A stretch of DNA of 64,000 nucleotides from Oscillospiraceae bacterium (GTDB lineage Bacteria > Bacillota > Clostridia > Oscillospirales > Oscillospiraceae), in assembly GCA_902790375.1 (NCBI GenBank), contig CADARY010000008.1, positions 24,379 to 88,378 of the forward strand. The letters are read 5' to 3'. Both the position numbers and the translations under genes were made by a program. Shown here piece after piece: positions 1 through 64,000 of the stretch. The notes under the pieces are model-generated. The model saw only the letters and a list, made by a program, of their open reading frames with translations, was not told the DNA's origin and did not search any database. Position 1 is the first letter of the stretch; each line of letters starts with the position of its first letter.

Positions 1-481
1 TGAGAAATACCAAAAGAATGTTTACAATGATAGACTTTTTCCGGTTGTTTTCCCACATAGCAAGTATCTCTCCACGTTCTGAAAATAAAATAAAGTATAT
101 AATGAAAGAACAGAAAGAATGAGGCAAAGCACTCCATTTCAGGAAAAAACGGGGCCATTCCACAAAAAAAGTGCCGATAAGACACAAAACGCCTATTCTT
201 GTCAGTATAGAGTAGTTTAACATAATTCAATATAAAAGGCAACGGTATTCATTAAAAAAAATAGACAATCCTGCAAAACTCCCGAAAGCCTTTTTTTATA
301 CGACACTCCCATATCCCCGCTGCGGCAGGGCGCGGGCCGGGGCTGCCCGGAACAGGCGGCAGGCCCCCGCGAAAAGAAAAAACTTGCGCAAAGCCCGGCG
401 CTGCGATACAATAAACGGAAGCTGTCCGCCGCTTCGACAGAAGGGCGGCGGCCTTTCATTCTGTGTACAGAGGGTTTTGCT
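1..481. other. AT-rich intergenic region, no gene seen
   Basis: The first 300 bases are clearly AT-richer than the rest of the window and hold no convincing reading frame on either strand. The open minus-strand frames that run into it are shadows of the gene beginning at 482. The last 100 bases hold the promoter listed separately. I see no RNA gene. Confidence 0.6.
384..412 (+). promoter_or_regulatory. Sigma-A-type promoter for the hydrolase/phosphoesterase pair
   Basis: TTGCGC at 384-389 and TACAAT at 407-412 are separated by 17 bases, close to the sigma-A consensus. The site lies about 70 bases upstream of the GTG start at 482. Confidence 0.55.
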
Positions 482-1834
482 GTGACAAGGAAAGGTAGAA
501 GAATACTGGCGTTTGTGCTTCTGCTCACGGTGCTGCTGCTGGGGGCGCTGGTCGCGTGGCGTTTTCTGCGCACACGGCAGCGGCAGGCGGCGCTCGGCCG
601 GGCGGAGGCCTTCTATACCGCCGGAGACTATGCGGCCGCGCGGGACGTGTTCCTCTCTCTCGGGCTCGGGGAGCGGGCGCGGGACTGCGACGAGCAGCTT
701 GTGATCGAGGAGAAGAAAACGGAATACCGGGCGGCGGAGAGCCTTTTGCAGACGGGGGACTATCTCGGCGCGAAGGAGGCCTTTCTTGCCCTCGGCGATT
801 TTGAGGACGCGGCGCAGCGGGCGCAGGAGTGCGACTTCCGGCGGGCCGAGCGTTATGCCGAAGACGACCGCCATGCCGAGGCGATCTCCCTGCTGGGCAC
901 GCTCCCGGACTATCCCGGGGCGAAGGCGCTGCTGGAGAGCTGCCGCGAGACCCTCTATCAGCGGGCGCTGGAGGCGACCTACGCCTGCCGTCTGGACGAG
1001 GCGGTGCGGCGCTGGGGAGAGCTTGGCGACTACAAAGACAGCGAAAGCCTGAGGCAGCGCTGCCTGAATCGCATCGTCGCCATGAACGAGGCGCCGGAGG
1101 AGCCGGTGCGCTACTCGGAATACGCGGGCTATGACCTCGGCAAGGGCGTCCTGTATTATCACCGCCTGGGGCTCATCTATGTCCCGAAGGACGCGGGGCC
1201 TGAGACCAGGTGCATGATCTTCTACCCCGGCGGCTATGATGAAGCGCTGGCCAACAACTATCTCACCGAATACATTTACAGCCCGGACCCGCCCAACGCC
1301 ATCATGCTCCTCTGCTACGCCAACGGCTTCGGCCACGAGGCGGACAAGGTGGAGGACTCCTGGCGCACCCTCGAGCAGGCGGCGCTGGAGAATAACGTCT
1401 TCCTGCACGATCTGGTTCTGTGCGGGGCCAGCATGGGCGCATACACCGCCTGTCAGGGCGCGGCGATCCTCTATGAAAACTACGGTGTGCGCACCAGGGC
1501 GGTCATGACCTTTGACGCGGGCATGCACTGGGAGATGGACGGGCACACCCTGACGCCGACCCAGTGCGACAGCACGGCGAAAGCCGGAACGCTTTTTTAT
1601 CTGTTTGAATTCGGCGGCGTGGGCATGAACAAGCGGGCCATCGAGCTCATGGTGGCCCACGGCAACAATGTCACGGTGGTCGAGTGCGCCGGCGGCGGAC
1701 ACTACGGCATCATCACCGACGCCATGGAATACGGCATGCTCGATTGGGTCCTCGGCAGGGGAGAGCGGCCTGTCAACAGCAATTATACCTATTACCCCCT
1801 GGATAAGAATTCCACCTATCCCTACGGAGTATAA
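482..1834 (+). CDS. Membrane-anchored protein with TPR-like repeats and an alpha/beta-hydrolase-like domain
   Basis: A 450-residue protein starting at GTG. Residues about 8-27 form one membrane segment after a basic N-terminus, so the rest is probably outside the cell. Residues about 35-200 contain short helical repeats (GDYAAARDVFLSLG, GDYLGAKEAFLALG, then a degenerate copy) like tetratricopeptide repeats. The C-terminal half resembles an alpha/beta hydrolase: a GASMG nucleophile elbow near residue 317 and a late GGGHYG that could supply the histidine. Substrate unknown; an esterase or peptidase role is inference. Three bases separate it from the metallophosphoesterase at 1838, so the two are probably co-transcribed. 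Confidence 0.7.
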   Translation: MTRKGRRILAFVLLLTVLLLGALVAWRFLRTRQRQAALGRAEAFYTAGDYAAARDVFLSLGLGERARDCDEQLVIEEKKTEYRAAESLLQTGDYLGAKEAFLALGDFEDAAQRAQECDFRRAERYAEDDRHAEAISLLGTLPDYPGAKALLESCRETLYQRALEATYACRLDEAVRRWGELGDYKDSESLRQRCLNRIVAMNEAPEEPVRYSEYAGYDLGKGVLYYHRLGLIYVPKDAGPETRCMIFYPGGYDEALANNYLTEYIYSPDPPNAIMLLCYANGFGHEADKVEDSWRTLEQAALENNVFLHDLVLCGASMGAYTACQGAAILYENYGVRTRAVMTFDAGMHWEMDGHTLTPTQCDSTAKAGTLFYLFEFGGVGMNKRAIELMVAHGNNVTVVECAGGGHYGIITDAMEYGMLDWVLGRGERPVNSNYTYYPLDKNSTYPYGV

Positions 1835-1837
1835 CAG

Positions 1838-3904
1838 ATGAAAAGCAAGAATAACGGCGCTGAAAAACGAATTGAAGAATTCGCCGATCTGTTCCTGAAC
1901 ACGCTGGATTACAGCCCGGCCTTTGCCGAGGCGAACGACAGGATACGCGCGGCGCTTCGGGAGAAGGCAAAGGAGCTGTCCTTTGAAGAGCTGGCCGAAA
2001 GCTGCGGCAGTCTTGAAAAGATGGCGGCTCTCGCGGGCTACAGCGCGCAGGACGTGAAGGCCTGGCGCGGCAGCGGGACGGCGCTGGACACGGACACCCT
2101 GAGAAGGGAGCTTCGCATCCAGCAGCGCCGGATTTATGGGATTGCCCTGCTGCTCACCGCGGCGATCAGCGAGGCCGTCTGGGCGGTGTTCAACGCCGTC
2201 CATCGCAATTCCGAGCTGCCCCTTTCCGTCGCCCTTGTCCTTTTGCTGCTGGCGGGCGCGTGGGCTGTATACCGGAAATACAGGAGGGGACTTCGCGAGG
2301 GGCAAAGCCTCAGCGCCCCGGCCTATCAGAAGGTGTGCCAGCTGTCGGACCTGTACCTGAAACGGCTGTTGCACGCCATTGCCCTCTTTGTCGCGGCCCT
2401 GGCGCTTTTCGCAGGATTGGAGCTGTGCTTCTATTTCTTCGGCAATTCCAAGGCAGCCGAGCTCGGGGAGAACATAGGCGCGAACCTGCTGGCGATACAG
2501 CTGCCGCTGTATCTGCTGCTCAAAAACATCCTCGGCGTGCGCCTCGCGCGCAGCTATGCCGTCCTCGGCAAGGAAGAGCGCGCCGACCGGCATCTGTTCT
2601 GCATGGAGGTTTTTGCGCTTTTCTACTGGGGCTCGGTGCTGACGGCGGGCGTCGTGCTGCGCGGCAGGCTTCTCTATCCGGCAAACTTTTTCATCGTCGC
2701 GGGCGTCGTTTTTCTGCTTCTCGTGATCGCCTATGATCTGACGCTCAGAAAACGCATCACAAACCAGAACATCGTGTTCAGCCGCCGCCGCGCCGCCCTG
2801 TGGACCGCGGCCGCCGTCGTCGTGCTGGCCTTCGCCTTCATGAACCGCGACACCTGGTTTACCCAGCCGTACATCAATTCCGTCCCGGTCGTAAGCCGCA
2901 CGACCGTCCCCATCGAGTACGATGATGAGACGGGCGTCTATACCCTCACGGCGGCGCAGGGGGACTTCAAAATCCTGCACCTCACGGACATCCACCTCGG
3001 AAACTCCCTCTATTCCTACTGGAAGGATATCAAGGCGCTCGAGGCCTGCTATGCGGAGATCTCCCATACGAAGCCGGATCTTGTCGTCGTCACGGGAGAT
3101 CTGTGCTTCCCGCTCGGCATCATGTCCATGTCGCTCAACAACTCCGCCCCGGTCTATCAGTTTGCCGCCTTCATGCGCAATACCGGCGTCCCCTGGGCCT
3201 TCACCTACGGCAACCACGACACCGAGAGCATCGCCTCCATGAACCGGATGGAGCTGAACGAGGTGTATAAGTCCCTCTCCTTCAAAACCTCCGGAAACCT
3301 GCTCTATCCCTATGTGCAGCCGGGGATCACCGGGCGCAATAACCAGCTTATCGAGCTGCGAAACGCAGACGGCAGCCTCAACACCGCGCTCTTCCTGCTC
3401 GATTCCAACGCCTATACCGGCGAGGGGATCAACGTCTATGACTACATTCACGACGATCAGGTGGACTGGTACGCTTCCCAGGTCGAGCGTCTGAACAGGG
3501 AGGCGGGGCGCGTCGTACCGTCGCTGATCTTCTTCCATATCCCGCTGCAGCAGTATCGCACAGCCTATCAGCTTTACCAGGCGGGCAGCGACGAGGTGAC
3601 GTACTTCTTCGGTGAAAATGAGGAGAAGATGATCGACACGGTCTGCTGCTCCGACTATCCCAGCGCGCTCTTTGACCGCATCCTCGCGCTCGGCAGCACC
3701 ACCGGCACCTTCTGCGGGCACGATCATTACAACAACATGTCCCTGGAGTACAAGGGCGTCCGCCTCACCTACGGCATGAGCATCGACTATCTGGCCATGC
3801 CGGGCATCGAGCACGACACTGCCCAGCGCGGCGCGGAGCTGATCACCATCCACCCCGACGCGAGCTGGGACCTGAGGCAGATTCCGCTTACGTCGATCAC
3901 GTAA
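1838..3904 (+). CDS. Membrane-bound metallophosphoesterase
   Basis: A 688-residue protein. The N-terminal 340 residues are cytoplasmic helical sequence followed by several hydrophobic segments. The last 300 residues form a calcineurin-like phosphoesterase domain with all metal-binding blocks visible: LTDIHLG (about 382), GDLC (about 422), GNHD (about 457), FFHIP (about 566) and GHDH (about 627). The domain probably faces outside and hydrolyses a phosphate ester, but the substrate is not evident. It is the second gene of a likely two-gene operon and ends at a hairpin shared with the convergent cysS. Confidence 0.8.
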   Translation: MKSKNNGAEKRIEEFADLFLNTLDYSPAFAEANDRIRAALREKAKELSFEELAESCGSLEKMAALAGYSAQDVKAWRGSGTALDTDTLRRELRIQQRRIYGIALLLTAAISEAVWAVFNAVHRNSELPLSVALVLLLLAGAWAVYRKYRRGLREGQSLSAPAYQKVCQLSDLYLKRLLHAIALFVAALALFAGLELCFYFFGNSKAAELGENIGANLLAIQLPLYLLLKNILGVRLARSYAVLGKEERADRHLFCMEVFALFYWGSVLTAGVVLRGRLLYPANFFIVAGVVFLLLVIAYDLTLRKRITNQNIVFSRRRAALWTAAAVVVLAFAFMNRDTWFTQPYINSVPVVSRTTVPIEYDDETGVYTLTAAQGDFKILHLTDIHLGNSLYSYWKDIKALEACYAEISHTKPDLVVVTGDLCFPLGIMSMSLNNSAPVYQFAAFMRNTGVPWAFTYGNHDTESIASMNRMELNEVYKSLSFKTSGNLLYPYVQPGITGRNNQLIELRNADGSLNTALFLLDSNAYTGEGINVYDYIHDDQVDWYASQVERLNREAGRVVPSLIFFHIPLQQYRTAYQLYQAGSDEVTYFFGENEEKMIDTVCCSDYPSALFDRILALGSTTGTFCGHDHYNNMSLEYKGVRLTYGMSIDYLAMPGIEHDTAQRGAELITIHPDASWDLRQIPLTSIT

Positions 3905-4016
3905 GCGCTCCGGTCAATGCGCGCCGGTGACCGAGGTCACCGGCAAGCAAGGATCGCGTCACACGTTTCTCGCGCGTCGCGGTGGCGCGGCTATCCGTAT
4001 TCTCCGAAAACAGCAG

Positions 4017-4047
4017 CAGCGCCGCACGGTTCATTCGTGCGGCGCTG
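4017..4047. terminator. Bidirectional hairpin between convergent genes
   Basis: A perfect 12-base-pair stem (4017-4028 with 4036-4047) and 7-base loop lies between the plus-strand phosphoesterase and the minus-strand cysS. There is no clear run of U on either side, so termination strength is uncertain. Confidence 0.5.
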
Positions 4048-4070
4048 TACTTATCTACCCGAAAGGCCTG

Positions 4071-5437
4071 TCAAATTCTTTTCCACTTGGCTCCGTGGGG
4101 AATGTCAGTCACTTCGATGCCCGCGGCCTTGAGCTCCTCGCGGATGCGGTCGGCCTCGGCAAAGTTTTTGGCCTTCTTGGCGTCCTGGCGTGCGCGGATC
4201 TTCGCCTCCACATCGGCATCGGCCTCGCCGGACTCGGAGATGATGGTGAACTCCCCGGCCACAACCTGCTGGCGCTTGAGCTCCTCGCGCCTGGCGGCGG
4301 CCTTTTCAATCAGGCTCAGTCCAAGCACGGTATCAAAAGCCCGTTATCCATGGCGGCGCGGAATTTCTGATCGAGCTCGCTGAAGGCCGCCTCGTCGAAC
4401 GCCCCGTCCCCGGGCTTGAGGGCCGCGACGCGGGCGATGAGCTTGTTGTAGGCGCCCTGCGCGTTGTCGAGGTTCTCCCAGGAGAACACCAGGCTCTTGC
4501 GGTAGTGGCTCTGGAGGCAGAAGAAGCGGTAGGCCAGAGGATCATAGCCCTTCTGCTCGAGCAGGGACACGGTCAGAAACTCGCCGCTGGACTTGCTCAT
4601 TTTCCCGGAAGTGGTGTTCAGGTGGAGGACATGCATCCAGTATTTCACCCAGGGATGGCCGAGATAGGCCTCGGACTGGGCAATTTCATTGGTGTGGTGG
4701 GGGAAGGCGTTGTCAATGCCGCCGCAGTGGATGTCGATGTTCTCGCCCAGGTGCTTCATGGAAATGCCGGAGCATTCGATGTGCCAGCCGGGATAGCCCA
4801 CGCCCCAGGGAGAGTCCCACTTGAGGGCCTGATCCTCGAACTTGGACTTGGTAAACCAGAGCACAAAATCGTTCCTGTTGCGCTTGTTGGTATCCTCCTC
4901 CACGCCCTCGCGCACGCCGACGTTCAGATCCTCCTCCTTGAAGTCGTTGAAGACATAGTACTTTTCCAGCTTCGAGGTATCGAAGTACACGTTGCCGCCG
5001 GCAAAGTAGGCGTAGCCCGTGTCCATGAGCTTTTGGATGATGCGGATGTAATCGTCGATGCAGTGGGTGGCGGGCTCCACCACGTCGGGGGTCTTGATGT
5101 TGAGCTTTGCGCAGTCGTCAAAGAAGGCGTCGGTGTAGTACTGCGCGATCTCCAGCACGCTCTTGTGCTCGCGCCTCGCGCCCTTGAGCATCTTGTCCTC
5201 GCCCTCGTCCGCGTCGGAGGTGAGATGGCCGACGTCGGTGATGTTCATGACGCGCTTGACGTTATAGCCCGTGTAGCGCAGATACTTCTCCAGAATATCC
5301 TCCATGATGTAGGAACGGAGATTGCCGATGTGCGCGAAGTGGTAGACCGTCGGCCCGCAGGTGTACATCTTGACAAGGCTCGGATCATAGGGGACGAACT
5401 CCTCCCGCTTGCGGGAGGCGGAATTGTACAGGATCAT
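4071..5437 (-). pseudogene. cysS: Cysteinyl-tRNA synthetase, interrupted by an internal deletion and frameshift
   Basis: The frame from 5437 encodes the catalytic part of CysRS: CGPTVYHFAHIGN with the HIGH motif, zinc ligands including HIECSG and HCGGIDNAFPHH, and KMSKS. It stops at 4316 after FRAAMDNG. The C-terminal part continues in another frame (DTVLGLSLIEKAA, ending IPHGAKWKRI at 4071). By comparison with other CysRS proteins about 35-45 residues following AMD(D/N)DFNTA are missing at roughly 4325-4350, and the frame shifts across the junction. The gene is normally essential and single-copy, so this is either a true lesion with a second copy elsewhere or an assembly/sequencing error. 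It is last in a minus-strand run after pgsA. Confidence 0.8.
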
Positions 5438-5463
5438 GTGACATTACTCCTTTTATATGCCGT

Positions 5464-5535
5464 ACGGGCCGATGCCCTCATCGGCCCGTGAATTTGCAAA
5501 TCGTCAGGGCTTCGGTTCGATCCGGGGATCGAACC
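5464..5535. repeat. Two adjacent hairpins between pgsA and cysS
   Basis: 5464-5489 is an 11-base-pair perfect stem with a CCCT loop. 5514-5535 is a 9-base-pair perfect stem (GGTTCGATC/GATCGAACC) with a CGGG loop. Neither has a U tract. They could stabilise or process the pgsA-cysS transcript. The block resembles 17880-17985 in part. Confidence 0.45.
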
Positions 5536-5548
5536 CCGGGAACACCGA

Positions 5549-6070
5549 TCAATCGGCATCTTTGAATACAGACCAGTTTTTAATAAAGTATTCCACGCCG
5601 GAATAGACGGTGGTGATGAGGATGACGGCGGTGACAAAGAGGTTCAGCTCCGGGTACTCGCGAAAGACGATCAGAAAGCACAGCCCGATCATCGTGCAGG
5701 TGGTCTTCACCTTGCCGGACCAGGCCGCGGCGATGACATGCTGCCGCTCCGCCGCCACAAGGCGCAGACCCGACACGGCAAACTCGCGGAAGAGGATGAT
5801 GGCGACGGCCCAGCCGGGCATCTGCCCCTTTTCCACCAGAAAGCACATGCACGAGAGCACCAGCATCTTGTCCGCCAGCGGGTCCATGAACTTGCCGAAG
5901 TTGGAGATCTGATTGTAATGCCGGGCAATATAGCCGTCCAGCAGATCGCTGAGACTGGCAAGGATAAAGACGACGACGGCCGGGATGCGCAGATCCAGAT
6001 AGGCCAGCACCATAAACACGGGAATCAGAATAACGCGCAGCATGGTGATCTTGTTGGCAGTGGTGTTCAT
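5549..6070 (-). CDS. pgsA: CDP-diacylglycerol--glycerol-3-phosphate 3-phosphatidyltransferase
   Basis: This 173-residue membrane enzyme makes phosphatidylglycerol phosphate, the committed step to phosphatidylglycerol and cardiolipin. The CDP-alcohol phosphatidyltransferase signature is complete: SDLLDGYIAR, then GKFMDPLADK, supplying the spaced aspartates. Several hydrophobic segments and the length fit the family. Its ATG overlaps the rimO stop codon by one base, so translational coupling is likely. The rimO-pgsA adjacency is common in Clostridia and Bacilli. Confidence 0.93.
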   Translation of the reverse strand: MNTTANKITMLRVILIPVFMVLAYLDLRIPAVVVFILASLSDLLDGYIARHYNQISNFGKFMDPLADKMLVLSCMCFLVEKGQMPGWAVAIILFREFAVSGLRLVAAERQHVIAAAWSGKVKTTCTMIGLCFLIVFREYPELNLFVTAVILITTVYSGVEYFIKNWSVFKDAD

Positions 6071-7404
6071 TACGCTCCCCCCTTCAGCCGGCCGTAGAGC
6101 AGCCCGTCCTCCGTACTTTCGATCAAAACCTCCTGCAGCTCGCCCTCACGGCCGGGACCGGCGTAGAGCACCTGTCCGTCGATATCCGGCGAGTCGGCAT
6201 AGCTGCGGCCCACATACAGGCCGCTCTCCTCATCGAAGCCCTCGCACAGCACGTCGAGGGTTTTCCCCACAAGGCTCCGACAGAAATCCTCCATGATGGG
6301 CGCCTGCAGCTCGAGGATCAGATCGGCGCGGCACCGGGCCTCCTCAAAGTCCACATGCTCCATCTCCGCCGCGGGCGTGCCCTCCTCCGGGGAGAAGGGG
6401 AAGACGCCGACGCGCTCAATGCGCGCCTCGCGCAGAAAGCCGCACAGCTCCTCAAATTCCGCCTCCCCCTCGCCGGGGAGACCGGCGATGAGACTCGTGC
6501 GCAGCACAAGACCGGGGATGCGCGAGCGCAGGGCTTTGAAGAGCCTGCGGATATCCGCGCCGGTGCCGCGGCGGTTCATGCGCTTCAGGATACCGTCGTT
6601 GATGTGCTGGATGGGGATATCCAGATACTTGACGATCTTGGGATTCGAGGCGATCTCCTCGATCAGCTCGTCGTCAAACTGGTCTACATATAGATAATGC
6701 AGGCGCAGCCATTCGACCCCCTCGATTTCCGAGAGCCTTCGGCAGAGCTCCGCCAGAGAGCGCCTGCCGTAGAGATCGACGCCGTAGCGGGTGATGTCCT
6801 GGGCGATGACGATGAGCTCCTTTGCCCCGTGCGCCGCAAGATCCCGCGCCTCCTCGAGGATGTTCTCCATGCTCCGCGAGCGGTATCGGCCCCGGATGAA
6901 GGGAATGGCGCAGAAGGCGCAGAAGTTGTTGCAGCCCTCCGCAATGCGCAGGTAGGCCCAGCCCGGCCCGGTGGTGACCACGCGGGGGATCTCATCCACC
7001 GGCGCGCTCTGATCGCCGAAGAGGCTGAGAGAGCGCTTTTCCATCACGGCGTTTGCCGCCGCCACGATGTCCTTGAAGCTCCCCACGCCGAGCACGGCGT
7101 CGATCTCCGGCAGCTCCTGCAAAATGGAGTCCCGATAGCGCTCGGCAAGACAGCCCGTCACGATGAGGCCGCCGAGCTTCCCGTCCTTTTTCAGCTCCGC
7201 CATTTCGAGGATGCTGTCGATGGCCTCGCTCTTGGCGGCGTCGATGAAGCCGCAGGTATTGACGATGACGAGGTCGGCCCCCTCCGGGTCCGGGACCAGG
7301 GTGAAGCCCGCCTCACTCATCAGGTAAAGCATCTGCTCGCTGTTGACCAGGTTTTTGGCGCAGCCCAGCGAGATCATTGCAAAGCTTTTTTCCATGTTAT
7401 TCAT
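6070..7404 (-). CDS. rimO: Ribosomal protein S12 (aspartate) methylthiotransferase RimO
   Basis: This 444-residue radical SAM enzyme methylthiolates an aspartate of ribosomal protein S12. It has the N-terminal UPF0004 domain (MISLGCAKNLVNSEQM with the first cluster cysteine), the radical SAM motif CNNFCAFC near residue 150, the following IPFIRGRYRSR, and a C-terminal TRAM-like region. Length is normal. Its start overlaps the end of recX by eight bases and its end overlaps pgsA. MiaB is the closest alternative, but the opening motif and neighbours favour RimO. Confidence 0.93.
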   Translation of the reverse strand: MNNMEKSFAMISLGCAKNLVNSEQMLYLMSEAGFTLVPDPEGADLVIVNTCGFIDAAKSEAIDSILEMAELKKDGKLGGLIVTGCLAERYRDSILQELPEIDAVLGVGSFKDIVAAANAVMEKRSLSLFGDQSAPVDEIPRVVTTGPGWAYLRIAEGCNNFCAFCAIPFIRGRYRSRSMENILEEARDLAAHGAKELIVIAQDITRYGVDLYGRRSLAELCRRLSEIEGVEWLRLHYLYVDQFDDELIEEIASNPKIVKYLDIPIQHINDGILKRMNRRGTGADIRRLFKALRSRIPGLVLRTSLIAGLPGEGEAEFEELCGFLREARIERVGVFPFSPEEGTPAAEMEHVDFEEARCRADLILELQAPIMEDFCRSLVGKTLDVLCEGFDEESGLYVGRSYADSPDIDGQVLYAGPGREGELQEVLIESTEDGLLYGRLKGGA

Positions 7405-8008
7405 CCTCCAAAGAGGTTTGAAAGCGTGCCAGCGCGGCGCGGATCTCCTCCCCGCCGTAGCCCCGGCGAAAGAGCGCGGCGCTGAGCCTCCTGACCGCGT
7501 CCCGGTCTTCGGGGTCCTTCAGGCGCTGGGCGATGAAGCGGTCAAGCTTCTCCGTGCTCTCCGGCATGGCGGAGAGCGCCTCGTCCCGGAGCTCCCGCGG
7601 GATGCCGCGGCGCAGAAGCTCCTGCCGGATATGCCCCTCGCCGTAGCCCTTGGCGGCGTAATGCCGGACGATGGCGGCGGCGTAGCTTTCCTCGTTTATC
7701 AGCCCGCGCTCCGTGATCCAGGAGACGCAGCAGTCCGCGGTCTGCTCGTCAAAGCCCTTCTCCCGAAGCTTCTTTCCGAGCTCCTTTGCCGACATCTGCC
7801 GCCGGGAGACAAGCTGCAGGGCCTTTTCCCGGGCAAGGGCGCGCCGCGCCTGCGTCTGCAGCGTTTGCAGGGCCTCAAAGTCCAGCTCCCGCCCGCGAAA
7901 AAGCCGCAGCTCCGTCACTACGCCGAGGGTGGCGCGGATCTCCCCGCCGTCGTCAAGGCAGACGGTGACATGCTCGGGCGAGGTCTGTCTCAGGGAAGTG
8001 ATCAGCAT
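7397..8008 (-). CDS. recX: RecA regulatory protein RecX
   Basis: A 203-residue mostly helical protein with the three-helix repeats of RecX (ARRALAREKALQLVSRRQMS, ELGKKLREKGF, then YGEGHIRQELLRRGI). RecX binds RecA filaments and limits recombinase activity. It starts eight bases after the recA stop, the usual arrangement, so the two are very likely co-transcribed. Confidence 0.92.
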   Translation of the reverse strand: MLITSLRQTSPEHVTVCLDDGGEIRATLGVVTELRLFRGRELDFEALQTLQTQARRALAREKALQLVSRRQMSAKELGKKLREKGFDEQTADCCVSWITERGLINEESYAAAIVRHYAAKGYGEGHIRQELLRRGIPRELRDEALSAMPESTEKLDRFIAQRLKDPEDRDAVRRLSAALFRRGYGGEEIRAALARFQTSLEDE

Positions 8009-8016
8009 CGAGGGGC

Positions 8017-9135
8017 TCAGTCCTCTTCAAAGTCCGCCGCGCTCACATCCACCGCAGGGGCGGCGGCAGTACGGCCGGAAGCCATCGCTGCCTTCATGGC
8101 CTGGGGGCTCATGAGCTTATGGGCGTTGTCGCGGATCTCCTGCTCGATCCGGTCGCAGACCTCGGGGTTATCCGCGAGATACTGCTTCACACCGTCGCGG
8201 CCCTGGATGCGGTTGCCGTCCACGGTGAACCAGGCGCCGGCCTTGTCGATGATCTCCAGCTTTACGCCGAGATCCACGATCTCGCCGATCTTGGAGATGC
8301 CCTCGCCGTACATGATGTCGAACTCCGCCTCACGGAAGGGGGGCGCGACCTTGTTCTTGACCACCTTGGCGCGGGTGCGGTTGCCCACCATCTCGCCGTT
8401 GACCTTGAGGGTCTCGATGCGCCGCACGTCGATGCGCACGCTCGCGTAGTACTTGAGGGCGAGGCCGCCGGGCGTGGTCTCGGGGTTTCCGTACATGACG
8501 CCGATCTTCTGACGCAGCTGGTTGATGAAGATGACGGTGCAGTTATTCTTGGAGATGGCGCCGGCAAGGCGGCGCATGGCTTGGCTCATGAGACGCGCCA
8601 GGGCGCCGACCACGGTGTCGCCGACCTCCCCCTCAAGCTCAACGCGGGGAATGAGCGCGGCGACGGAGTCGACCACGACCACGTCCACAGCGCCGGAGCG
8701 CACCAGGGATTCGGCAATGTCCAGGGCCTGCTCGCCGGTGTCCGGCTGGGAGATCAGGAGACTGTCGATGTCCACGCCGAGGGCGCGGGCGTAGGCCGGC
8801 TCCAGGGCATGCTCCACGTCGATGTAGGCCGCGTCGCCCCCGGCCTTCTGGGCCGAGGCCACCGCATGCAGGGCCAGGGTGGTCTTGCCGCTGGCCTCGG
8901 GGCCGTAGATCTCCACGATCCTCCCCTTGGGGATGCCGCCGATGCCGAGGGCCAGATCCAGCGCCAGCGAGCCTGTGGACAGCGCCTCCACATTCACGGA
9001 GATATCGTCGCCCAGGCGCATGATGGTGCCCTTGCCGTAGTCCTTCTCAATCTTGGCAATCGCGGTCTCCAGGGCTTTTTTCTTATCGGAATTGGCCGGC
9101 ACGGCAACCGCGGAAGCTTTTTTCTTTTCAGCCAT
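8017..9135 (-). CDS. recA: Recombinase RecA
   Basis: This 372-residue protein has all hallmark blocks: Walker A (GPEASGKTT), [50 protein letters not shown] and the C-terminal domain. It forms filaments on single-stranded DNA for homologous repair and co-protease activity. The start follows a TAAGGAG site. The 49 bases upstream hold no obvious LexA box, so it may depend on a promoter further up in the prmC run or be regulated differently. Confidence 0.97.
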
Positions 9136-9184
9136 GTTGTTTCTCCTTACTCTTCACACTCAAAACTCAAAACTGCACACTGTC

Positions 9185-10039
9185 TCACATTCTCCCCACG
9201 ACGGCCCGCTCGACGCCTCTTGCGTCCTCGTGGATCGAGGTGGAGCTGAAGCCCGCCGCGGCGAGCATGTTGGAAACAGCCTCGGCCTGACCCTCGCCGA
9301 CCTCGAAAATCAGCAGGCCCTCCGGCCGCAGCAGCGTCTTCCAGTATTTGATGATGGCCTTGTAAAAGCGCAGGCCGTCCGCCCCGCCGTCAAGAGCCCA
9401 CACGGGCTCGTAGTCCCGGACCGAGCGGTCCAGGGTCCGGATCTCGTCGGTGGCGATATACGGGGGGTTGGAGACGATGACGTCAAAGCTCCCGATCCCC
9501 AGCGGGGGAGAGGCCGTGGCGTCCGCCTGCATGCAGATCACGCGGGTGGTGAGACGGTTGAGGTTCACATTCGCCCGGCAGACCTCCAGGGCGCTCGCGC
9601 TCAGATCCACCGCCACAAGCTTGGTGGCTGGCAGCTCGTGCCCCACCGCGCAGGTGATGCAGCCGCTGCCGCAGCAGAGATCCAGGACGCGCGCGTCCAT
9701 CTTGTAGCCGGTGAGCGCCGCCTTCACCAGGTCCACCAGCAGCTCCGTGTCGGCCCGCGGGATGAGCACGTCCTTTGTCACCTTGATGGGCAGGCCGTAA
9801 AACTCCCAGTCGCCCGTGATGTAGGCCACGGGCTCCCCGTCCAGCCGCCGGGCGGTGTATGCGGCCACCTGCTCCTCCACCTGCGCGGTGGTATAGAGGT
9901 TCAGATCCCGCAGAAGCTGCTGCACGCTCTTGCCGGCGGCGCTTGCCACCAGCACGCGGGCCTCGAGGGCATAGGCCTCGATCCCGCTGCGCTTGAGGGT
10001 GTTGCGGGTGTTGATGTAAAGCTCGTTATAGGTTTTCAA
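9185..10039 (-). CDS. prmC: Peptide chain release factor N5-glutamine methyltransferase PrmC
   Basis: A 284-residue protein if it starts at TTG (10037-10039, TTG AAA ACC), nine bases after a GGGGGAG site; the longer open frame upstream overlaps the preceding gene and is not protein-like. The SAM-binding region (VLDLCCGSGCI) and the diagnostic NPPY motif (VSNPPYIAT) are present. The enzyme methylates the GGQ glutamine of release factors. It follows the DUF1385 gene by five bases, a conserved clostridial pairing. Confidence 0.92.
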   Translation of the reverse strand: MKTYNELYINTRNTLKRSGIEAYALEARVLVASAAGKSVQQLLRDLNLYTTAQVEEQVAAYTARRLDGEPVAYITGDWEFYGLPIKVTKDVLIPRADTELLVDLVKAALTGYKMDARVLDLCCGSGCITCAVGHELPATKLVAVDLSASALEVCRANVNLNRLTTRVICMQADATASPPLGIGSFDVIVSNPPYIATDEIRTLDRSVRDYEPVWALDGGADGLRFYKAIIKYWKTLLRPEGLLIFEVGEGQAEAVSNMLAAAGFSSTSIHEDARGVERAVVGRM

Positions 10040-10044
10040 AATCC

Positions 10045-10995
10045 TCAGCTCCCCCAGGCGTCGCTGCCCTGTTTTTCCGGAATGACCAGCTCCATGGCCC
10101 GGATGGCGCACTCGATCATGCTGTCGTCGGGCTCGTTGGTGGTGATGCGCTGCAGCCATTTGCCCGGGGCGGACAGAACGGCGCTCAGCCAGTTGTCGTG
10201 CAGACCGCACCAGCGGTTGATCTCATAGCTGATGCCGACCACGAGCGGCAGCAGCAGCAGGTGAAAGCCCATGCGGGCAAAGGTGTTCTGAACGCGCACG
10301 ACGGAGTTTACAAGGATGCTCACCACCACCACGACCAGCAGGAAGCTGGTGCCGCAGCGGGGGTGGAAGCGCGACTCGGGCCGCACGTTCTCGACCGTGA
10401 GCTCCTTGCCGTGCTCATAGCAGAAGATGGTCTTGTGCTCGGCTCCGTGATAGGAGAACAGGCGCTTGACATCCGGGGTGAAGGTGACGAGCTTCATGTA
10501 GACAAGCAGGATCACCACGCGGGTCAGACCCTCGGCAATATTGCGGATGAAGAGGCTCTCGGTCAGGGGCTTGATGAGACTCACGATCAGCGCCGGCAGG
10601 AAGATGAACAGGAACAGACTCAGCAGGATGCCGAGCACAACGGCCACGCCGATGATGATGTTCTTGGCCTTCTCCTCGGAGAAGTGCTTCTCGATCCACT
10701 GGTCCACCTTGTCCGGCTCGCCCTGCTCCTCGATGGGCACAAGGCTTGCCGAGTAGGTCAGGGCCTGCATGCCGTTGATCATGGAGCTGAGAAAGATGGC
10801 GCAGCCGCGGATGAGCGGCCAGCCCAGGATGGGGTAGCGATCCTTGATGAACTTGAGCTCTTCGATTTTCTCCACAAGGCCGTCCTTGGTGCGGCAGACA
10901 ATGGCCTGCTTCTGCGGCCCGCGCATCAGGATCCCTTCAATCAGGGCCTGACCGCCGATGGAGGTTTTGAAATTGCAGGAATTTGGTTGTTTCAA
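10045..10995 (-). CDS. DUF1385 family membrane protein
   Basis: This 316-residue protein starts at TTG, eight bases after a GAGGTG site. It matches the DUF1385 pattern: an N-terminal GGQALIEGILMRGP, several membrane segments, and a conserved YHGAEHKTIFCYEHG. Function is unknown; the family usually sits beside prmC/prfA in Firmicutes, as here. A likely promoter lies at 11013-11040, overlapping the end of the histidine kinase gene. Confidence 0.88.
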   Translation of the reverse strand: MKQPNSCNFKTSIGGQALIEGILMRGPQKQAIVCRTKDGLVEKIEELKFIKDRYPILGWPLIRGCAIFLSSMINGMQALTYSASLVPIEEQGEPDKVDQWIEKHFSEEKAKNIIIGVAVVLGILLSLFLFIFLPALIVSLIKPLTESLFIRNIAEGLTRVVILLVYMKLVTFTPDVKRLFSYHGAEHKTIFCYEHGKELTVENVRPESRFHPRCGTSFLLVVVVVSILVNSVVRVQNTFARMGFHLLLLPLVVGISYEINRWCGLHDNWLSAVLSAPGKWLQRITTNEPDDSMIECAIRAMELVIPEKQGSDAWGS

Positions 10996-11012
10996 TGTGC
11001 ATTCACCTCTGT

Positions 11013-11040
11013 ATCATACAATAAAAAAATACATTGTCAC
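11013..11040 (-). promoter_or_regulatory. Putative promoter for the DUF1385-prmC-recA run
   Basis: On the minus strand GTGACA (11035-11040) and TATGAT (11013-11018) are separated by 16 bases, just upstream of the TTG start at 10995. The -35 box overlaps the last codons of the histidine kinase gene. Confidence 0.45.
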
Positions 11041-12035
11041 TTCGCGCTCAGCGGCAGCGTCACGGACACAAGACAGCCGCCCTCCTTGCCGGGGGCATTG
11101 GAGATGGCGAGGGTGCCGCCGTGGCGCGCCACGATCTCGTCGCACACGGCAAGGCCGATGCCGGTGCCGCGGTTTTTGGAGCTGCCCTTGTAGAACTTCT
11201 CCTTCACGTGCGGCAGCTCCGCCTCCGGGATGCCGTGGCCGTAGTCGCGCACGTTGATGCGCACGCAGCCCTCCTCCTGCCGGAGAGAGACGTCGATGCG
11301 CCCGCCGTCGCCGCCGTGCTTCATGGCGTTGTCCAAAAGGTTCAGGAATACCTGCTTGAGCCGCTCGGAATCCCCGGGGATGAGCGGGATCTCGCTCTGG
11401 GGACCGGTGTAGCGGACCTTCATCCCGGCCTGCTTCATCAGCTCCCCGTATGTAAAGAGCGCGTCCTCCAGCTCGGCGGCAATGTCGATGAGCTCGATGC
11501 GCAGGTTGAAGCGCCCGTCCTGGATGCGCGTGAACTCCAGCAGCTCCTTGACCATGTTGGTCAGGCGCTCGGCCTCCTTGGAGATGATGTGGATGCCCTT
11601 GAGCGAGTCGCCCTGCACAGCCGGATCGTAGGCGATGGTCTCGGCCCAGCCGGTGATGGCGGTCAGCGGGGTGCGCAGCTCATGGGAGACCTGGGAGATG
11701 AACTCCGTCCTGGTCTTCTCGGCGAGGGCGGTCTTCTCGGAGATGGCGTTGATCTCCTCGGCGAGGTAGCCGATCTCGTCCTCCTCAAACTCCTCCGTCT
11801 TGATGCCGTAGCTGCCGGAGGAGATGCGCTTTGCAAAGTCGCGCAGCTTCCCCAGCGGGCCCGCCACGCAGTACCAGAACCAGATATTCACGGCGATGAC
11901 ATAGGCGCACACGGCAATGAAGATCGCCGTGGCCCAGCCCATCAGCCCGTGGCTGGAGGCCCAGGTGCCCATCAGCAGCAGCGCCAGCGCCGCAATGCTC
12001 GACAGCAGCAGTTGTGTCCGTAAATTGCCAAACAT
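11037..12035 (-). CDS. Two-component sensor histidine kinase
   Basis: A 332-residue kinase. Two membrane segments in the first 60 residues are separated by only a few residues, so there is almost no extracellular sensor. A HAMP-like linker follows, then the phospho-acceptor box (FISQVSHELRTPLTAI) and ATP-binding boxes (NLLDNAMKHGG, GTGIGLAVC). The response regulator at 12152-12841 is upstream on the same strand and is the natural partner. The very short loop suggests it senses the membrane or another membrane protein (inference). Confidence 0.88.
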   Translation of the reverse strand: MFGNLRTQLLLSSIAALALLLMGTWASSHGLMGWATAIFIAVCAYVIAVNIWFWYCVAGPLGKLRDFAKRISSGSYGIKTEEFEEDEIGYLAEEINAISEKTALAEKTRTEFISQVSHELRTPLTAITGWAETIAYDPAVQGDSLKGIHIISKEAERLTNMVKELLEFTRIQDGRFNLRIELIDIAAELEDALFTYGELMKQAGMKVRYTGPQSEIPLIPGDSERLKQVFLNLLDNAMKHGGDGGRIDVSLRQEEGCVRINVRDYGHGIPEAELPHVKEKFYKGSSKNRGTGIGLAVCDEIVARHGGTLAISNAPGKEGGCLVSVTLPLSAK

Positions 12036-12151
12036 GAAACGTACTTCCTAATGATGATTGCGCGGCAGTGCCTCGCAGCGTGTTCCGCGTATGCGAAAAA
12101 GAAATCCATCTCAAATGAACGGTCCTGCCGTTCATTTGATTCAGCGCTTCC

Positions 12152-12841
12152 TCAGTATCCCCACTTGTACCCGTATCCCCACACGGTTGTGAGGTATTCC
12201 GGCTCGGTGGGGTCGTCCTCGATCTTGATGCGCAGCCTCCGGATATTCACGTCCACGGTCTTGAGCTCGCCCGAAAAGTCGCTGCCCCAGACGGCGGAGA
12301 GGATATCCTCCCGGCTCATGGCTTTGCCGGGGTTTTCCATAAAGAGCTTGATGAGCATGTATTCGATCTGCGTGAGCTTGAGCCGCTGCCCGTCCTTTTC
12401 CAGGGTGCGGTTGCGGGTGTTCAGGAGGAAGGGCCCGCTCACGATCTCGGTGGAGGACTTCTCATCCTCATCAATGCCCAGGCGGCGGATCAGCGCGTCC
12501 ACGCGCGCGGTGAGCTCGGCAGGGGAGAAGGGCTTGGTGACATAGTCGTCCGCCCCGGTCATGAGGCCCGTGACCTTGTCGATCTCCTGGTTTTTGGCCG
12601 TGAGCATGATGATGCCCATCTTTGAGCCGGAGGCGCGGATGCGGCGGCAGACCTCGAACCCGTCGATATCCGGCAGCATCACATCCAGCAGCGCAAGGCA
12701 GATGTCGGGATTGACCTTCAGCTTTTCCAGGGCTTCTTCACCGCTGGCAGCCTCAATGGGTTCAAAGCCGCTGCGGCGCAGATTGATGACCACGAAGCTG
12801 CGAATATTGGATTCATCCTCCAAAACCAAAATTTTTTTCAT
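12152..12841 (-). CDS. OmpR/PhoB-family response regulator
   Basis: This 229-residue regulator has a receiver domain with the phospho-acceptor in LLDVMLPDIDG and the switch lysine in DDYVTKPF, then a winged-helix DNA-binding domain (SREDILSAVWG, VNIRRLRIKIED, TVWGYGYKW). It is followed, after 116 bases containing a small inverted repeat, by the cognate-looking kinase gene. Targets are not evident. Confidence 0.9.
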   Translation of the reverse strand: MKKILVLEDESNIRSFVVINLRRSGFEPIEAASGEEALEKLKVNPDICLALLDVMLPDIDGFEVCRRIRASGSKMGIIMLTAKNQEIDKVTGLMTGADDYVTKPFSPAELTARVDALIRRLGIDEDEKSSTEIVSGPFLLNTRNRTLEKDGQRLKLTQIEYMLIKLFMENPGKAMSREDILSAVWGSDFSGELKTVDVNIRRLRIKIEDDPTEPEYLTTVWGYGYKWGY

Positions 12842-13020
12842 CTGGCGTGTACCTCTTAAAGTTAATAAGAAACAGCATCAAAAAGGTGATTGCAATATAC
12901 TCTCTAATTATAACATGTTTTTTACAAAAATAATAGACAAAGTTTCAGAAAATAGTATTTCTTTTTGCATGCAATGTGCAAAAGGTTACATAACATGGCG
13001 CGGCGCAGACGGATTTACGA

Positions 13021-13049
13021 TTGATTCTTTGGAAAAAAGCTGGTAAAAT
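13021..13049 (+). promoter_or_regulatory. Promoter placing transcription start at or next to the start codon of the GTPase-NYN gene
   Basis: TTGATT (13021-13026), 17 bases, then TAAAAT (13044-13049). The ATG is at 13056, where transcription from this promoter would be expected to begin, and no Shine-Dalgarno site precedes the ATG. The mRNA may be leaderless. Confidence 0.5.
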
Positions 13050-13055
13050 GCGCTT

Positions 13056-15656
13056 ATGAAGAATGAGAACAACACGGTTCTGGGCATCCTGGCCCATGTG
13101 GACGCGGGCAAGACTACCCTGTCCGAGGCCATGCTCTACCTCTCCGGAAAACTGAAGACGCTGGGAAGGGTCGATCACCGCGACAGCTTCCTGGATACCC
13201 ACAGCCTGGAGCGGCAGCGGGGCATCACCATCTTCTCCAAGCAGGCCATCCTGCCCCTGGGGGAGGGGAGCCTCACCCTGCTGGACACGCCGGGCCATGT
13301 GGATTTTTCCGCCGAGGCCGAGCGCACCCTGCGCGTATTGGATGCGGCGGTGCTGGTCATCAGCGGCACGGACGGGGTCCAGGCGCATACCGAGACGCTC
13401 TGGAAGCTCCTGGAGCGCTACGCCGTGCCCACCTTCCTCTTCGTGACAAAGATGGATCTGCCCGGCCCCGGGCGGGAGGCGCTGATGGCGGAGCTCACCG
13501 CCCGCCTTTCGGATCGCTGCGTCGATTTCGGCGCCGTGGGGGATGCCCTGTATGAAAACCTCGCCCTCTGTGACGAGGGGGCCATGGAGGAATACCTTGC
13601 CTCCGGCGAGGTCGGTACGGAAACGGTCCGGGCGCTGGTCGAGGGACGGAAGCTCTATCCCTGCTTTTTCGGCTCCGGGCTCAAAACCGAGGGCGTGGCC
13701 GAATTTCTGGAGGCCCTCCGGCTCTATGCGCCGAAGAGCGTGTACGGGCCGGACTTTGCCGCCCGGGTGTATAAAATATCCCGCGACGCCCAGGGCAACC
13801 GCCTCACCTGGCTCAAGGTCACCGGCGGGAGCCTGAAGGTCCGCAGCCTCCTGCGCTATACGGACGCCGCCGGGGAGGCGGCGGAGGAGAAGATCAGTCA
13901 GCTGCGCATCTACTCCGGCGTAAAGTATGAAGCGGCGGAGGAGGTCCGCGCGGGCTGGCTCTGCGCCGCATTGGGCCTCAGCGGGACAAGACCGGGCCAG
14001 GGCCTCGGCGCTGCCGCGGATGCGGAGGCCGCGGTTCTGGAGCCGGTGATGAGCTATCGCCTGCGCCTTGAGAAGGGCACGGACCCCATGGTCCTGCTGC
14101 CGAAGCTCATGCAGCTGGATCAGGAGGACCCGCAGCTTCACGTCCTCTGGGACGGGCAGGCGCGCGAGATCAGCGTGCAGCTCATGGGCCGGGTCCAGGC
14201 CGAAATCTTCAAAAGCCTCGTCCGGGAGCGCTTTTACACCGAGGTGGAGCTTGACACCGGGCGTATCCTGTATCGGGAGACAATCAAAAACACCGTCGAG
14301 GGCGTGGGCCACTTTGAGCCTCTGCGCCATTATGCCGAGGTGCATCTGCTGCTCGAGCCCCTGCCCCCCGGCAGCGGCCTGAGCTTTGACAGCATCTGTC
14401 CCGAGGATGCGCTGGACCGCAACTGGCAGCGCCTGATCCTCACGCACCTTGCGGAAAAGCAGCACAGGGGCGTGCTCACGGGCGCGCCCATCACCGATAT
14501 GCGCATCAGCCTTGCGGCGGGGCGCGCCCACGTCAAGCACACCGAGGGCGGCGATTTCCGCGAGGCCACCTACCGCGCCGTGCGGCAGGGCCTCATGCAG
14601 GCGGAATCCGTCCTGCTCGAGCCCTGGTACAGCTTCGCACTGGAGGTGCCGGCGACCGAGATCGGCCGCGCCATCAGCGACATCCGCGCCATGGACGGCG
14701 TTTTCTCCTCTCCGGAGGAGCGGGGCGAGTTTTTGCGGCTGGAGGGCTCGGCCCCCGCGGCAAAGCTCGGCAATTATATGGAAGAGCTGCTGGCCTATTC
14801 TCACGGGCGCGGCCGCCTGAGCCTCACGCCCTGCGGCTACCGCCCCTGCACCGAGCAGAAGCGCATTGTGGAGCAGACGGGCTACGACCCGGAGCGGGAT
14901 CAGGAAAACCCTGCCGACTCCGTCTTCTGTGCCCACGGGGCGGGGATGAACGTACACTGGAGCCAGGTGCCGCAGTACATGCACCTGGAGGCCGTGCTCA
15001 AGCCGAAGCGGGAGGAGCAGACGGCGCAGGCCGCGCCCCGGCTTCGCAGCTTCGATATCGACGAGCGGGAGCTCGAGGCCATCATGGAGCGGGAGTTTGG
15101 CCCCATCCGCCGCCCGGAATACCGGGCCCGGCAGCTGAACGCCGCCGTGACCGAGGTCTCGCAGATCGCGGGGCGAAAGGAGCACATCATTGTCGACGGC
15201 TATAACCTCATCTTTGCCTGGGACGAGCTCAAGGCCCTCGCGGCCGAGCGGCTGGACCTTGCGCGGGAGAAGCTGATGGACATTCTCTCGGACTATGCGG
15301 GCTTTACGGGCGCGAAGCTGGTGCTGGTCTTCGACGGCTTCCGCACCCCGGGCAATCCCGGCTCCCGCACGGATTACCACAACATCGCCGTCGCCTTCAC
15401 GAAGGACGGGGAGACGGGCGATGCGTATATCGAGCGCATTGTGAACGAGATCGGCAGAAACTACGCCGTCCGCGTGGTCACAAGCGATAATCTCATCCGC
15501 CTGTCGGCCCTGCGCTCCGGCGTGCTGCGCTGCTCCTCCGGGGAATTCAAGGGAGAGGTGGAGTGGGCCCTCTCGCAGATCGAGGAGGTCCTCAGGCGCA
15601 CCAACTTCAACGCCCACAAGACGAGGCTCAGAGATGGAAAACGAAGAGATCCTTAA
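13056..15656 (+). CDS. TetM/EF-G-like translational GTPase fused to a C-terminal NYN (YacP/Rae1-like) nuclease domain
   Basis: An 866-residue protein. Residues 1-650 follow the EF-G/TetM plan: G1 AHVDAGKT (about 13-20), the switch region around RQRGIT, G3 DTPGH (about 76), a G4 that reads TKMD rather than NKxD, then domains II-V. Residues about 709-855 match YacP/Rae1, a NYN/PIN-fold ribosome-dependent mRNA endonuclease in Bacillus: IIVDGYNLIFAW, VLVFDGF, the ETGDAYIERI acidic patch and VTSD. A ribosome-docking GTPase that delivers a nuclease to the A site is a reasonable inference. Tetracycline protection cannot be assumed. ylmH overlaps its end by 23 bases. Confidence 0.85.
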   Translation: MKNENNTVLGILAHVDAGKTTLSEAMLYLSGKLKTLGRVDHRDSFLDTHSLERQRGITIFSKQAILPLGEGSLTLLDTPGHVDFSAEAERTLRVLDAAVLVISGTDGVQAHTETLWKLLERYAVPTFLFVTKMDLPGPGREALMAELTARLSDRCVDFGAVGDALYENLALCDEGAMEEYLASGEVGTETVRALVEGRKLYPCFFGSGLKTEGVAEFLEALRLYAPKSVYGPDFAARVYKISRDAQGNRLTWLKVTGGSLKVRSLLRYTDAAGEAAEEKISQLRIYSGVKYEAAEEVRAGWLCAALGLSGTRPGQGLGAAADAEAAVLEPVMSYRLRLEKGTDPMVLLPKLMQLDQEDPQLHVLWDGQAREISVQLMGRVQAEIFKSLVRERFYTEVELDTGRILYRETIKNTVEGVGHFEPLRHYAEVHLLLEPLPPGSGLSFDSICPEDALDRNWQRLILTHLAEKQHRGVLTGAPITDMRISLAAGRAHVKHTEGGDFREATYRAVRQGLMQAESVLLEPWYSFALEVPATEIGRAISDIRAMDGVFSSPEERGEFLRLEGSAPAAKLGNYMEELLAYSHGRGRLSLTPCGYRPCTEQKRIVEQTGYDPERDQENPADSVFCAHGAGMNVHWSQVPQYMHLEAVLKPKREEQTAQAAPRLRSFDIDERELEAIMEREFGPIRRPEYRARQLNAAVTEVSQIAGRKEHIIVDGYNLIFAWDELKALAAERLDLAREKLMDILSDYAGFTGAKLVLVFDGFRTPGNPGSRTDYHNIAVAFTKDGETGDAYIERIVNEIGRNYAVRVVTSDNLIRLSALRSGVLRCSSGEFKGEVEWALSQIEEVLRRTNFNAHKTRLRDGKRRDP

Positions 15657-16377
15657 ACGTGCCCGGGACCTCGCCCGCCGCGCGGAGCAGCGGGGCGTGC
15701 CCGCGAACACGGGCTTTCTCACCCCGGCGGAGCGCTATGCCCTGGAGCATGACCCCGCGCTGCGGGGCGCCTCCATGGTCTTCTCCGGCGGCTATCCGGA
15801 CGCCGAACGAACCATGGCCTTCTTCCTGCCGGACTGGATGGAGCAGGACGGGCTCGACCTCAGCGAGCATATCTGTGCCCTGCACCTGACGGCCGCCTTC
15901 GGCAGCCCCGGCCACCGGGACTATATGGGCGCGATCCTCGGTATGGGCGTCGGGCGCGAGTGGGTCGGCGACATTCTGGTGGACGGGTCGGAGGCAATTG
16001 CGTTATGTCAACCGAGTATCCTGCGCCATCTGCTGAGCATCGACAAGGTAGGCCGCTTCGGCGTCAAGGCCGAGCAGATCCCGCTCGAGGCTGTCCCGCA
16101 CCGGGAAAAGCACAGCGAGGAGCGGCGCTTCACCGTCATGAGTCCGCGGCTCGACGCGGTGGCGGCGGGTCTTTTCCACCTCTCGCGCACGGAGACGGCG
16201 CGGCAGATCGCCCTCGGGGCCCTGAGTCTCAACTATGCCGAGTGTCTCAAGCCCGACGCGCCCGTCAGGGAGGGGGACGTGCTGAGCCTGCGCGGCACGG
16301 GCAAGGGCCGCGTCACGGAGATCGGCGGCAGCTCCCGCAAGGGGCGGCTGTTCGTCACGGCGGAGCTCTACAAATAG
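15634..16377 (+). CDS. ylmH: YlmH-type S4-domain RNA-binding protein
   Basis: A 247-residue protein of the YlmH family. The N-terminal part contains the family blocks GFLTPAER and VFSGGYPDAER, the middle GHRDYMGAILGMGVGREWVGD (here in pieces), and the C-terminal S4 fold (ALSLNYAECLKPDAPVREGD, then LSLRGTGKG). YlmH relatives bind ribosomes/RNA and have been linked to ribosome quality control. The ATG lies 23 bases inside the preceding GTPase-NYN gene, so the two are co-translated, which supports a common role on the ribosome. Confidence 0.87.
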   Translation: MENEEILKRARDLARRAEQRGVPANTGFLTPAERYALEHDPALRGASMVFSGGYPDAERTMAFFLPDWMEQDGLDLSEHICALHLTAAFGSPGHRDYMGAILGMGVGREWVGDILVDGSEAIALCQPSILRHLLSIDKVGRFGVKAEQIPLEAVPHREKHSEERRFTVMSPRLDAVAAGLFHLSRTETARQIALGALSLNYAECLKPDAPVREGDVLSLRGTGKGRVTEIGGSSRKGRLFVTAELYK

Positions 16378-16380
16378 CTT

Positions 16381-16494
16381 GGGCAACACCGCACAATCCG
16401 CCTTCGGCATCTCCTGGAAAATTTGTGCCCTGATTTCGTCACTTTTTCTTGAGGTACACAAAGTACATCTGCGACGAATTATGCGGTATTGCCC
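16381..16494. repeat. MITE-like repeat, copy 1, with 20-bp imperfect inverted ends
   Basis: The left end (16381-16400, GGGCAACACCGCACAATCCG) is an imperfect inverted copy of the right end (16475-16494, CGAATTATGCGGTATTGCCC). A second copy begins at 63906. An internal block of about 28 bases (16447-16474, containing GGTACACAAAGTACATCTG) is in the opposite orientation in the second copy. No coding capacity. It begins three bases after the ylmH stop codon. Confidence 0.7.
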
Positions 16495-16599
16495 TTGGAG
16501 CTTGGAGCCGAGGAGCGGGCTCCGCTTCCTTTGACTGTATGATAACACAGAATCTGTCCAAAAAAACGGACAGCATATATCGGTAAAAGAGGGGTTTGT

Positions 16600-17829
16600 A
16601 TGAGAGCATACGAACGGCTGCTGCGCTATGCGGCAGTGGATACACAGAGCGATGAGAACGGCGCCGGCACGCCCAGCACAGAAAAGCAGTACGCCTTTGC
16701 CTGGCTTCTGCGCAACGAGATGCGGGACATGGGCATGCTGCGGGTCTATACCGATCCCAGCGCCTATACCTACGGCTTTCTGCCGCCGAGCCCGGAGATG
16801 AAGGCCGAGCCGATGATCGGCCTCATCGCGCACATCGACACCGCTCCGGATTTTTCCGGCGCCGGGGTCAGGCCGCAGCTCCACAAAAACTATGACGGGG
16901 GAGAGCTGGCCCTCGGCAAGAGCGGCCTCGTCCTCCGGCCGGAGGAATTTTCCGATCTCCGGGCGCACGCGGGCAAGACCCTCATCACCACCGACGGCAC
17001 CACGCTCCTCGGCGCGGATGACAAGGCGGGCGTGGCGGAGATCATGACCGTCTGCGAGAAGCTTTTGAAGGGGGACAGGCCTCACTGCGCCGTGGGCGTC
17101 TGCTTCACCCCGGATGAGGAGATCGGCCACGGGGCGGCAAAGCTCGACTTCATCCGCTTCGGGGCAAGCTTTGCCTATACGGTGGACGGCGGGCCGGTGG
17201 AGGAGATCAATTACGAGACCTTCAACGCGGCCGCGGCGACCTTTAAAATCCAGGGCAGAAGCGTCCATCCCGGCTCTGCCAAGGACGTGATGGTGAATGC
17301 GTCGCTGCTGGCCATGCGCGTCAACGCCATGCTCCCGCCCGAGGAGATCCCCGCCCGCACGGAGGGCTACGAGGGCTTTTACCACCTGACCGATATGTCC
17401 GGCGACGTGAGCCGGGCGGAGCTCAAATACATCATCCGCGACCACGACGGGGAGCGCTTTGAGGCGCGCTGCGAGAGGCTGCGCGAGATCGAGCGGGCGC
17501 TGAACGCGGAGTACGGCGAGGGGACCGTGGAGCTGACGCTGCGCGAGCAGTACCGCAACATGTCGGAAATCATGCACCGGCACATGGAGATCATCCACCG
17601 CGCGGAGAAGGCCATCCGGGAGGCAGGGCTCACGCCGGTGACAAAGCCGGTGCGCGGCGGTACGGACGGCTCGCGCCTGAGCTTTGCGGGCCTGCCGTGC
17701 CCGAACCTCGGCACGGGCGGCGCGGCCTTCCACGGCCCCTATGAGCACATCGCCGCCGAGGATATGGACAAGGCGGTGGAGATCCTGACAAACATCGTCT
17801 GCACCCCGGCGAAGGATTTAATGAAATAA
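16600..17829 (+). CDS. pepT: Peptidase T (tripeptide aminopeptidase)
   Basis: This 409-residue M20-family zinc peptidase releases the N-terminal residue of tripeptides. Metal-ligand blocks are visible: GLIAHIDTAPD, GADDKAGVAEIM, TPDEEIGHGA and the late GGTDGSRLSFAGLPCPN. HKNYDGGEL is typical of PepT. It starts at ATG after AGAGGGGTTTGT, and a small hairpin lies at about 16553-16573. A 16-base-pair hairpin follows the gene. Confidence 0.94.
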   Translation: MRAYERLLRYAAVDTQSDENGAGTPSTEKQYAFAWLLRNEMRDMGMLRVYTDPSAYTYGFLPPSPEMKAEPMIGLIAHIDTAPDFSGAGVRPQLHKNYDGGELALGKSGLVLRPEEFSDLRAHAGKTLITTDGTTLLGADDKAGVAEIMTVCEKLLKGDRPHCAVGVCFTPDEEIGHGAAKLDFIRFGASFAYTVDGGPVEEINYETFNAAAATFKIQGRSVHPGSAKDVMVNASLLAMRVNAMLPPEEIPARTEGYEGFYHLTDMSGDVSRAELKYIIRDHDGERFEARCERLREIERALNAEYGEGTVELTLREQYRNMSEIMHRHMEIIHRAEKAIREAGLTPVTKPVRGGTDGSRLSFAGLPCPNLGTGGAAFHGPYEHIAAEDMDKAVEILTNIVCTPAKDLMK

Positions 17830-17841
17830 AGAGGAAAGAAG

Positions 17842-17878
17842 ACGCAGGGCATGTCTCGCTTTGAGACATGCCCTGCGT
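17842..17878 (+). terminator. Hairpin after pepT
   Basis: A perfect 16-base-pair stem (17842-17857 with 17863-17878), loop GCTTT, starts 12 bases after the pepT stop codon. No U tract follows. It separates pepT from the convergent kinase gene. Confidence 0.6.
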
Positions 17879-18034
17879 TGGACGGAATGCCGCAGAGGCC
17901 GACGGCCTCATCGGCCCGCCGTTTTGCAGCATCCTGCGTTTTTCGGCGGGTCGGTCTGGCCATCGACCCCTGCGATTTTGCAACCATATGCATTTTGCAA
18001 TGCGCCCTTTTTCCCATCCCGCTTCAGTCCCGGT

Positions 18035-19345
18035 TTACGCTTTTTCCGCCGGGAGGGTCAGCGCGGCGGTGAAGCGCGCCCCGTCGTTTTGCGTCTCGAA
18101 GCTGCCGCCGAGAGCGGTCATGATCTTCTCGCAGGTGCGCAGGCCGATCTTGGTGCTGTCCTTGCGGGAGTGGAGAGTCGCCACGGCATTCGACACCGTG
18201 AGGCGCAGCGTGCCGCCCTCAAGCGCGGAGACCACAACGACGCTCTCTGCGGGGTCGGCGTATTTTTTGATGTTGGAGACGAGGTTATCCAGCACGCGTT
18301 TAAAAAAGAGGGGATCGACCGTGATAAAGCACTCGCCCTCAAAGTCGCGCCGCTGCATGGTATAGCCCGCATCGCTGAGGTCAAATTCCATCTCGCCCAG
18401 GAGCTGCTCGAGCAGAAGCCGCGCGTCAAAGCGCTCGGTCGCCATGTCGAGCTCCGCCTTGCCGTAGACGAGGAAATAGCGGAAGAGCTGGTCGGTCAGA
18501 TCCTTGAGCTCCATCGCCTTCACATAGGCCGAGGAGGCGAGCTGCGCCCGGGTCTTCTCATCCTCCGTGCCGCTGCACAGGAGCCCCAGGTAGCCGAGCA
18601 TGGCGGTCATGGGGGTGCGGATGTCATGGGAGATGGCGGTGATGAGCTCGGTGTTGGCCTCCCAGGCGCGCTTCTCGTTGCCCATGCGCTCGATGACGGA
18701 GCGGCGCATCTCGTCCACGGAGTCGGCAAGACGGCTGAGCTCGTCGTCGCCCGGGGCCACGATCACGCGCTCGAGATCCCCGGCGCTCACGGCGGCGGCC
18801 TCGCGCGAAAGATTGATGATGCGCCTGGTGAGCCGGCCTGTGTACCACATGAACAGCAGCACGTAGCACACCCCCGCCACCGCGAAGGACACGATGTTCA
18901 CGATCTGCCGCTGGCGGGTCTGGGAGCTGTCCCCGATGGCGACCTGGTAAAGCCCGTCGGCAAAGCGGATGGGGTAGAGCCTGCCGTGCACCTGCGGGTC
19001 ATAGCCGCCGAGACCGGATTCGAGCCGGCCGCCGGTGAACAGCTGCTGCTCGCGCCCGGTGCTGAAGAGGTAGATGGACACATATTCGTGGGATTCGGTC
19101 CAGCGGGCCAGGGCGGCGGTATCCCGGCCGCTGATGCCCTGGGAGGAGACATAGCTGCTGAACGCGGCATAGATCTTCGATTTGCGGCGGTTCACGCTCT
19201 CGGGACTCATGTATTTTTCCCGGATCAGCACCGCGCCCAGCTCCGACAGGGCAAGGAAGATGAGCGCCCCGGCGAGCAGGCCGACCAGCGCCACCCGCAG
19301 CACCTGTCCCCGCAGGGAGCGGGTGCGCTTGTTCTTTTCAGTCAA
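18035..19345 (-). CDS. Two-component sensor histidine kinase
   Basis: A 436-residue kinase with two membrane segments (about 14-34 and 170-190) enclosing a roughly 130-residue extracellular sensor. Then come a HAMP linker (SREAAAVSAGDLERV), the phospho-acceptor box (TAISHDIRTPMTAMLGY) and a C-terminal ATPase domain with NLVSNIKKYA. The last G boxes are weak, IGLRTCEKIM replacing the usual GxGLGL. The gene overlaps the upstream response regulator by eight bases, so the pair is one operon. Confidence 0.87.
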   Translation of the reverse strand: MTEKNKRTRSLRGQVLRVALVGLLAGALIFLALSELGAVLIREKYMSPESVNRRKSKIYAAFSSYVSSQGISGRDTAALARWTESHEYVSIYLFSTGREQQLFTGGRLESGLGGYDPQVHGRLYPIRFADGLYQVAIGDSSQTRQRQIVNIVSFAVAGVCYVLLFMWYTGRLTRRIINLSREAAAVSAGDLERVIVAPGDDELSRLADSVDEMRRSVIERMGNEKRAWEANTELITAISHDIRTPMTAMLGYLGLLCSGTEDEKTRAQLASSAYVKAMELKDLTDQLFRYFLVYGKAELDMATERFDARLLLEQLLGEMEFDLSDAGYTMQRRDFEGECFITVDPLFFKRVLDNLVSNIKKYADPAESVVVVSALEGGTLRLTVSNAVATLHSRKDSTKIGLRTCEKIMTALGGSFETQNDGARFTAALTLPAEKA

Positions 19346-20027
19346 TTTGATAGCCCTTTCCCCAGACGGTGCGGATGATGCGCGGATTGGAGGGGTTCTC
19401 CTCGATCTTCCGCCGCAGGTTCAGCACATGCACCATCACGGTGTTGCCGGAGCCCGGCAGAAAGCGCTCCTTCCACACGGCCTCATACATGTCGGCGGCG
19501 GTGACGGTCTTGCCCCGGTTCTTGAGCAGGTGCTCGAGAATGGCAAACTCCGTGTCGGTCAGGGTGATCTCCCGGCCGTTCGATTTCACGCTGCGCCCGT
19601 TGAGGTCCACCTCCAGTCCCTCCAGCGTCAGGGCTGAGTCGGGCTTGCCGCGGTACTGCTTGTAGCGGCGCAGAAGCGAGGACACCTTTGCCAGAAACTC
19701 CCCCTGGGAGAAGGGCTTGGACAGGAAATCGTCGCCCCCGCTGCCGTAGGCGGAGATCCGGTCGGCCTCGGCGGACTTGGCCGTGAGAAAAAGGATCGGC
19801 ACGTTGGACAGGGCGCGGATGCGGTCGCAGGCCTCAAAGCCGTCCATGACGGGCATCATCACGTCCAGCACCACAAGATCGGTCTCAGGGTGCTGCCCGA
19901 TATAGCGCACGGCCTCAGTCCCGTCGGCCGCCTCCGCCACGGCGTAATTGTCGCGCAGCAGCATGTACAGCACCTTGCGGATATCGGGGTCATCGTCCAC
20001 GATCAGGATCAGGGAGCGTTCTTCCAT
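19338..20027 (-). CDS. OmpR/PhoB-family response regulator
   Basis: A 229-residue regulator: receiver domain (LILIVDDDPDIRKVL, VVLDVMMPVMDGF, switch lysine in DDFLSKPFS) and winged-helix output (LPGSGNTVMVHVLNLRRKIE, TVWGKGYQI). Two ATG codons are six bases apart. The downstream one (20025-20027) has the better spacing to GAGGTG, and the long upstream extension lacks a ribosome site. It partners with the overlapping kinase gene. The divergent ABC importer operon is a plausible target. Confidence 0.88.
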   Translation of the reverse strand: MEERSLILIVDDDPDIRKVLYMLLRDNYAVAEAADGTEAVRYIGQHPETDLVVLDVMMPVMDGFEACDRIRALSNVPILFLTAKSAEADRISAYGSGGDDFLSKPFSQGEFLAKVSSLLRRYKQYRGKPDSALTLEGLEVDLNGRSVKSNGREITLTDTEFAILEHLLKNRGKTVTAADMYEAVWKERFLPGSGNTVMVHVLNLRRKIEENPSNPRIIRTVWGKGYQID

Positions 20028-20175
20028 GCTCATCACCTCAAAATTGGATTGCCGCCCCTGCAAAGAGAGCTGTCCGGGGCGGAGATATTTGTCCACAGTA
20101 TACCATTGATTGCAGGAACTGACAAACGCAAATTGTATTGTTTAAGAAAGCTTAAGACATTTTTTGAGAAAGTCA

Positions 20176-20184
20176 TGATATAAT
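20176..20184 (+). promoter_or_regulatory. Extended -10 promoter for the solute-binding lipoprotein gene
   Basis: TGATATAAT (20176-20184) is a full extended -10 box. No good -35 box is seen. A small hairpin ATGCCCTCCGGGGCAT follows in the leader, then AGGAGG and the ATG at 20243. Confidence 0.5.
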
Positions 20185-20242
20185 GGCCCGCGTGAACGAG
20201 ACATGCCCTCCGGGGCATCGCATAACACAGGAGGATTCCGTT

Positions 20243-22666
20243 ATGAAGATGAAAAACATCGTATGCCTGCTCCTGGCGCTTGCCATGTGCCTGTCCCTGG
20301 CTGCCTGCGGCAGCTCCGGCGGGTCGGCGAACACCGCAAGCCCCGCCCCCACAGAGAGCGCGGCGCCCGAGCTCGTATATGTTTCCGAATTTAAAAAGCT
20401 TCTCGACGACAGCGAAAACTTTGTCAGCATCCGCAGCTACAGTGACGACGGTATTTACTTCAGCAGCTGGGAAAAGGTCGGCGAGAACATCCCCGAGGGG
20501 GCCAAGCCCCAGTATGAGGGACAGTACGATGTGTATGAGACCTTCCTTTACCACATGGACAAGGACGGGAAAATCACAAAGCTTGAAAACTACAAGACCG
20601 TTGACGCCCCTGTGAACGACAAGGGCTACAAGGAATTTTACTCCGGCAGCGACATGAGCGGCATCTGCTTTACGCCCGACGGCTTTGTGACGCTGGAGCT
20701 GGCCTACGCCTCCTGGAATGACGGCGACGGCAACTACACCCAGTACAGCGAGGAGTATTTCCAGCACCAGCGCTTCCAGCAGGAGTACTACATCCGCTCC
20801 TTTGACCGCGAGGGCAACGAGCGCACCACGGCGAAGATTGACGTGCCGGAGGACGGCTGGCTTGACGCCTACAGCATGCAGCTTGACGACAAGGGCAATG
20901 TGATCGTCTCCGCCGGCCAGGGCCTGCGCGCCATCGGCCTGGACGGGCGCGACGCCTACGAGATCAATGTCAACGGCTACATCAACGGCCTCATCGGCCT
21001 GCCCGACGGGCGCATCGCCGTCTCCACCAGCGGCGAGGAGAATCTGGTGAGCATTCTGGACAGCGAGACCGGCAAGCTTGTTGACGGCGTGAAGATGAAC
21101 GTGGAGACCTACAACACCGTCACCGGCAACAAGGACTATGACTTCTACTACACGAGCGGCGCCTATTTCTACGGCTGCAAGCTCGGCGACGAGGAGCCGA
21201 CCAAGCTCTTCAACTGGATCGGCTGCGACGTCAACGGCAGCCGCGTCACCGTGCTGGACGTGTCCGACGAGGGCGTGGTGACCGGCGTTCTGACAAACTA
21301 CAACAACAAGACCCGCCTCTACAGCACCGAGCTCGTCAGCATCCGCCAGGTGCCCTCCGACACCGTGCCCCAAAAGGAGCCGATCAGGCTCGCCGTCATG
21401 TATCTTGACTTCGGCGTACAGGATATGATCATCGACTTCAACCGCCACAGCGACAAGTACCGCATCGAGGTCGCCGACTACTCCGAGTACGGCACGGACG
21501 CCAACGGCAACAGCATCGGCGCAACCAAGCTCAACACCGAGATCCTCTCCGGCAACGTCCCCGACATTCTCTGCCTGAGCGGGCTGAACTACCGCCAGCT
21601 TGCCAACAAGGGCATTCTGGAGGATCTGTACCCCTACATCGACGCCGATGCCGAGCTGCAGCGCAGCGACTTCTTCCCGAACGTCCTGCAGGCCATGGAG
21701 GTGGACGGCAAGCTCTGCTCCACGGTCTCGAGCTTCTTCATCAGCTCCGCTCTGGGCGCCGCCTCCGTGGTGGGGGATGAGCCCGGGTGGACCTATGATG
21801 AATTCAACGAGGCCCTGGCCTCCATGCCGGAGGGCTGCACCGCCTTTGACCAGTACGTCACCCGCGACAGCATCCTCTCCACCTGCCTGGCTCTCGACAT
21901 GACCGACTATGTGGACTGGGGCAGCGGCACCGTGCGCTTCGACAGCCCCGACTTCATCCGCCTTCTGAACTTTGCCAACTCCTTCCCCTCCGAGTTTGAC
22001 TGGGAGAACTACGACTGGGCCCGCGAGGAGAGCGTGGAGGAGCGCCTGGCCCAGGGCAAGCAGATGCTCGTGCAGACCAGCGCCTACAGCATCGACGATA
22101 TCTTCTACAACAACTACACCCAGTTCATGGGCGGCAAGGTCACCTATATCGGCTATCCGACCTCCCACGGCACCGGCAACATGATCAGCTTTTCCGGCGA
22201 CTCCGGCTATGCCCTGAGCAGCAAGAGCGCCTGCAAGGACGCCGCCTGGCAGTTCCTGCGCACCTTCTTCACCAAGGATTACCAGGCCGAGAACGTCTAC
22301 TCCCTGCCGAGCCGCCTGGACGTGTTTGACGAAAAGGCCGCGGAGGCCTCCACCGTCCAGTATCAGCAGAACAGCGAGGGCCAGTTCCTCCTGGACGATA
22401 ACGGCGAGAAGATCCCGGTCGTGCGCACCACGGTCTGGAACAAGGAGACCCAGCAGACCGAGGAGGTCTATGCCCTGACCGAGGATCAGATCCAGCAGAT
22501 CCGCGAGCTGATCCTGACCACCACCAAGGTCGCCGACTACAACCAGGAGATCCTGGACATCGTCAAGGAGCAGGCCGCGCCCTTCTTCGCCGGCCAGAAG
22601 ACCGCCGAGGAGGTTGCAAAGCTCGTACAGAGCAAGGCCAATATCTACGTCAACGAGCAGCGGTAA
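20243..22666 (+). CDS. Extracellular solute-binding lipoprotein of a carbohydrate ABC importer
   Basis: An 807-residue lipoprotein starting at ATG 20243 after AGGAGG; the open frame upstream to 20183 has no ribosome site. The signal peptide ends in the lipobox LAAC (Cys22), then a Ser/Gly/Ala/Pro-rich linker. Residues about 40-390 look like a beta-propeller-like sensor region. Residues about 390-720 resemble family 1 solute-binding proteins (IRLAVMYLDFG, NVPDILCLSGLNY, KQMLVQTSAYSIDD). It is about twice the usual length, so the N-terminal half is an extra domain. Two permease genes follow after a hairpin and a new promoter. No ATPase gene is adjacent; a shared MsmK-type ATPase is likely. Confidence 0.8.
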   Translation: MKMKNIVCLLLALAMCLSLAACGSSGGSANTASPAPTESAAPELVYVSEFKKLLDDSENFVSIRSYSDDGIYFSSWEKVGENIPEGAKPQYEGQYDVYETFLYHMDKDGKITKLENYKTVDAPVNDKGYKEFYSGSDMSGICFTPDGFVTLELAYASWNDGDGNYTQYSEEYFQHQRFQQEYYIRSFDREGNERTTAKIDVPEDGWLDAYSMQLDDKGNVIVSAGQGLRAIGLDGRDAYEINVNGYINGLIGLPDGRIAVSTSGEENLVSILDSETGKLVDGVKMNVETYNTVTGNKDYDFYYTSGAYFYGCKLGDEEPTKLFNWIGCDVNGSRVTVLDVSDEGVVTGVLTNYNNKTRLYSTELVSIRQVPSDTVPQKEPIRLAVMYLDFGVQDMIIDFNRHSDKYRIEVADYSEYGTDANGNSIGATKLNTEILSGNVPDILCLSGLNYRQLANKGILEDLYPYIDADAELQRSDFFPNVLQAMEVDGKLCSTVSSFFISSALGAASVVGDEPGWTYDEFNEALASMPEGCTAFDQYVTRDSILSTCLALDMTDYVDWGSGTVRFDSPDFIRLLNFANSFPSEFDWENYDWAREESVEERLAQGKQMLVQTSAYSIDDIFYNNYTQFMGGKVTYIGYPTSHGTGNMISFSGDSGYALSSKSACKDAAWQFLRTFFTKDYQAENVYSLPSRLDVFDEKAAEASTVQYQQNSEGQFLLDDNGEKIPVVRTTVWNKETQQTEEVYALTEDQIQQIRELILTTTKVADYNQEILDIVKEQAAPFFAGQKTAEEVAKLVQSKANIYVNEQR

Positions 22667-22744
22667 TACCGGCGTCGCCTGAGGCGCTTCCCCCTGAAAA
22701 CGAACAGGCTCCCTTCGCCGCGCACAGCCGGCGGAGAGAAGCGG

Positions 22745-22770
22745 CAGCCCCGACAATTTTGCCGGGGCTG
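22745..22770 (+). terminator. Hairpin between lipoprotein and permease genes
   Basis: An 8-base-pair GC stem (CAGCCCCG/CGGGGCTG) follows the lipoprotein gene and precedes a separate promoter, so it may terminate or stabilise the high-demand lipoprotein mRNA. Confidence 0.5.
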
Positions 22771-22775
22771 TTGCC

Positions 22776-22804
22776 TTGCAATCGGGCCAAGCATGTGCTA
22801 TAAT
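22776..22804 (+). promoter_or_regulatory. Sigma-A promoter for the ABC permease genes
   Basis: TTGCAA (22776-22781), 17 bases, TATAAT (22799-22804): a near-consensus promoter 43 bases upstream of the first permease ATG. Confidence 0.7.
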
Positions 22805-22847
22805 TCATTAGATATTTTATGTTGACCGCTACAGGAAGGGCGCTGGC

Positions 22848-23735
22848 ATGGACAAAAGCAGAGAAATCAGAAAAAAGAGGCGGGCCGACTTCCTGCGCAG
22901 CCTGTGCTTTCTGCTGCCGAGTCTGCTGGGCGTGGGCGTGTTTTTCATCCTGCCCTTCGGCGTGGTGGTCTACTACTCGATGATCGACGGGGTGGCCTCG
23001 CGGAACTTTGTGTTCCTGGAAAACTTTAAGCGCCTGTTCCAGAACTCCGCCTTCAAGATGGCCTCGATCAATACGCTCAAGTTTTCCCTCATGGCGGTGC
23101 CGCTCGCGGTGGTGCTCTCCATCGTGCTGGCGTTGATGCTCGAGTGCCGCATCCCGATGAAGAGCCATTTCCGCACCTTTTTCCTGAGCCCCATGATGGT
23201 GCCGGTGGCCTCGGTCGTGCTGATCTGGCAGGTGCTGTTTAACTATAACGGCACGGTCAATGAATTTCTGATGCTCTTCGGCGCAAAACGCATCGACTGG
23301 CTGCAGTCCGAGTACAGCATGATCGTGGTGCTGCTGCTGTTTCTGTGGAAAAACCTGGGCTACAACATGATCCTCTTCATGTCGGGCCTTGCCAATATCC
23401 CGAAGGAGCTGCTGGAGGTCGCAAGCGTCGAGGGGGCAAGCCCCTTTTACAAGTTCTTCAACATCAAGCTGCGCTATCTCTCGCCGACAGTCCTGTTCGT
23501 GACGATCCTCTCGCTCATCAACTCCTTCAAGGTCTTCCGGGAGGTGTATCTGCTGACCGGGGACTACCCGTATGAGAGTCTGTACATGCTCCAGCACTTC
23601 ATGAACAACACCTTCCGCGCCCTGGACTACCAGAAGCTCTCGGCAGCGGCGGTGGTGATGGCGCTTGTGATGGTCGTGATCATTGCGCTGCTGTTCTGGA
23701 TCGAGGATGTCTTCGGAAAGGACGTGGAGGGATGA
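22848..23735 (+). CDS. Sugar ABC transporter permease (MalF/UgpA type)
   Basis: This 295-residue protein has six predicted membrane segments and the cytoplasmic EAA loop that docks on the ATPase (EVASVEGASPFYKFFNIKLR). It forms the translocation channel with the next protein. Its end overlaps the next gene's ATG by four bases (ATGA). It is the partner of the lipoprotein at 20243. Confidence 0.9.
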   Translation: MDKSREIRKKRRADFLRSLCFLLPSLLGVGVFFILPFGVVVYYSMIDGVASRNFVFLENFKRLFQNSAFKMASINTLKFSLMAVPLAVVLSIVLALMLECRIPMKSHFRTFFLSPMMVPVASVVLIWQVLFNYNGTVNEFLMLFGAKRIDWLQSEYSMIVVLLLFLWKNLGYNMILFMSGLANIPKELLEVASVEGASPFYKFFNIKLRYLSPTVLFVTILSLINSFKVFREVYLLTGDYPYESLYMLQHFMNNTFRALDYQKLSAAAVVMALVMVVIIALLFWIEDVFGKDVEG

Positions 23736-24631
23736 ATAACGAATTGCGGCGCAAGGGCAGAAAGCAGCACTATTTCGGCCGCTTTGCGATGTTTGTGCTC
23801 TGCCTGGTCTTCTCGGTGCTCTTCCTGCTGCCGACGGTGCTGACCATCACGAACTCCTTCATGTCGGAGGCGGAGATCAAATCCAATTACGGCATGGTCT
23901 TCTCCACAACCTCGGGCGGCTTCGTGTCCAAAACCGTGAATCTCAAGTTTATCCCCGACAAGGTGACCCTCTCGCAGTACACGGCGGGGCTCATCAAATC
24001 GCCGGAATATCTTTTGAAGCTGTGGAACAGCATTCTGCTGGTGGTGCCCATCGTGGTCTTTCAGGTGGCCGTCGCCTCCGTTGCGGCCTACAGCTTTACC
24101 CGCTGGCGCGGCAAGATCCGCAGCGGCATCTTTTTCTTCTATGTCATCCTGATGCTCATGCCCTATCAGGTGACGCTGGTGCCGAACTATCTGATCAGCG
24201 AATGGCTCGGCATCCTCAACAAGCCCTGGGCCATCATCCTGCCGGGCATCTTCGCCCCCTTCTCGGTCTTCCTGCTGACAAAGTTCATGCGCCGCATCCC
24301 CTATTCGCTCATTGAGGCGGCAAAGGTGGACGGGGCAGGGGAGTGGGAGATCTTCACGCGCGTGTGCCTGCCGCAGTGCCGTTCGGCCCTCTATTCGATT
24401 GCGATCCTGGTATTCATCGACTACTGGAACATGGTCGAGCAGCCGCTCATCCTCCTGCAGGATGCCGACGCACAGCCCCTGAGCGTGTTCCTCTCCCAGG
24501 TCAACACCGGGGAGATCGGCCTTGCTTTCGCCATGGCCACGGTCTATATGATCCCGTCCCTGCTGCTCTTCCTCCACGGCGAGGAATACCTTGTCGAGGG
24601 CATCGCAAACTCCGGCAGCGTCAAGGGATAA
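23732..24631 (+). CDS. Carbohydrate ABC transporter permease (MalG/UgpE type)
   Basis: A 299-residue permease with six membrane segments and a clear EAA loop (EAAKVDGAGEWEIFTRVCLP). It is translationally coupled to the upstream permease. No ATP-binding subunit follows; the next genes belong to a different system. Confidence 0.9.
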   Translation: MNNELRRKGRKQHYFGRFAMFVLCLVFSVLFLLPTVLTITNSFMSEAEIKSNYGMVFSTTSGGFVSKTVNLKFIPDKVTLSQYTAGLIKSPEYLLKLWNSILLVVPIVVFQVAVASVAAYSFTRWRGKIRSGIFFFYVILMLMPYQVTLVPNYLISEWLGILNKPWAIILPGIFAPFSVFLLTKFMRRIPYSLIEAAKVDGAGEWEIFTRVCLPQCRSALYSIAILVFIDYWNMVEQPLILLQDADAQPLSVFLSQVNTGEIGLAFAMATVYMIPSLLLFLHGEEYLVEGIANSGSVKG

Positions 24632-24792
24632 GCAAGACTGCCGCCGCCGGTGGCGGAAGCAGGCAGGCTTGCTTATCCGCAGCCGCGCCATTGGCGGGCC
24701 GAGGCGCCCAAGCCCGGCCCGGGAATGGCAGAGCGGCAAGGCGGGGGAGCGGAGCCTGCCGCCCACTAACCTCCTGTACTCTGAGGTGAAAC

Positions 24793-26478
24793 ATGGAAAC
24801 CACTGTCAAAAAACGCGAATGGGTCAAGGACGCCGCCATTGTCTTTCTGGCGGTGCTGCTGGTGCTGACCTTTTTCTCCAACACGATCATGAACCGCAGT
24901 CTGCCGGAGGTTGCCACCGCAGCCGTCAGCAGCGGGTCCATCGTCGCGCGGGTCAGGGGCAGCGGCATCGTCACCGCCACCGGCAAGCAGCAGGTCAAGG
25001 CCAAGGAGACCCGCACCATCCGTTCCGTCATGGTCAAGGTGGGGCAGGAGGTCAACACGGGCGACGTGCTTTTCGTCCTCGGCGAAGGGGATGAGACGGC
25101 CCTTGAGCAGGCGATGAACACGCTTCGCTCCCTGCAGTACGACTACCGGCGCCAGGCCATGAATGTGCCCACCTACGACGGCAGCAGCTACGACCACTCC
25201 GTGGATGCCTCGTATGAGAGAATGATCCGGGCCGAGCAGGCCCGCGACAAGGCGGCCGAAGCCTATCAGCTCGCCCTCTCGCGCGACTCCGCAGGAGACG
25301 TGCAGGCCACCAGCGCGGAGATCGCCCGGGTCGAAGCGCAGCTGAAGGATGTAGCCGATCAGCTTGACACTGCGCAGGCCGCCTATGACGAGCGCGTAAA
25401 CAGAGCCTGGGAAGAGCTTTCACAGGCCGAATGGGAATACGACAATGCCGATACGTCAGGCGATATCTATGTGGATGAGGATGGCCTCATTGATGAAGGA
25501 AGCAGCGGTCAGGCAGCGTCCGGGGACAGGGACGAGCTGTGGAAAAAGGTAGAGGAAGCAAGACAGCATCTTGCCGAGGTGCAGAGCGATGTGCATCTCA
25601 GCTCCCTGCGCTCGCAGTATGACAGCCTCCTTGAGCGCTACAACACCCTGCTGCAGCACCGCGATAACTATACGCCCGACAGCGTGATCCCTTACCGGGA
25701 CGCGCTGGATACTGCGGAAGCGGAGCTCACCGACGCCCGGCTCTATTACGACGAGGCCGTCGCCGCCCGCGAGTATGCCTATCAGAATTTTGAACAGAAG
25801 GTCGCCGTCGAGCAGGTCAATCTCGCCGAGACGGCGGAGAATATCCGCATCCAGCAGGAGAAGATCAAATCCCTCGCAGGCGAGGAGGAGAACGTGGTCA
25901 GCGCCGCGGTCTCCGGCACCATCAGCACCATCGACTGCACGGCGGGCGACACGGTGCTCAAGGACGCGCTTCTGTGCACCATCGAGGTACCCGACATGGG
26001 CCACACCCTGTCCTTCTCCGTCACCAACGACCAGGCCCAGCGCCTTCGCATCGGCGACACGGCCACGGTCTCCAACTACTATTGGGGCAACAGCGTCACC
26101 GCCACCCTCACCACCATCCGCACGGACCCGAAAAACCCCCAGACCAACAAGATCCTGACCTTCGACCTGGTGGGCGACGTGACAAGCGGCGCGGAGATGA
26201 GTATCTCCGTCGGACAGAAGAGCGCCAATTATGACATCGTTGTCCCCAATTCCGCCATCAAGAGCGACTCCAACGGCAGCTTTGTCCTGCTTGTTTCGGT
26301 CAAGAGCTCGCCCCTCGGCAACCGCTACACCGCCAAGCGCGTGAGCGTTGAGGTCCTGGCAAACGATGACAACAACTCCGCCGTGGTGGCCGATCTCTCC
26401 AACGGCGACTATGTCATCACGACAAGCTCTGCCCCCGTCGCCAGCGGCGACATGGTGCGCATGGCGGACAGCGCATGA
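24793..26478 (+). CDS. HlyD/MacA-like membrane-fusion (adaptor) protein
   Basis: A 561-residue protein with one N-terminal membrane segment (about 13-31), a first half-lipoyl segment (SGIVTATGKQQVKAKET), a long helical coiled-coil hairpin (about 100-350, with repeated AE/EARQ heptads), the second lipoyl half (VVSAAVSGTISTIDCTAGD) and beta-barrel domains. Adaptors of this type couple an inner-membrane ABC protein to export, or in Gram-positives regulate MacB-type complexes. It overlaps the next gene by four bases. No ATPase gene is present in the cluster. Confidence 0.82.
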   Translation: METTVKKREWVKDAAIVFLAVLLVLTFFSNTIMNRSLPEVATAAVSSGSIVARVRGSGIVTATGKQQVKAKETRTIRSVMVKVGQEVNTGDVLFVLGEGDETALEQAMNTLRSLQYDYRRQAMNVPTYDGSSYDHSVDASYERMIRAEQARDKAAEAYQLALSRDSAGDVQATSAEIARVEAQLKDVADQLDTAQAAYDERVNRAWEELSQAEWEYDNADTSGDIYVDEDGLIDEGSSGQAASGDRDELWKKVEEARQHLAEVQSDVHLSSLRSQYDSLLERYNTLLQHRDNYTPDSVIPYRDALDTAEAELTDARLYYDEAVAAREYAYQNFEQKVAVEQVNLAETAENIRIQQEKIKSLAGEEENVVSAAVSGTISTIDCTAGDTVLKDALLCTIEVPDMGHTLSFSVTNDQAQRLRIGDTATVSNYYWGNSVTATLTTIRTDPKNPQTNKILTFDLVGDVTSGAEMSISVGQKSANYDIVVPNSAIKSDSNGSFVLLVSVKSSPLGNRYTAKRVSVEVLANDDNNSAVVADLSNGDYVITTSSAPVASGDMVRMADSA

Positions 26479-27554
26479 GCATGAGCAGACTCCTGAAACG
26501 ATGGCCCGCTGCGCTGGCGCTGCTGCTTGCGCTCCTGAGCGCCTTCTGCTTCTGGCGGATGCACGCGGTGTCCCGCCTGCTGCCGAGCCAGCAGGCGGCC
26601 GAGCGCTGGAAGGGGGACGGCGAGCGGGATTTTGCCCAGCACTCCTTCTTCCTTCCGGCCGAGGAGAAGCTTACCCGCGACCAGGTCTACAGCTTCCGCA
26701 ACGACATGCTGCAGAAGCTCAAGGGGGCCTCCTATGACATCGAGAAGGAAAAGGGCCTCTTCACCGACGCCTGGAGCCTGAGCGCCACCGTCAAGGTCAG
26801 CGCCGGGCGGCGCAGCGGGGAGGTGCAGGCCTTTGCCGTGGGCGGCAATTTCTTCGATTTTCACCCCCTGCGGCTTTTGAGCGGCAACTACCTGCGGCCC
26901 GGGGATCTGATGGAGGACCGGGTCCTCCTGGACCGGGAGACGGCGTGGCTCCTGTTCGGCGCGGTGGATCTTGCCGGAATGAGCTTTTCGATCGGCGGTA
27001 CGCCCTTTGTGGCGGCCGGTGTCTATGAGCATGAAAAGGACGGCTTTTCCAAGGCTGCCCTCACCGACGGCATGTGCATCTATATGAGCTATGACGCCTT
27101 TATCCGCCTCTTCCCCGAGAACACGGGCATCAGCTGCTATGAGCTCGTGATGGCGGAGCCGGTCAAGGGCTTTGCACACAGCGCCGCGGAGGAGAAATTC
27201 CCCGTCAAGAAGGCGGAGCTGACGGACAACAGCTACCGCTATTCCGTCGACCGGCTCTTGAAGATCCTCAAGGCCGGGAGCGCCAGATCCATGCACAAGG
27301 GCAGTACGATCTACCCCTACTGGGAAAACGCCGCCCGCGCGGCGGAGGACCGGGCCGCCCTGTGGCTTGCTGCGGGCCTCGTGTCCGGGGCCTTCCCCCT
27401 GGCGCTGGCACTGGTGGAGCTGATCCGCGGCTTCGTGCGCGGCCGCAGGAAGATGGAATCGGACGTCCTGCCCGAGGCGCAGGCCAGAGGCCGGGAGTTC
27501 ATCCGGGAGCTCAAGCGCCGCCGTTGGGAGCGCAAGCACCCGGGAGAATTTTGA
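26475..27554 (+). CDS. MacB-periplasmic-core-like membrane protein
   Basis: A 359-residue protein with an N-terminal membrane segment (about 11-28), an extracellular region resembling the MacB core (AVGGNFFDFHPLRLLSGNYL, DRVLLDRETAWLLFG, AGVYEH), and a second membrane segment near 300 with a basic tail. A normal MacB/FtsX permease has four membrane segments; this one appears to have two, so it may be a partial or accessory permease. It is coupled to the HlyD-like gene upstream. Confidence 0.65.
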   Translation: MSMSRLLKRWPAALALLLALLSAFCFWRMHAVSRLLPSQQAAERWKGDGERDFAQHSFFLPAEEKLTRDQVYSFRNDMLQKLKGASYDIEKEKGLFTDAWSLSATVKVSAGRRSGEVQAFAVGGNFFDFHPLRLLSGNYLRPGDLMEDRVLLDRETAWLLFGAVDLAGMSFSIGGTPFVAAGVYEHEKDGFSKAALTDGMCIYMSYDAFIRLFPENTGISCYELVMAEPVKGFAHSAAEEKFPVKKAELTDNSYRYSVDRLLKILKAGSARSMHKGSTIYPYWENAARAAEDRAALWLAAGLVSGAFPLALALVELIRGFVRGRRKMESDVLPEAQARGREFIRELKRRRWERKHPGEF

Positions 27555-27564
27555 TTGAAAAAAG

Positions 27565-27594
27565 ACGGGGACGGCAGAGCGCGGCCGTCCCCGT
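27565..27594 (+). terminator. Hairpin after the MacB-like gene
   Basis: An 11-base-pair perfect stem (ACGGGGACGGC/GCCGTCCCCGT), starting 11 bases after the stop codon, with only a weak U run. Confidence 0.5.
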
Positions 27595-27618
27595 TTCGAC
27601 TGGAAGGGGTGAAAGCCC

Positions 27619-28275
27619 GTGACAAAAAAACAAAGCCGCGGCCATCGGATCATCGTGATCCTGCTGCTGCTCGTGATCCTGGCCCTTGCCGTGGTCGCGG
27701 GGCTGCTGGCCCTGAAGCTGAGCCGGCGCGAGGATACCCGCCTCGCGGGCGTCTGGCAGATGCGCGCGGAGCTGACGGATACGGCCCGCACCCGGGCCGA
27801 CGCCTGGCTGCAGCGCGCCGCTCTTGGCGAGCAGGTCCCCGCCGCGGAGTACCTGCCGGCGCTTTCCGTCACGGTGCGCCTCACGCTCTCCCCGGACGGG
27901 AGCTGGAGCCGCGAGATCCGGGACGGAGAATACGAGAGCGCCCGCGCCGCGGCCGAGCGGGGCCTTGCCAAGGCCCTGCGGGAGCTGCTGCGCCTGCGCA
28001 TTGCCGATGCGGGCCGCCCGCCCGAGACGGCGGCGGAGGCCGAGGCGCGCATCCAGCGCGTGCTCGGCATGTCCACCGAGGACTATATGCGGGACTACGG
28101 CCCCGCCCTTCTGCCGCCGCTTTCGCAGATGCGCGCGGTGTATGACGGCAGCGGCGCGTATCTTGCGGACGGGGAGACGATCAACTTTGACGGGGAGGCC
28201 GTGCGCTATCTTATGGACGGGGAGCTTCTTGTCCTGCTGAGACCCGAGGGGGCGGAGGTGTATGAACGTGCGTAA
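27619..28275 (+). CDS. Small single-pass membrane protein, unknown function
   Basis: A 218-residue protein starting at GTG after AAGGGGTGAAAG. One strongly hydrophobic segment (about 10-32) follows a basic N-terminus. The remainder is Ala/Arg/Glu-rich and probably extracytoplasmic. I do not recognise a family. It overlaps the D,D-carboxypeptidase gene by 14 bases, suggesting a cell-wall-related role, but this is context only. Confidence 0.7.
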   Translation: MTKKQSRGHRIIVILLLLVILALAVVAGLLALKLSRREDTRLAGVWQMRAELTDTARTRADAWLQRAALGEQVPAAEYLPALSVTVRLTLSPDGSWSREIRDGEYESARAAAERGLAKALRELLRLRIADAGRPPETAAEAEARIQRVLGMSTEDYMRDYGPALLPPLSQMRAVYDGSGAYLADGETINFDGEAVRYLMDGELLVLLRPEGAEVYERA

Positions 28276-29692
28276 GGAACTTGCCGCGCTGCTGCTGGCC
28301 CTGTGCCTGGCGCTCCCGCTTGCCCGCCCGGCTCATGCCGAGGCGACGGTGACCCATCAGCAGCTTGAAAACCTGCTCCTCTCCGTGGACGGGAATGATC
28401 CCAGGACCGTCCGAACCATCCACTACAGCTATGACTATAACCGCTATGTCTCCCTGCGGGATATGGCGGCGGCCCTCAGCGGCACGGCGAAGCATTTTGA
28501 CCTGAGCATCGCAAACGACCAGGTCACTATCACCACCGGCAGGGACTACACGCCGGTCGGCGGGGAGGGGGAGCCCTTCCCCGACACCGGCGTATACGAG
28601 ACGCGCCCCCTGGCCCTGTATCTCATCTGGCTCGACGGGCGGGAGCTTCACTATCAGAGCTTCCTCAGCCCCGGCGCTGACCGGCGGGACTGCTTCATGA
28701 GTCTCACGGATCTTGCCATGCAGCTTGATCTGAGCCTGGAGGTCTCCGCCGGCAGCATGCGCCTCAACAGCCGCGAGGGCTTCACCATCGACCTGGACAC
28801 CCTGCGGGAGGGCGGGTTTTATTATGAGATCCACTCCGGCCTTGTCGGGGACGCCACGACTGGCGCCATCTACACCGCCTGGGAGCCGATGCTCTCCGTG
28901 CCCATTGCGAGCACCACGAAGCTCATGAGCTTTGTCATCATCATGGACGCCGCTGCCAACGGGGAGATCGCCCTCTCCGACAGCGTGACCATCCCCGAGG
29001 AGGCGGCGCGGCTCTCCCGCACAGCAGACGGGGTGATCTATATGGAGGCGGGCCAGGTCTCGAATGTGACGGATCTTCTGTGCGCCATGCTGGTCCTCTC
29101 CAGCAACGAGAGCGCCACGGCCCTCGCCGTACACACCTGCGGGAGCGAGGCGGCCTTTGTCGAGCGCATGAACCGCAAGGCGCAGGCCCTCGGACTCTCG
29201 GAGGGGACAGTTTTCTATAACTGCAACGGCCTGCCCGTCTATACGGACAATCTCGCCGCGACCAAGGTGCAAAACCGCATGAGCGCCTATGACATGTTCG
29301 AGCTGGTGCGCTATCTTCTCAGCGCCTACCCGGAGGTGACGCGCATCACCTCTCTCAGAACGGTGACGCTTGAGAGCTTCGGCGTCACGATCGCCAACAC
29401 CAACACCCTGCTCTATAACCTCCCGGGCGTTGTGGGCCTCAAGACCGGCACCACCAACATGTCCGGCGCCTGCCTTGTCACCGCCATGGAGGCGCAGGAC
29501 GCAAAGGGCGATGTCCACATGCTGGTCTCCGTCGAGTTCGGCGCCGAGGACAGCACCGTGCGCACCACGCTCTCAGAGGAGATGCTGCGCTACGGCCTGC
29601 AGATGCTGCGCGAGCAGTCGGCGTCAGGGGCCGGAGCCGCCGTCCCCATCGACGCCGAGGAGCTTATCCGCGCCGCGCTTCGCGGCTTCTGA
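28262..29692 (+). CDS. D-alanyl-D-alanine carboxypeptidase (peptidase S11) with an extra N-terminal domain
   Basis: A 476-residue protein with a signal peptide (cleavage near AHAEA). Residues about 25-180 form an extra domain reminiscent of copper-amine-oxidase-N-like modules. The S11 penicillin-binding domain follows with all three catalytic motifs: STTK (Ser217-Lys220), SSN (about 279) and KTGT (about 393). It trims D-Ala from peptidoglycan stem peptides. It starts at ATG after GGAGGTG inside the previous gene. Confidence 0.9.
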   Translation: MNVRKELAALLLALCLALPLARPAHAEATVTHQQLENLLLSVDGNDPRTVRTIHYSYDYNRYVSLRDMAAALSGTAKHFDLSIANDQVTITTGRDYTPVGGEGEPFPDTGVYETRPLALYLIWLDGRELHYQSFLSPGADRRDCFMSLTDLAMQLDLSLEVSAGSMRLNSREGFTIDLDTLREGGFYYEIHSGLVGDATTGAIYTAWEPMLSVPIASTTKLMSFVIIMDAAANGEIALSDSVTIPEEAARLSRTADGVIYMEAGQVSNVTDLLCAMLVLSSNESATALAVHTCGSEAAFVERMNRKAQALGLSEGTVFYNCNGLPVYTDNLAATKVQNRMSAYDMFELVRYLLSAYPEVTRITSLRTVTLESFGVTIANTNTLLYNLPGVVGLKTGTTNMSGACLVTAMEAQDAKGDVHMLVSVEFGAEDSTVRTTLSEEMLRYGLQMLREQSASGAGAAVPIDAEELIRAALRGF

Positions 29693-29721
29693 CCGCGCCC
29701 CTGTTAATTTCGCGTTTTCTG

Positions 29722-29730
29722 TGTTATAAT
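29722..29730 (+). promoter_or_regulatory. Extended -10 promoter before the VanZ-like gene
   Basis: TGTTATAAT (29722-29730) is a TGn-extended -10 box 41 bases upstream of the ATG; no good -35 box is seen. Confidence 0.45.
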
Positions 29731-29771
29731 GATGTTCATATCTGTATCTATCAACGACGGGAAGAAGAGCC

Positions 29772-30854
29772 ATGCTGAATGCCAACCGATTGTCCACCAA
29801 TATCATCGTCACCGTGCTGGTGCTGGTGATGGTCTTTCTGCTGCCCCTGCTGGACAGGCGCATCTGCGCGCGCCTCGGCGTGAACCTCCACCACGGGCTG
29901 AGCAGCAACCCGAAGGCGGACGCCCTGCTGAAGATCCGGCAGCTGATCCTCTTTGCGGTGTTTTTCGTGTATATCATGGTCTTTGCCTACCTGGTCTTCT
30001 TCTCCCGCAGCGCCTCCGAGCAGTACCTTGTGCACATCGCTCCCTTTGCCGACCTGCAGCACGCCATCAACACGGACTATGGCCCCTTTGATTTCATCGT
30101 CGCCATCTTCAAGGAGGGGGTGCAGAGCGCCTTCTCCCATGTCCGGGTGGTAAAGATCGAGGACATCACCCAGGTCTATATGAACATCATGCTCTTTGTC
30201 CCCATGGGCTATCTGCTGCCTTACGTGTTTGAGTTTTTCCGCAGCGGCTCCTGGGCCCGGCCGGTGCTGGCCTGCTTTGTCATCTCCTTCATCACGGAAA
30301 ACCTGCAGCTGATCTTCCGCCGCGGCTTCTATGACATGGACGATCTGCTGGCCAACACCCTCGGCGGGCTCATCGGGACGCTGCTCTTCATTTCGGTCGC
30401 CTATGTGGTGACGCATCCGAACTGGCGAAGAGAGCTCTTCACCCTGCGCTCCTGGCGCACAGCCGCAAAAAACGGCGCGCTCTATCCCTATGCCCGCCGC
30501 GTCGGCATCTCCCGCACGACCCTCCTGGGCACCGACGAGGGGGAGGTTTTCTTCTTCTATGTGTCCAAGCTCGGCTTCCGGCCCCGCAAACAGATCGTGC
30601 CGGAATATTCCTTCGGGACGGATTTCCTCTTTGAGCTCGGCTCTTCCCAGGTGGAGATCCACTGCTCCAATCGGCCGGACAAGCTCCAGACCCAGTATCT
30701 GACGATCTCGGCCCGGGATCTGCTGGAAATCAAAAAGCGCCTTCAGGAGCACGATATCGAGCCCGGCCCCTTCGAGCAGGACCCCTACACCGGCCAGCGC
30801 CGCGTGAGCTTCAGCGGCCCGGACGGCGTAGTCATCACGCTCCTTGAGGAATAA
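29772..30854 (+). CDS. VanZ-like membrane protein with a C-terminal VOC-like domain
   Basis: A 360-residue protein. Residues 1-225 contain about five membrane segments and the VanZ-type pattern (FVPMGYLLPYVFEFFR, TENLQLIFRRGFYDMDDLLANTLGG). Residues about 240-360 look like a vicinal-oxygen-chelate (glyoxalase/bleomycin-resistance) fold: FFYVSKLGFRPR near the start and VSFSGPDGVVITLLEE at the end. VanZ relatives are linked to lipoglycopeptide tolerance; VOC proteins bind or modify small molecules. The fusion is unusual. It ends 80 bases before the RiPP epimerase gene. Confidence 0.7.
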   Translation: MLNANRLSTNIIVTVLVLVMVFLLPLLDRRICARLGVNLHHGLSSNPKADALLKIRQLILFAVFFVYIMVFAYLVFFSRSASEQYLVHIAPFADLQHAINTDYGPFDFIVAIFKEGVQSAFSHVRVVKIEDITQVYMNIMLFVPMGYLLPYVFEFFRSGSWARPVLACFVISFITENLQLIFRRGFYDMDDLLANTLGGLIGTLLFISVAYVVTHPNWRRELFTLRSWRTAAKNGALYPYARRVGISRTTLLGTDEGEVFFFYVSKLGFRPRKQIVPEYSFGTDFLFELGSSQVEIHCSNRPDKLQTQYLTISARDLLEIKKRLQEHDIEPGPFEQDPYTGQRRVSFSGPDGVVITLLEE

Positions 30855-30934
30855 GGGAAGCGGGGTCCTGTGACAGTCGGCGGTATATGATGGGCCTATA
30901 AGCAATAAGCCGCGATCAGAAAGAAGGCACAGAC

Positions 30935-32362
30935 ATGAAAATAAAGATCAGAGACCGGATCCTCAACATGAACCTGATGGAAAAGGAGCCCCATGACCCC
31001 GAGATCGTCAGGACGGTGGCGCGGATGAAGCGCGTTGTGGAAAGGTGGAACCTGGACGCGGACTTCCGCAAAGCCTGTGAGAGCGACCCGGAAAAAACGC
31101 TCGCCGAGATAGCCCCGGATGTTGACCCGGAGGCTTTTCGCCTGCTGATCAACAAGGACGCGGCCGAGAAGCTGGTGGAAGATCTGAAGGCAGAGAAAAT
31201 CAGTGAGGAGGATATACCGGAGAGCTATGTGATCTACAAGGCGTCGGTCAGGGAAAAGATCCTGCACCGGGAGAAGCTTCGTCAGACGTACTGCGTCCCG
31301 GATGAGCCGCACTTTCGTGCCTGGCGCGAGCGGCAGCAGAAGCGCTGCTACATGGAGATGGGTCCCTCCGCCCAGCGTATGGTGCAGGCCGCGCTGATGT
31401 TTGAACTCACACTGGGCTGCTCTGTCGGCTGCCCCTTCTGCGGCGTGGCCTCCCAGGGCCTTCGCGGCATTTTCCGCTATACGGAGGAAAACGCGGCACT
31501 CTGGCGCGAGACGCTGCGCCGCATGCACGCGCTGCTCGGCGGCGCGGCAGGCCGCGGCACCTGCTACTACTCCTGCGAGGGGCTGGATAATCCGGATTAT
31601 GAAAAATTCCTCTCGGATTACTACAGCGAGTTCGGCGTCGTGCCGCAGACCACCACCGCCGCCGCCACCCGCGATATCGAACGCACCCGTGCTCTGCTGC
31701 GCTTCGCGGATGAAAACGACCCCCATATCGACCGCTTCTCCGTCATCAGTGCCGAAATGCGCGATACGATCTTCGAGGCCTTTACACCGGAGGAGCTTGT
31801 GAATGTGGAGCTGCTGCCCCAGTTTCCCGAGGCGCCGGGAAACTGCTTTGCCAAGGTCGGGCGCAACCGCGACAAGGACGATGAGGACGCTGTGGGCGGC
31901 ACCATCGCCTGCGCAAGCGGCTTCATCGTGAATATGCAGGAAAAGTCGCTGCGGCTGATGACGCCCTTCGTCTCCGACCGCGACCACCCCACCGGGGAGT
32001 GGATCCTGGAGAAATGCGCTTTCCGTTCTGCCGAGGATCTGGAAAAGCAGATGCGCCGGATGATCGAAACATACATGCCCCTGGAGCTTGACTTTGAAAA
32101 GCGCGTCGGGGCCTCCTGCGACTTCAGCCTGGAGGAGACGGACGGCAATGTCCGGGTCGGCGCACACGGTGTGCGCGTTGACATGCTGCACGCCCCCATG
32201 GCGCAGGCGGGGCTGGACACGGTGGTCACCGCGCTCAAGGCGCGCCGCTATACGGGAGACGAAATCCTGGAGCTCCTGCCGGAGGATATGAATCCTGCGC
32301 AGAGCATCCTGCTGCTCAAGCAATTATGGGATCACGGCCTGATTGATCAGGTCACAGAATAA
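30935..32362 (+). CDS. Radical SAM peptide epimerase of RiPP maturation (PoyD-like)
   Basis: A 475-residue protein. The radical SAM cluster motif is C162-SVG-C166-PF-C169, the CxxxCxxC form, in a context (ELTLGCSVGCPFCGVASQG) typical of the RiPP amino-acid epimerases that convert L- to D-residues. Residues about 28-72 resemble an NHLP/Nif11-type leader (VVERWNLDADFRKAC, DPEKTLAEI). The last 60 residues look like a winged helix (ILELLPEDMNPAQSILLLKQ). Later cysteines (C304, C326, C361, C395) are candidates for the hydrogen donor; which one is unknown. The precursor gene follows after 14 bases with its own AGGAGG. Confidence 0.85.
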   Translation: MKIKIRDRILNMNLMEKEPHDPEIVRTVARMKRVVERWNLDADFRKACESDPEKTLAEIAPDVDPEAFRLLINKDAAEKLVEDLKAEKISEEDIPESYVIYKASVREKILHREKLRQTYCVPDEPHFRAWRERQQKRCYMEMGPSAQRMVQAALMFELTLGCSVGCPFCGVASQGLRGIFRYTEENAALWRETLRRMHALLGGAAGRGTCYYSCEGLDNPDYEKFLSDYYSEFGVVPQTTTAAATRDIERTRALLRFADENDPHIDRFSVISAEMRDTIFEAFTPEELVNVELLPQFPEAPGNCFAKVGRNRDKDDEDAVGGTIACASGFIVNMQEKSLRLMTPFVSDRDHPTGEWILEKCAFRSAEDLEKQMRRMIETYMPLELDFEKRVGASCDFSLEETDGNVRVGAHGVRVDMLHAPMAQAGLDTVVTALKARRYTGDEILELLPEDMNPAQSILLLKQLWDHGLIDQVTE

Positions 32363-32376
32363 AGGAGGAAAACACC

Positions 32377-32805
32377 ATGGATCAGATCAAGAAAAACAAC
32401 ATCGCCTATGGAAAGCTTCTCAACAAATGCTGGGACGATCCGGCCTACCTTGAGAAGTTCCGTGCCGATCCCGCCGCCGCACTGAAGGAGTTCGGCATCC
32501 CCACACCGCCGAATGCGAGATACCACATCGTTGCTCCCCAGGACATGAAGCCCAGCACGAAGGAAGATGTCTACCTCTACTATATGGATAAGCCCGAAGT
32601 TACCAGTCTGAACGAAGAAACGCTCGGCAAGGTCGCCGGTGGGGTCGTGCCGACGCCGGAGCCGGAGCCGCACGAACCCATTATGGAATCCGTAGACGTC
32701 ATGACCCATGTGGAGGTGGGTACAGAAGTAGTTGCCGAGGTTGTGGCCGTCATCATGGCTGTGATTTTGGTTCTGGGCGAAGGCACGGGGGATGGAGATC
32801 AATAA
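32377..32805 (+). CDS. NHLP-leader RiPP precursor with Val/Ala-rich core (proteusin-like)
   Basis: A 142-residue precursor. Residues 1-89 match the nitrile-hydratase-like leader type: DDPAYLEKFRADPAAALKEF near 20-40, GIPTPP, and a final LNEETLGKVAGG (78-89), whose GG is the expected cleavage site. The predicted 53-residue core begins VVPTPEPEPHEP and contains EVVAEVVAVIMAVILVLG before an acidic GEGTGDGDQ tail. It has no cysteine and only five Ser/Thr (T93, S105, T110, T116, T137), so lanthionine rings are impossible and epimerisation is the natural modification. A 19-base-pair terminator follows. Confidence 0.82.
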   Translation: MDQIKKNNIAYGKLLNKCWDDPAYLEKFRADPAAALKEFGIPTPPNARYHIVAPQDMKPSTKEDVYLYYMDKPEVTSLNEETLGKVAGGVVPTPEPEPHEPIMESVDVMTHVEVGTEVVAEVVAVIMAVILVLGEGTGDGDQ

Positions 32806-32873
32806 GTATTCGGGAAAGCGACACCATACATACGACTGCGGTGATGGACTGACGAGTCTCCCGCCGCGTCAAG

Positions 32874-32920
32874 AATCAAAAGCCCCTTGCGACCAAACGG
32901 ATCGCAAGGGGCTTTTGATT
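32874..32920. terminator. Strong bidirectional terminator
   Basis: A perfect 19-base-pair stem (32874-32892 with 32902-32920) with flanking A and T runs lies between the convergent precursor and symporter genes. It closes the RiPP transcript. Confidence 0.85.
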
Positions 32921-32921
32921 C

Positions 32922-34334
32922 TTAATCCTGCCAGAAGTCTGTGTCCTTGACGCCGTTGGCGGCACCGCGGTAGGCGGGGAGCTTGCCCTTGCGCCGCTGC
33001 CACTCATAATCGCGCAGGGCGGCAATGGCGGGCTTTGCGAGGATCACGATCACCGGCACGTTGATGATGACCATTAGGCCCTGCATCATATCCGCCGAAT
33101 CCCACGCGAGACCCGCCGAGATGCAGGCGCCGGCGAAGATCAGCGCCGTTGCGCACAGGCGATAGACAAACAGGAAGGCCTTGCCCGGCTCCTTCTTCAT
33201 GATGAAGCGCAGGCAGCTCTCGGTGTAATAGTAGTTGCCGAGCAGGGTCGTGAAGGCGAACAGGCACACCGCGACCGCAATGAAGATCGCGCCGAAGCTG
33301 CCGAGGGCCGTGCGCGTGCAGGCCTGGACATAGGTGGCGCCGGCGGCTTCGGCTACAGGCTCGACCCCGGAGAAGAGGCAGAGGAAGGCCGTGGCGGAGC
33401 AGATGAGCAGCGTGTCGATGAACACGCTCAGCATCTGCACAAGGCCCTGCTTTGCCGGGTGGCTCACATCCGCGGCAGCGGCGGCATTGGGGGCGGAGCC
33501 CATGCCGGCCTCGTTGGAGTAAAGGCCGCGCTTGATGCCCCACATGACGCAGGAGCCGGTGAAGCCGCCGAGGATGGCCTGAAAATCAAAGGCGGAGCGG
33601 AAGATCCGGCCGAACACGGCGGGAAGCTGACCGAAGTTGCGGATCACGACGTAGAGGGAGATCAGCACGTACAGAATGCCCATGACGGGAACCAGCACTT
33701 CCGTGACCCTGGTCAGGCGCTTGCCGCCGCCCAGGACGCAGAAGCCGAACAGCGCCGCGAGCACCGCGCCCACGACGACGGGGGTGGACTTGGTGTAGAA
33801 GGAGAAGGTGGAGAAAACGTCCTGCGTATTATACGCCGCGAGCATATTGTAGCCCACCACGTAGGTCAGGATCAGCACGATGGCGAAGACCACGCCGAGC
33901 CAGCGCTGGCCCAGGGCCTGCTCCATGTAGTAGGAGGGACCGCCGTAGCTGCCGCCCTCGCTGTCGCGCTTCTTGTAGATCTGGGCGAGGGTGGACTCGA
34001 CAAAGGCGGAGGCGCCGCCGAGGATCGCCGTGAGCCACATCCAGAAAATGGCGCCGGGGCCGCCGAGGCAGAGGGCTGTCGAGACGCCCATGATATTGCC
34101 TGTGCCGACGCGCGACGCGGTTGAGACCATCAGCGCGCCGAAGGAGGAGGTTGCGCCGAGATTCACGGGCTTCTCCCTGACGACGCGGATGGATTCCGCA
34201 AACAGGCGGATCTGCACGAAGCGCAGCCGGAAGGTAAAATAGAGCCCTGCCAGAATCAGAAGCAGGGGCACCACATAGGGCTTGTACAAAATGCCGCTGA
34301 CAGCGTTGACTGCATTGTCGATGGATGTGAGCAT
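32922..34334 (-). CDS. Sodium:alanine/glycine symporter (AGCS family)
   Basis: A 470-residue membrane protein starting at ATG 34332-34334 after CAGGAGAAAG; the longer open frame upstream crosses the promoter. Family blocks include GTGNIMGVSTALCLGGPGAI, FWMWLTAILGGASAFVESTL, YGGPSYYMEQ and SNEAGMGSAPNAAAA. It imports small neutral amino acids with sodium. A second AGCS gene lies at 62230. Confidence 0.92.
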   Translation of the reverse strand: MLTSIDNAVNAVSGILYKPYVVPLLLILAGLYFTFRLRFVQIRLFAESIRVVREKPVNLGATSSFGALMVSTASRVGTGNIMGVSTALCLGGPGAIFWMWLTAILGGASAFVESTLAQIYKKRDSEGGSYGGPSYYMEQALGQRWLGVVFAIVLILTYVVGYNMLAAYNTQDVFSTFSFYTKSTPVVVGAVLAALFGFCVLGGGKRLTRVTEVLVPVMGILYVLISLYVVIRNFGQLPAVFGRIFRSAFDFQAILGGFTGSCVMWGIKRGLYSNEAGMGSAPNAAAAADVSHPAKQGLVQMLSVFIDTLLICSATAFLCLFSGVEPVAEAAGATYVQACTRTALGSFGAIFIAVAVCLFAFTTLLGNYYYTESCLRFIMKKEPGKAFLFVYRLCATALIFAGACISAGLAWDSADMMQGLMVIINVPVIVILAKPAIAALRDYEWQRRKGKLPAYRGAANGVKDTDFWQD

Positions 34335-34653
34335 GTTTCTTTCTCCTGTCTTGAAGTTATTGCCTTTATGCTGCTTTCCCGAGCCGTTGCGAAAGAAATC
34401 GGGAAAGGCGGTTTGCCGCCTGTGATACAAGCAAAACAGCAGGCAAACCGAGTGGATGCGTCCGCCTTTGCCATATCCGGCCTCAAACGGCACAGGCATA
34501 CTATACCGGATTTTTCATTCACATGCAAGGCTTTCTTTTCTCCGGCTTTCCCCACAGCAAAAAGAATTGCGCCCGTCAAGCGCTTTCGCCCGCTTTTTCA
34601 CAATATCCGGTATATGCTTGCCTCATACGACCACAAGATAAGGAGGTTTGCAT
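34335..34653. other. Divergent intergenic region between symporter and ParB-like gene
   Basis: No gene seen. It holds the leftward promoter listed separately, a small inverted repeat around GGCGGTTTGCCGCC (34408-34421), and the AGGAGG site of the ParB-like gene at its right end. Confidence 0.5.
34500..34528 (-). promoter_or_regulatory. Sigma-A promoter for the symporter
   Basis: On the minus strand TTGCAT (34523-34528) and TATAGT (34500-34505) are separated by 17 bases, about 165 bases upstream of the start codon, leaving a long leader. Confidence 0.6.
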
Positions 34654-35484
34654 ATGCAGACACTGCATACCCGTCCGGGCGTCCGGCGGGGAAACATCGT
34701 GTGGCTGCCGGCGGAGGACATCGCGCCGAACCCCGTGCAGCCGCGCAGACTTTTTGACGAAAAGGCCCTGGAGGAGCTGAGCGAGAGCATCAGGAGCTAC
34801 GGCATTCTGAACCCGCTCACCGTGCGCTGCCGCGGCGGCAGGATCGAGCTTGTGGCCGGGGAGAGACGCCTGCGAGCAGCGAAGATGGCGGGCCTGGAGG
34901 AGGTGCCCTGTATCCTGCTGGACGTGAACATGGAGGACGCAAGCCTCATCGCCCTCATTGAAAATCTGCAGCGGCGGGATCTGGACTTCATCGAGGAGGC
35001 GGTGGGGCTGAGCCGCCTGATCCGCATGTTCGGCATGAGCCAGGAGGAGGCGGCAAAGCGCATCGGCAAGTCCCAGTCGGCGGTGGCCAACAAGCTGCGC
35101 CTTCTGAAGCTGCCGCGGGACGTGCTGGAAAACCTGCGCAGCTATGGCCTCAGCGAGCGCCACGGCCGGGCTCTGCTGCGCCTGACGGAGCCGAACGCCC
35201 AGCGCATGGCCCTGGAGTACATTGCGGCAAACGGACTCACCGTCGCTATGACGGAGGACTACATCGAGGGCCTGCTCTCCGCTCCCGCCGCCGGGGACGC
35301 GCCGGAGAAGCAGGAGCCGCGCCGCACGCTGATCCTCAAGGATGTGCGGGTCTTTCTCAACAGCCTCAACCGCTCCCTGGATCTGATGAAGCAGGGCGGC
35401 ATCGACGCGGGCGTGCGCCGCCAGGAGACCGAGGATTCCCTGATCCTCACCATCTCCATCCCGAAGAGCCGGACACCCGGCTGA
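34654..35484 (+). CDS. ParB/Noc/Spo0J-family protein
   Basis: This 276-residue protein starts at ATG 34654 after AGGAGG. The ParB N-terminal domain is clear: the CTP-binding region ERRLRAAKMAGLEEVPC preceded by LVAG, and IALIENLQRRDLDFIEEA. Next come the helix-turn-helix (MSQEEAAKRIGKSQSAVANK) and a C-terminal dimerisation segment. It could be Spo0J or Noc; no parA gene or parS site was found beside it, so the assignment stops at family level. Confidence 0.85.
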   Translation: MQTLHTRPGVRRGNIVWLPAEDIAPNPVQPRRLFDEKALEELSESIRSYGILNPLTVRCRGGRIELVAGERRLRAAKMAGLEEVPCILLDVNMEDASLIALIENLQRRDLDFIEEAVGLSRLIRMFGMSQEEAAKRIGKSQSAVANKLRLLKLPRDVLENLRSYGLSERHGRALLRLTEPNAQRMALEYIAANGLTVAMTEDYIEGLLSAPAAGDAPEKQEPRRTLILKDVRVFLNSLNRSLDLMKQGGIDAGVRRQETEDSLILTISIPKSRTPG

Positions 35485-35505
35485 GGCAGGCCTGTTTACA
35501 TTCTG

Positions 35506-35533
35506 TTGCTTGACTTCTCATATAAAATATAGT
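35506..35533 (+). promoter_or_regulatory. Promoter for the phosphodiester glycosidase lipoprotein
   Basis: TTGCTT (35506-35511), 16 bases, TATAGT (35528-35533), 43 bases upstream of the preferred ATG. Confidence 0.5.
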
Positions 35534-35575
35534 ACATTCCCCTTGTTCAAAATGAAAAGAGAAAGGTTTTTTCGC

Positions 35576-36997
35576 ATGAAAAGCTGCAAGAAAAAGACAA
35601 TCACGGTCCTGCTGACATTGTGTCTGCTGCCGGGCCTGTGTGCCTGCGGGCTGCTGAGCCGGACAGCGGCTCCGGCCCCGACATCGGACCAGACGCCCGT
35701 GCAGACCGCCGCCTATCAGGCTCCTGCCCCCGCGCCCACAGCCGAACCGACACCCGAGCCGACACCGGAACCGACGCCCGAGCCGACGCCCGAGCCCATC
35801 GTCGGCGAGCTGCTCACCGATGACGACGGAGACGGCATCATCCCCTACAAGTTCCACTACAAGGGCGCCACGGTCTATGCGCTGATCGTCCTGGACCCGG
35901 GCCGGGTCTATATCGGCACCGCGCTGCCGGAGCCCAGCGAGTGGGGCGGCTACGGCCTGACGCTTGACGCCATGGCCGAGCAGTACGGCGCCATCGCCGG
36001 CATCAACGCCGGGGGCTTCCTGGATGAGGGCGGCGGCGGAAACGGCTGGCCCCCCAGTGGCATCACCATCAGCCGGGGCATCACCTTCAGCACCGAGCAG
36101 AACGGCCCCGTCGCGGCCCTCGACAGAAACGACCACATGTGGGTCGGCTATCTCAGCTACGACGAGTGCGATGAGATCGGCATCCGCGACACGGTCTGCT
36201 TCGGCCCCGCGCTGATCCTGGACGGGGAGAAGGCGGACCCGGCCACGCTCGAGACCGGCATCGGCGCCCGCACCGCCATCGGCCAGCGCGCGGACGGCGC
36301 TGTCGTCATGGTCGCCATCGACGGCCGACAGGGCTACAGCATCGGCGTCACCTTTGACGACTGCATCAGGATCATGGCGGACAAGTTCGGCTGTGTCAAT
36401 GCCGCCAATATGGACGGCGGCAACTCCACCTGCATGTACCTCCACGGCGCGGCGGTGAACCGCTCGGCAAACCAGGCCGGCGGCACCCGCAATCTGCCGG
36501 ACGCCTGGCTGGTAAACCCCCTGCCCGACGGCTATGTGAAGCCTGCGGGCGTGGCGGACAGGATCGTCCTGCCGGAAAATCCCCTCGGCGAGGTGAAGGA
36601 GTACGCCGGGGTCTGCCCGCCGGAGGTGAGCGCGCGCATGGAGCAGTTTGCCCGCACCTTCCTGGAGGCCTATTACGGCTACTTCGGCACCTCGAACGCG
36701 GACTACTACTATCCGACGCTCCTGCAGTACGTCCTGCCGGAGAGCGAGCTGCGCTACCGCATCGAGCTTGCCCTCATGGACCGCATGTGGGTCAACACCT
36801 GGCGCACGAACGCCGACAACATCACCGTCGACGGCTGCTTTGACAATGGCGACGGCACCTATGACATCGTGGTCACCTCAGACATCGCGGAGTTCTCCAA
36901 CTACTGGAATTACGAAGCCCCCGGCACCACCCTTCGCATCACGGTGGTCGAGGACCCCAGCGTCCCCCTGGGCTTCCTGGCGGTGTCGACATATTGA
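35576..36997 (+). CDS. Secreted phosphodiester glycosidase (NAGPA-domain) lipoprotein
   Basis: A 473-residue protein from ATG 35576 (an in-frame ATG 24 bases earlier is possible). The signal peptide ends in a lipobox-like LCAC. A Pro/Thr/Glu linker of (PTPE)n repeats spans about 50-80 and probably crosses the cell wall. The NAGPA/exopolysaccharide-phosphodiester domain follows (IAGINAGGFLDEG, RTAIGQRADGAVVMVAIDGR, NAANMDGGNSTCMYLHG). Such enzymes hydrolyse N-acetylglucosamine-1-phosphodiesters, for example in wall polymers. The last 120 residues are an NTF2-like tail. Confidence 0.82.
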   Translation: MKSCKKKTITVLLTLCLLPGLCACGLLSRTAAPAPTSDQTPVQTAAYQAPAPAPTAEPTPEPTPEPTPEPTPEPIVGELLTDDDGDGIIPYKFHYKGATVYALIVLDPGRVYIGTALPEPSEWGGYGLTLDAMAEQYGAIAGINAGGFLDEGGGGNGWPPSGITISRGITFSTEQNGPVAALDRNDHMWVGYLSYDECDEIGIRDTVCFGPALILDGEKADPATLETGIGARTAIGQRADGAVVMVAIDGRQGYSIGVTFDDCIRIMADKFGCVNAANMDGGNSTCMYLHGAAVNRSANQAGGTRNLPDAWLVNPLPDGYVKPAGVADRIVLPENPLGEVKEYAGVCPPEVSARMEQFARTFLEAYYGYFGTSNADYYYPTLLQYVLPESELRYRIELALMDRMWVNTWRTNADNITVDGCFDNGDGTYDIVVTSDIAEFSNYWNYEAPGTTLRITVVEDPSVPLGFLAVSTY

Positions 36998-37002
36998 TAA
37001 GA

Positions 37003-37052
37003 AAAGGCGCTGCCTCACAATAGCAAAAATACTATTGTGAGGCAGCGCCTTT
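37003..37052 (+). terminator. Strong terminator after the glycosidase gene
   Basis: A perfect 21-base-pair stem (37003-37023 with 37032-37052), with A and T runs at its base, starts six bases after the stop codon. Confidence 0.85.
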
Positions 37053-37136
37053 CCATAACAAAAGAGGCTCAAAACATGAGTTTCAAGCCTCAAAAGTTGG
37101 TCCGAGTGTTCATAACGGACTCAACCCCCGTCTAAA

Positions 37137-37172
37137 CCAACTCGGAGGTCCCCCGCATGACCTCCGAGTTGG
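37137..37172. repeat. Perfect 14-bp stem-loop next to attL
   Basis: CCAACTCGGAGGTC (37137-37150) pairs with GACCTCCGAGTTGG (37159-37172). It lies on the chromosomal side of the left attachment site. Confidence 0.6.
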
Positions 37173-37178
37173 AAAGGA

Positions 37179-37243
37179 AAAACAACACCATCGGTCGACC
37201 GGACGCCGCCCTGCGGCGGCTGGTGACCTTATGGTGTTGTTTT
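37179..37243. repeat. Long stem-loop abutting attL
   Basis: AAAACAACACCAT (37179-37191) pairs with ATGGTGTTGTTTT (37231-37243), enclosing a further GC stem (GCCGCC/GGCGGC). The right arm ends three bases before the tRNA-derived repeat, so it may be the terminator of the original tRNA or a host hairpin flanking the insertion. Confidence 0.6.
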
Positions 37244-37246
37244 GAC

Positions 37247-37293
37247 GTGGTCGGAGTGCGGGGATTTGAACCCAGGGCCTCTTGGTCCCGAAC
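37247..37293 (-). other. attL: displaced 3' fragment of tRNA-Pro
   Basis: 47 bases identical to 51189-51235 except A37274 versus C51216. It covers the CCA end, T arm and part of the anticodon arm only, then diverges (AACTAAAAG), so it is not a functional tRNA. Confidence 0.9.
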
Positions 37294-37401
37294 TAAAAGA
37301 AAAGCTTTTAATAACTCTTAGAAAGCCCTAAAAAGTCTTGATTTCATGCGGCTTTTGGGGTAAAATGGTGCCAATAGGTCGAAGGCCCTAAAAGTAACTT
37401 T

Positions 37402-37435
37402 GTTCACCATTTTGTTCACCACGTTTTTCACCACG
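37402..37435. promoter_or_regulatory. Putative integrase arm-binding repeats, left end
   Basis: GTTCACCA (37402), GTTCACCACG (37414) and TTCACCACG (37427) are spaced 12-13 bases apart between attL and the integrase start. The same motif pair occurs at 51092 and 51105 beside attR. Confidence 0.6.
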
Positions 37436-37455
37436 TTTTAGGAGGCTGGATTGCT

Positions 37456-38787
37456 ATGGCTTACGTCCAAAAGTGCTTAAGTAAAAAGACCGGTCAAGTG
37501 ATAAATTACAAATGGACAGCTCTGATCGGCAGAGATGAAAACTATAAGCAAATCAGACTCACAAAGAGAGTCGAACCCATAGGCCTTACCCCCGCAAAGG
37601 AGATGAAGGAGCAACAGGCCCGAGCTGACGAATGGGAAAAGATCGTGAGAGCCGAGTATGAGAAGGAGCATGGTACAAGCGCCGAGGAAAAGCTGAAGGC
37701 ACGTAAAGAGCGCGAACGTATTACTCTCGAATCATTTATTGATGAACACTGGATAAAAAAGCATGTCCTGAATGGAACACACACGCCTGATACTGTAGCT
37801 TTTTATAACAGCATGGCGAAAGATATAAAGACATACCTCCGGGAGCATTGCCCAGAAATCAAGCTCTCTCAGTTTGACAAGGAGGATGTGCTTGATTATC
37901 TCGCCTATATGAGAAATGAAGCCAAGACGCAGCGCGGCACCCCATACGGCAAGACTACGATACAGCACCACTTCTCGACGCTGAGAAATATACTTGAGTA
38001 TGCTGTCTATGTTGACTTTATCGCCGAGGACCCATGCAAGAAGCTGAAGCCCACAGACCGCCCCAAGAGGGAACAGAAGGAAGTTGACTTTTTGGCCCCC
38101 GATGAGGCAGTCAGATTTATGACCTGCCTGGATTCAGACGAGGAGCGGGAGTATTGGGAAAAGAATCACGGCAGCCACCTCGGGTGGAAATGCCTTGTAA
38201 ACACCCTGATCCTCACCGGCTTGCGCAGAGGTGAGCTTGTGGGCCTCCAGTGGGGCGACCTCGATCAAAAGAAGATGCTGCTGCATATCCGCCGCAATGT
38301 CACCATCGACACGAGCAACAAAGCGGAGAAGGACCCGGCGAAGAAGCTCCATATCGGCGAGCTCAAAGGAAAGGAGACGCGGAAAGTCCCGATTAGCAAG
38401 TATCTGTGCGATCTCCTGATAGCTTACAAAGGCGAGCAGGAAAAGAAGTACAGCGCGCTCTTTATGCCCAATGCCTATATCTTTTGCAGAGTAGACGATG
38501 TGTACTTGCCACTCTACCCAACGGAACCGACCCGCCTTGTGAAGAAGTTCAACCGGCGGCATAAACTCCCGGACATGTCTCCCCACGATCTACGGCACAC
38601 CGCGGCTTCCCTTGCCATAGAGAGTGGCGCAAGCGTAAAAGAAATTCAGGGCTTGCTTGGGCACAAGGACCCCAGCGTTACCCTTAAATTTTATGCCGGC
38701 TTAACAGAAAAGGCCAAGCAGCGCACGATACTCGGGATTGAGGGAATGATAAGACCAAAGAAAGAAGACGAGGAGAAAAAGGCTTAA
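37456..38787 (+). CDS. int: Tyrosine recombinase (site-specific integrase)
   Basis: A 443-residue integrase. The N-terminal 60 residues form an arm-binding-like domain, followed by the core-binding domain and the catalytic domain with Arg257 (LTGLRRGEL), H377-x-x-R380 (SPHDLRHTAA), His403 (LLGHKD) and the nucleophile Tyr413 (LKFYAG). It starts at ATG after AGGAGG, 160 bases inside attL, and presumably integrates and excises the island at tRNA-Pro. A terminator follows. Confidence 0.95.
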   Translation: MAYVQKCLSKKTGQVINYKWTALIGRDENYKQIRLTKRVEPIGLTPAKEMKEQQARADEWEKIVRAEYEKEHGTSAEEKLKARKERERITLESFIDEHWIKKHVLNGTHTPDTVAFYNSMAKDIKTYLREHCPEIKLSQFDKEDVLDYLAYMRNEAKTQRGTPYGKTTIQHHFSTLRNILEYAVYVDFIAEDPCKKLKPTDRPKREQKEVDFLAPDEAVRFMTCLDSDEEREYWEKNHGSHLGWKCLVNTLILTGLRRGELVGLQWGDLDQKKMLLHIRRNVTIDTSNKAEKDPAKKLHIGELKGKETRKVPISKYLCDLLIAYKGEQEKKYSALFMPNAYIFCRVDDVYLPLYPTEPTRLVKKFNRRHKLPDMSPHDLRHTAASLAIESGASVKEIQGLLGHKDPSVTLKFYAGLTEKAKQRTILGIEGMIRPKKEDEEKKA

Positions 38788-38801
38788 TAGATGTTTGACA
38801 A

Positions 38802-38832
38802 AAGGCTGAGGCTATGCGCCTCGGCCTTTTTT
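38802..38832 (+). terminator. Terminator after integrase
   Basis: AGGCTGAGGC pairs with GCCTCGGCCT (one wobble), followed by TTTTTT. Confidence 0.8.
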
Positions 38833-38939
38833 GCGTTTGTCGTCCTTTTTGGCAACAAAGCGATGCATCCTTATTAACAAATGAAAATATCGTAAAAAGT
38901 TCAAATAAATCAGCATATAGATTTCAATGAGACTCACAA

Positions 38940-38968
38940 TTGACCAGAAAAGTACAATCTACTAAAAT
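38940..38968 (+). promoter_or_regulatory. Sigma-A promoter of the element's left operon
   Basis: TTGACC (38940-38945), 17 bases, TAAAAT (38963-38968), in AT-rich DNA 67 bases upstream of the first small gene. Confidence 0.65.
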
Positions 38969-39034
38969 GTAAGTGTAACCAAAAGAAGCTTCTAATAGTT
39001 CATAAAATCAAAAAAGAAGGGATGGACCAAAGCC

Positions 39035-39238
39035 ATGAAAGAATACAAGACATACAAACAGGCCGCGCTTAAGTACGGTTGGCCCGACTACCGCCTCCGG
39101 CAGTGGGGAAAGCAGGGATTGCTCCCCGGCTTTTACAGCGGTACGAGGTTTTACATTGACTGTGAGCGCCTGCGCGAGCAGCTTGAGACATACGGCCGCC
39201 CGATGGGTAACAGCGAGGGCGGCAGCGTGGCGCTCTGA
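39035..39238 (+). CDS. Small excisionase-like DNA-binding protein
   Basis: A 67-residue basic protein (TYKQAALKYGWPDYRLRQWG, then a wing-like GLLPGFYSGTRFYIDC). The layout resembles a MerR/Xis-type winged helix. It is the first gene of the left operon, next to the integrase, which fits an excisionase or directionality factor. Assignment rests on pattern and position only. Confidence 0.55.
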   Translation: MKEYKTYKQAALKYGWPDYRLRQWGKQGLLPGFYSGTRFYIDCERLREQLETYGRPMGNSEGGSVAL

Positions 39239-39346
39239 TCTGGGCGCCGGGGAAGGAAACTATATTGTTTTGGCGGTAACGAGACCGATATGGGCGGCAC
39301 TTTTTGATAGATGAGGGGGAGACAGTGACAAAGGAGAGAGGAGAAA

Positions 39347-39733
39347 ATGTCAGAAAAAACAAATGAAGGCCTGATCGCCGGGACATTGGCGGCATTGGGT
39401 GCCGTAGGCCGCCACAACTCAGCGCCGCGTTTGACTGTGGCCCGATCCCTTGGGATGGATGGGCGCGATGGCGAGCGCACAATCTCAAGGCTTTTGGAGA
39501 TTGAGCGTAAAGATTCGGTGATTTGTTCGTGCGGCCGGGGGCTTTTCCTGCCCGAGGACAGTCCAGAGGGCGACCGGGAAGTGGCTGCGTACATTGCCGA
39601 AGTTGCCCGCAAGGGAGCCGGGAGCTTCAAGTCCATCCGCGGTGCAAAAAAGTACCTGGCCCAGCGGGAGCGGGAGCGATCTGGTCAGGTCAATATAACG
39701 GAGGCCACAGATGTCAAAAAAAGGGACAACTAA
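39347..39733 (+). CDS. Hypothetical protein, possible winged-helix
   Basis: A 128-residue protein starting after AGAGGAGAAA. Residues 20-65 look like a helix-turn-helix (SRLLEIERKDSVI) with a CxC pair (ICSCGRG). It overlaps the next gene by 23 bases. Function unknown; perhaps replication or regulation in the element. Confidence 0.55.
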   Translation: MSEKTNEGLIAGTLAALGAVGRHNSAPRLTVARSLGMDGRDGERTISRLLEIERKDSVICSCGRGLFLPEDSPEGDREVAAYIAEVARKGAGSFKSIRGAKKYLAQRERERSGQVNITEATDVKKRDN

Positions 39734-40451
39734 GCAAGACACCGAGCAGATCCCGCCCGGAATCATGCTGTACAGCGATCTCATGGACGCGCTTGAAGAG
39801 TACGATCTGGACGAACGTGCTGAATTTATCTATGCCATGAGGGATTATCGCTTTTATGGGACCGAGCCCTATTTTGAGGACAGAGGGCTCCGCGCCCTAT
39901 GGAAACAGGCCAAGCGCTCGATCGAGAAAGATGCCGTCAACTATAATGACAAGTGCAAGCGCAACCGATACAACGCTTTTGTTGGAGCTATCAAACGTAA
40001 ATTACCGGATGAGCAAAAGAAAAACCTTGTCGAAGGTGTTGATTATCCGAGTTATGACGATTGGCTCATGCAGATCGACGAGCAACCGCAAGCGACCGCT
40101 ACCGACCGCAAGCGACCGCTACCGGATGGATGCCAACAAGAAATAAAACAAGAACCCCAACAAGAACTCCAACAAGAACCCCAACAAGAACTCCAACAAG
40201 AACTCCAACAAGAACTCCAAACGGAGGTCGAAAGGGAGGTTGAGATGGAAGGGGTGCAGGGGAAACCGAGAGGGAGGGAAAACCGAACAACCGTCATTGA
40301 TGCCAAAAAGGAACGGCGAGACGAGCTGTACCTCGAGTGGCGCGTAGCAATGGCGTCCAAGGAATTGCGTAAAGCTGGCGAGCTGAGCAATCGCCTGTAT
40401 GCGCTTGGCTATACGGTCGATCCTGTAACAAACGAGCTGAGGGAGCGATGA
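39711..40451 (+). CDS. DUF6291-like phage replication-region protein with Gln/Glu repeat linker
   Basis: A 246-residue protein. The N-terminal 90 residues (GIMLYSDLMDALEEYDLDER, FIYAMRDYRFYG) resemble the DUF6291 domain found near phage replication genes. Residues about 145-172 are a low-complexity linker built from QEPQQELQQ units, encoded by a 12-bp tandem DNA repeat (40147-40224). A basic helical C-terminus follows. Role unknown. Its stop overlaps the next start region. Confidence 0.65.
   Translation: MSKKGTTKQDTEQIPPGIMLYSDLMDALEEYDLDERAEFIYAMRDYRFYGTEPYFEDRGLRALWKQAKRSIEKDAVNYNDKCKRNRYNAFVGAIKRKLPDEQKKNLVEGVDYPSYDDWLMQIDEQPQATATDRKRPLPDGCQQEIKQEPQQELQQEPQQELQQELQQELQTEVEREVEMEGVQGKPRGRENRTTVIDAKKERRDELYLEWRVAMASKELRKAGELSNRLYALGYTVDPVTNELRER
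40147..40224 (+). repeat. 12-bp tandem repeat inside the DUF6291-like gene
   Basis: About six units of CAAGAACYCCAA (Y = T or C) in frame, each coding for four residues (QEPQ/QELQ). Likely variable in length between strains. Confidence 0.8.
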
Positions 40452-40453
40452 TA

Positions 40454-40849
40454 ATGGGCAGATCATCACAAAGTAAGGGGAGGACAGCGGAAAGAGAGCT
40501 TGCCTCCCTCCTCCGAGACAAATACGGATTTGCTGATGTAAAGGCGGCCGAACCGCTGAACTATGGCACGGTGCCCGACTTGACAGGTTTGCCGGGAGTG
40601 CATGTTGAGTGCAAAAGATGCGAGAAAACCAAAATCACCGAATGGATGACCCAGGCCGAGCGGGACGCCGAGAGATTTAAGGACGGGGCGCCGGTCGTCT
40701 TCCACCGCCGCAACCGGCAGCCGTGGCTTGTTACTCTCCGCCTCGACGATTTTATCAGGATCTACACGGGAGGAGGTGGTGATGGTGGAGATCAAGACCA
40801 AGCTGGCCCAGATCGCCGACAGGCTGACAGCAGCGGCCCCGCTGATTGA
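40454..40849 (+). CDS. PD-(D/E)XK nuclease, Holliday-junction-resolvase-like
   Basis: A 131-residue protein starting at ATG 40454 (or 40448), after GAGGGAG. It has the Hjc-like order: SKGRTAERELASLL, then GTVPDLTGL carrying the metal-binding Asp, then VECKR carrying the catalytic Glu-x-Lys. Such small nucleases resolve branched DNA in phage replication. The last 20 residues are Gly/Asp-rich and overlap the next small gene, so they may not be functional. Confidence 0.75.
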   Translation: MGRSSQSKGRTAERELASLLRDKYGFADVKAAEPLNYGTVPDLTGLPGVHVECKRCEKTKITEWMTQAERDAERFKDGAPVVFHRRNRQPWLVTLRLDDFIRIYTGGGGDGGDQDQAGPDRRQADSSGPAD

Positions 40850-40937
40850 CGGGACGGCCGAGGGGAGAGCCCTGGCACAAAAGTCAATCAGAGAGGCAGC
40901 CGCAGAGCTGAAGCAGATCATCAAAAGCGAGGATTAA
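40782..40937 (+). CDS. Small helical protein, unknown
   Basis: A 51-residue protein (MVEIKTKLAQIADRL...) starting at ATG with an AGGAGG site five bases upstream. It overlaps the nuclease gene by 68 bases in another frame. Amphipathic helices; function unknown. Confidence 0.5.
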   Translation: MVEIKTKLAQIADRLTAAAPLIDGTAEGRALAQKSIREAAAELKQIIKSED

Positions 40938-40941
40938 AACT

Positions 40942-41346
40942 ATGGATGACGAAAGGCGCCCCATGCGCCAAACCAGCAACGGCATAGCGGACGCGCTCCA
41001 TCAGATCGCCGCCGACCTGCGGGAGACAGCAACGCTCATGGGCAGCGGCAGCACGATCATCACCACTCCGCGTGTGATACAAGCCGCCAAGCAGCTCGAC
41101 GACATCTCCAGCCGTATAACCCGATATGACCGGCAACGCTATTATGCGGTAAGGAACGCAAACGCTCCCATCCGCGAGCTGGATCGGATCAGGCATCGCC
41201 TCAAAAAAACGGGTAAGCGCATCCAAACCGACAGAGATGGGACATACTCCATCCTCGACATAAAAACCGGCGATCTCCTGCAGAGCGGTCTCAGCAGGGA
41301 GGATCTGACCACTATTGTTGACAAGGAGGACGACCGCAAGTGTTAG
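40942..41346 (+). CDS. Hypothetical protein of the element
   Basis: A 134-residue basic protein with helical N-terminus (GIADALHQIAADLRETATL) and a C-terminal DRDGTYSILDIKTGDLLQSG hairpin-like segment. No family recognised. It lies four bases after the preceding gene and overlaps the next by seven. Confidence 0.6.
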   Translation: MDDERRPMRQTSNGIADALHQIAADLRETATLMGSGSTIITTPRVIQAAKQLDDISSRITRYDRQRYYAVRNANAPIRELDRIRHRLKKTGKRIQTDRDGTYSILDIKTGDLLQSGLSREDLTTIVDKEDDRKC

Positions 41347-41813
41347 ACCAGGGCAACGACAGCGGCCCAAGCCTTGAAGAGCTGAGCAAGCAGGAGTTTA
41401 CTTGGCTCTCCGAGCGCCTCAAAGCGCATCGTGAAAAGCTTGATGGGCTGGCTCTGCGGACAATCAGCAGTTACGAGTTTATTGGTGCGCCGACCTCGCA
41501 ATCCGGAAGGAAATATGAGGACAGATATATCAGCCGTGCCGAGGAACAGCAGGCCATCAAGCAGCTCGAGGACGATCTGGAAAAACACATCAATGTCCTG
41601 AAGATATTCCACGTCAGAGATTGGAAGCTTAAGACACTGGTACTGCGGTACCGATATGTCGAATGTCTGGAGTGGGATGCCGTGTGCCTCAAGATTTTTG
41701 GAGATTGTCCGGATTACCGACAACATATCGCGTCATATCGGAGGCGTATGTACAGGCTGCACAGGACTGCCCTTGTAGCCTCATTCAAGCTTTTTGGGAG
41801 GGGAAAACAGTGA
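41340..41813 (+). CDS. Phage sigma-like transcriptional regulator candidate (ArpU/DUF1492 type)
   Basis: A 157-residue protein starting at GTG after AAGGAGG. The second half (LVLRYRYVECLEWDAVCLKI, then YRRRMYRLHRTAL) resembles the sigma-70 region-4-like helix-turn-helix of ArpU/RinA/DUF1492 regulators that sit just before terminase genes and control late transcription. Position immediately before the small terminase fits. Confidence 0.55.
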   Translation: MLDQGNDSGPSLEELSKQEFTWLSERLKAHREKLDGLALRTISSYEFIGAPTSQSGRKYEDRYISRAEEQQAIKQLEDDLEKHINVLKIFHVRDWKLKTLVLRYRYVECLEWDAVCLKIFGDCPDYRQHIASYRRRMYRLHRTALVASFKLFGRGKQ

Positions 41814-41983
41814 CAAAACTGAGACAGCAGCTCCGGCAGTTCCTTGCGCAGCCGGCCACCGCCTGGACCATCAACACAGCACAGCGCGTGCATGGTGTTG
41901 TGCTGCCGCCTGGGGCGACGACCAACTTGCAGATCGTCGAGGCAATCATCGGCCCGACGGTTGAGGTCAACGAAGATGAATGA
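41810..41983 (+). CDS. Small protein preceding terminase
   Basis: A 57-residue protein (GTG start, GGGAGGGG site) coupled by a 4-base overlap to the gene before and an 8-base overlap to the small terminase. Unknown function. Confidence 0.55.
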   Translation: MTKLRQQLRQFLAQPATAWTINTAQRVHGVVLPPGATTNLQIVEAIIGPTVEVNEDE

Positions 41984-42392
41984 CCGACAGCGGGCATTTT
42001 GCCAATATTACGCCGCAGATCCGGACGGCACAGCGGCCGCGATCAAGGCCGGATACTCCAAGCGGACCGCTGCAGCCATTGCGAGCGAAAACCTCAGAAA
42101 ACCTGAACTTCTTGATTATATCAAACAGCTTCAGGCGGAGGCCGAGGCCGCGCGCGTGGCCGATCTGGTCGAGGTCAAGCGGTTTTGGACCGCAACCATG
42201 CGCGACGAGGAGCAGCGCGTGGAGTTTCGCCTGAAGGCGTCTGAACTCCTGGCAAAGAGCTCCGGCGAGTTTGTTCAAAGAGTGGACCTCACCGCACAGG
42301 TGGAGGCCCAAGTGGAAGAGGACGTTGTATTCTACATCCCTGACAATGGGAGACCAATCACAAAAAAGGAGGACATAGATCAAAATGGGTGA
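41976..42392 (+). CDS. Phage terminase small subunit (TerS)
   Basis: A 138-residue protein from ATG 41976. The N-terminal DNA-binding domain is typical (MNDRQRAFCQYYAADPDG, TAAAIKAGYSKRTAAAIASE), followed by oligomerisation helices and an acidic C-terminus. TerS recognises pac/cos DNA and activates the large terminase. No large subunit follows: the next genes are small unknowns. A lone terS is a hallmark of phage satellites that redirect helper packaging, which makes its isolation notable. Confidence 0.82.
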   Translation: MNDRQRAFCQYYAADPDGTAAAIKAGYSKRTAAAIASENLRKPELLDYIKQLQAEAEAARVADLVEVKRFWTATMRDEEQRVEFRLKASELLAKSSGEFVQRVDLTAQVEAQVEEDVVFYIPDNGRPITKKEDIDQNG

Positions 42393-42741
42393 AAAGCTCA
42401 AACAAATGCGCGCCGCAAAAAAGGCGGCAAAAGAGAACAGTCAGCGGGAGATGGACAAGCTCGACCGTGAGCTGTGCAAGGCATTCGCCGCCGCCGAGAG
42501 TGCTGGCAGCAGATCCGCCGAAACAAGGCCCGCTCGGAATAAGGGCAAAGACTTCACCGACCGCTTCGCCGGGGGCTTTGAGATGTGGAGCAACACGCAG
42601 CCGGTCAGCACAGACAGCGCGGAGGCCGCCCGCGAGCGAATGAACCAGGCATACAATGACCCGGATCGCAGCCTTCAGGACATGAACGCATATCAGGCGT
42701 CAATCGTGAGGAAGCGTCGTAACGGGGAGATCCCTGACTAA
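42385..42741 (+). CDS. Hypothetical charged protein
   Basis: A 118-residue protein, highly charged and helical at the N-terminus (KKAAKENSQREMDKLDREL), with a C-terminal MNQAYNDPDRSLQDMNAY. Overlaps terS by eight bases. No family recognised; a head-scaffold or decoy role would be guesswork. Confidence 0.6.
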   Translation: MGEKLKQMRAAKKAAKENSQREMDKLDRELCKAFAAAESAGSRSAETRPARNKGKDFTDRFAGGFEMWSNTQPVSTDSAEAARERMNQAYNDPDRSLQDMNAYQASIVRKRRNGEIPD

Positions 42742-42764
42742 AAAACACAGGAGGAAAACAATCA

Positions 42765-42911
42765 ATGGACAAAATCAATTTCGTGACGGTCGCGGACTCG
42801 GCCGCAGCCGAAGCAGCTCAACAGGCCATGCTTTCCGCGGCAAGGGTACTTGTCTCGCTCGACAGATTTGCAGGCGTCCAGGCAGAGGAGGACCCCACCG
42901 ATGAAAATTGA
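42765..42911 (+). CDS. Small protein, unknown
   Basis: A 48-residue protein (MDKINFVTVADSAAAEAAQQ...) with a clear AGGAGG site. It overlaps the next gene by 11 bases. Unknown function. Confidence 0.55.
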   Translation: MDKINFVTVADSAAAEAAQQAMLSAARVLVSLDRFAGVQAEEDPTDEN

Positions 42912-43221
42912 GGAAATCGTCGCCAAGAATGTGACGCTGAAAAAGAACTGTGACGAGCTCGGCGCTGTGATCGCCGGTCTGCGCATCGTTTACATCTCGG
43001 GAAAAGAGCGGGAGCTCGAAAACAAGGGAAAGCCCGTTACCCCGCGAGACTTCGAGGATCTTGCCGGCAGGGTCCTGCTGCAGCTTATCAAGCGCTTGAG
43101 AGGGGATCTCGAAGCCCTGGAGAGCCTGCTTCCCACCGACGAGGGTAACGCCCCACCGACGGCACCGCAGGCCTCACGGCTTCCGCAAGACATGAGCAAG
43201 GCGGCGCGCGATGGACGATAG
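42901..43221 (+). CDS. Hypothetical helical protein
   Basis: A 106-residue protein starting at ATG 42901 inside the end of the preceding gene. Helical with a Pro-rich tail (TDEGNAPPTAPQASRLP). The AGGCAGAGGAGG upstream supports this start. Unknown function. Confidence 0.55.
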   Translation: MKIEEIVAKNVTLKKNCDELGAVIAGLRIVYISGKERELENKGKPVTPRDFEDLAGRVLLQLIKRLRGDLEALESLLPTDEGNAPPTAPQASRLPQDMSKAARDGR

Positions 43222-43582
43222 AAAAAGAGCCGTGGAGGAGTACCGCAGGCGCAGAGCGAAACGCCTGGCGGCCCGTGGATATAAACCAGACAAGCGATTC
43301 CCCGCCGCCCTGCTCAAGATGCAGGGGATCAAGCCCACAGCGGGCATGACCCGCGCGCAGGCGTGGCAGGCCCTCAAAAAAACCGGTTTCAATATCCTCG
43401 ACTTTTTCCGGCAATACAAAGCCATCCGAAAGAGCGAGCCAACCCCGGAAGACGCCGCCAAGTTCCTCCGCAAAGAAATGGACCGCAAGAGCGCAGATCC
43501 CCCGGCGGAGGCACCCACGATCAGACCGGCAACCCGACAGGATGCTGCTGAACAGTATTCTTTATTCTCTGAGCGGGACTAA
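43211..43582 (+). CDS. Hypothetical basic protein
   Basis: A 123-residue Arg/Lys-rich protein (RKRAVEEYRRRRAKRLAARG) ending in DAAEQYSLFSERD. Overlaps the preceding gene by 11 bases. Unknown function; the position between terS and tail genes is where phages keep head or head-tail genes, but it is too short for those. Confidence 0.55.
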   Translation: MDDRKRAVEEYRRRRAKRLAARGYKPDKRFPAALLKMQGIKPTAGMTRAQAWQALKKTGFNILDFFRQYKAIRKSEPTPEDAAKFLRKEMDRKSADPPAEAPTIRPATRQDAAEQYSLFSERD

Positions 43583-43629
43583 CACTCCCGCTCACCACCA
43601 AAACCATACATACAGGAGGAAAAATCAAA

Positions 43630-44115
43630 ATGGATGAACTCAATACCCAGGCCCCGCAGGAAGCCGAAATCCCCCAGGCCCCGCTTACGATGGTCATCGA
43701 CGACCACAAGCTCCCTATCACCGTGGTCAACAAAGCCGGCGAGGAGATCGGCGTTTTCCGATTTGATCCCAGCGATATAGGCATGGTAAAGCGCTACAAT
43801 GAGGTAATAGACAAGTTTAACTCTGCCCTCTCCAATCTCGACACTGACGGCGGGATGGATGCGCTCAACAAGGCCGGTGACAAAATCATCGAGTTCCTGG
43901 ACTATGTGACCGACGGCAACTCCCGCGAGGCGTTTTTCCAGAAGATCCACCCCCTCAGCCCTCAAAACGGCCATTTCTACTGTGAGCAGGTTTTCGAGGT
44001 CGTCGGTGCCTTTATCCGTCAAAGCTTCCAGACGGAGACCCACAAGATCAATGAGCGCGTCGCCGCCCATACTCACGGCTATAGGACCGGCAAACACGCG
44101 AGAGGCGACAGATAA
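43630..44115 (+). CDS. Tail-assembly-chaperone-like protein
   Basis: A 161-residue acidic protein with AGGAGG. The middle (FDPSDIGMVKRYNEVIDKFN) and FLDYVTDGNSREAFFQKIHP, then FYCEQVFEVVGAFIRQ, match the pattern of Gram-positive siphophage proteins encoded just before the tape measure. The adjacency to the tape-measure-like gene supports this. No slippery-site product was worked out. Confidence 0.6.
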   Translation: MDELNTQAPQEAEIPQAPLTMVIDDHKLPITVVNKAGEEIGVFRFDPSDIGMVKRYNEVIDKFNSALSNLDTDGGMDALNKAGDKIIEFLDYVTDGNSREAFFQKIHPLSPQNGHFYCEQVFEVVGAFIRQSFQTETHKINERVAAHTHGYRTGKHARGDR

Positions 44116-44151
44116 GCGCTGCTTGCCTCGCGCAAAAGGTGGTGATACACC

Positions 44152-46560
44152 ATTGACAACATTATCAAGATAGACACAGAACTCAGCACAGCCGGCTTCG
44201 AGGCCGGATCGAAGGCAATCAAGGCCGCTTGCAAATCCCTTTCCAGCACCGTCAATTCTATGGGGCGCTCCATAAAGCAGATTGTTCCCTCCATTCTGGG
44301 CGTTGGATCGGCATATCAAATCATTACAAAGGCCGCTCAGACCTTTATGTCCCAAAATGAGGAGCTGGCAAACCGGATGGGCTCCGCGTGGACCTCCCTG
44401 GGCAACCTGATCGGCCCAATTCTTGAAAAGGTCATCGGGTGGGTGACAACAGCGGTTCAGTACGTGACCGCCTTCCTCAAGCTCCTGGGCGTCACCGGCT
44501 CAAGCGCCACCCAGACAGGCAAGGCCACCGAGAAGGCGGCAGCCTCGGCAAAAAAAGGCGTGGAAGACCTCAAGCGGACGCTCCTGGGCTTTGATGAGCT
44601 GAACGTGCTGGCCGACAATAGCTCCTCTTCTCAGGAACAGAGCGGGACAGCGGGAGACGACCAGAAAAACAAGCCCCTTGCAGAGATCACCCCGCCGGAG
44701 TGGTTGACCCACCTGGCCGACCTCCTGAAAGGCGGACAGTTCGAGGAGTTCGGGCGAGAGCTGGCCCGGATGCTCAACAAAGCCATTGCAAGCGTTGATT
44801 GGGCGGACTTGGGGCGGAAGGTGAGCAACTTTTTCCTCGGTGTCCTCCGCGCCCTCTATGGTGCTGTTGACGAATTCGACTGGCGGCAGTTGGGACAGAG
44901 CATAAAGGCTTTTTTCCTTGCAATAGATTGGGCCGAAATCCGGCAAACCGTTTTTGAACTCCTGAAGTCAGCATGGAAAGGTGCTGTAAATCTCCTCTGG
45001 GGCTTCATGGCCGACGACGACAGCGCTGAAGCACCCCCGCTCATCAAATCCCTTCAGCGATTGGGCGACAGCCTTGCCGACCTCTACAAGGCCATAGACG
45101 ATTTTGTAAAAATGGCATGGGAAAGCGAGCTGAAGCCCGTCCTTGAGTGGACCATAGACACAGGCCTCCCGTGGCTTATCGACCGTCTGAGCGAGGGCAT
45201 AGGTTTTCTTGCAACCCTGATCGAAAATCACGGCCCGCTCATTCTGACCATTCTGCAGGCAATCGGCGCGGCCGTCCTTGCGTTCAAGATCGGTGAGAAG
45301 GTGGAGGCCCTGGTGGGTAAGGTCAGCGCATTGTGGGCTGTCCTCGCGGCTCACCCCATTCTCCTGCTCATCGCAGCCGTGGCCGCCCTGGTCGTGGTAA
45401 TCGTTCAGTATGGCGATGAGATTCAGGCAAAGCTTCAGGAGCTGGACACATACCTTCAGGGCGTTTTCGTCAAAGACTGGCGGGAGACCTTCGGCCCCAT
45501 TCTGGGCGGCATTCTCAACGGCTTTTTCAAAGTTGTCAAGGATATATGGGACAGAGTAAAGACCACGCTTGACGGGATTATCGACTTTATCCGCGGCGTC
45601 TTCACAGGCGACTGGGAGAGAGCTTGGACAGGAATAAACGAGATCCTGAGCGGGATTTTCGGAACTCTGTATGATACCTTCGCCGAGCTCGTTTCCAAGA
45701 TCGTACAGCACGGCGATGAGATCAAGGCCGGATTCCAGGCAATCACCGATTTTCTTAAAGGGACTTTTGCCCAAGATTGGACCGAGGTTTTCGGTCCCGT
45801 CCTGGGCGGTGTCCTGAATGGGTTCTTCGAGACTGTCAGCCGTATTTGGGAGTCGGTACAGACCATCCTTGACGGGGTAATTGATTTTATTCAAGGGACG
45901 TTTTCCGGAAATTGGGCGCAAGCATGGCAAGGTGTCCGGGAAGTGTTCGAGGGCATTTTCTCAGGGCTCGAATACATCTTGAAGGCACCGCTGAACGGTA
46001 TTATTTCCCTCATCAATGGCGCCATCGCCGGAATAAATCACCTGATCGACGGCGCAAATGCCCTGGGCTCCGTGGTGGGCTTCTCCATCCCATACCTGAA
46101 CGAAATCCCCTATTTGGCAAAAGGCGGCGTGCTGAAGCGCGGGCAAGTGGGCCTTCTTGAGGGCGACGGCGCGGAGGCCGTTGTCCCGCTCGAAAAAAAT
46201 ACAGAGTGGATAAGCAAAGTAGCAGACCAATTCATGGAGCAGCTTGCACCGCCGCTCGAAATGCGGTATCTTTCCGCGCTGCAAGGCATAGCCGACACCG
46301 TTTCTTTCAAGGCCCCGCCAATCGCCCAGGGCACAGTGATGCCCTACAGCGTCCAGGCCTCCACCGCTCAGACCGTGGGCGGAGATCAGAGCGCGGCTCC
46401 TGACCTTCTGGCCGTCCTTGAGAGGATCGAGGAGCGCCTGAGCAACATGGAGTATCAGTTGGGCGATATGCAGTTTGTGGCACAGTTTGGAGACCTCAGA
46501 GCGCTTGCCCGCAAGATCACCAAAGAGCAGCGCCGTGAGAGCATTTCACGGGGCGATTAA
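44152..46560 (+). CDS. Tail tape-measure-like protein, probably initiated at ATT
   Basis: An 802-residue protein if initiated at ATT 44152. The in-frame ATG at 44260 has no ribosome site, whereas AAGGTGG lies nine bases before the ATT, and the 36 extra residues (DNIIKIDTELSTAGFEAGS) look like a tape-measure N-terminus. Hydrophobic segments lie around residues 365-415. Two long repeats (DWRETFGPILGGILNGFF and DWTEVFGPVLGGVLNGFF, each followed by LDG-IDFI) span about 440-610. The end has the tape-measure signature LAKGGVLKRGQVGLLEGDGA, EAVVPLEKN. No tail-tube or baseplate genes accompany it. Confidence 0.75.
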   Translation: MDNIIKIDTELSTAGFEAGSKAIKAACKSLSSTVNSMGRSIKQIVPSILGVGSAYQIITKAAQTFMSQNEELANRMGSAWTSLGNLIGPILEKVIGWVTTAVQYVTAFLKLLGVTGSSATQTGKATEKAAASAKKGVEDLKRTLLGFDELNVLADNSSSSQEQSGTAGDDQKNKPLAEITPPEWLTHLADLLKGGQFEEFGRELARMLNKAIASVDWADLGRKVSNFFLGVLRALYGAVDEFDWRQLGQSIKAFFLAIDWAEIRQTVFELLKSAWKGAVNLLWGFMADDDSAEAPPLIKSLQRLGDSLADLYKAIDDFVKMAWESELKPVLEWTIDTGLPWLIDRLSEGIGFLATLIENHGPLILTILQAIGAAVLAFKIGEKVEALVGKVSALWAVLAAHPILLLIAAVAALVVVIVQYGDEIQAKLQELDTYLQGVFVKDWRETFGPILGGILNGFFKVVKDIWDRVKTTLDGIIDFIRGVFTGDWERAWTGINEILSGIFGTLYDTFAELVSKIVQHGDEIKAGFQAITDFLKGTFAQDWTEVFGPVLGGVLNGFFETVSRIWESVQTILDGVIDFIQGTFSGNWAQAWQGVREVFEGIFSGLEYILKAPLNGIISLINGAIAGINHLIDGANALGSVVGFSIPYLNEIPYLAKGGVLKRGQVGLLEGDGAEAVVPLEKNTEWISKVADQFMEQLAPPLEMRYLSALQGIADTVSFKAPPIAQGTVMPYSVQASTAQTVGGDQSAAPDLLAVLERIEERLSNMEYQLGDMQFVAQFGDLRALARKITKEQRRESISRGD

Positions 46561-46616
46561 GCAACACAGGGGAGCGGGAGTTATTCCGCTTCCCATCAGC
46601 GGGACTCCCGCTCAGA

Positions 46617-46682
46617 GTGTAACACATTAGCCCGCGGCAGCTCGCGCCGATCAGCGCGGCAGCCTTCCAAGATTGTGTTACA
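46617..46682. repeat. 66-bp intergenic repeat, copy A
   Basis: Begins GTGTAACAC and ends GTGTTACA (inverted 8-base ends) with GCCGATCAGCGC in the middle. A second 66-bp copy lies at 47009-47074; the two bracket a ribbon-helix-helix-like gene. Confidence 0.65.
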
Positions 46683-46705
46683 GCAAAAAGAAAGGAACGG
46701 CACCC

Positions 46706-47014
46706 ATGTCAGCAAAGACCAATATCCGGAGTTTTCGCTATTCTGACGAAGTGGCGGAAATCCTGGAGGCCCAGCCCGGCGACAGCCTCAACGCCAAGTT
46801 TGAGGAGCTGGTGAGGACCTGTTACCTCGCCATCGACGAAAGGCAAAGGCAGCTCGCCCGGATCAATGAGCAAATCGAGGAAAGGCAGCAGCTCCTCCTC
46901 AAGCTGGAGGCGGCCACCACCGAGCTCTCGACCATTGAGCGGGATCTTCGCTCGGTGGAGTATAGCTTTTCCAAAATCAAGCGCCGTGCGGCCGCCCTGC
47001 AAGAGGGAGTGTAA
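46706..47014 (+). CDS. RHH-like N-terminus with coiled coil, unknown
   Basis: A 102-residue protein from ATG 46706. Residues 5-30 (IRSFRYSDEVAEILEAQPGD) resemble a ribbon-helix-helix strand/helix; residues 40-85 form a coiled coil (LARINEQIEERQQLLLKLE). It is flanked by the two 66-bp repeats, which it might bind. Function unknown. Confidence 0.6.
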   Translation: MSAKTNIRSFRYSDEVAEILEAQPGDSLNAKFEELVRTCYLAIDERQRQLARINEQIEERQQLLLKLEAATTELSTIERDLRSVEYSFSKIKRRAAALQEGV

Positions 47015-47074
47015 CACAACTCCAAGCCCAGGCCGCCGCCGATCAGCGCCGCAGCACTCAAAAAACGTGTTACA
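47009..47074. repeat. 66-bp intergenic repeat, copy B
   Basis: Same length, ends (GTGTAACAC...GTGTTACA) and core (GCCGATCAGCGC) as copy A. It includes the stop codon of the upstream gene. Confidence 0.65.
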
Positions 47075-47091
47075 TAAAAGAGGTACAAACC

Positions 47092-47463
47092 ATGAAAATC
47101 AAAAACATCGGCAACACAACAATGTCTTTCAGCGGAACAACAATTATCCTGAGCCCCGGAGAGGAGACGGAAATCGACAACCACATTATGCAGGCCGTCA
47201 GCGTTCAAAGGCAGATTGCCGCCGGCAACCTTGAGGTAATCCAGGAGCCCGGCGACAAGCCCCAAAAGGCCAACTTCCGCCGCGGCGATCTCGTATTCAT
47301 CCGCAATAAGCACGGCGGCCCGCTGACAGTCCTCGACTCAATTCTTTATCCGGGTGACATGATGCAGGTTGACAGCAAGGACATCACCACCGGCCCCGTG
47401 GCCCGCGCCATCGAAAACGGTCTTCTTGAGATCGTGCCGGAGGAGCCCACTGAGGGCGAGTAA
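47092..47463 (+). CDS. Hypothetical protein with two beta-rich halves
   Basis: A 123-residue protein. Each half has the same plan: a short strand, then SPGEETEID or YPGDMMQVD, then a helix ending in NLEVI or GLLEIV. It looks like an internal duplication, of the kind seen in small phage structural proteins. Unknown function. Confidence 0.6.
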   Translation: MKIKNIGNTTMSFSGTTIILSPGEETEIDNHIMQAVSVQRQIAAGNLEVIQEPGDKPQKANFRRGDLVFIRNKHGGPLTVLDSILYPGDMMQVDSKDITTGPVARAIENGLLEIVPEEPTEGE

Positions 47464-47500
47464 AAGATATGCTACACATCCGCCTGTAATGGAGGTGTTT

Positions 47501-47851
47501 ATTTTCATCAGAGACATTTCAAAGGCCGCCGCGCTTCTCACCGACATACGCGCCGAAGTCAAAACGGCGCTTGACCTCATCAAAGGACAATGCTCCACCA
47601 CCGCGCCCACAATCGTCTTACTGTCCGATGCACTACGGCGCATAGATGAGTGTGCAGCCCTTCCAAACGTCCAGGCATTACCAGACCAACCACCGTACAA
47701 AAAAGAGTACCACACATTGACGCCGGAGGAAACCGGCAGCACCGCCACCGACGCCTCCGAGGGCAAAACGGTAGCCCCGCCCGTCAAGATGATAATACAG
47801 GACGCTTCGCGCCGATTCGACAAGGCGTTGGAGAGCGGCGAAATTCCATAA
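47501..47851 (+). CDS. Hypothetical protein, possible ATT start
   Basis: GGAGG at 47491-47495 sits five bases before an in-frame ATT (47501), while the in-frame ATG (47489) overlaps that site and has none of its own. From ATT the product is 116 residues (FIRDISKAAALLTDIRAEV...), helical first half, Thr/Pro-rich middle, helical end. Unknown function. A terminator follows. Confidence 0.5.
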   Translation: MFIRDISKAAALLTDIRAEVKTALDLIKGQCSTTAPTIVLLSDALRRIDECAALPNVQALPDQPPYKKEYHTLTPEETGSTATDASEGKTVAPPVKMIIQDASRRFDKALESGEIP

Positions 47852-47857
47852 AGCAAA

Positions 47858-47895
47858 AGAGCCGAGGCCCACAAGCCCCGGCTCTGTGTTTTTTA
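47858..47895 (+). terminator. Terminator of the element's main operon
   Basis: AGAGCCG pairs with CGGCTCT (outer stem) around GGC/GCC, followed by GTGTTTTTTAT. Serves the plus-strand genes and possibly the convergent 47900 gene. Confidence 0.7.
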
Positions 47896-47899
47896 TACG

Positions 47900-48253
47900 T
47901 TAAAAATCTGAAATATCATAATTAGGGTCCATATCTGGGGTGAAGCTGGGATAAGCCTCATTTAATGCGTCGGCTTCTGTTTCACACCAGTCTTTGAAGT
48001 ATCCTGCTCTGCTGAAGAGTTCATCTCCATTATCCTCTGCCCAAATAAGTGATTCTCGTGCATCGGATAAGCCTTTTAACATCTTAACAAACATGCTTAG
48101 AGGCATAGTGACTGTTTTTTCAGATTCAGCGACATAATCCCGAACCTCTTCGGTATCAAGAACACAGCTTAGTTCGTAAACAGAAAACGATTGTTTACTA
48201 TCAAGAAACTGCTTTCCAGCCTCTATATTTTGCCGTTCAAGTGCCCAATTCAT
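47900..48253 (-). CDS. Hypothetical acidic protein
   Basis: A 117-residue acidic protein (MNWALERQNIEAGKQF...) with AGGAGG before the ATG. It lies downstream of the ribbon-helix-helix gene on the same strand, so it is probably under the same promoter. No family recognised. Confidence 0.6.
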   Translation of the reverse strand: MNWALERQNIEAGKQFLDSKQSFSVYELSCVLDTEEVRDYVAESEKTVTMPLSMFVKMLKGLSDARESLIWAEDNGDELFSRAGYFKDWCETEADALNEAYPSFTPDMDPNYDISDF

Positions 48254-48348
48254 TCAAAATTCCTCCTGTCTTGATTTATATTTGTATTTTCAGAAAGGCG
48301 GGAGCGGGATGCTCTCGGCCTTCTGCTTTTCGGTATGTGGTGGATGCC

Positions 48349-48597
48349 TCAAGGCATTTGCGAGGGGTAAAAAATAGAGCCGTCGGCGGCCTTCGACATT
48401 TCTGTCATCATCGCCTCATTTATTGCCGCCTGTATAAAGTCGTTCACGGACCGGAAGCCGTGCGCCTTTTGGTATTCGTCGAGCATTTCCTTCATGCCCT
48501 TCGGCAGAGTCAGATTTACACGATCATATTTTTCCTTGATAAAGTTGTTTTTGTATGCGTTTGATGCTGCAATACCCACGATAACCCCTCTTTTCAT
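48349..48597 (-). CDS. Ribbon-helix-helix DNA-binding protein (Arc/CopG type)
   Basis: An 82-residue protein. Residues 23-62 fit the RHH fold: strand YDRVNLTLPKG, helix MKEMLDEYQKAHG, then FRSVNDFIQAAINEAMM. It is read leftward from a promoter whose -35 box overlaps one of three palindromes, so it is a good candidate for the element's repressor or an antitoxin-like regulator acting on those palindromes. No toxin partner was recognised. Confidence 0.7.
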   Translation of the reverse strand: MKRGVIVGIAASNAYKNNFIKEKYDRVNLTLPKGMKEMLDEYQKAHGFRSVNDFIQAAINEAMMTEMSKAADGSIFYPSQMP

Positions 48598-48660
48598 CCC
48601 ATAATAAAGTATCTATTCCGGGAGGCCAAACTATAAAGGCCTCTCCTCCAGTATGCACAG

Positions 48661-48689
48661 ATTATATCATTGTTTGCAAACTTGCGCAA
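48661..48689 (-). promoter_or_regulatory. Leftward promoter of the RHH gene
   Basis: Minus strand: TTGCGC (48684-48689), 17 bases, TATAAT (48661-48666). The -35 box lies inside the first palindrome copy. Confidence 0.75.
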
Positions 48690-48756
48690 TATAGGAAATG
48701 CACAAATAAACTTGCGCAAGTTTGTTTATTCCGTCAATTGAAACTTGCGCAAGTTT
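48678..48756. promoter_or_regulatory. Three operator-like copies of a 16-bp palindrome
   Basis: AAACTTGCGCAAGTTT is perfect at 48708-48723 and 48741-48756; a partial copy (AAACTTGCGCAATATA) lies at 48678-48693. Starts are 30 and 33 bases apart, about three helical turns. Copy 1 overlaps the leftward -35 box, copy 3 the spacer of the rightward promoter. Confidence 0.8.
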
Positions 48757-48766
48757 GATGTATATT
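48738..48766 (+). promoter_or_regulatory. Rightward promoter of the element's right-end operon
   Basis: TTGAAA (48738-48743), 17 bases, TATATT (48761-48766). The third palindrome occupies most of the spacer, so a bound protein should block it. Confidence 0.75.
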
Positions 48767-49051
48767 ATACTCACAGGGGGGGACAAAGAAACCCCGAACC
48801 GGAACCTTGAAAACAGCATACAGGATCAGCAAAACAGGAGAGGCCGAGGCAGACGAAAGTAGGCTCCAATCCCAACGGCGCAGCGGCTACGGCTGGGGCG
48901 TGCGAGGAGCGGATAGGGTGAGAAGCCAACCGAAACCAAGAAGGCAAGGCAAGAGCGGGAACGGATAAGGGAGAGTGGGATTTGCAAATGCAATAGATGC
49001 TTAAATAGCCACCCGCCGCCTCTCCAAAACATCAAAAAGGGGGAAAACACG

Positions 49052-49381
49052 ATGAAATACAATCTTTCCAAGATCATGACCCGCGCATGGCAGATTTTCC
49101 GCAAGGGCAAGACCACCTTCGCCGAAGCTCTCCACAGAGCATGGCAGGCAGCAAAGGCCGAGCCGATCAACGCCGAGCTCGTCGAGCTGGCAAAGGCCGC
49201 CGCCGGGATCTCCGAGGAGGTTCACTCCTGGGCAGGCTGGCAGCGCCTCGGCTACATGGTCCAGCATGGCAGCAAGTGCTTGTTCCAGACTGTTGTCATC
49301 GACGCCGCCAAAGGTGACGGCAAGACCAAAGTCAAGAGCTATTTCGGCGCCTCTCAGGTGCAGCCAATCCCCGCAGCATGA
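49052..49381 (+). CDS. Hypothetical small basic protein
   Basis: A 109-residue protein (MKYNLSKIMTRAWQIFRKGK...) after AAAGGGGGAAAA. Helical first half (TFAEALHRAWQAAKAE). Similar openings are common in small proteins of clostridial mobile elements. It is the first gene after the regulated promoter. Function unknown. Confidence 0.6.
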   Translation: MKYNLSKIMTRAWQIFRKGKTTFAEALHRAWQAAKAEPINAELVELAKAAAGISEEVHSWAGWQRLGYMVQHGSKCLFQTVVIDAAKGDGKTKVKSYFGASQVQPIPAA

Positions 49382-49512
49382 AAAAAGGCCACATATCCGA
49401 CCGCCGGCAAGCTGAACGGATATGCAGCCCATGACCACCGCCAACAAACGGAGGCCGCGCACAGTATAGCACGGCCTCCCGCTCGAAATCAAGAAGGAGG
49501 TTTCACATAGAT

Positions 49513-49701
49513 ATGAGCAAAACCCAGGCGCGCGACATGATCGCCGATCTGATCTCCACCGTGGAGTGCGCAGAGCTCCCGCAGTTCCCCGATCTCCTCG
49601 CCAAAGCGCAGAAGAGGCCCGCTCAGGATGTCGAGGACGCAATCGTCACCCTTCTGGCCGCCGGCTTCGGCCTCGGCCTTTACGCTGAGGGGGTGTGGTA
49701 A
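49513..49701 (+). CDS. Hypothetical small protein
   Basis: A 62-residue protein (MSKTQARDMIADLISTVECA...) with AAGGAGG. Helical; unknown function. An inverted repeat (GAGGCCGCGC...GCACGGCCTC) lies in the 130-base gap before it. Confidence 0.55.
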   Translation: MSKTQARDMIADLISTVECAELPQFPDLLAKAQKRPAQDVEDAIVTLLAAGFGLGLYAEGVW

Positions 49702-49702
49702 G

Positions 49703-49780
49703 GTGATAAGACAAATCATCTTCCTCGTCAACATGCTCCGCCTCCTCGCCGAGGCGGAGAAAGAGGAGGCCGCAGCATGA
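49703..49780 (+). CDS. Very small protein, uncertain
   Basis: A 25-residue frame from GTG with a GGGGGTGTGGTAAG purine-rich upstream, ending in a 4-base ATGA overlap with the next gene. It may simply be a translational link. Confidence 0.35.
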   Translation: MIRQIIFLVNMLRLLAEAEKEEAAA

Positions 49781-49971
49781 TTCAGGAGAAGGTTGCACTG
49801 AACATCACCGAGGCGGCCGCGGCTCTCGGAATCTCCCGCTCCACGCTATACTCCGAGCTGCTCCGCCGGGATGATTTCCCCGCCTTCAAGATCGGCGGCC
49901 GAGTGGTGATCCCGAAGAAGCGGCTCGAAGAGTGGGCAGCCGAGCAGGGCATGAGGAAGGAGGGCTTCTGA
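49777..49971 (+). CDS. Excisionase-family helix-turn-helix protein
   Basis: A 64-residue protein with the excisionase/MerR-like pattern LNITEAAAALGISRSTLYSE, then FPAFKIGGRVVIPKKRLEEW. Such proteins act as excisionases or small regulators. It lies under the palindrome-controlled promoter, so derepression could switch on excision (inference). Confidence 0.8.
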   Translation: MIQEKVALNITEAAAALGISRSTLYSELLRRDDFPAFKIGGRVVIPKKRLEEWAAEQGMRKEGF

Positions 49972-50204
49972 TGTCGGAAAAGGAAATCAAGAGCATGATC
50001 GTAAAGCTGCAGGAGATGCAGCCGCATGTATCAGCCCTGCAGAGTGCCATGACCGAAAAGCTCGAAGCAATCCCCGCAAAGGAGAAGAGCAAACAACGGT
50101 ATTGGGATGTCCGCTTGAGGTCATGCGCCGCAGATGACGCCTTCGAGAGCCTGGTCGGTGCAATATGCTCCCTTACCCAGGTTCTCAAATACTACAACAT
50201 ATAA
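49971..50204 (+). CDS. Small protein, paralog of the next gene
   Basis: A 77-residue protein starting at ATG directly after the excisionase-like gene. It shares EI-LQEM, SAL, YWDVRLRSCAADDAF, L-VLKYY with the 69-residue protein encoded at 50220, indicating a tandem duplication. Unknown function. Confidence 0.6.
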   Translation: MSEKEIKSMIVKLQEMQPHVSALQSAMTEKLEAIPAKEKSKQRYWDVRLRSCAADDAFESLVGAICSLTQVLKYYNI

Positions 50205-50219
50205 GGGGGATGGGTTTTG

Positions 50220-50429
50220 ATGACGGATAACGAAATTCAAGCCCTCCTCCAAGAGCTGGAGAGGATGAAAGAGAGCATTTCGGCCCTCGTGGATGTAGAT
50301 GCCGAAGTGCCACACTGGACCGATGTTCGGTTTTGGGAGCGCGATGCCGCCGAAGGAGCCGAGTGTCATCTACGGTTCACGATCAGAGCCCTGAAAAAGG
50401 TCCTCAAATACAGAAAGGAGGCCGCCTGA
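50220..50429 (+). CDS. Small protein, paralog of the preceding gene
   Basis: A 69-residue protein from ATG 50220 after AAGGGGGATGGG. EIQALLQELERMKESISAL, WTDVRFWERDAAEGAE and LKKVLKYR align with the preceding protein. The stop overlaps the next ATG by one base. Confidence 0.6.
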   Translation: MTDNEIQALLQELERMKESISALVDVDAEVPHWTDVRFWERDAAEGAECHLRFTIRALKKVLKYRKEAA

Positions 50430-50704
50430 TGCAGAAGGCCCAAAACGGGCGCAGGACGCGCGGAGGCCCCCGACCGAGTAACTGCCCTGGCCGCACAGAG
50501 AACATGCAGCCTGGGCAGAGGAGCGGGACAGGGGACCCCTATGAAGAGGCACTTGCCCAAACCGCAAACCTCGCGGCTCTGATCTGGGCCGCACAAGAAG
50601 CCGACAGCGCAGCGATGCGGGAAAGCTTCGTTGACCTTATGAATATGCCCCTCCAAGCATTGCTTGAGGCGCTTGAAAACTTAGAGGAGGAACTACAAAA
50701 ATGA
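50429..50704 (+). CDS. Hypothetical small protein
   Basis: A 91-residue protein after AAAGGAGG. The N-terminal 35 residues are Arg/Gly/Pro-rich and probably disordered; the rest is acidic and helical (LAALIWAAQEADSAAMRESF). Overlaps the next gene by four bases. Confidence 0.55.
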   Translation: MQKAQNGRRTRGGPRPSNCPGRTENMQPGQRSGTGDPYEEALAQTANLAALIWAAQEADSAAMRESFVDLMNMPLQALLEALENLEEELQK

Positions 50705-50841
50705 ACGAACTCAAAACCGAGAACAAGCTGGAGCAGCTTGAAGCCCTGATCGAGGCCGCCGAGCGATACATCGAGGAGCTGGACCAAAACCGAGCCCTCG
50801 CCACCCTGCAGGCCGCGCGGCAGATCATAGCGGCAGCATAA
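50701..50841 (+). CDS. Small helical protein, last gene of the right-end operon
   Basis: A 46-residue protein (MNELKTENKLEQLEALIEAA...), one long amphipathic helix, preceded by AGAGGAGG and coupled by ATGA. Unknown function. Confidence 0.6.
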   Translation: MNELKTENKLEQLEALIEAAERYIEELDQNRALATLQAARQIIAAA

Positions 50842-50847
50842 GACAAC

Positions 50848-50884
50848 AAAAGGCCCTCGCCCAGATCGGGTGAGGGTCTTTTGC
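50848..50884 (+). terminator. Terminator of the right-end operon
   Basis: About 15 base pairs (AAAAGGCCCTCGCCC with GGGTGAGGGTCTTTT, two wobbles) around an AGATC-type loop, with a T run. Confidence 0.8.
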
Positions 50885-51091
50885 TTTGATGGGGGGACAG
50901 CGAGACTCCCGCCGGCAAAGATAAAAAAGGAGACCGGCGGAGAAGCAGAAAAAAGAAATCATCTATATTATAGCACATTTCGCCAAAAAGTAAATCATAA
51001 ATGGCGCGTCGAGCAGTAAACAGAAAGGGCTCAAAAAGTAGTGCATAAAAGCCCGCTCAAGATGCCCCATTTTGAAGGCAAAAATAAAAAT

Positions 51092-51114
51092 GTTCACCAT
51101 TTCTGTTCACCACG
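51092..51114. promoter_or_regulatory. Putative integrase arm-binding repeats, right end
   Basis: GTTCACCA (51092) and GTTCACCACG (51105) repeat the left-end pair at 37402 and 37414 with almost the same spacing. Confidence 0.6.
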
Positions 51115-51188
51115 AACGTTTGAGCACTCTTGTATTGCTCGAAAAAGTTAAAGAAAAGGGCTAAAACATTCGTTTTAGCCCTTGTTTT

Positions 51189-51235
51189 GTGGTCGGAGTG
51201 CGGGGATTTGAACCCCGGGCCTCTTGGTCCCGAAC
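51189..51235 (-). other. attR, within the intact tRNA-Pro gene
   Basis: The 47-bp match to attL covers the tRNA 3' half up to the edge of the anticodon loop, so the element rebuilt the tRNA 3' end on insertion. Confidence 0.9.
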
Positions 51236-51265
51236 CAAGCGCGCTACCATCTGCGCTACACCCCG
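51190..51265 (-). tRNA. tRNA-Pro (anticodon CGG)
   Basis: A 76-base gene including encoded CCA. The acceptor stem CGGGGTG/CACTCCG pairs (one G-U). The anticodon arm is CTTGG-TTCGGGA-CCAAG, giving anticodon CGG. The T arm contains GGTTCAAATCC. It is the integration target of the neighbouring element and remains complete. Confidence 0.93.
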
Positions 51266-51407
51266 ATCGGATATTCTGCCCTTTCGGACAGCTTTTATAT
51301 TATAATAACTGCAGGGCTGCTTGTCAAGTGAAATGTTTCCGGTTTCGGTACAAAAAAGAAAAGCAGGAGAAACGCCCCCAACGGCATGGCTGTCGGGGGC
51401 GCTTTCT

Positions 51408-53093
<1,686 letters not shown>

Positions 53094-53145
53094 TTCTTCT
53101 TCTCCGTTCTGCCGCAGAGTGCGGCGGGGATTGACTAACTATCGT

Positions 53146-53174
53146 ATTATAAACGATTACTCTTGTCATTTCAA
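53146..53174 (-). promoter_or_regulatory. glnS promoter
   Basis: Minus strand: TTGAAA (53169-53174), 17 bases, TATAAT (53146-53151). It overlaps the divergent thioredoxin promoter. Confidence 0.75.
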
Positions 53175-53191
53175 TAAAAATATGGTAGATT
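53163..53191 (+). promoter_or_regulatory. Thioredoxin promoter
   Basis: TTGTCA (53163-53168), 17 bases, TAGATT (53186-53191). The -35 boxes of this and the glnS promoter abut, so the two probably compete for polymerase. Confidence 0.65.
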
Positions 53192-53246
53192 AGGCTCAAT
53201 CAATCTGCCAGGTATCATAAACCAAAGATAGAAAAGGAGAATCATC

Positions 53247-53552
53247 ATGGCTGTTATTCATCTTACCAAGGACAATTTTGATTCCGTCACGGCGGAGGGC
53301 CTCGTGCTCATCGACTTCTGGGCGACCTGGTGCGGCCCCTGCAAGATGCAGGCCCCGATCGTGGATCAGCTTGACGCCGAGTGCGGCGAGAGCGTCAAGG
53401 TCTGCAAGGTCGATGTGGACGCCGAGCCCACGCTGGCCCGCAAGTTCCGCGTCATGAGCATCCCGACCCTGATCGCCATGCAGGACGGCCAGGTCAAGAC
53501 CACCCGCGTCGGCTATACCGACCTCCAGGGCCTCAAGGACATGCTCAAATAA
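53247..53552 (+). CDS. trxA: Thioredoxin
   Basis: This 101-residue protein has the active site WCGPC (in FWATWCGPCKMQAP), the cis-proline SIPT and the usual thioredoxin length. A cytoplasmic disulfide reductase. It starts at ATG after AAAGGAG and ends at a terminator. Confidence 0.92.
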   Translation: MAVIHLTKDNFDSVTAEGLVLIDFWATWCGPCKMQAPIVDQLDAECGESVKVCKVDVDAEPTLARKFRVMSIPTLIAMQDGQVKTTRVGYTDLQGLKDMLK

Positions 53553-53556
53553 GGAT

Positions 53557-53580
53557 AAAACCGGGGAAACCCGGTTTTTC
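53557..53580 (+). terminator. Terminator after thioredoxin
   Basis: AAAACCGGG pairs with CCCGGTTTT around GAAA, followed by TTTTT. Confidence 0.85.
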
Positions 53581-53585
53581 TTATA

Positions 53586-53614
53586 TTGACAAAAACCACG
53601 CCCTGTTGTAAAAT
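53586..53614 (+). promoter_or_regulatory. Promoter of the T-box/valS operon
   Basis: TTGACA (53586-53591), 17 bases, TAAAAT (53609-53614): near-consensus, directly before the T-box leader. Confidence 0.8.
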
Positions 53615-53621
53615 CCATTCA

Positions 53622-53854
53622 TTGCTGTGACGGGCAGGAGTACGCGTTTTGCGGATCGCAGAGAGGGGACGGACGGTGCAAGTCCCTGTGAAGCGGCGCG
53701 GAAGGTCAGCCCCGAGCGCTCCGGGTGAAGGCTGCGGCTGCGTAGTCCGGACGGACAGCCCCCGTTAACGGGCGCAGGAGTGCCGCTGAAAAGCGGAATT
53801 CAGGTGGTACCGCGGTTTATTCCGCCCTGAGACAATGGTCTCGGGGCGCTTTTT
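53622..53854 (+). promoter_or_regulatory. T-box riboswitch, predicted valine-specific
   Basis: The invariant T-box sequence AGGTGGTACCGCGG is at 53802-53815. An AGAGAGG motif lies in stem I (53671 on), and the terminator hairpin (CGCCCTGAGAC/GTCTCGGGGCG, then a T run) spans 53823-53854. Uncharged tRNA should favour the antiterminator. Valine specificity is inferred from valS downstream; GTC in GGAAGGTCAGC (about 53700-53710) is a candidate specifier codon. Confidence 0.9.
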
Positions 53855-53866
53855 GTTGGAGGAAGC

Positions 53867-54388
53867 ATGGATTTCGAAGTCAAAACAGACCTGAGCCGGG
53901 AGGATTTTGAGTCTTATTATTATTTCAATCAGAAGGTGCATGCCCCGTTTGTCTACTGGTTCGGCAGGATCGGCGTCATCGCGGCCGTCCTTGTGGCAGT
54001 CGTCCTGACGATCGACATCGTGGCAAACCGCCTGTGGGGGAATCGGGAGATCATGCTCCCGTACGGCATCTTTATGGCGCTTCTGATTGCCCTGCCCTTT
54101 GTCAACCGCTGGATGATCTCACGGCTCTACAAGGCGAATGCCGGCATGCTCGCGGCCGAATACCGCTTCGGCGAGAGCGGGGTGCGGACAGGAACGGGCG
54201 AGGCGTCCTCGATCTATACCTGGGCAGCCTTCCGGGAGCTCTATCACAGCAAGGGGGTTTACTACCTCTTTGTTGACACGAATCATGCCATGATCCTGCC
54301 TGAGCGCAGCTTTACCCAGGGCGAGCCCGCCGCCTTCGGCCCCTATACAGCCGAAAAAACGGGGAAGGAAATGAAAGAAATCAAATGA
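53867..54388 (+). CDS. YcxB-like membrane protein
   Basis: A 173-residue protein with two membrane segments (about 30-55 and 65-85) and a C-terminal soluble domain of the YcxB type ([36 protein letters not shown]). Function unknown. It starts after GGAGGAAGC right behind the T-box terminator and ends 20 bases before the valS ATG, so it is co-regulated with valyl-tRNA synthetase. Confidence 0.75.
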
Positions 54389-54408
54389 GTATAGAAGGAG
54401 AAAGCAAC

Positions 54409-57030
54409 ATGAGAGAACTGCCGAAGACCTACGATCCCAAGCAGGTCGAAAAAAAGATCTATGACATGTGGGAGAAAAACGGCTGCTTCCGGGGCGAGAT
54501 CGACCCGGACAGGAAGCCCTTTTCCATCGTCATGCCGCCCCCCAACGTCACAGGCCAGCTCCACATGGGCCACGCCCTGGACGCGACGCTGCAGGATATC
54601 CTGACCCGCTACAAGCGCATGCAGGGCTATGCGGCGCTCTGGCTGCCCGGCGTTGACCATGCGGGCATCGCCACCCAGATCAAGGTGGAGGAGGTGCTGC
54701 GCAAGGAGGAGGGGAAGACCCGCTACGACCTGGGGCGCGAGAAATTCCTCGAGCGCGTCTGGGACTGGAAGAAGCAATACGGCGACCGCATCGTCGAGCA
54801 GCAAAAGAGCATGGGCGTCTCCTGCGACTGGAGCCGCAGCCGCTTCACCATGGACGAGGTCTGTGCCAGGGCCGTCCGCGAGAACTTCTGCGACCTCTAT
54901 GAAAAGGGCCTCATCTACAAGGGCAGCCGCATCATCAACTGGTGCCCCCACTGCCGCACCGCGCTGAGCGACGCCGAGGTCGAATACAAGGACATTCCCG
55001 GCTCCTTCTGGTATATCCGCTACCCGGTGGAGGATTCGGATGAGGAGTTCATCATCGCCACCACCCGCCCCGAGACCATGCTGGGCGACACCGGCGTGGC
55101 CGTGAATCCCCAGGATGAGAAGTATCGGCACCTTGTCGGCAAAAACGCGATCCTGCCTCTCGTGGGCCGCAAGCTCCCCATCGTCGCCGACGATTACGTG
55201 GAGCTCGGCTTCGGCACCGGCGCCGTGAAGATGACGCCCTGCCACGATCCCAACGACTATGAGGTCGGCCTGCGCCACAATCTCGAGCAGATCCAGTGCA
55301 TCGACGAGGATGCGAAGATCATCAACGGCGGCAAGTATAACGGCATGGACCGCTATTACGCCCGCAAGGCCATCGTTGCCGATCTGGAGGAGCAGGGCTA
55401 CCTTGTGAAGGTGGAGCCCTACAGCCACAACGTCGGCACCTGCTACCGCTGCGGCACCGTCGTGGAGCCCCTGATCAGCCCCCAGTGGTTCGTGAAGATG
55501 AAGCCCCTTGCCAAGGCCGCCATCGAAGTCGTGAAGGACGGGCGCATCAAATTCGTGCCCGAGCGCTTTACCAAGATCTATCTCAACTGGATGGAGAACG
55601 TGCACGACTGGTGCATCTCCCGCCAGCTCTGGTGGGGCCACCAGATCCCCGCCTGGTACTGCGACGACTGCGGCCACATCACCGTCTCCCGCGAGGACGC
55701 CTGCGAATGCGAAAAGTGCCGCAGCAAAAAGATCCGCCGCGAGGAGGACGTGCTGGACACCTGGTTCTCCTCGGCCCTCTGGCCCTTCTCCACGATGGGC
55801 TGGCCTGAGAAGACCGCGGATCTTGACTACTGGTATCCGACCTCCGTCATGGTCACGGGCTATGACATCATTTTCTTCTGGGTCTCCCGCATGATCTTCT
55901 CCGGCATGGAGCAGATGAAGGCCGAGCCCTTCAAGACCGTCTTCATCCACGGCCTCGTGCGCGACAGCCAGGGCCGAAAGATGTCCAAGTCCCTCGGAAA
56001 CGGCATCGACCCGCTGGAGATGGTGGAGCAGTTCGGCGCCGACGCCCTGCGCTTCAACCTCATCACCGGCAACTCCCCCGGCAACGACATGCGCTTCTAT
56101 GTCGAGAAGTGCGAGGCCATGCGCAACTTCTGCAACAAGCTCTGGAACGCCTCCCGCTTCGTGATGATGAACCTTGCCATCGAGCGCAACGAGCTGCCGG
56201 AGAAGCTCGAGATCGAGGACAAGTGGATCCTCTCCAAGCTCAACGACCTCACGAAGGAGGTCTGCGAGAACATGGACAGCTTTGAGCTGGGCGTGGCCGC
56301 GGGCAAGATCTATGACTTCATCTGGGACAGCTACTGCGACTGGTATATTGAGCTCACCAAGCCCCGCCTCAACGGCGCGGACGAGGATGCAAAGCTCTCG
56401 GCCCAGAAGGTGCTGCTGTATGTGCTGACTGAGATCCTCAAGCTCATCCACCCCTTCATCCCCTTCATCACCGAGGAGATCTGGCAGTCCCTGCCGCACG
56501 AGGGCATGGCCCTCATGCTCGAGCGCTATCCGAGCTATACGGAGGCTCTCAGCTTCCCCGAGGACGAGCAGAACTTCGAGATGGTCATGACCGCCATCAA
56601 GGCCGTGCGCGCGAGGCGCAGCGAAATGAACGTCCCGCCCTCCCGCAAGGCGCACCTCATCATCGTGACCGACAGGAAGGCCGCCTTCGAGGCCGGCGTC
56701 AGCTATATCTGCAAGCTCGCCTACGCAAGCGAGGTCAGCGTCACCGACAAGGCTCCGGAGAATACCGAGGGTATGGTCTCCGTCGTCACCGACAACGCCC
56801 GCATGTTCATGCCCATGGCGGAGCTGGTGGATCTGGAGAAGGAGCGCGCGCGCATTCAGAAGGAGCTTCAGAACGCCGAAAAGCAGCTCGCCGGTCAGAA
56901 CGCGAAGCTTGCCAACGAAAACTTTGTCACCCGCGCCCCCGAGGCCGTCGTCAATGTGGAGCGGGAGAAGAAGGCCAAGCTTGAGGCCCTGATCGAAAAT
57001 CTGAAAATCAGCCTCGACCAGCTCGGCTGA
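54409..57030 (+). CDS. valS: Valyl-tRNA synthetase
   Basis: An 873-residue class I synthetase starting at ATG 54409 after AGAAGGAG. It has [15 protein letters not shown] (HIGH equivalent), the CP1 editing domain ([16 protein letters not shown]), a zinc-like Cys cluster (CDDCGH, CECEKC), [12 protein letters not shown], and the C-terminal coiled-coil arm. It is the second gene of the T-box operon and ends before a strong hairpin. Confidence 0.96.
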
Positions 57031-57061
57031 TACTGGCACGATCCGAAAACCGAATACATGC

Positions 57062-57098
57062 AAAAGGGGCTGTCTCGTTTTGAGACAGCCCCCTTTTT
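57062..57098 (+). terminator. Terminator after valS
   Basis: GGGGCTGTCTC (57066-57076) pairs with GAGACAGCCCC (57082-57092), with flanking AAAA and TTTTT; it can also serve the convergent gene. Confidence 0.85.
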
Positions 57099-57127
57099 GC
57101 AGGAAGGAATACCGCGGCCGCTGGGTG

Positions 57128-60100
57128 TTATCCCAGAGGGAAGAACAGACAGCCGTGCTCCCGCGCATATGCCTCGGCCCCGCTTCCGGGGACGCCGCAG
57201 ATCGTCAGCAGCTCCCCGTCACCGAAGGCCTCCGGGTCGATCACGACGGTCTCGGCGGGGATGCGGACAAGGATCAGACGCCCGCAGTCGGCGAAGGCGC
57301 GCCGTCCGATCGACGTCGTCTGCGCGGAGAGCATGACACGGGTGAAGGCGCCGCCGCCGGCGAAGGCCTCTTCCCCGATGCTCGTGAGGGAATCGGGGAG
57401 CAGGAGATCGTCTCCGAGAGTCAATGCGCAGCTATTCCCGTATGCCAGGCCGATGCTGTATGTCTCCCCGTCATACGTAAAGCTCACCGGATAGTACACA
57501 TAGTAGCTGCCCTCCTGCCTGTCGCCATTTTCCACAGCCAGAAGCAGGAGCCTGCATTGGCTGATATCGAGCGCTGTGAGCGGATTGCGGTAGCAGTAGA
57601 GCACGCGGAGCTCCGGGTGAAGCCCGAGCTCGAGCGCGGACAGCTCACAGCCATAGCATTGCAAAGTTTGCAGACCGGAGCAGCCGCTGACATCCAAAGC
57701 GGTGAGGGGCTTTACATCGTGGCAGTGGAGCTCCTCCAGCGCGGCGCAGCCGCTCAGGTCAAGACTCTCCAGCGCGCTGTAGCTGACGCCCAGAGAGCTG
57801 AGGGCAGAGCAGCCGCTGACATCAAGCTCCGCCAGGGACGTGTTCTTAAAGCAGTCCAATTCCTCCAGCGCCGCGAGATTGCGCGCGTCCACCTTCTCCA
57901 GCATGCATTCCCGGCAGGACACGATCCTGAGCGACGTGTTCCTGCGCAGATCCAAAGCCGTTACGCTGCTGAAATCGCAGTACAGCTCTTCCAAAGCGGG
58001 GAACAGCCCGATCCCCTCCAGCGAGGCGATCTGGGAGGGAGCTGCGGAGAGCCCGGAGCAGTCGATCCATTTGACCGAGGCAAGCTCGTAATTGCAGAGC
58101 GTGCCGTCGTGATCCATATCGCAGTTATCTGCCACATAAGCCCTGAAAAACGGATCGGGGAAGAGATCCTCGCTGATGGGGACGCCGGGATCAAGCGAGA
58201 AGCCCGACAGATGCGTGCTGGCTTTATATACCAGGGCCGCGCTGTCGGAGGAAAAACGGACGCTGTCGTTCACAAGCGCAGGCCGCGTGTAAGTGATCAG
58301 CTGCATCAGCCTCCGGCACGAGCCGACGTCCAGGCTTGCGAGCGCGTTCCCGCTGCAGTCCAGATATTTGAGCTCCGGGCACGAGCCGACGTCCAGGCTT
58401 GCGAGCGTATTCCCGCTGCAGTCCAGATATTGCAGCTCCGGGCACGAGCCGATGACCAGGCTTGCGAGCGCGTTCCCGCCGCAGTCCAGATATTGCAGCT
58501 TCGTGTTTCGGCTTACGTCAAGCTCTGTCAGGCGGTTGCCCCTGCAGGACAGACGCTGCAGCTCGGTGAAGTGTTCGATCCCCTTGAGCGAGGCGACCGG
58601 ACCCGGGCTCTCGAACGCTTCCGTCACTTCGACGGCAAGGACGGAGCCCGTCCCGTTTTCCGATGCTTCGGGGCTCCGGGGCGCAGTCGCTGAGTCGGGA
58701 GAGATATCGATGGCCGTCACCGCGTCGAGCTCCGCGTAACTGAGAAAGCCGTCGCGGTCTTTGTCAAAGAGGGAAACATAGCTGCGGAAGGCGTTGTCGG
58801 GAAAGCTGTCGGAGCTGACGCGCACACCCTCGCCGGTGCTGTCGCTGTCGTTGGTAAAGAGCTTGACCCAGGCGTCCATCCCGGTATTTTTACCGTTTAC
58901 CACAAGACCGCCGCCGCCGCAAAAGCCGGTAAACAACGCCTCGCCGTATGGGTTGGGGCCGACTTTTTCCATAGCAAACTTGATGGATTCTCCCGTATAG
59001 TTTATCGTAAGCTCGACATCGCTGGCGCGGGGGACCGGAAGCGGCTCAGAGAACGTAAGGAGCTTGTAGCCCGGAAAAGAGGCCACGGTCGAGGCGGAGA
59101 CCGTCTTGTCCCCCAGTGTGAGCGACGCTGTGATCCCCATGTTCGCGCTTGCTATATCGATGCCCACCGCGCAGATCTCTTCCCCGCCGTCCACACGGAA
59201 ACGCTGCACGGCGGCTGCCTCGCCCTTCTCCTGCCAGGTATCATTGTACGGGCCACCGTCATAGGCATAGCAGTGATCGTATTGCCCGGGCTCCGCGTCG
59301 AACGCGACGACATATGCGCTATTAAGAAAGGGCTGATCATAATAAGACATCCAGAAGTAACCAAAGCTATCATACATCTCGCCGCCCCAGCTGTTGCGCA
59401 CGAGCCACGCGCCGTCGCCCTCCGGCGTGCCGGATACAAAATGATCCTTTGAGAAATCGTCGTCCCAGCCGACCAGCATGATGGCGTGGTTCAATTCGCC
59501 CACATCTGGGCAATAGTAGGAATTGTACTCGGCGCTGTAGAACTCGTCCTCCATGCACATAGTGGTCGTGACGCCGCCGTGGGTGTAGATGGCGTCCTTG
59601 ATTGCGTCGATGTCGGCAGCGTTGAAGGAACAGGATCCGGCGAGATGCACATCCTTGTAAGCGCGCCCCTCGTAGATGCCCGGCGTATAGTCGCCTGCCC
59701 ACGCATAGGGAGCCGCGGCTTCGGGCGCGCAGCCGATGTTCTCCAGCGTATGGATGGCCATATCTAAATAACCGCCCTGATCCAGAAAGGTCCGTTCGGG
59801 AGATTCCAAGAAGTCTCCGATGTTGCAATCCTTTTCATCGTAATAGCTGTGGTAGGAATAATATGCCAGATGCAGCTCTGAAAGATCGACCTCCCGGTCA
59901 GCCCCGTCGCTGAGCAGATCCGCTTCCATTGCGCCAAGGGTGGCAAACGCCCAGCAGGTGCCGTACTGCCCCTGATCCCGGATCGGCGGGAGCCGTCCCT
60001 CCTCCCAGGAATTATAGTACGACAGTTCGGCGCCGGACCGCTTGCGCCCGTTCAGCGCCCCGATGATCGGAATGTCGGCGCCGGACCTGTTGGCGTGATA

Positions 60101-60505
60101 GTTCAGGGGCGGGGTCTGAAACTCGCCGCGCACGATTACGGTGAGCACAGGCGCCTGCACCCCCTCGGCAAGCGCATAGCCCTCCGTTACGGGCTCAAAG
60201 TGAAACGTATCAAGCGCCTTGTCGTAGCCCTCGACGCATTTCCAGTCGACAGGGATGCGCAGAGGAGTGTCGCTGCCGGCCAGCCGGACGGAGAGCGCAG
60301 CAGGGAAGCGCTCCTTCAGGGTCACCAGAGCGAGCTTGTGATCCACTTCAAACCGCTCCGCGCCGTCAAGCGCCTCAAAGCCGACGATCACATCGGGAGA
60401 AGCCGGCGCGGGAAGCGCCTGCTCCGCATGAACCGACGGGACAAAGCACAAAAGCAGGAGCAGGAGAAAAAACAGGGACAGGCCTTTGCGAAGTGCGCTT
60501 GTCAT
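57128..60505 (-). CDS. Large secreted papain-like protease with leucine-rich repeats
   Basis: A 1125-residue protein from the second of two close ATGs (eight bases after AGGAGG). Signal peptide to about residue 28. A C1A papain-like domain (about 160-410) has the catalytic Cys in GQYGTCWAFA (about 184), His in LNHAIMLVGWDDD (about 340) and Asn in VRNSWGGEMYD. A lectin-like segment follows. Two EF-hand-like loops (DKDRDGFLSYAEL, DMDHDGTLCNYEL) precede LRR blocks, including 21-residue units such as LQYLDCSGNTLASLDVGSC. A BspA-type LRR (SLTSIGEEAFAGG) ends the protein. No LPXTG anchor. Probably an extracellular protease or adhesin. Confidence 0.85.
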   Translation of the reverse strand: MTSALRKGLSLFFLLLLLLCFVPSVHAEQALPAPASPDVIVGFEALDGAERFEVDHKLALVTLKERFPAALSVRLAGSDTPLRIPVDWKCVEGYDKALDTFHFEPVTEGYALAEGVQAPVLTVIVRGEFQTPPLNYHANRSGADIPIIGALNGRKRSGAELSYYNSWEEGRLPPIRDQGQYGTCWAFATLGAMEADLLSDGADREVDLSELHLAYYSYHSYYDEKDCNIGDFLESPERTFLDQGGYLDMAIHTLENIGCAPEAAAPYAWAGDYTPGIYEGRAYKDVHLAGSCSFNAADIDAIKDAIYTHGGVTTTMCMEDEFYSAEYNSYYCPDVGELNHAIMLVGWDDDFSKDHFVSGTPEGDGAWLVRNSWGGEMYDSFGYFWMSYYDQPFLNSAYVVAFDAEPGQYDHCYAYDGGPYNDTWQEKGEAAAVQRFRVDGGEEICAVGIDIASANMGITASLTLGDKTVSASTVASFPGYKLLTFSEPLPVPRASDVELTINYTGESIKFAMEKVGPNPYGEALFTGFCGGGGLVVNGKNTGMDAWVKLFTNDSDSTGEGVRVSSDSFPDNAFRSYVSLFDKDRDGFLSYAELDAVTAIDISPDSATAPRSPEASENGTGSVLAVEVTEAFESPGPVASLKGIEHFTELQRLSCRGNRLTELDVSRNTKLQYLDCGGNALASLVIGSCPELQYLDCSGNTLASLDVGSCPELKYLDCSGNALASLDVGSCRRLMQLITYTRPALVNDSVRFSSDSAALVYKASTHLSGFSLDPGVPISEDLFPDPFFRAYVADNCDMDHDGTLCNYELASVKWIDCSGLSAAPSQIASLEGIGLFPALEELYCDFSSVTALDLRRNTSLRIVSCRECMLEKVDARNLAALEELDCFKNTSLAELDVSGCSALSSLGVSYSALESLDLSGCAALEELHCHDVKPLTALDVSGCSGLQTLQCYGCELSALELGLHPELRVLYCYRNPLTALDISQCRLLLLAVENGDRQEGSYYVYYPVSFTYDGETYSIGLAYGNSCALTLGDDLLLPDSLTSIGEEAFAGGGAFTRVMLSAQTTSIGRRAFADCGRLILVRIPAETVVIDPEAFGDGELLTICGVPGSGAEAYAREHGCLFFPLG
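58313..58501 (-). repeat. 63-bp tandem repeat encoding 21-residue LRR units
   Basis: Three nearly identical 63-base units (one residue change per copy, DVGSC versus VIGSC) in frame within the protease/LRR gene. High identity suggests recent duplication or ongoing unequal exchange. Confidence 0.8.
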
Positions 60506-60591
60506 GATCATACCCTCCTAATCAGTGTAGTTTCATTATAACAAGCGCAGATATGAAGTTCAAGGAGATCATGCCCAAAAGCGGAAAAAAC

Positions 60592-60621
60592 TTGCCCTGC
60601 GCGGAAAACGGGAGTTAGAAT
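60592..60621 (+). promoter_or_regulatory. Possible promoter of the spoIIA operon
   Basis: TTGCCC (60592-60597), 18 bases, TAGAAT (60616-60621). The operon is often read by sigma-H; a GAAT-containing -10 is present here, but no convincing sigma-H -35 box at the right distance. Confidence 0.35.
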
Positions 60622-60653
60622 CTGACGTTTTTTGCAAAAGGGCTGTATTACAA

Positions 60654-60688
60654 TAACACCGCACAACAACGTGCGGTGTTACTTTTTT
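60654..60688 (+). terminator. Terminator-like hairpin in the spoIIA leader
   Basis: TAACACCGCAC (60654-60664) pairs with GTGCGGTGTTA (60671-60681), followed by CTTTTTT. It lies only 22 bases before the start codon and after the likely promoter, so it may attenuate the operon. Confidence 0.65.
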
Positions 60689-60709
60689 GCACAAAAGGAG
60701 CTGAGAGAG

Positions 60710-61024
60710 TTGGAAATCAGCACGAGCTTTGACGCCGGGCGGCTCACCGTGTACATAAGCGGGGAGCTGGACCACCACGAGGCGCGCTGCGCCATGCTCA
60801 GGATCGACGAGCTGCTGGACGAGTACATGCCCCGGGACTGCGCGCTGAACCTTGCGGGCCTGCGCTTTATGGATTCCTCCGGCATCGCCCTCATCGTCCG
60901 CGTCAGCCGCCGCATGCAGATCCTCGGCGGCCGGGCCTGGATCGAGGACCCGGCGCGGCAGCCCCAGCGGGTCATCGACGCGGCGGGCATCGACCGCCTT
61001 GTTCCTATCGCCATGAGCAGGTGA
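60710..61024 (+). CDS. spoIIAA: Anti-sigma-F factor antagonist SpoIIAA
   Basis: A 104-residue STAS-domain protein starting at TTG, nine bases after AAAGGAG; the in-frame ATG at 60632 lies before the hairpin without a ribosome site. The phosphorylatable serine is in LRFMDSSGIALIV. Unphosphorylated SpoIIAA releases sigma-F from SpoIIAB in the forespore. First gene of the classic three-gene operon. Confidence 0.93.
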   Translation: MEISTSFDAGRLTVYISGELDHHEARCAMLRIDELLDEYMPRDCALNLAGLRFMDSSGIALIVRVSRRMQILGGRAWIEDPARQPQRVIDAAGIDRLVPIAMSR

Positions 61025-61033
61025 GGTGAGCGC

Positions 61034-61474
61034 ATGAAGGAGAATAACTACATCCGGCTGGAGTTTCCCAGCAGAAGCAGCAACGAGAGCTTTGCCCGCG
61101 CCGCGGCCGCCGCCTTTGCCGCCCAGCTCGACCCCACCATGGAGGAGCTGGGGGATCTGCGCACCGCCGTATCCGAGGCGGTCACCAACGCCATCGTCCA
61201 CGCCTACCCGGACAGCATCGGCAAAATCTCCATGCGCATGCGCATCCTCGACGAGAGCAGCGTGGAGATCAGCGTGCGGGACTGGGGCTGCGGCATCGAG
61301 GACGTGGAGAAGGCCATGACGCCGCTCTACACCTCCGGCGGGGAGGAGCGCAGCGGTATGGGCTTTACCATCATGGGCAGCTTCACGGACAAGCTGCGGG
61401 TGCGCTCTGAGCCCGGCAGGGGCACCACCGTCACCATGCGCAAGCACATCAGCCCCCGCGCCCGCCGAGCATGA
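61034..61474 (+). CDS. spoIIAB: Anti-sigma-F factor SpoIIAB
   Basis: A 146-residue GHKL-type serine kinase: N box (LRTAVSEAVTNAIVHAYPD), VRDWGCGIED, and EERSGMGFTIMGSF. It binds and inhibits sigma-F and phosphorylates SpoIIAA. Overlaps sigF by four bases. Confidence 0.95.
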   Translation: MKENNYIRLEFPSRSSNESFARAAAAAFAAQLDPTMEELGDLRTAVSEAVTNAIVHAYPDSIGKISMRMRILDESSVEISVRDWGCGIEDVEKAMTPLYTSGGEERSGMGFTIMGSFTDKLRVRSEPGRGTTVTMRKHISPRARRA

Positions 61475-62178
61475 GCGATACGCGCATCGAACTCATCCGC
61501 CGCGCCCAGCAGGGAGAGCGGGAGGCCTCCCAGCGCCTTGTGGAGGAGAACGCGGGGCTCATCTGGAGCGTGGCCCGCCGCTATTTCGGCCGGGGCGTGG
61601 AGCCGGACGATCTCTATCAGCTCGGCTGTGTGGGCTTTCTCAAGGCCATCGAGGGCTTTGACACCGGCTACGGCACCCAGTTTTCCACCTACGCCGTGCC
61701 GAAGATCTCCGGGGAGATCCGGCGCTTTCTGCGCGACGACGGGGCGGTCAAGGTCAGCCGCGGCATCAAGGAGCAGGCGGCGAAGATCCGCCAGGCCCGC
61801 GTTGTCCTCGAGCAGCGCATCGGCCGGGAGCCGAAGATGTCGGAGCTCGCCGCGGAGACGGGCCTGAGCCCGGAGGAGATCGCCTTTGCCGAGACGGCCA
61901 CCGGCCCCGCCGACAGCATCCACCGCGAGAGCGGGGAGGACGGATTCACCCTCGAGCTGGTGCTGGGCGACTACGGGGCGGAGGAGCGCCTTGTGGAGCA
62001 TGTGGCCCTGCGCGCTGCGGTGGAAAAGCTCCCGGAGCGGGAAAAGCAGGTGATCGCCCTGCGCTACTTCCACGGCCTGACCCAGCAGGCAGCGGCCCGC
62101 ATCCTGCATGTGTCCCAGGTGCAGATCTCCCGCATCGAGCGCCGTGCCATCGAGCAGCTCCGGGAGATGCTGGAATAG
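61471..62178 (+). CDS. sigF: Sporulation sigma factor sigma-F
   Basis: A 235-residue sigma-70 protein: region 2 (DDLYQLGCVGFLKAIEGFD, YGTQFSTYAVPKISGEIRRF), region 3 and region 4 (LTQQAAARILHVSQVQISRI). With spoIIAA and spoIIAB upstream it is the forespore sigma-F (spoIIAC). It shows the organism can form endospores or descends from one that could. A terminator follows. Confidence 0.95.
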   Translation: MSDTRIELIRRAQQGEREASQRLVEENAGLIWSVARRYFGRGVEPDDLYQLGCVGFLKAIEGFDTGYGTQFSTYAVPKISGEIRRFLRDDGAVKVSRGIKEQAAKIRQARVVLEQRIGREPKMSELAAETGLSPEEIAFAETATGPADSIHRESGEDGFTLELVLGDYGAEERLVEHVALRAAVEKLPEREKQVIALRYFHGLTQQAAARILHVSQVQISRIERRAIEQLREMLE

Positions 62179-62182
62179 AAAA

Positions 62183-62210
62183 ACCGGGAGCGCCGAATGA
62201 CGCTCCCGGT
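62183..62210. terminator. Terminator after sigF
   Basis: ACCGGGAGCG pairs with CGCTCCCGGT around CCGAATGA; between convergent sigF and the symporter gene, with A-rich sequence on the left. Confidence 0.75.
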
Positions 62211-62229
62211 CTGTACATATTGGGACGAT

Positions 62230-63654
62230 TTACTTTGCGCTCTTGCTGAGGTGCTCCTTCGTGAGCTGGACGGTCACGCCGGAGAGGGCCAGCAGGGCGA
62301 TGAGGTTCGGGATGGCCATGAAGCCGTTGAGCGCGTCCGCCAGGTTCCAGGCGTCGGCCAGGCTCATGGTGGCGCCGATGATGATGAAGCAGATGAAGAG
62401 GACCTGGTAGATCTTCACGGACTTGTGGCCGAAGATGTACTCGCAGCAGCGGGTGCCGTAGAGGGACCAGCTCAGGATCGTGGAGAGGGCGAAGAGGCTG
62501 AGGCAGACGGCGATGATGATCGCGCCGAGCTTGCCGCCGAGCACGCTGCTCATGGCAGCCGCCACGTTGGAGCCGTTGCCGCCGGAGCCCCAGGTGATGT
62601 CGATCCCGCCCGCGCAGTAGGCGGTGAGGACGGTGAGACTGGTGAGCGTGCAGATCACGATGGTGTCCATGAAGACCTCAAAGATGCCGTACAGGCCCTG
62701 CTTGACAGGATCGGTCTCGGAGGTGGCGGCATGGGCGATGGGGGCGGAGCCAAGACCGGCCTCATTGGAGAAGCAGCCGCGGCCGACGCCCTTCTTGATG
62801 CTGGTCATGATGGTGATGCCGAAGGCGCCGCCGATGGCAGCGTCGGCATTGAACGCGCCCTGGAAGATCATGCCGAACACCGTGCCGATGTGACGGAAAT
62901 TGGCGAAAATGACAATGAGCGCGGAGATGATGTACACGACCGCCATGAAGGGGACGAGCTTTTCGGTGACCTGGCCGATGCGCTTGATGCCGCCGAGGAT
63001 GACAAGAGCAACAAAGGCGGCGACGATGCAGCCGACGATGAAGGTGCTCACGCGAACCTCAGAGCCGAGGAACAGGAAGGTACCTGCGGCATTGGGCGTG
63101 AAGGAGTCGATGGCGTTGTTGACGGCGTCGGCAATGGACTGCACCTGGGTGGCGTTGCCGATACCGAAGGCGGCGAGGGCGGCCAGCACGGCGAACACGC
63201 CGCCGAGCCATGCCCAGCTCTGGCCGAGACCGTTCTTGATGTAGTACATCGGGCCGCCGACCCAGTCGCCCTTGGCGTTGCGCTCACGGTACTTGACCGC
63301 CAGCAGCACCTCGGAATACTTGGTCATCATGCCGACCAGAGCGGCGATCCACATCCAGAAGACCGCGCCGGGGCCGCCGATGAAGATGGCGCCGGTGACG
63401 CCGGCGATGTTGCCGGTGCCGACGGTGGCTGCCAGGGCGGTGGTCAGCGCCTGGAAGGGCGTGACCTCGCCCTTGCCGGCCTGATGCTTGTCAAAGAGCT
63501 TGCCGGCGGTGTTTTTCCACCAGTAGGGGATGCGGCTGAACTGCATAAAGCCCATCCGAAAGCTGAGATAAAAGCCCGTGCCGACGAGCAGCAGCAGCAT
63601 TACGGGACCCCATGCGATGTCGTCAATTGTCGAAATCAATTGGCTCAGTGTCAT
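62230..63654 (-). CDS. Sodium:alanine/glycine symporter (AGCS family), riboswitch-controlled
   Basis: A 474-residue AGCS transporter from ATG 63652-63654, seven bases after AGGAGG. Family blocks: GTGNIAGVTGAIFIGGPGAV, FWMWIAALVGMMTKYSEVLL, WVGGPMYYIKNGLG, SNEAGLGSAPIAHAA. It is a paralog of the 32922 gene. The glycine riboswitch upstream indicates that it imports or exports glycine. Confidence 0.93.
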   Translation of the reverse strand: MTLSQLISTIDDIAWGPVMLLLLVGTGFYLSFRMGFMQFSRIPYWWKNTAGKLFDKHQAGKGEVTPFQALTTALAATVGTGNIAGVTGAIFIGGPGAVFWMWIAALVGMMTKYSEVLLAVKYRERNAKGDWVGGPMYYIKNGLGQSWAWLGGVFAVLAALAAFGIGNATQVQSIADAVNNAIDSFTPNAAGTFLFLGSEVRVSTFIVGCIVAAFVALVILGGIKRIGQVTEKLVPFMAVVYIISALIVIFANFRHIGTVFGMIFQGAFNADAAIGGAFGITIMTSIKKGVGRGCFSNEAGLGSAPIAHAATSETDPVKQGLYGIFEVFMDTIVICTLTSLTVLTAYCAGGIDITWGSGGNGSNVAAAMSSVLGGKLGAIIIAVCLSLFALSTILSWSLYGTRCCEYIFGHKSVKIYQVLFICFIIIGATMSLADAWNLADALNGFMAIPNLIALLALSGVTVQLTKEHLSKSAK

Positions 63655-63689
63655 GTTTGTTTCCTCCTTATCTTTCTCCAAAAATAAAA

Positions 63690-63716
63690 AAGGAGCGCTG
63701 AGAACTCAGCGGCTCC
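63690..63716 (-). terminator. Riboswitch expression-platform terminator
   Basis: On the minus strand GGAGCCGCTGAG pairs with CTCAGCGCTCC (one bulge), followed by a T-rich run, between the aptamer and the ribosome site of the symporter. Confidence 0.7.
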
Positions 63717-63719
63717 GGA

Positions 63720-63885
63720 CAGACATCATTCCCTGCCCCGCGGCGGGGCTGAACGCTCTGTCCTTTTGCCTGAGAGATTCGGCCTTGCGGCCTTGCACCT
63801 TCGGCACCCCGGCGGCGGACCGCACAGGGATTCTCCAGAGTTCCTCGGCCGCCGGTCTTGCATCGGCAATCCTGACGGCTTCAGA
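63720..63885 (-). promoter_or_regulatory. Glycine riboswitch
   Basis: Read on the minus strand: AACTCTGGAGAATCCC, then GGTGCCGAAGGTGCAAG, then GAATCTCTCAGGCAAAAGG and ACAGAGC. These are the conserved blocks of the glycine aptamer. I can make out one full aptamer (about 63755-63846). A GC hairpin and a terminator follow before the symporter gene, so glycine probably controls read-through. Confidence 0.88.
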
Positions 63886-63905
63886 GGGTTTTCGAATTTT
63901 ACTTA

Positions 63906-64000
63906 AGGCAATACCGCATAATTCGGCAAGAGCAGATCCTGAGAAAATTTGGGTTCTGATAAAGGCACTTTTTCGCAGATGTACTTTGTGTACCTCAAGA
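63906..64000. repeat. MITE-like repeat, copy 2, cut by the window end
   Basis: Starts AGGCAATACCGCATAATTCG, a close match to the inverted right end of the copy at 16381-16494. The next 45 bases follow copy 1 loosely (GAAAATTT, CACTTTTT shared); the last 28 bases are the reverse complement of the corresponding block in copy 1. Confidence 0.7.

Follow-up and report, generated by a model that had tools for sequence, protein, structure and literature searches.

Among the closest known systems are the proteusin loci with PoyD-type epimerases, namely PoyA/PoyD, PlpA/PlpD, OspD and AvpD. Characterised proteusins, polytheonamide among them, carry many modifications that are introduced by several maturases. 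In the catalytic scheme given for PoyD in the relevant sections of a review, the α-hydrogen of a residue is abstracted and a cysteine returns a hydrogen from the other side (PMC8326336). The same sections report that almost 70 PoyD homologues share one strictly conserved cysteine, Cys372, proposed as the hydrogen donor, and place an RRE at the C-terminus of PoyD-type epimerases (PMC8326336). In sequence surveys, a passage of one paper counts 10 proteusin clusters in camel rumen Firmicutes (PMC9177762), and a table row for the Hungate1000 set gives 2 (PMC13289728). A search of open PMC, with subscription papers mostly outside its reach, found no description of the locus that we report here.

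This locus lies in a 64,000-nucleotide stretch (the window) of a contig from an Oscillospiraceae bacterium, and is a new, divergent proteusin locus whose family and mechanism are already known. It is composed of two open reading frames on the forward strand: 30935–32362, coding for a PoyD-type radical SAM RiPP epimerase of 475 amino acids, and 32377–32805, coding for a proteusin precursor of 142 amino acids. The positions of both, the 14 bases between them and the length of the second frame had been given in an earlier note on this DNA and are confirmed by coordinates read from the sequence. The ribosome-binding sequence AAGGAGG (32362–32368, forward strand) serves the precursor, and the convergent gap between the precursor and a sodium:alanine symporter gene holds a strong hairpin (32871–32923; −41.2 kcal/mol, z −10.1 against 200 shuffles), which is probably a bidirectional terminator ending the transcripts of both, and which a simple terminator scan did not list. 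A promoter scan of 30700–33100 gave a single sigma-70-like site, which lies beyond the 3′ end of the pair at 32983, and none 5′ of the pair. G+C across the pair is 0.57–0.64, without clear departure from the flanks. The left neighbours are an S11 peptidase gene and a VanZ/glyoxalase-like gene, and the right neighbours are the symporter, a ParB-like gene and a phosphodiester glycosidase-like gene; no known RiPP enzyme (cyclase, methyltransferase or hydroxylase) is present among the scanned neighbour genes. Epimerisation is the sole locally encoded modification of the core. Elsewhere in the window are a phage-type integrase gene (37456–38787, about 4.6 kb downstream of the pair), a tRNA-Pro (51190–51265) and adjoining HlyD-like and MacB-like periplasmic-core genes (24793–27554), which form a possible further export unit.

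The first protein matches the NCBIfam model TIGR04517 at 387.2 bits, against a cut-off of 325, with profile positions 1–446 of 446 covered; the match to Pfam Radical_SAM falls below its cut-off (16.1 vs 29.5 bits). As judged from its sequence it is by family a PoyD-type radical SAM peptide epimerase, and epimerase activity itself we infer. The CxxxCxxC [4Fe-4S]/SAM motif (C162/C166/C169; 31418–31441, forward strand) is kept in 81/81 aligned sequences, which with the family score upholds the earlier description of a PoyD-like enzyme bearing these three cysteines. The aligned set was drawn from 91 epimerase-like ORFs, copies of the window among them, by keeping those longer than 400 amino acids that are not copies of the window locus, and it includes the window enzyme. 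Besides the three motif cysteines, the only near-invariant cysteine of the window protein in this alignment is C326 (31910–31912, forward strand), which is Cys in 80/81 sequences and Ala in one. This residue is a candidate hydrogen-atom donor, and we propose it by analogy, from an alignment in which PoyD itself does not figure, as the counterpart of PoyD Cys372. The closest relative of the enzyme shows 46% identity over most of its length, 50–51% is reached over two fragments, and identity is at most 41% within alignment A1.

No solved structure of a close relative was found by sequence, and the fold was modelled with AlphaFold2 from a 40-row alignment (mean pLDDT 92.5, pTM 0.90). A Foldseek comparison of this model with the PDB gave one match under E 0.001, BtrN (5e-4), followed by the PbtF RRE 8t19 (E 7.8e-3, prob 1.00) and SpeY; ThcOx was matched at E 0.024 (prob 1.00) and the epimerase EpeE weakly, at a best E of 0.074. 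An RRE-like winged-helix domain at the C-terminus (32093–32347, forward strand) is indicated by the fold match to 8t19, by profile matches to ThcOx and LynD at residues 387–471, each of them weak (E 0.16–0.28), and by strands followed by helices that AlphaFold2 predicts in this region. The 8t19 match was reported with no aligned range.

At its other end the epimerase holds a three-helix domain that resembles an NHLP leader (30998–31123, forward strand). The model NF038399 scored 24.4 bits on this N-terminus and did not reach its cut-off of 40, and hhalign of residues 34–63 with a leader profile gave, in one comparison, a probability of 93.9% (E 1.5e-7). The hhalign input was 79/81 enzyme N-termini and 81/92 leaders, the others being dropped for a missing motif or for length; in the controls, the best E value from 20 column shuffles was 0.23 and that from seven other overlapping epimerase blocks was 0.028. 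The helices predicted by AlphaFold2 at epimerase residues 22–40, 42–50 and 52–59 correspond to those at 2–20, 22–30 and 32–38 of the precursor leader. Because TIGR04517 spans the epimerase from residue 28, the leader-like domain is probably a trait of the epimerase family, and it may be a competitor in leader binding or a regulator of it.

The second protein was identified with a profile of 91 precursors, built without the window row (a larger earlier profile had contained it) and searched against the 1110 open stretches of 30 amino acids or more in the six frames of the whole window. Its sole match, at 59.8 bits and E 1.5e-17, was ORF 32377–32805; when the precursor was shuffled 500 times, the highest score was 6.2 bits. 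In a phmmer search of 5054 ORFs from 74 loci plus the window segment, the protein matched precursors adjoining other epimerases, with a best E of 2e-12 when its own copies are excluded. The TIGR04517 score, the profile E value and the shuffle scores place the finding of an epimerase with a precursor beyond chance. The curated NHLP-leader model TIGR03793 gave 26.6 bits and fell short of its cut-off of 50.9, so it is through relatives and the predicted fold that the NHLP label, and with it the assignment of ORF 32377–32805 as a proteusin/NHLP precursor, is supported. The family-model searches that the earlier note had proposed for both proteins gave a score above the cut-off for the epimerase and one below it for the leader, and its claim of an NHLP-type leader ending in KVAGG is sustained by the motif, the relatives and the predicted fold, and not by the curated model.

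The leader is composed of 89 residues (32377–32643, forward strand), with LNEETL at −12 to −7 and KVAGG ending at residue 89; the L-x4-L element at these positions and the GG at the core boundary are seen in the window as LNEETLGKVAGG. The proteusin MprE7 likewise has L-x4-L at −12 to −7, and the same order of leader elements (PMC10858898). AlphaFold2 predicts leader helices at 2–20, 22–30 and 32–38, strands at 48–52 and 64–68 and a helix at 80–86, which reproduces the proteusin layout of helices 1–3, two strands and a short helix 4. The precursor model (22-row alignment) has a mean pLDDT of 71.5, mostly above 85 in the leader and below 50 at residues 101–137 of the core. Profile A2, in which the window is one of 22 rows, matches the solved NHLP/proteusin structures 8tb1 and 9cjx as well as nitrile hydratase alpha chains; Foldseek found nothing under E 0.001 for the precursor model, with proteusin 8tb1 at E 0.34 (prob 0.94). 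The core of 53 amino acids (residues 90–142; 32644–32802, forward strand) is Val-rich and modelled at low confidence, and contains no Cys, no Asn and five Ser/Thr. Without Cys and Asn, lanthionine rings and Asn-directed changes are unlikely. On alignment, the hydrophobic run of the core coincides with the C-terminus of other proteusin cores; after it comes a polar tail, GEGTGDGDQ (32776–32802), that is missing in most of 21 aligned relatives.

Related loci were collected by a pattern-based scan of a species-genome collection, which finds only sequences with one of six exact peptide patterns and gave 71 loci, every one of which was then examined. At least 3.5 kb was available on either side of the epimerase in 40/71, and among these 40 a precursor was detected in 36, an ABC1-like gene in 23 and a TIGR03975-like gene in 18 (the last two at >150 bits within the fetched stretch). 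The 18 loci from Selenomonadales/Veillonellaceae (L004–L018, L020, L031 and L071) resemble the window in having a homologous epimerase and, in 15/18, a detected precursor whose core has a hydrophobic end, and differ from it in having 0–4 precursors each, the aligned ones with longer leaders. A TIGR03975-like enzyme is found in 14/18, mostly directly upstream of the epimerase, one of the 14 being a contig-edge fragment and another, L016, the source of the query; it was not detected in L006, L007, L071, which holds merely an epimerase fragment, or L020, as expected for a contig that begins at the epimerase. An ABC1-like gene above 150 bits lies within the fetched stretch of 7/18 of these loci, with none in L010 and L012, where 8 kb downstream was covered. 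L006 and L007 are short Selenomonadales contigs of 7.8 kb each, so that more genes may lie past their ends. As in the window, the precursor in both adjoins the epimerase with no other RiPP enzyme detected on the contig (no TIGR03975-like or LanM-like match), and the other genes look like housekeeping on a reading of the ORFs; unlike the window, the precursor precedes the epimerase and ABC-2 exporter genes, recognised by Pfam on three ORFs, lie upstream. The compact layout therefore has precedent in sequence data and is not unique to the window.

The epimerase was found in 0/59 other genomes (36 of the genus and 23 of the order, at E 1e-20 or better), and TIGR04517 in 0/393 other genomes of the order, incomplete genomes being included in both sets. 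The flanks belong to the host genus, given that the upstream VanZ-like neighbour is present in 6/60 other congeners and a ParB-like match in 57/60, some of the latter merely weaker paralogues. Two flanking blocks, VanZ (ending at 30854) and symporter/ParB (starting at 32926), are each conserved in relatives, where they lie on separate contigs; the intervening 30855–32925 has no match longer than 80 bases in ten fetched flanking stretches, and the sequence that follows each flanking block is shared at length by one relative pair only (L117/L118). Because the flanking blocks lie apart in relatives, the locus marks a synteny break and not a defined empty site, and we claim no clean insertion. In a midpoint-rooted tree of 81 enzymes, the window epimerase (branch length 1.01) splits off first within a mostly Bacillota clade (support 99/97), whose other 30 members group together at 96/80. 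A recent transfer from Selenomonadaceae is unsupported, since the window enzyme branches outside these 30 members. An origin from phage was rejected, with a tblastn match in 0 of 50,697 phage records and none confirmed from a pattern scan of viral contigs, as was a plasmid origin: the 49 plasmid records that match are all below 60% identity, 47 from rhizobia and relatives and 2 from cyanobacteria.

The host assembly is 88.6% complete in 95 contigs, so a further pathway gene may be missing from it. Its genome contains no further copy of the epimerase (one match in total), and profile A2 finds the window precursor together with two matches at E about 0.1; weak NHLP-leader matches are also seen in 5/60 other congeners. 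Two C39 peptidase exporters are present, on contigs C8 and C20. The first is an NHLM ABC1/ABC2 pair at C8:13.3–17.7 kb, about 38 kb upstream of the epimerase and precursor on the same contig, so that NHLM exporter genes occur in the genome and are non-adjacent to the precursor; the two-gene arrangement lacking a cyclase, methyltransferase or hydroxylase, as the earlier note had it, thus holds locally and not at the level of the genome. The C8 proteins score 931 bits with TIGR03796 and 741 bits with TIGR03797, both above cut-off, the second having been scored with 35 extra N-terminal residues. Matches to C8 ABC1 at E 1e-100 or better are found in 36/60 other congeners, with best identities of 53–87%, one of them partial.

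In the C8 stretch upstream of the window (L078:8206–13629), the NHLM exporter is accompanied by a short HlyD-like protein and by a small GG-motif ORF, which adjoins it as a candidate cargo of its own. By eye, small GG-motif ORFs of differing sequence were recognised downstream of this exporter, both in the host genome and in 4/6 fetched relatives (L139, L140, L141 and L142, with none recognised in L138 and L143), which suggests that the C8 exporter is a general one for varied cargo. Their GG motifs stand near the ORF start and, again by eye, resemble that of the precursor. Several peptide families share leader ends of the GG type, as noted in the paper that also describes the association of NHLP precursors with NHLM exporters (PMC2887384), and the similarity is therefore weak support for shared export.

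We consider it probable that the pair forms a compact proteusin locus, in which the epimerase makes D-residues in the core and the remote NHLM exporter cuts and secretes the product. Epimerase and precursor would be translated from one message with the precursor second. The epimerase, with one [4Fe-4S] cluster and SAM, is predicted to take the α-hydrogen from certain residues of the core, with Val, Ile and Ala of the C-terminal hydrophobic stretch as the likeliest, and C326 would give a hydrogen back on the opposite face to leave a D-residue, a reaction expected to leave the mass unaltered unless run in heavy water. Cleavage after VAGG and secretion of the core would then fall to an NHLM exporter with a C39 peptidase, encoded elsewhere; with no exporter gene next to the pair, that on C8 is presumably the one used. 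The D-amino-acid peptide named in the earlier note is supported as the most likely main product, the epimerase being the sole local enzyme, and epimerisation itself, the absence of further core modification and any biological activity are what we infer. A broader proposal, which we offer tentatively and hold to be rather doubtful, is that a minimal module of cargo and epimerase joined a lineage with a general exporter of GG peptides. In this proposal a linear peptide, modified solely by alternating L- and D-residues along a hydrophobic stretch of membrane length, would amount to a stripped-down membrane-active D-peptide, and the enzyme's copy of the three-helix leader fold could rival the leader for the enzyme's RRE or modulate how the leader binds there.

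The main alternative chemistry is that of a scattered pathway, in which the TIGR03975 enzyme on C20 acts in trans and the core receives C-methyl groups as well as D-residues. This enzyme, a radical SAM C-methyltransferase at 506 bits, is the single one found in the genome, and the frequent company that its homologues keep with the epimerase in the 18 Selenomonadales/Veillonellaceae loci counts in favour of such a partnership; together with a LanM-like enzyme encoded nearby, it could act on the precursor in trans. The C20 enzyme has a nearer substrate, however, since it sits in its own cluster (L079:2644–13637) together with a small Nif11-type protein (at 23.3 bits, a little short of its cut-off of 23.8), the LanM-like synthetase, an FMN reductase, a HlyD-like protein and NHLM-type transporters, whose two ABC proteins each score below the curated cut-off, at 826 against 853 bits and 617 against 709 bits. 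The precursor and epimerase of L006 and L007 also stand on their short contigs without a detected homologue, and we regard C-methylation in trans as unlikely.

It is less likely again that a larger cluster lost its exporter and other enzymes and left the pair behind as a silent remnant with no product. Such decay would fit the lack of an adjacent exporter, the position of the flanks at a synteny break and the absence of the pair from 36 other genomes of the genus and 23 of the order, but both reading frames are intact and the catalytic cysteines retained, with a strong ribosome-binding sequence before the precursor and a strong hairpin 3′ of the pair. We find it very improbable that the 142-residue protein is instead a small nitrile-hydratase-like protein with another role. 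The weak matches to nitrile hydratase alpha models and the sub-threshold NHLP score would allow this reading, against which stand its resemblance to precursors adjoining other epimerases, its GG motif and a low-confidence, Val-rich core that aligns with other proteusin cores.

A compact proteusin locus served by a remote exporter accordingly remains our preferred reading, and the distant exporter and single-enzyme layout make it a convenient test case and not a new kind of system. With the epimerase as sole local enzyme, what D-residues alone do, chemically and biologically, could be measured, and so small a locus is readily reconstructed in a laboratory host. The arrangement also suggests that a RiPP locus may look incomplete when its exporter lies far off, and that proximity-based genome mining would miss it. 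Among other peptide epimerases, those of the epipeptides (EpeE/YydG) are alike in the radical SAM epimerisation of Val/Ile in a peptide; EpeE differs in having two Fe-S clusters and a peptide with a short leader, according to the relevant section of PMC8326336, and is only a weak fold match. Compared with the known proteusin loci, the window has no neighbouring methyltransferase, hydroxylase or arginase among the scanned genes, its exporter is remote, its core ends in a polar tail, and its enzyme forms a deep branch in a mostly Bacillota clade.
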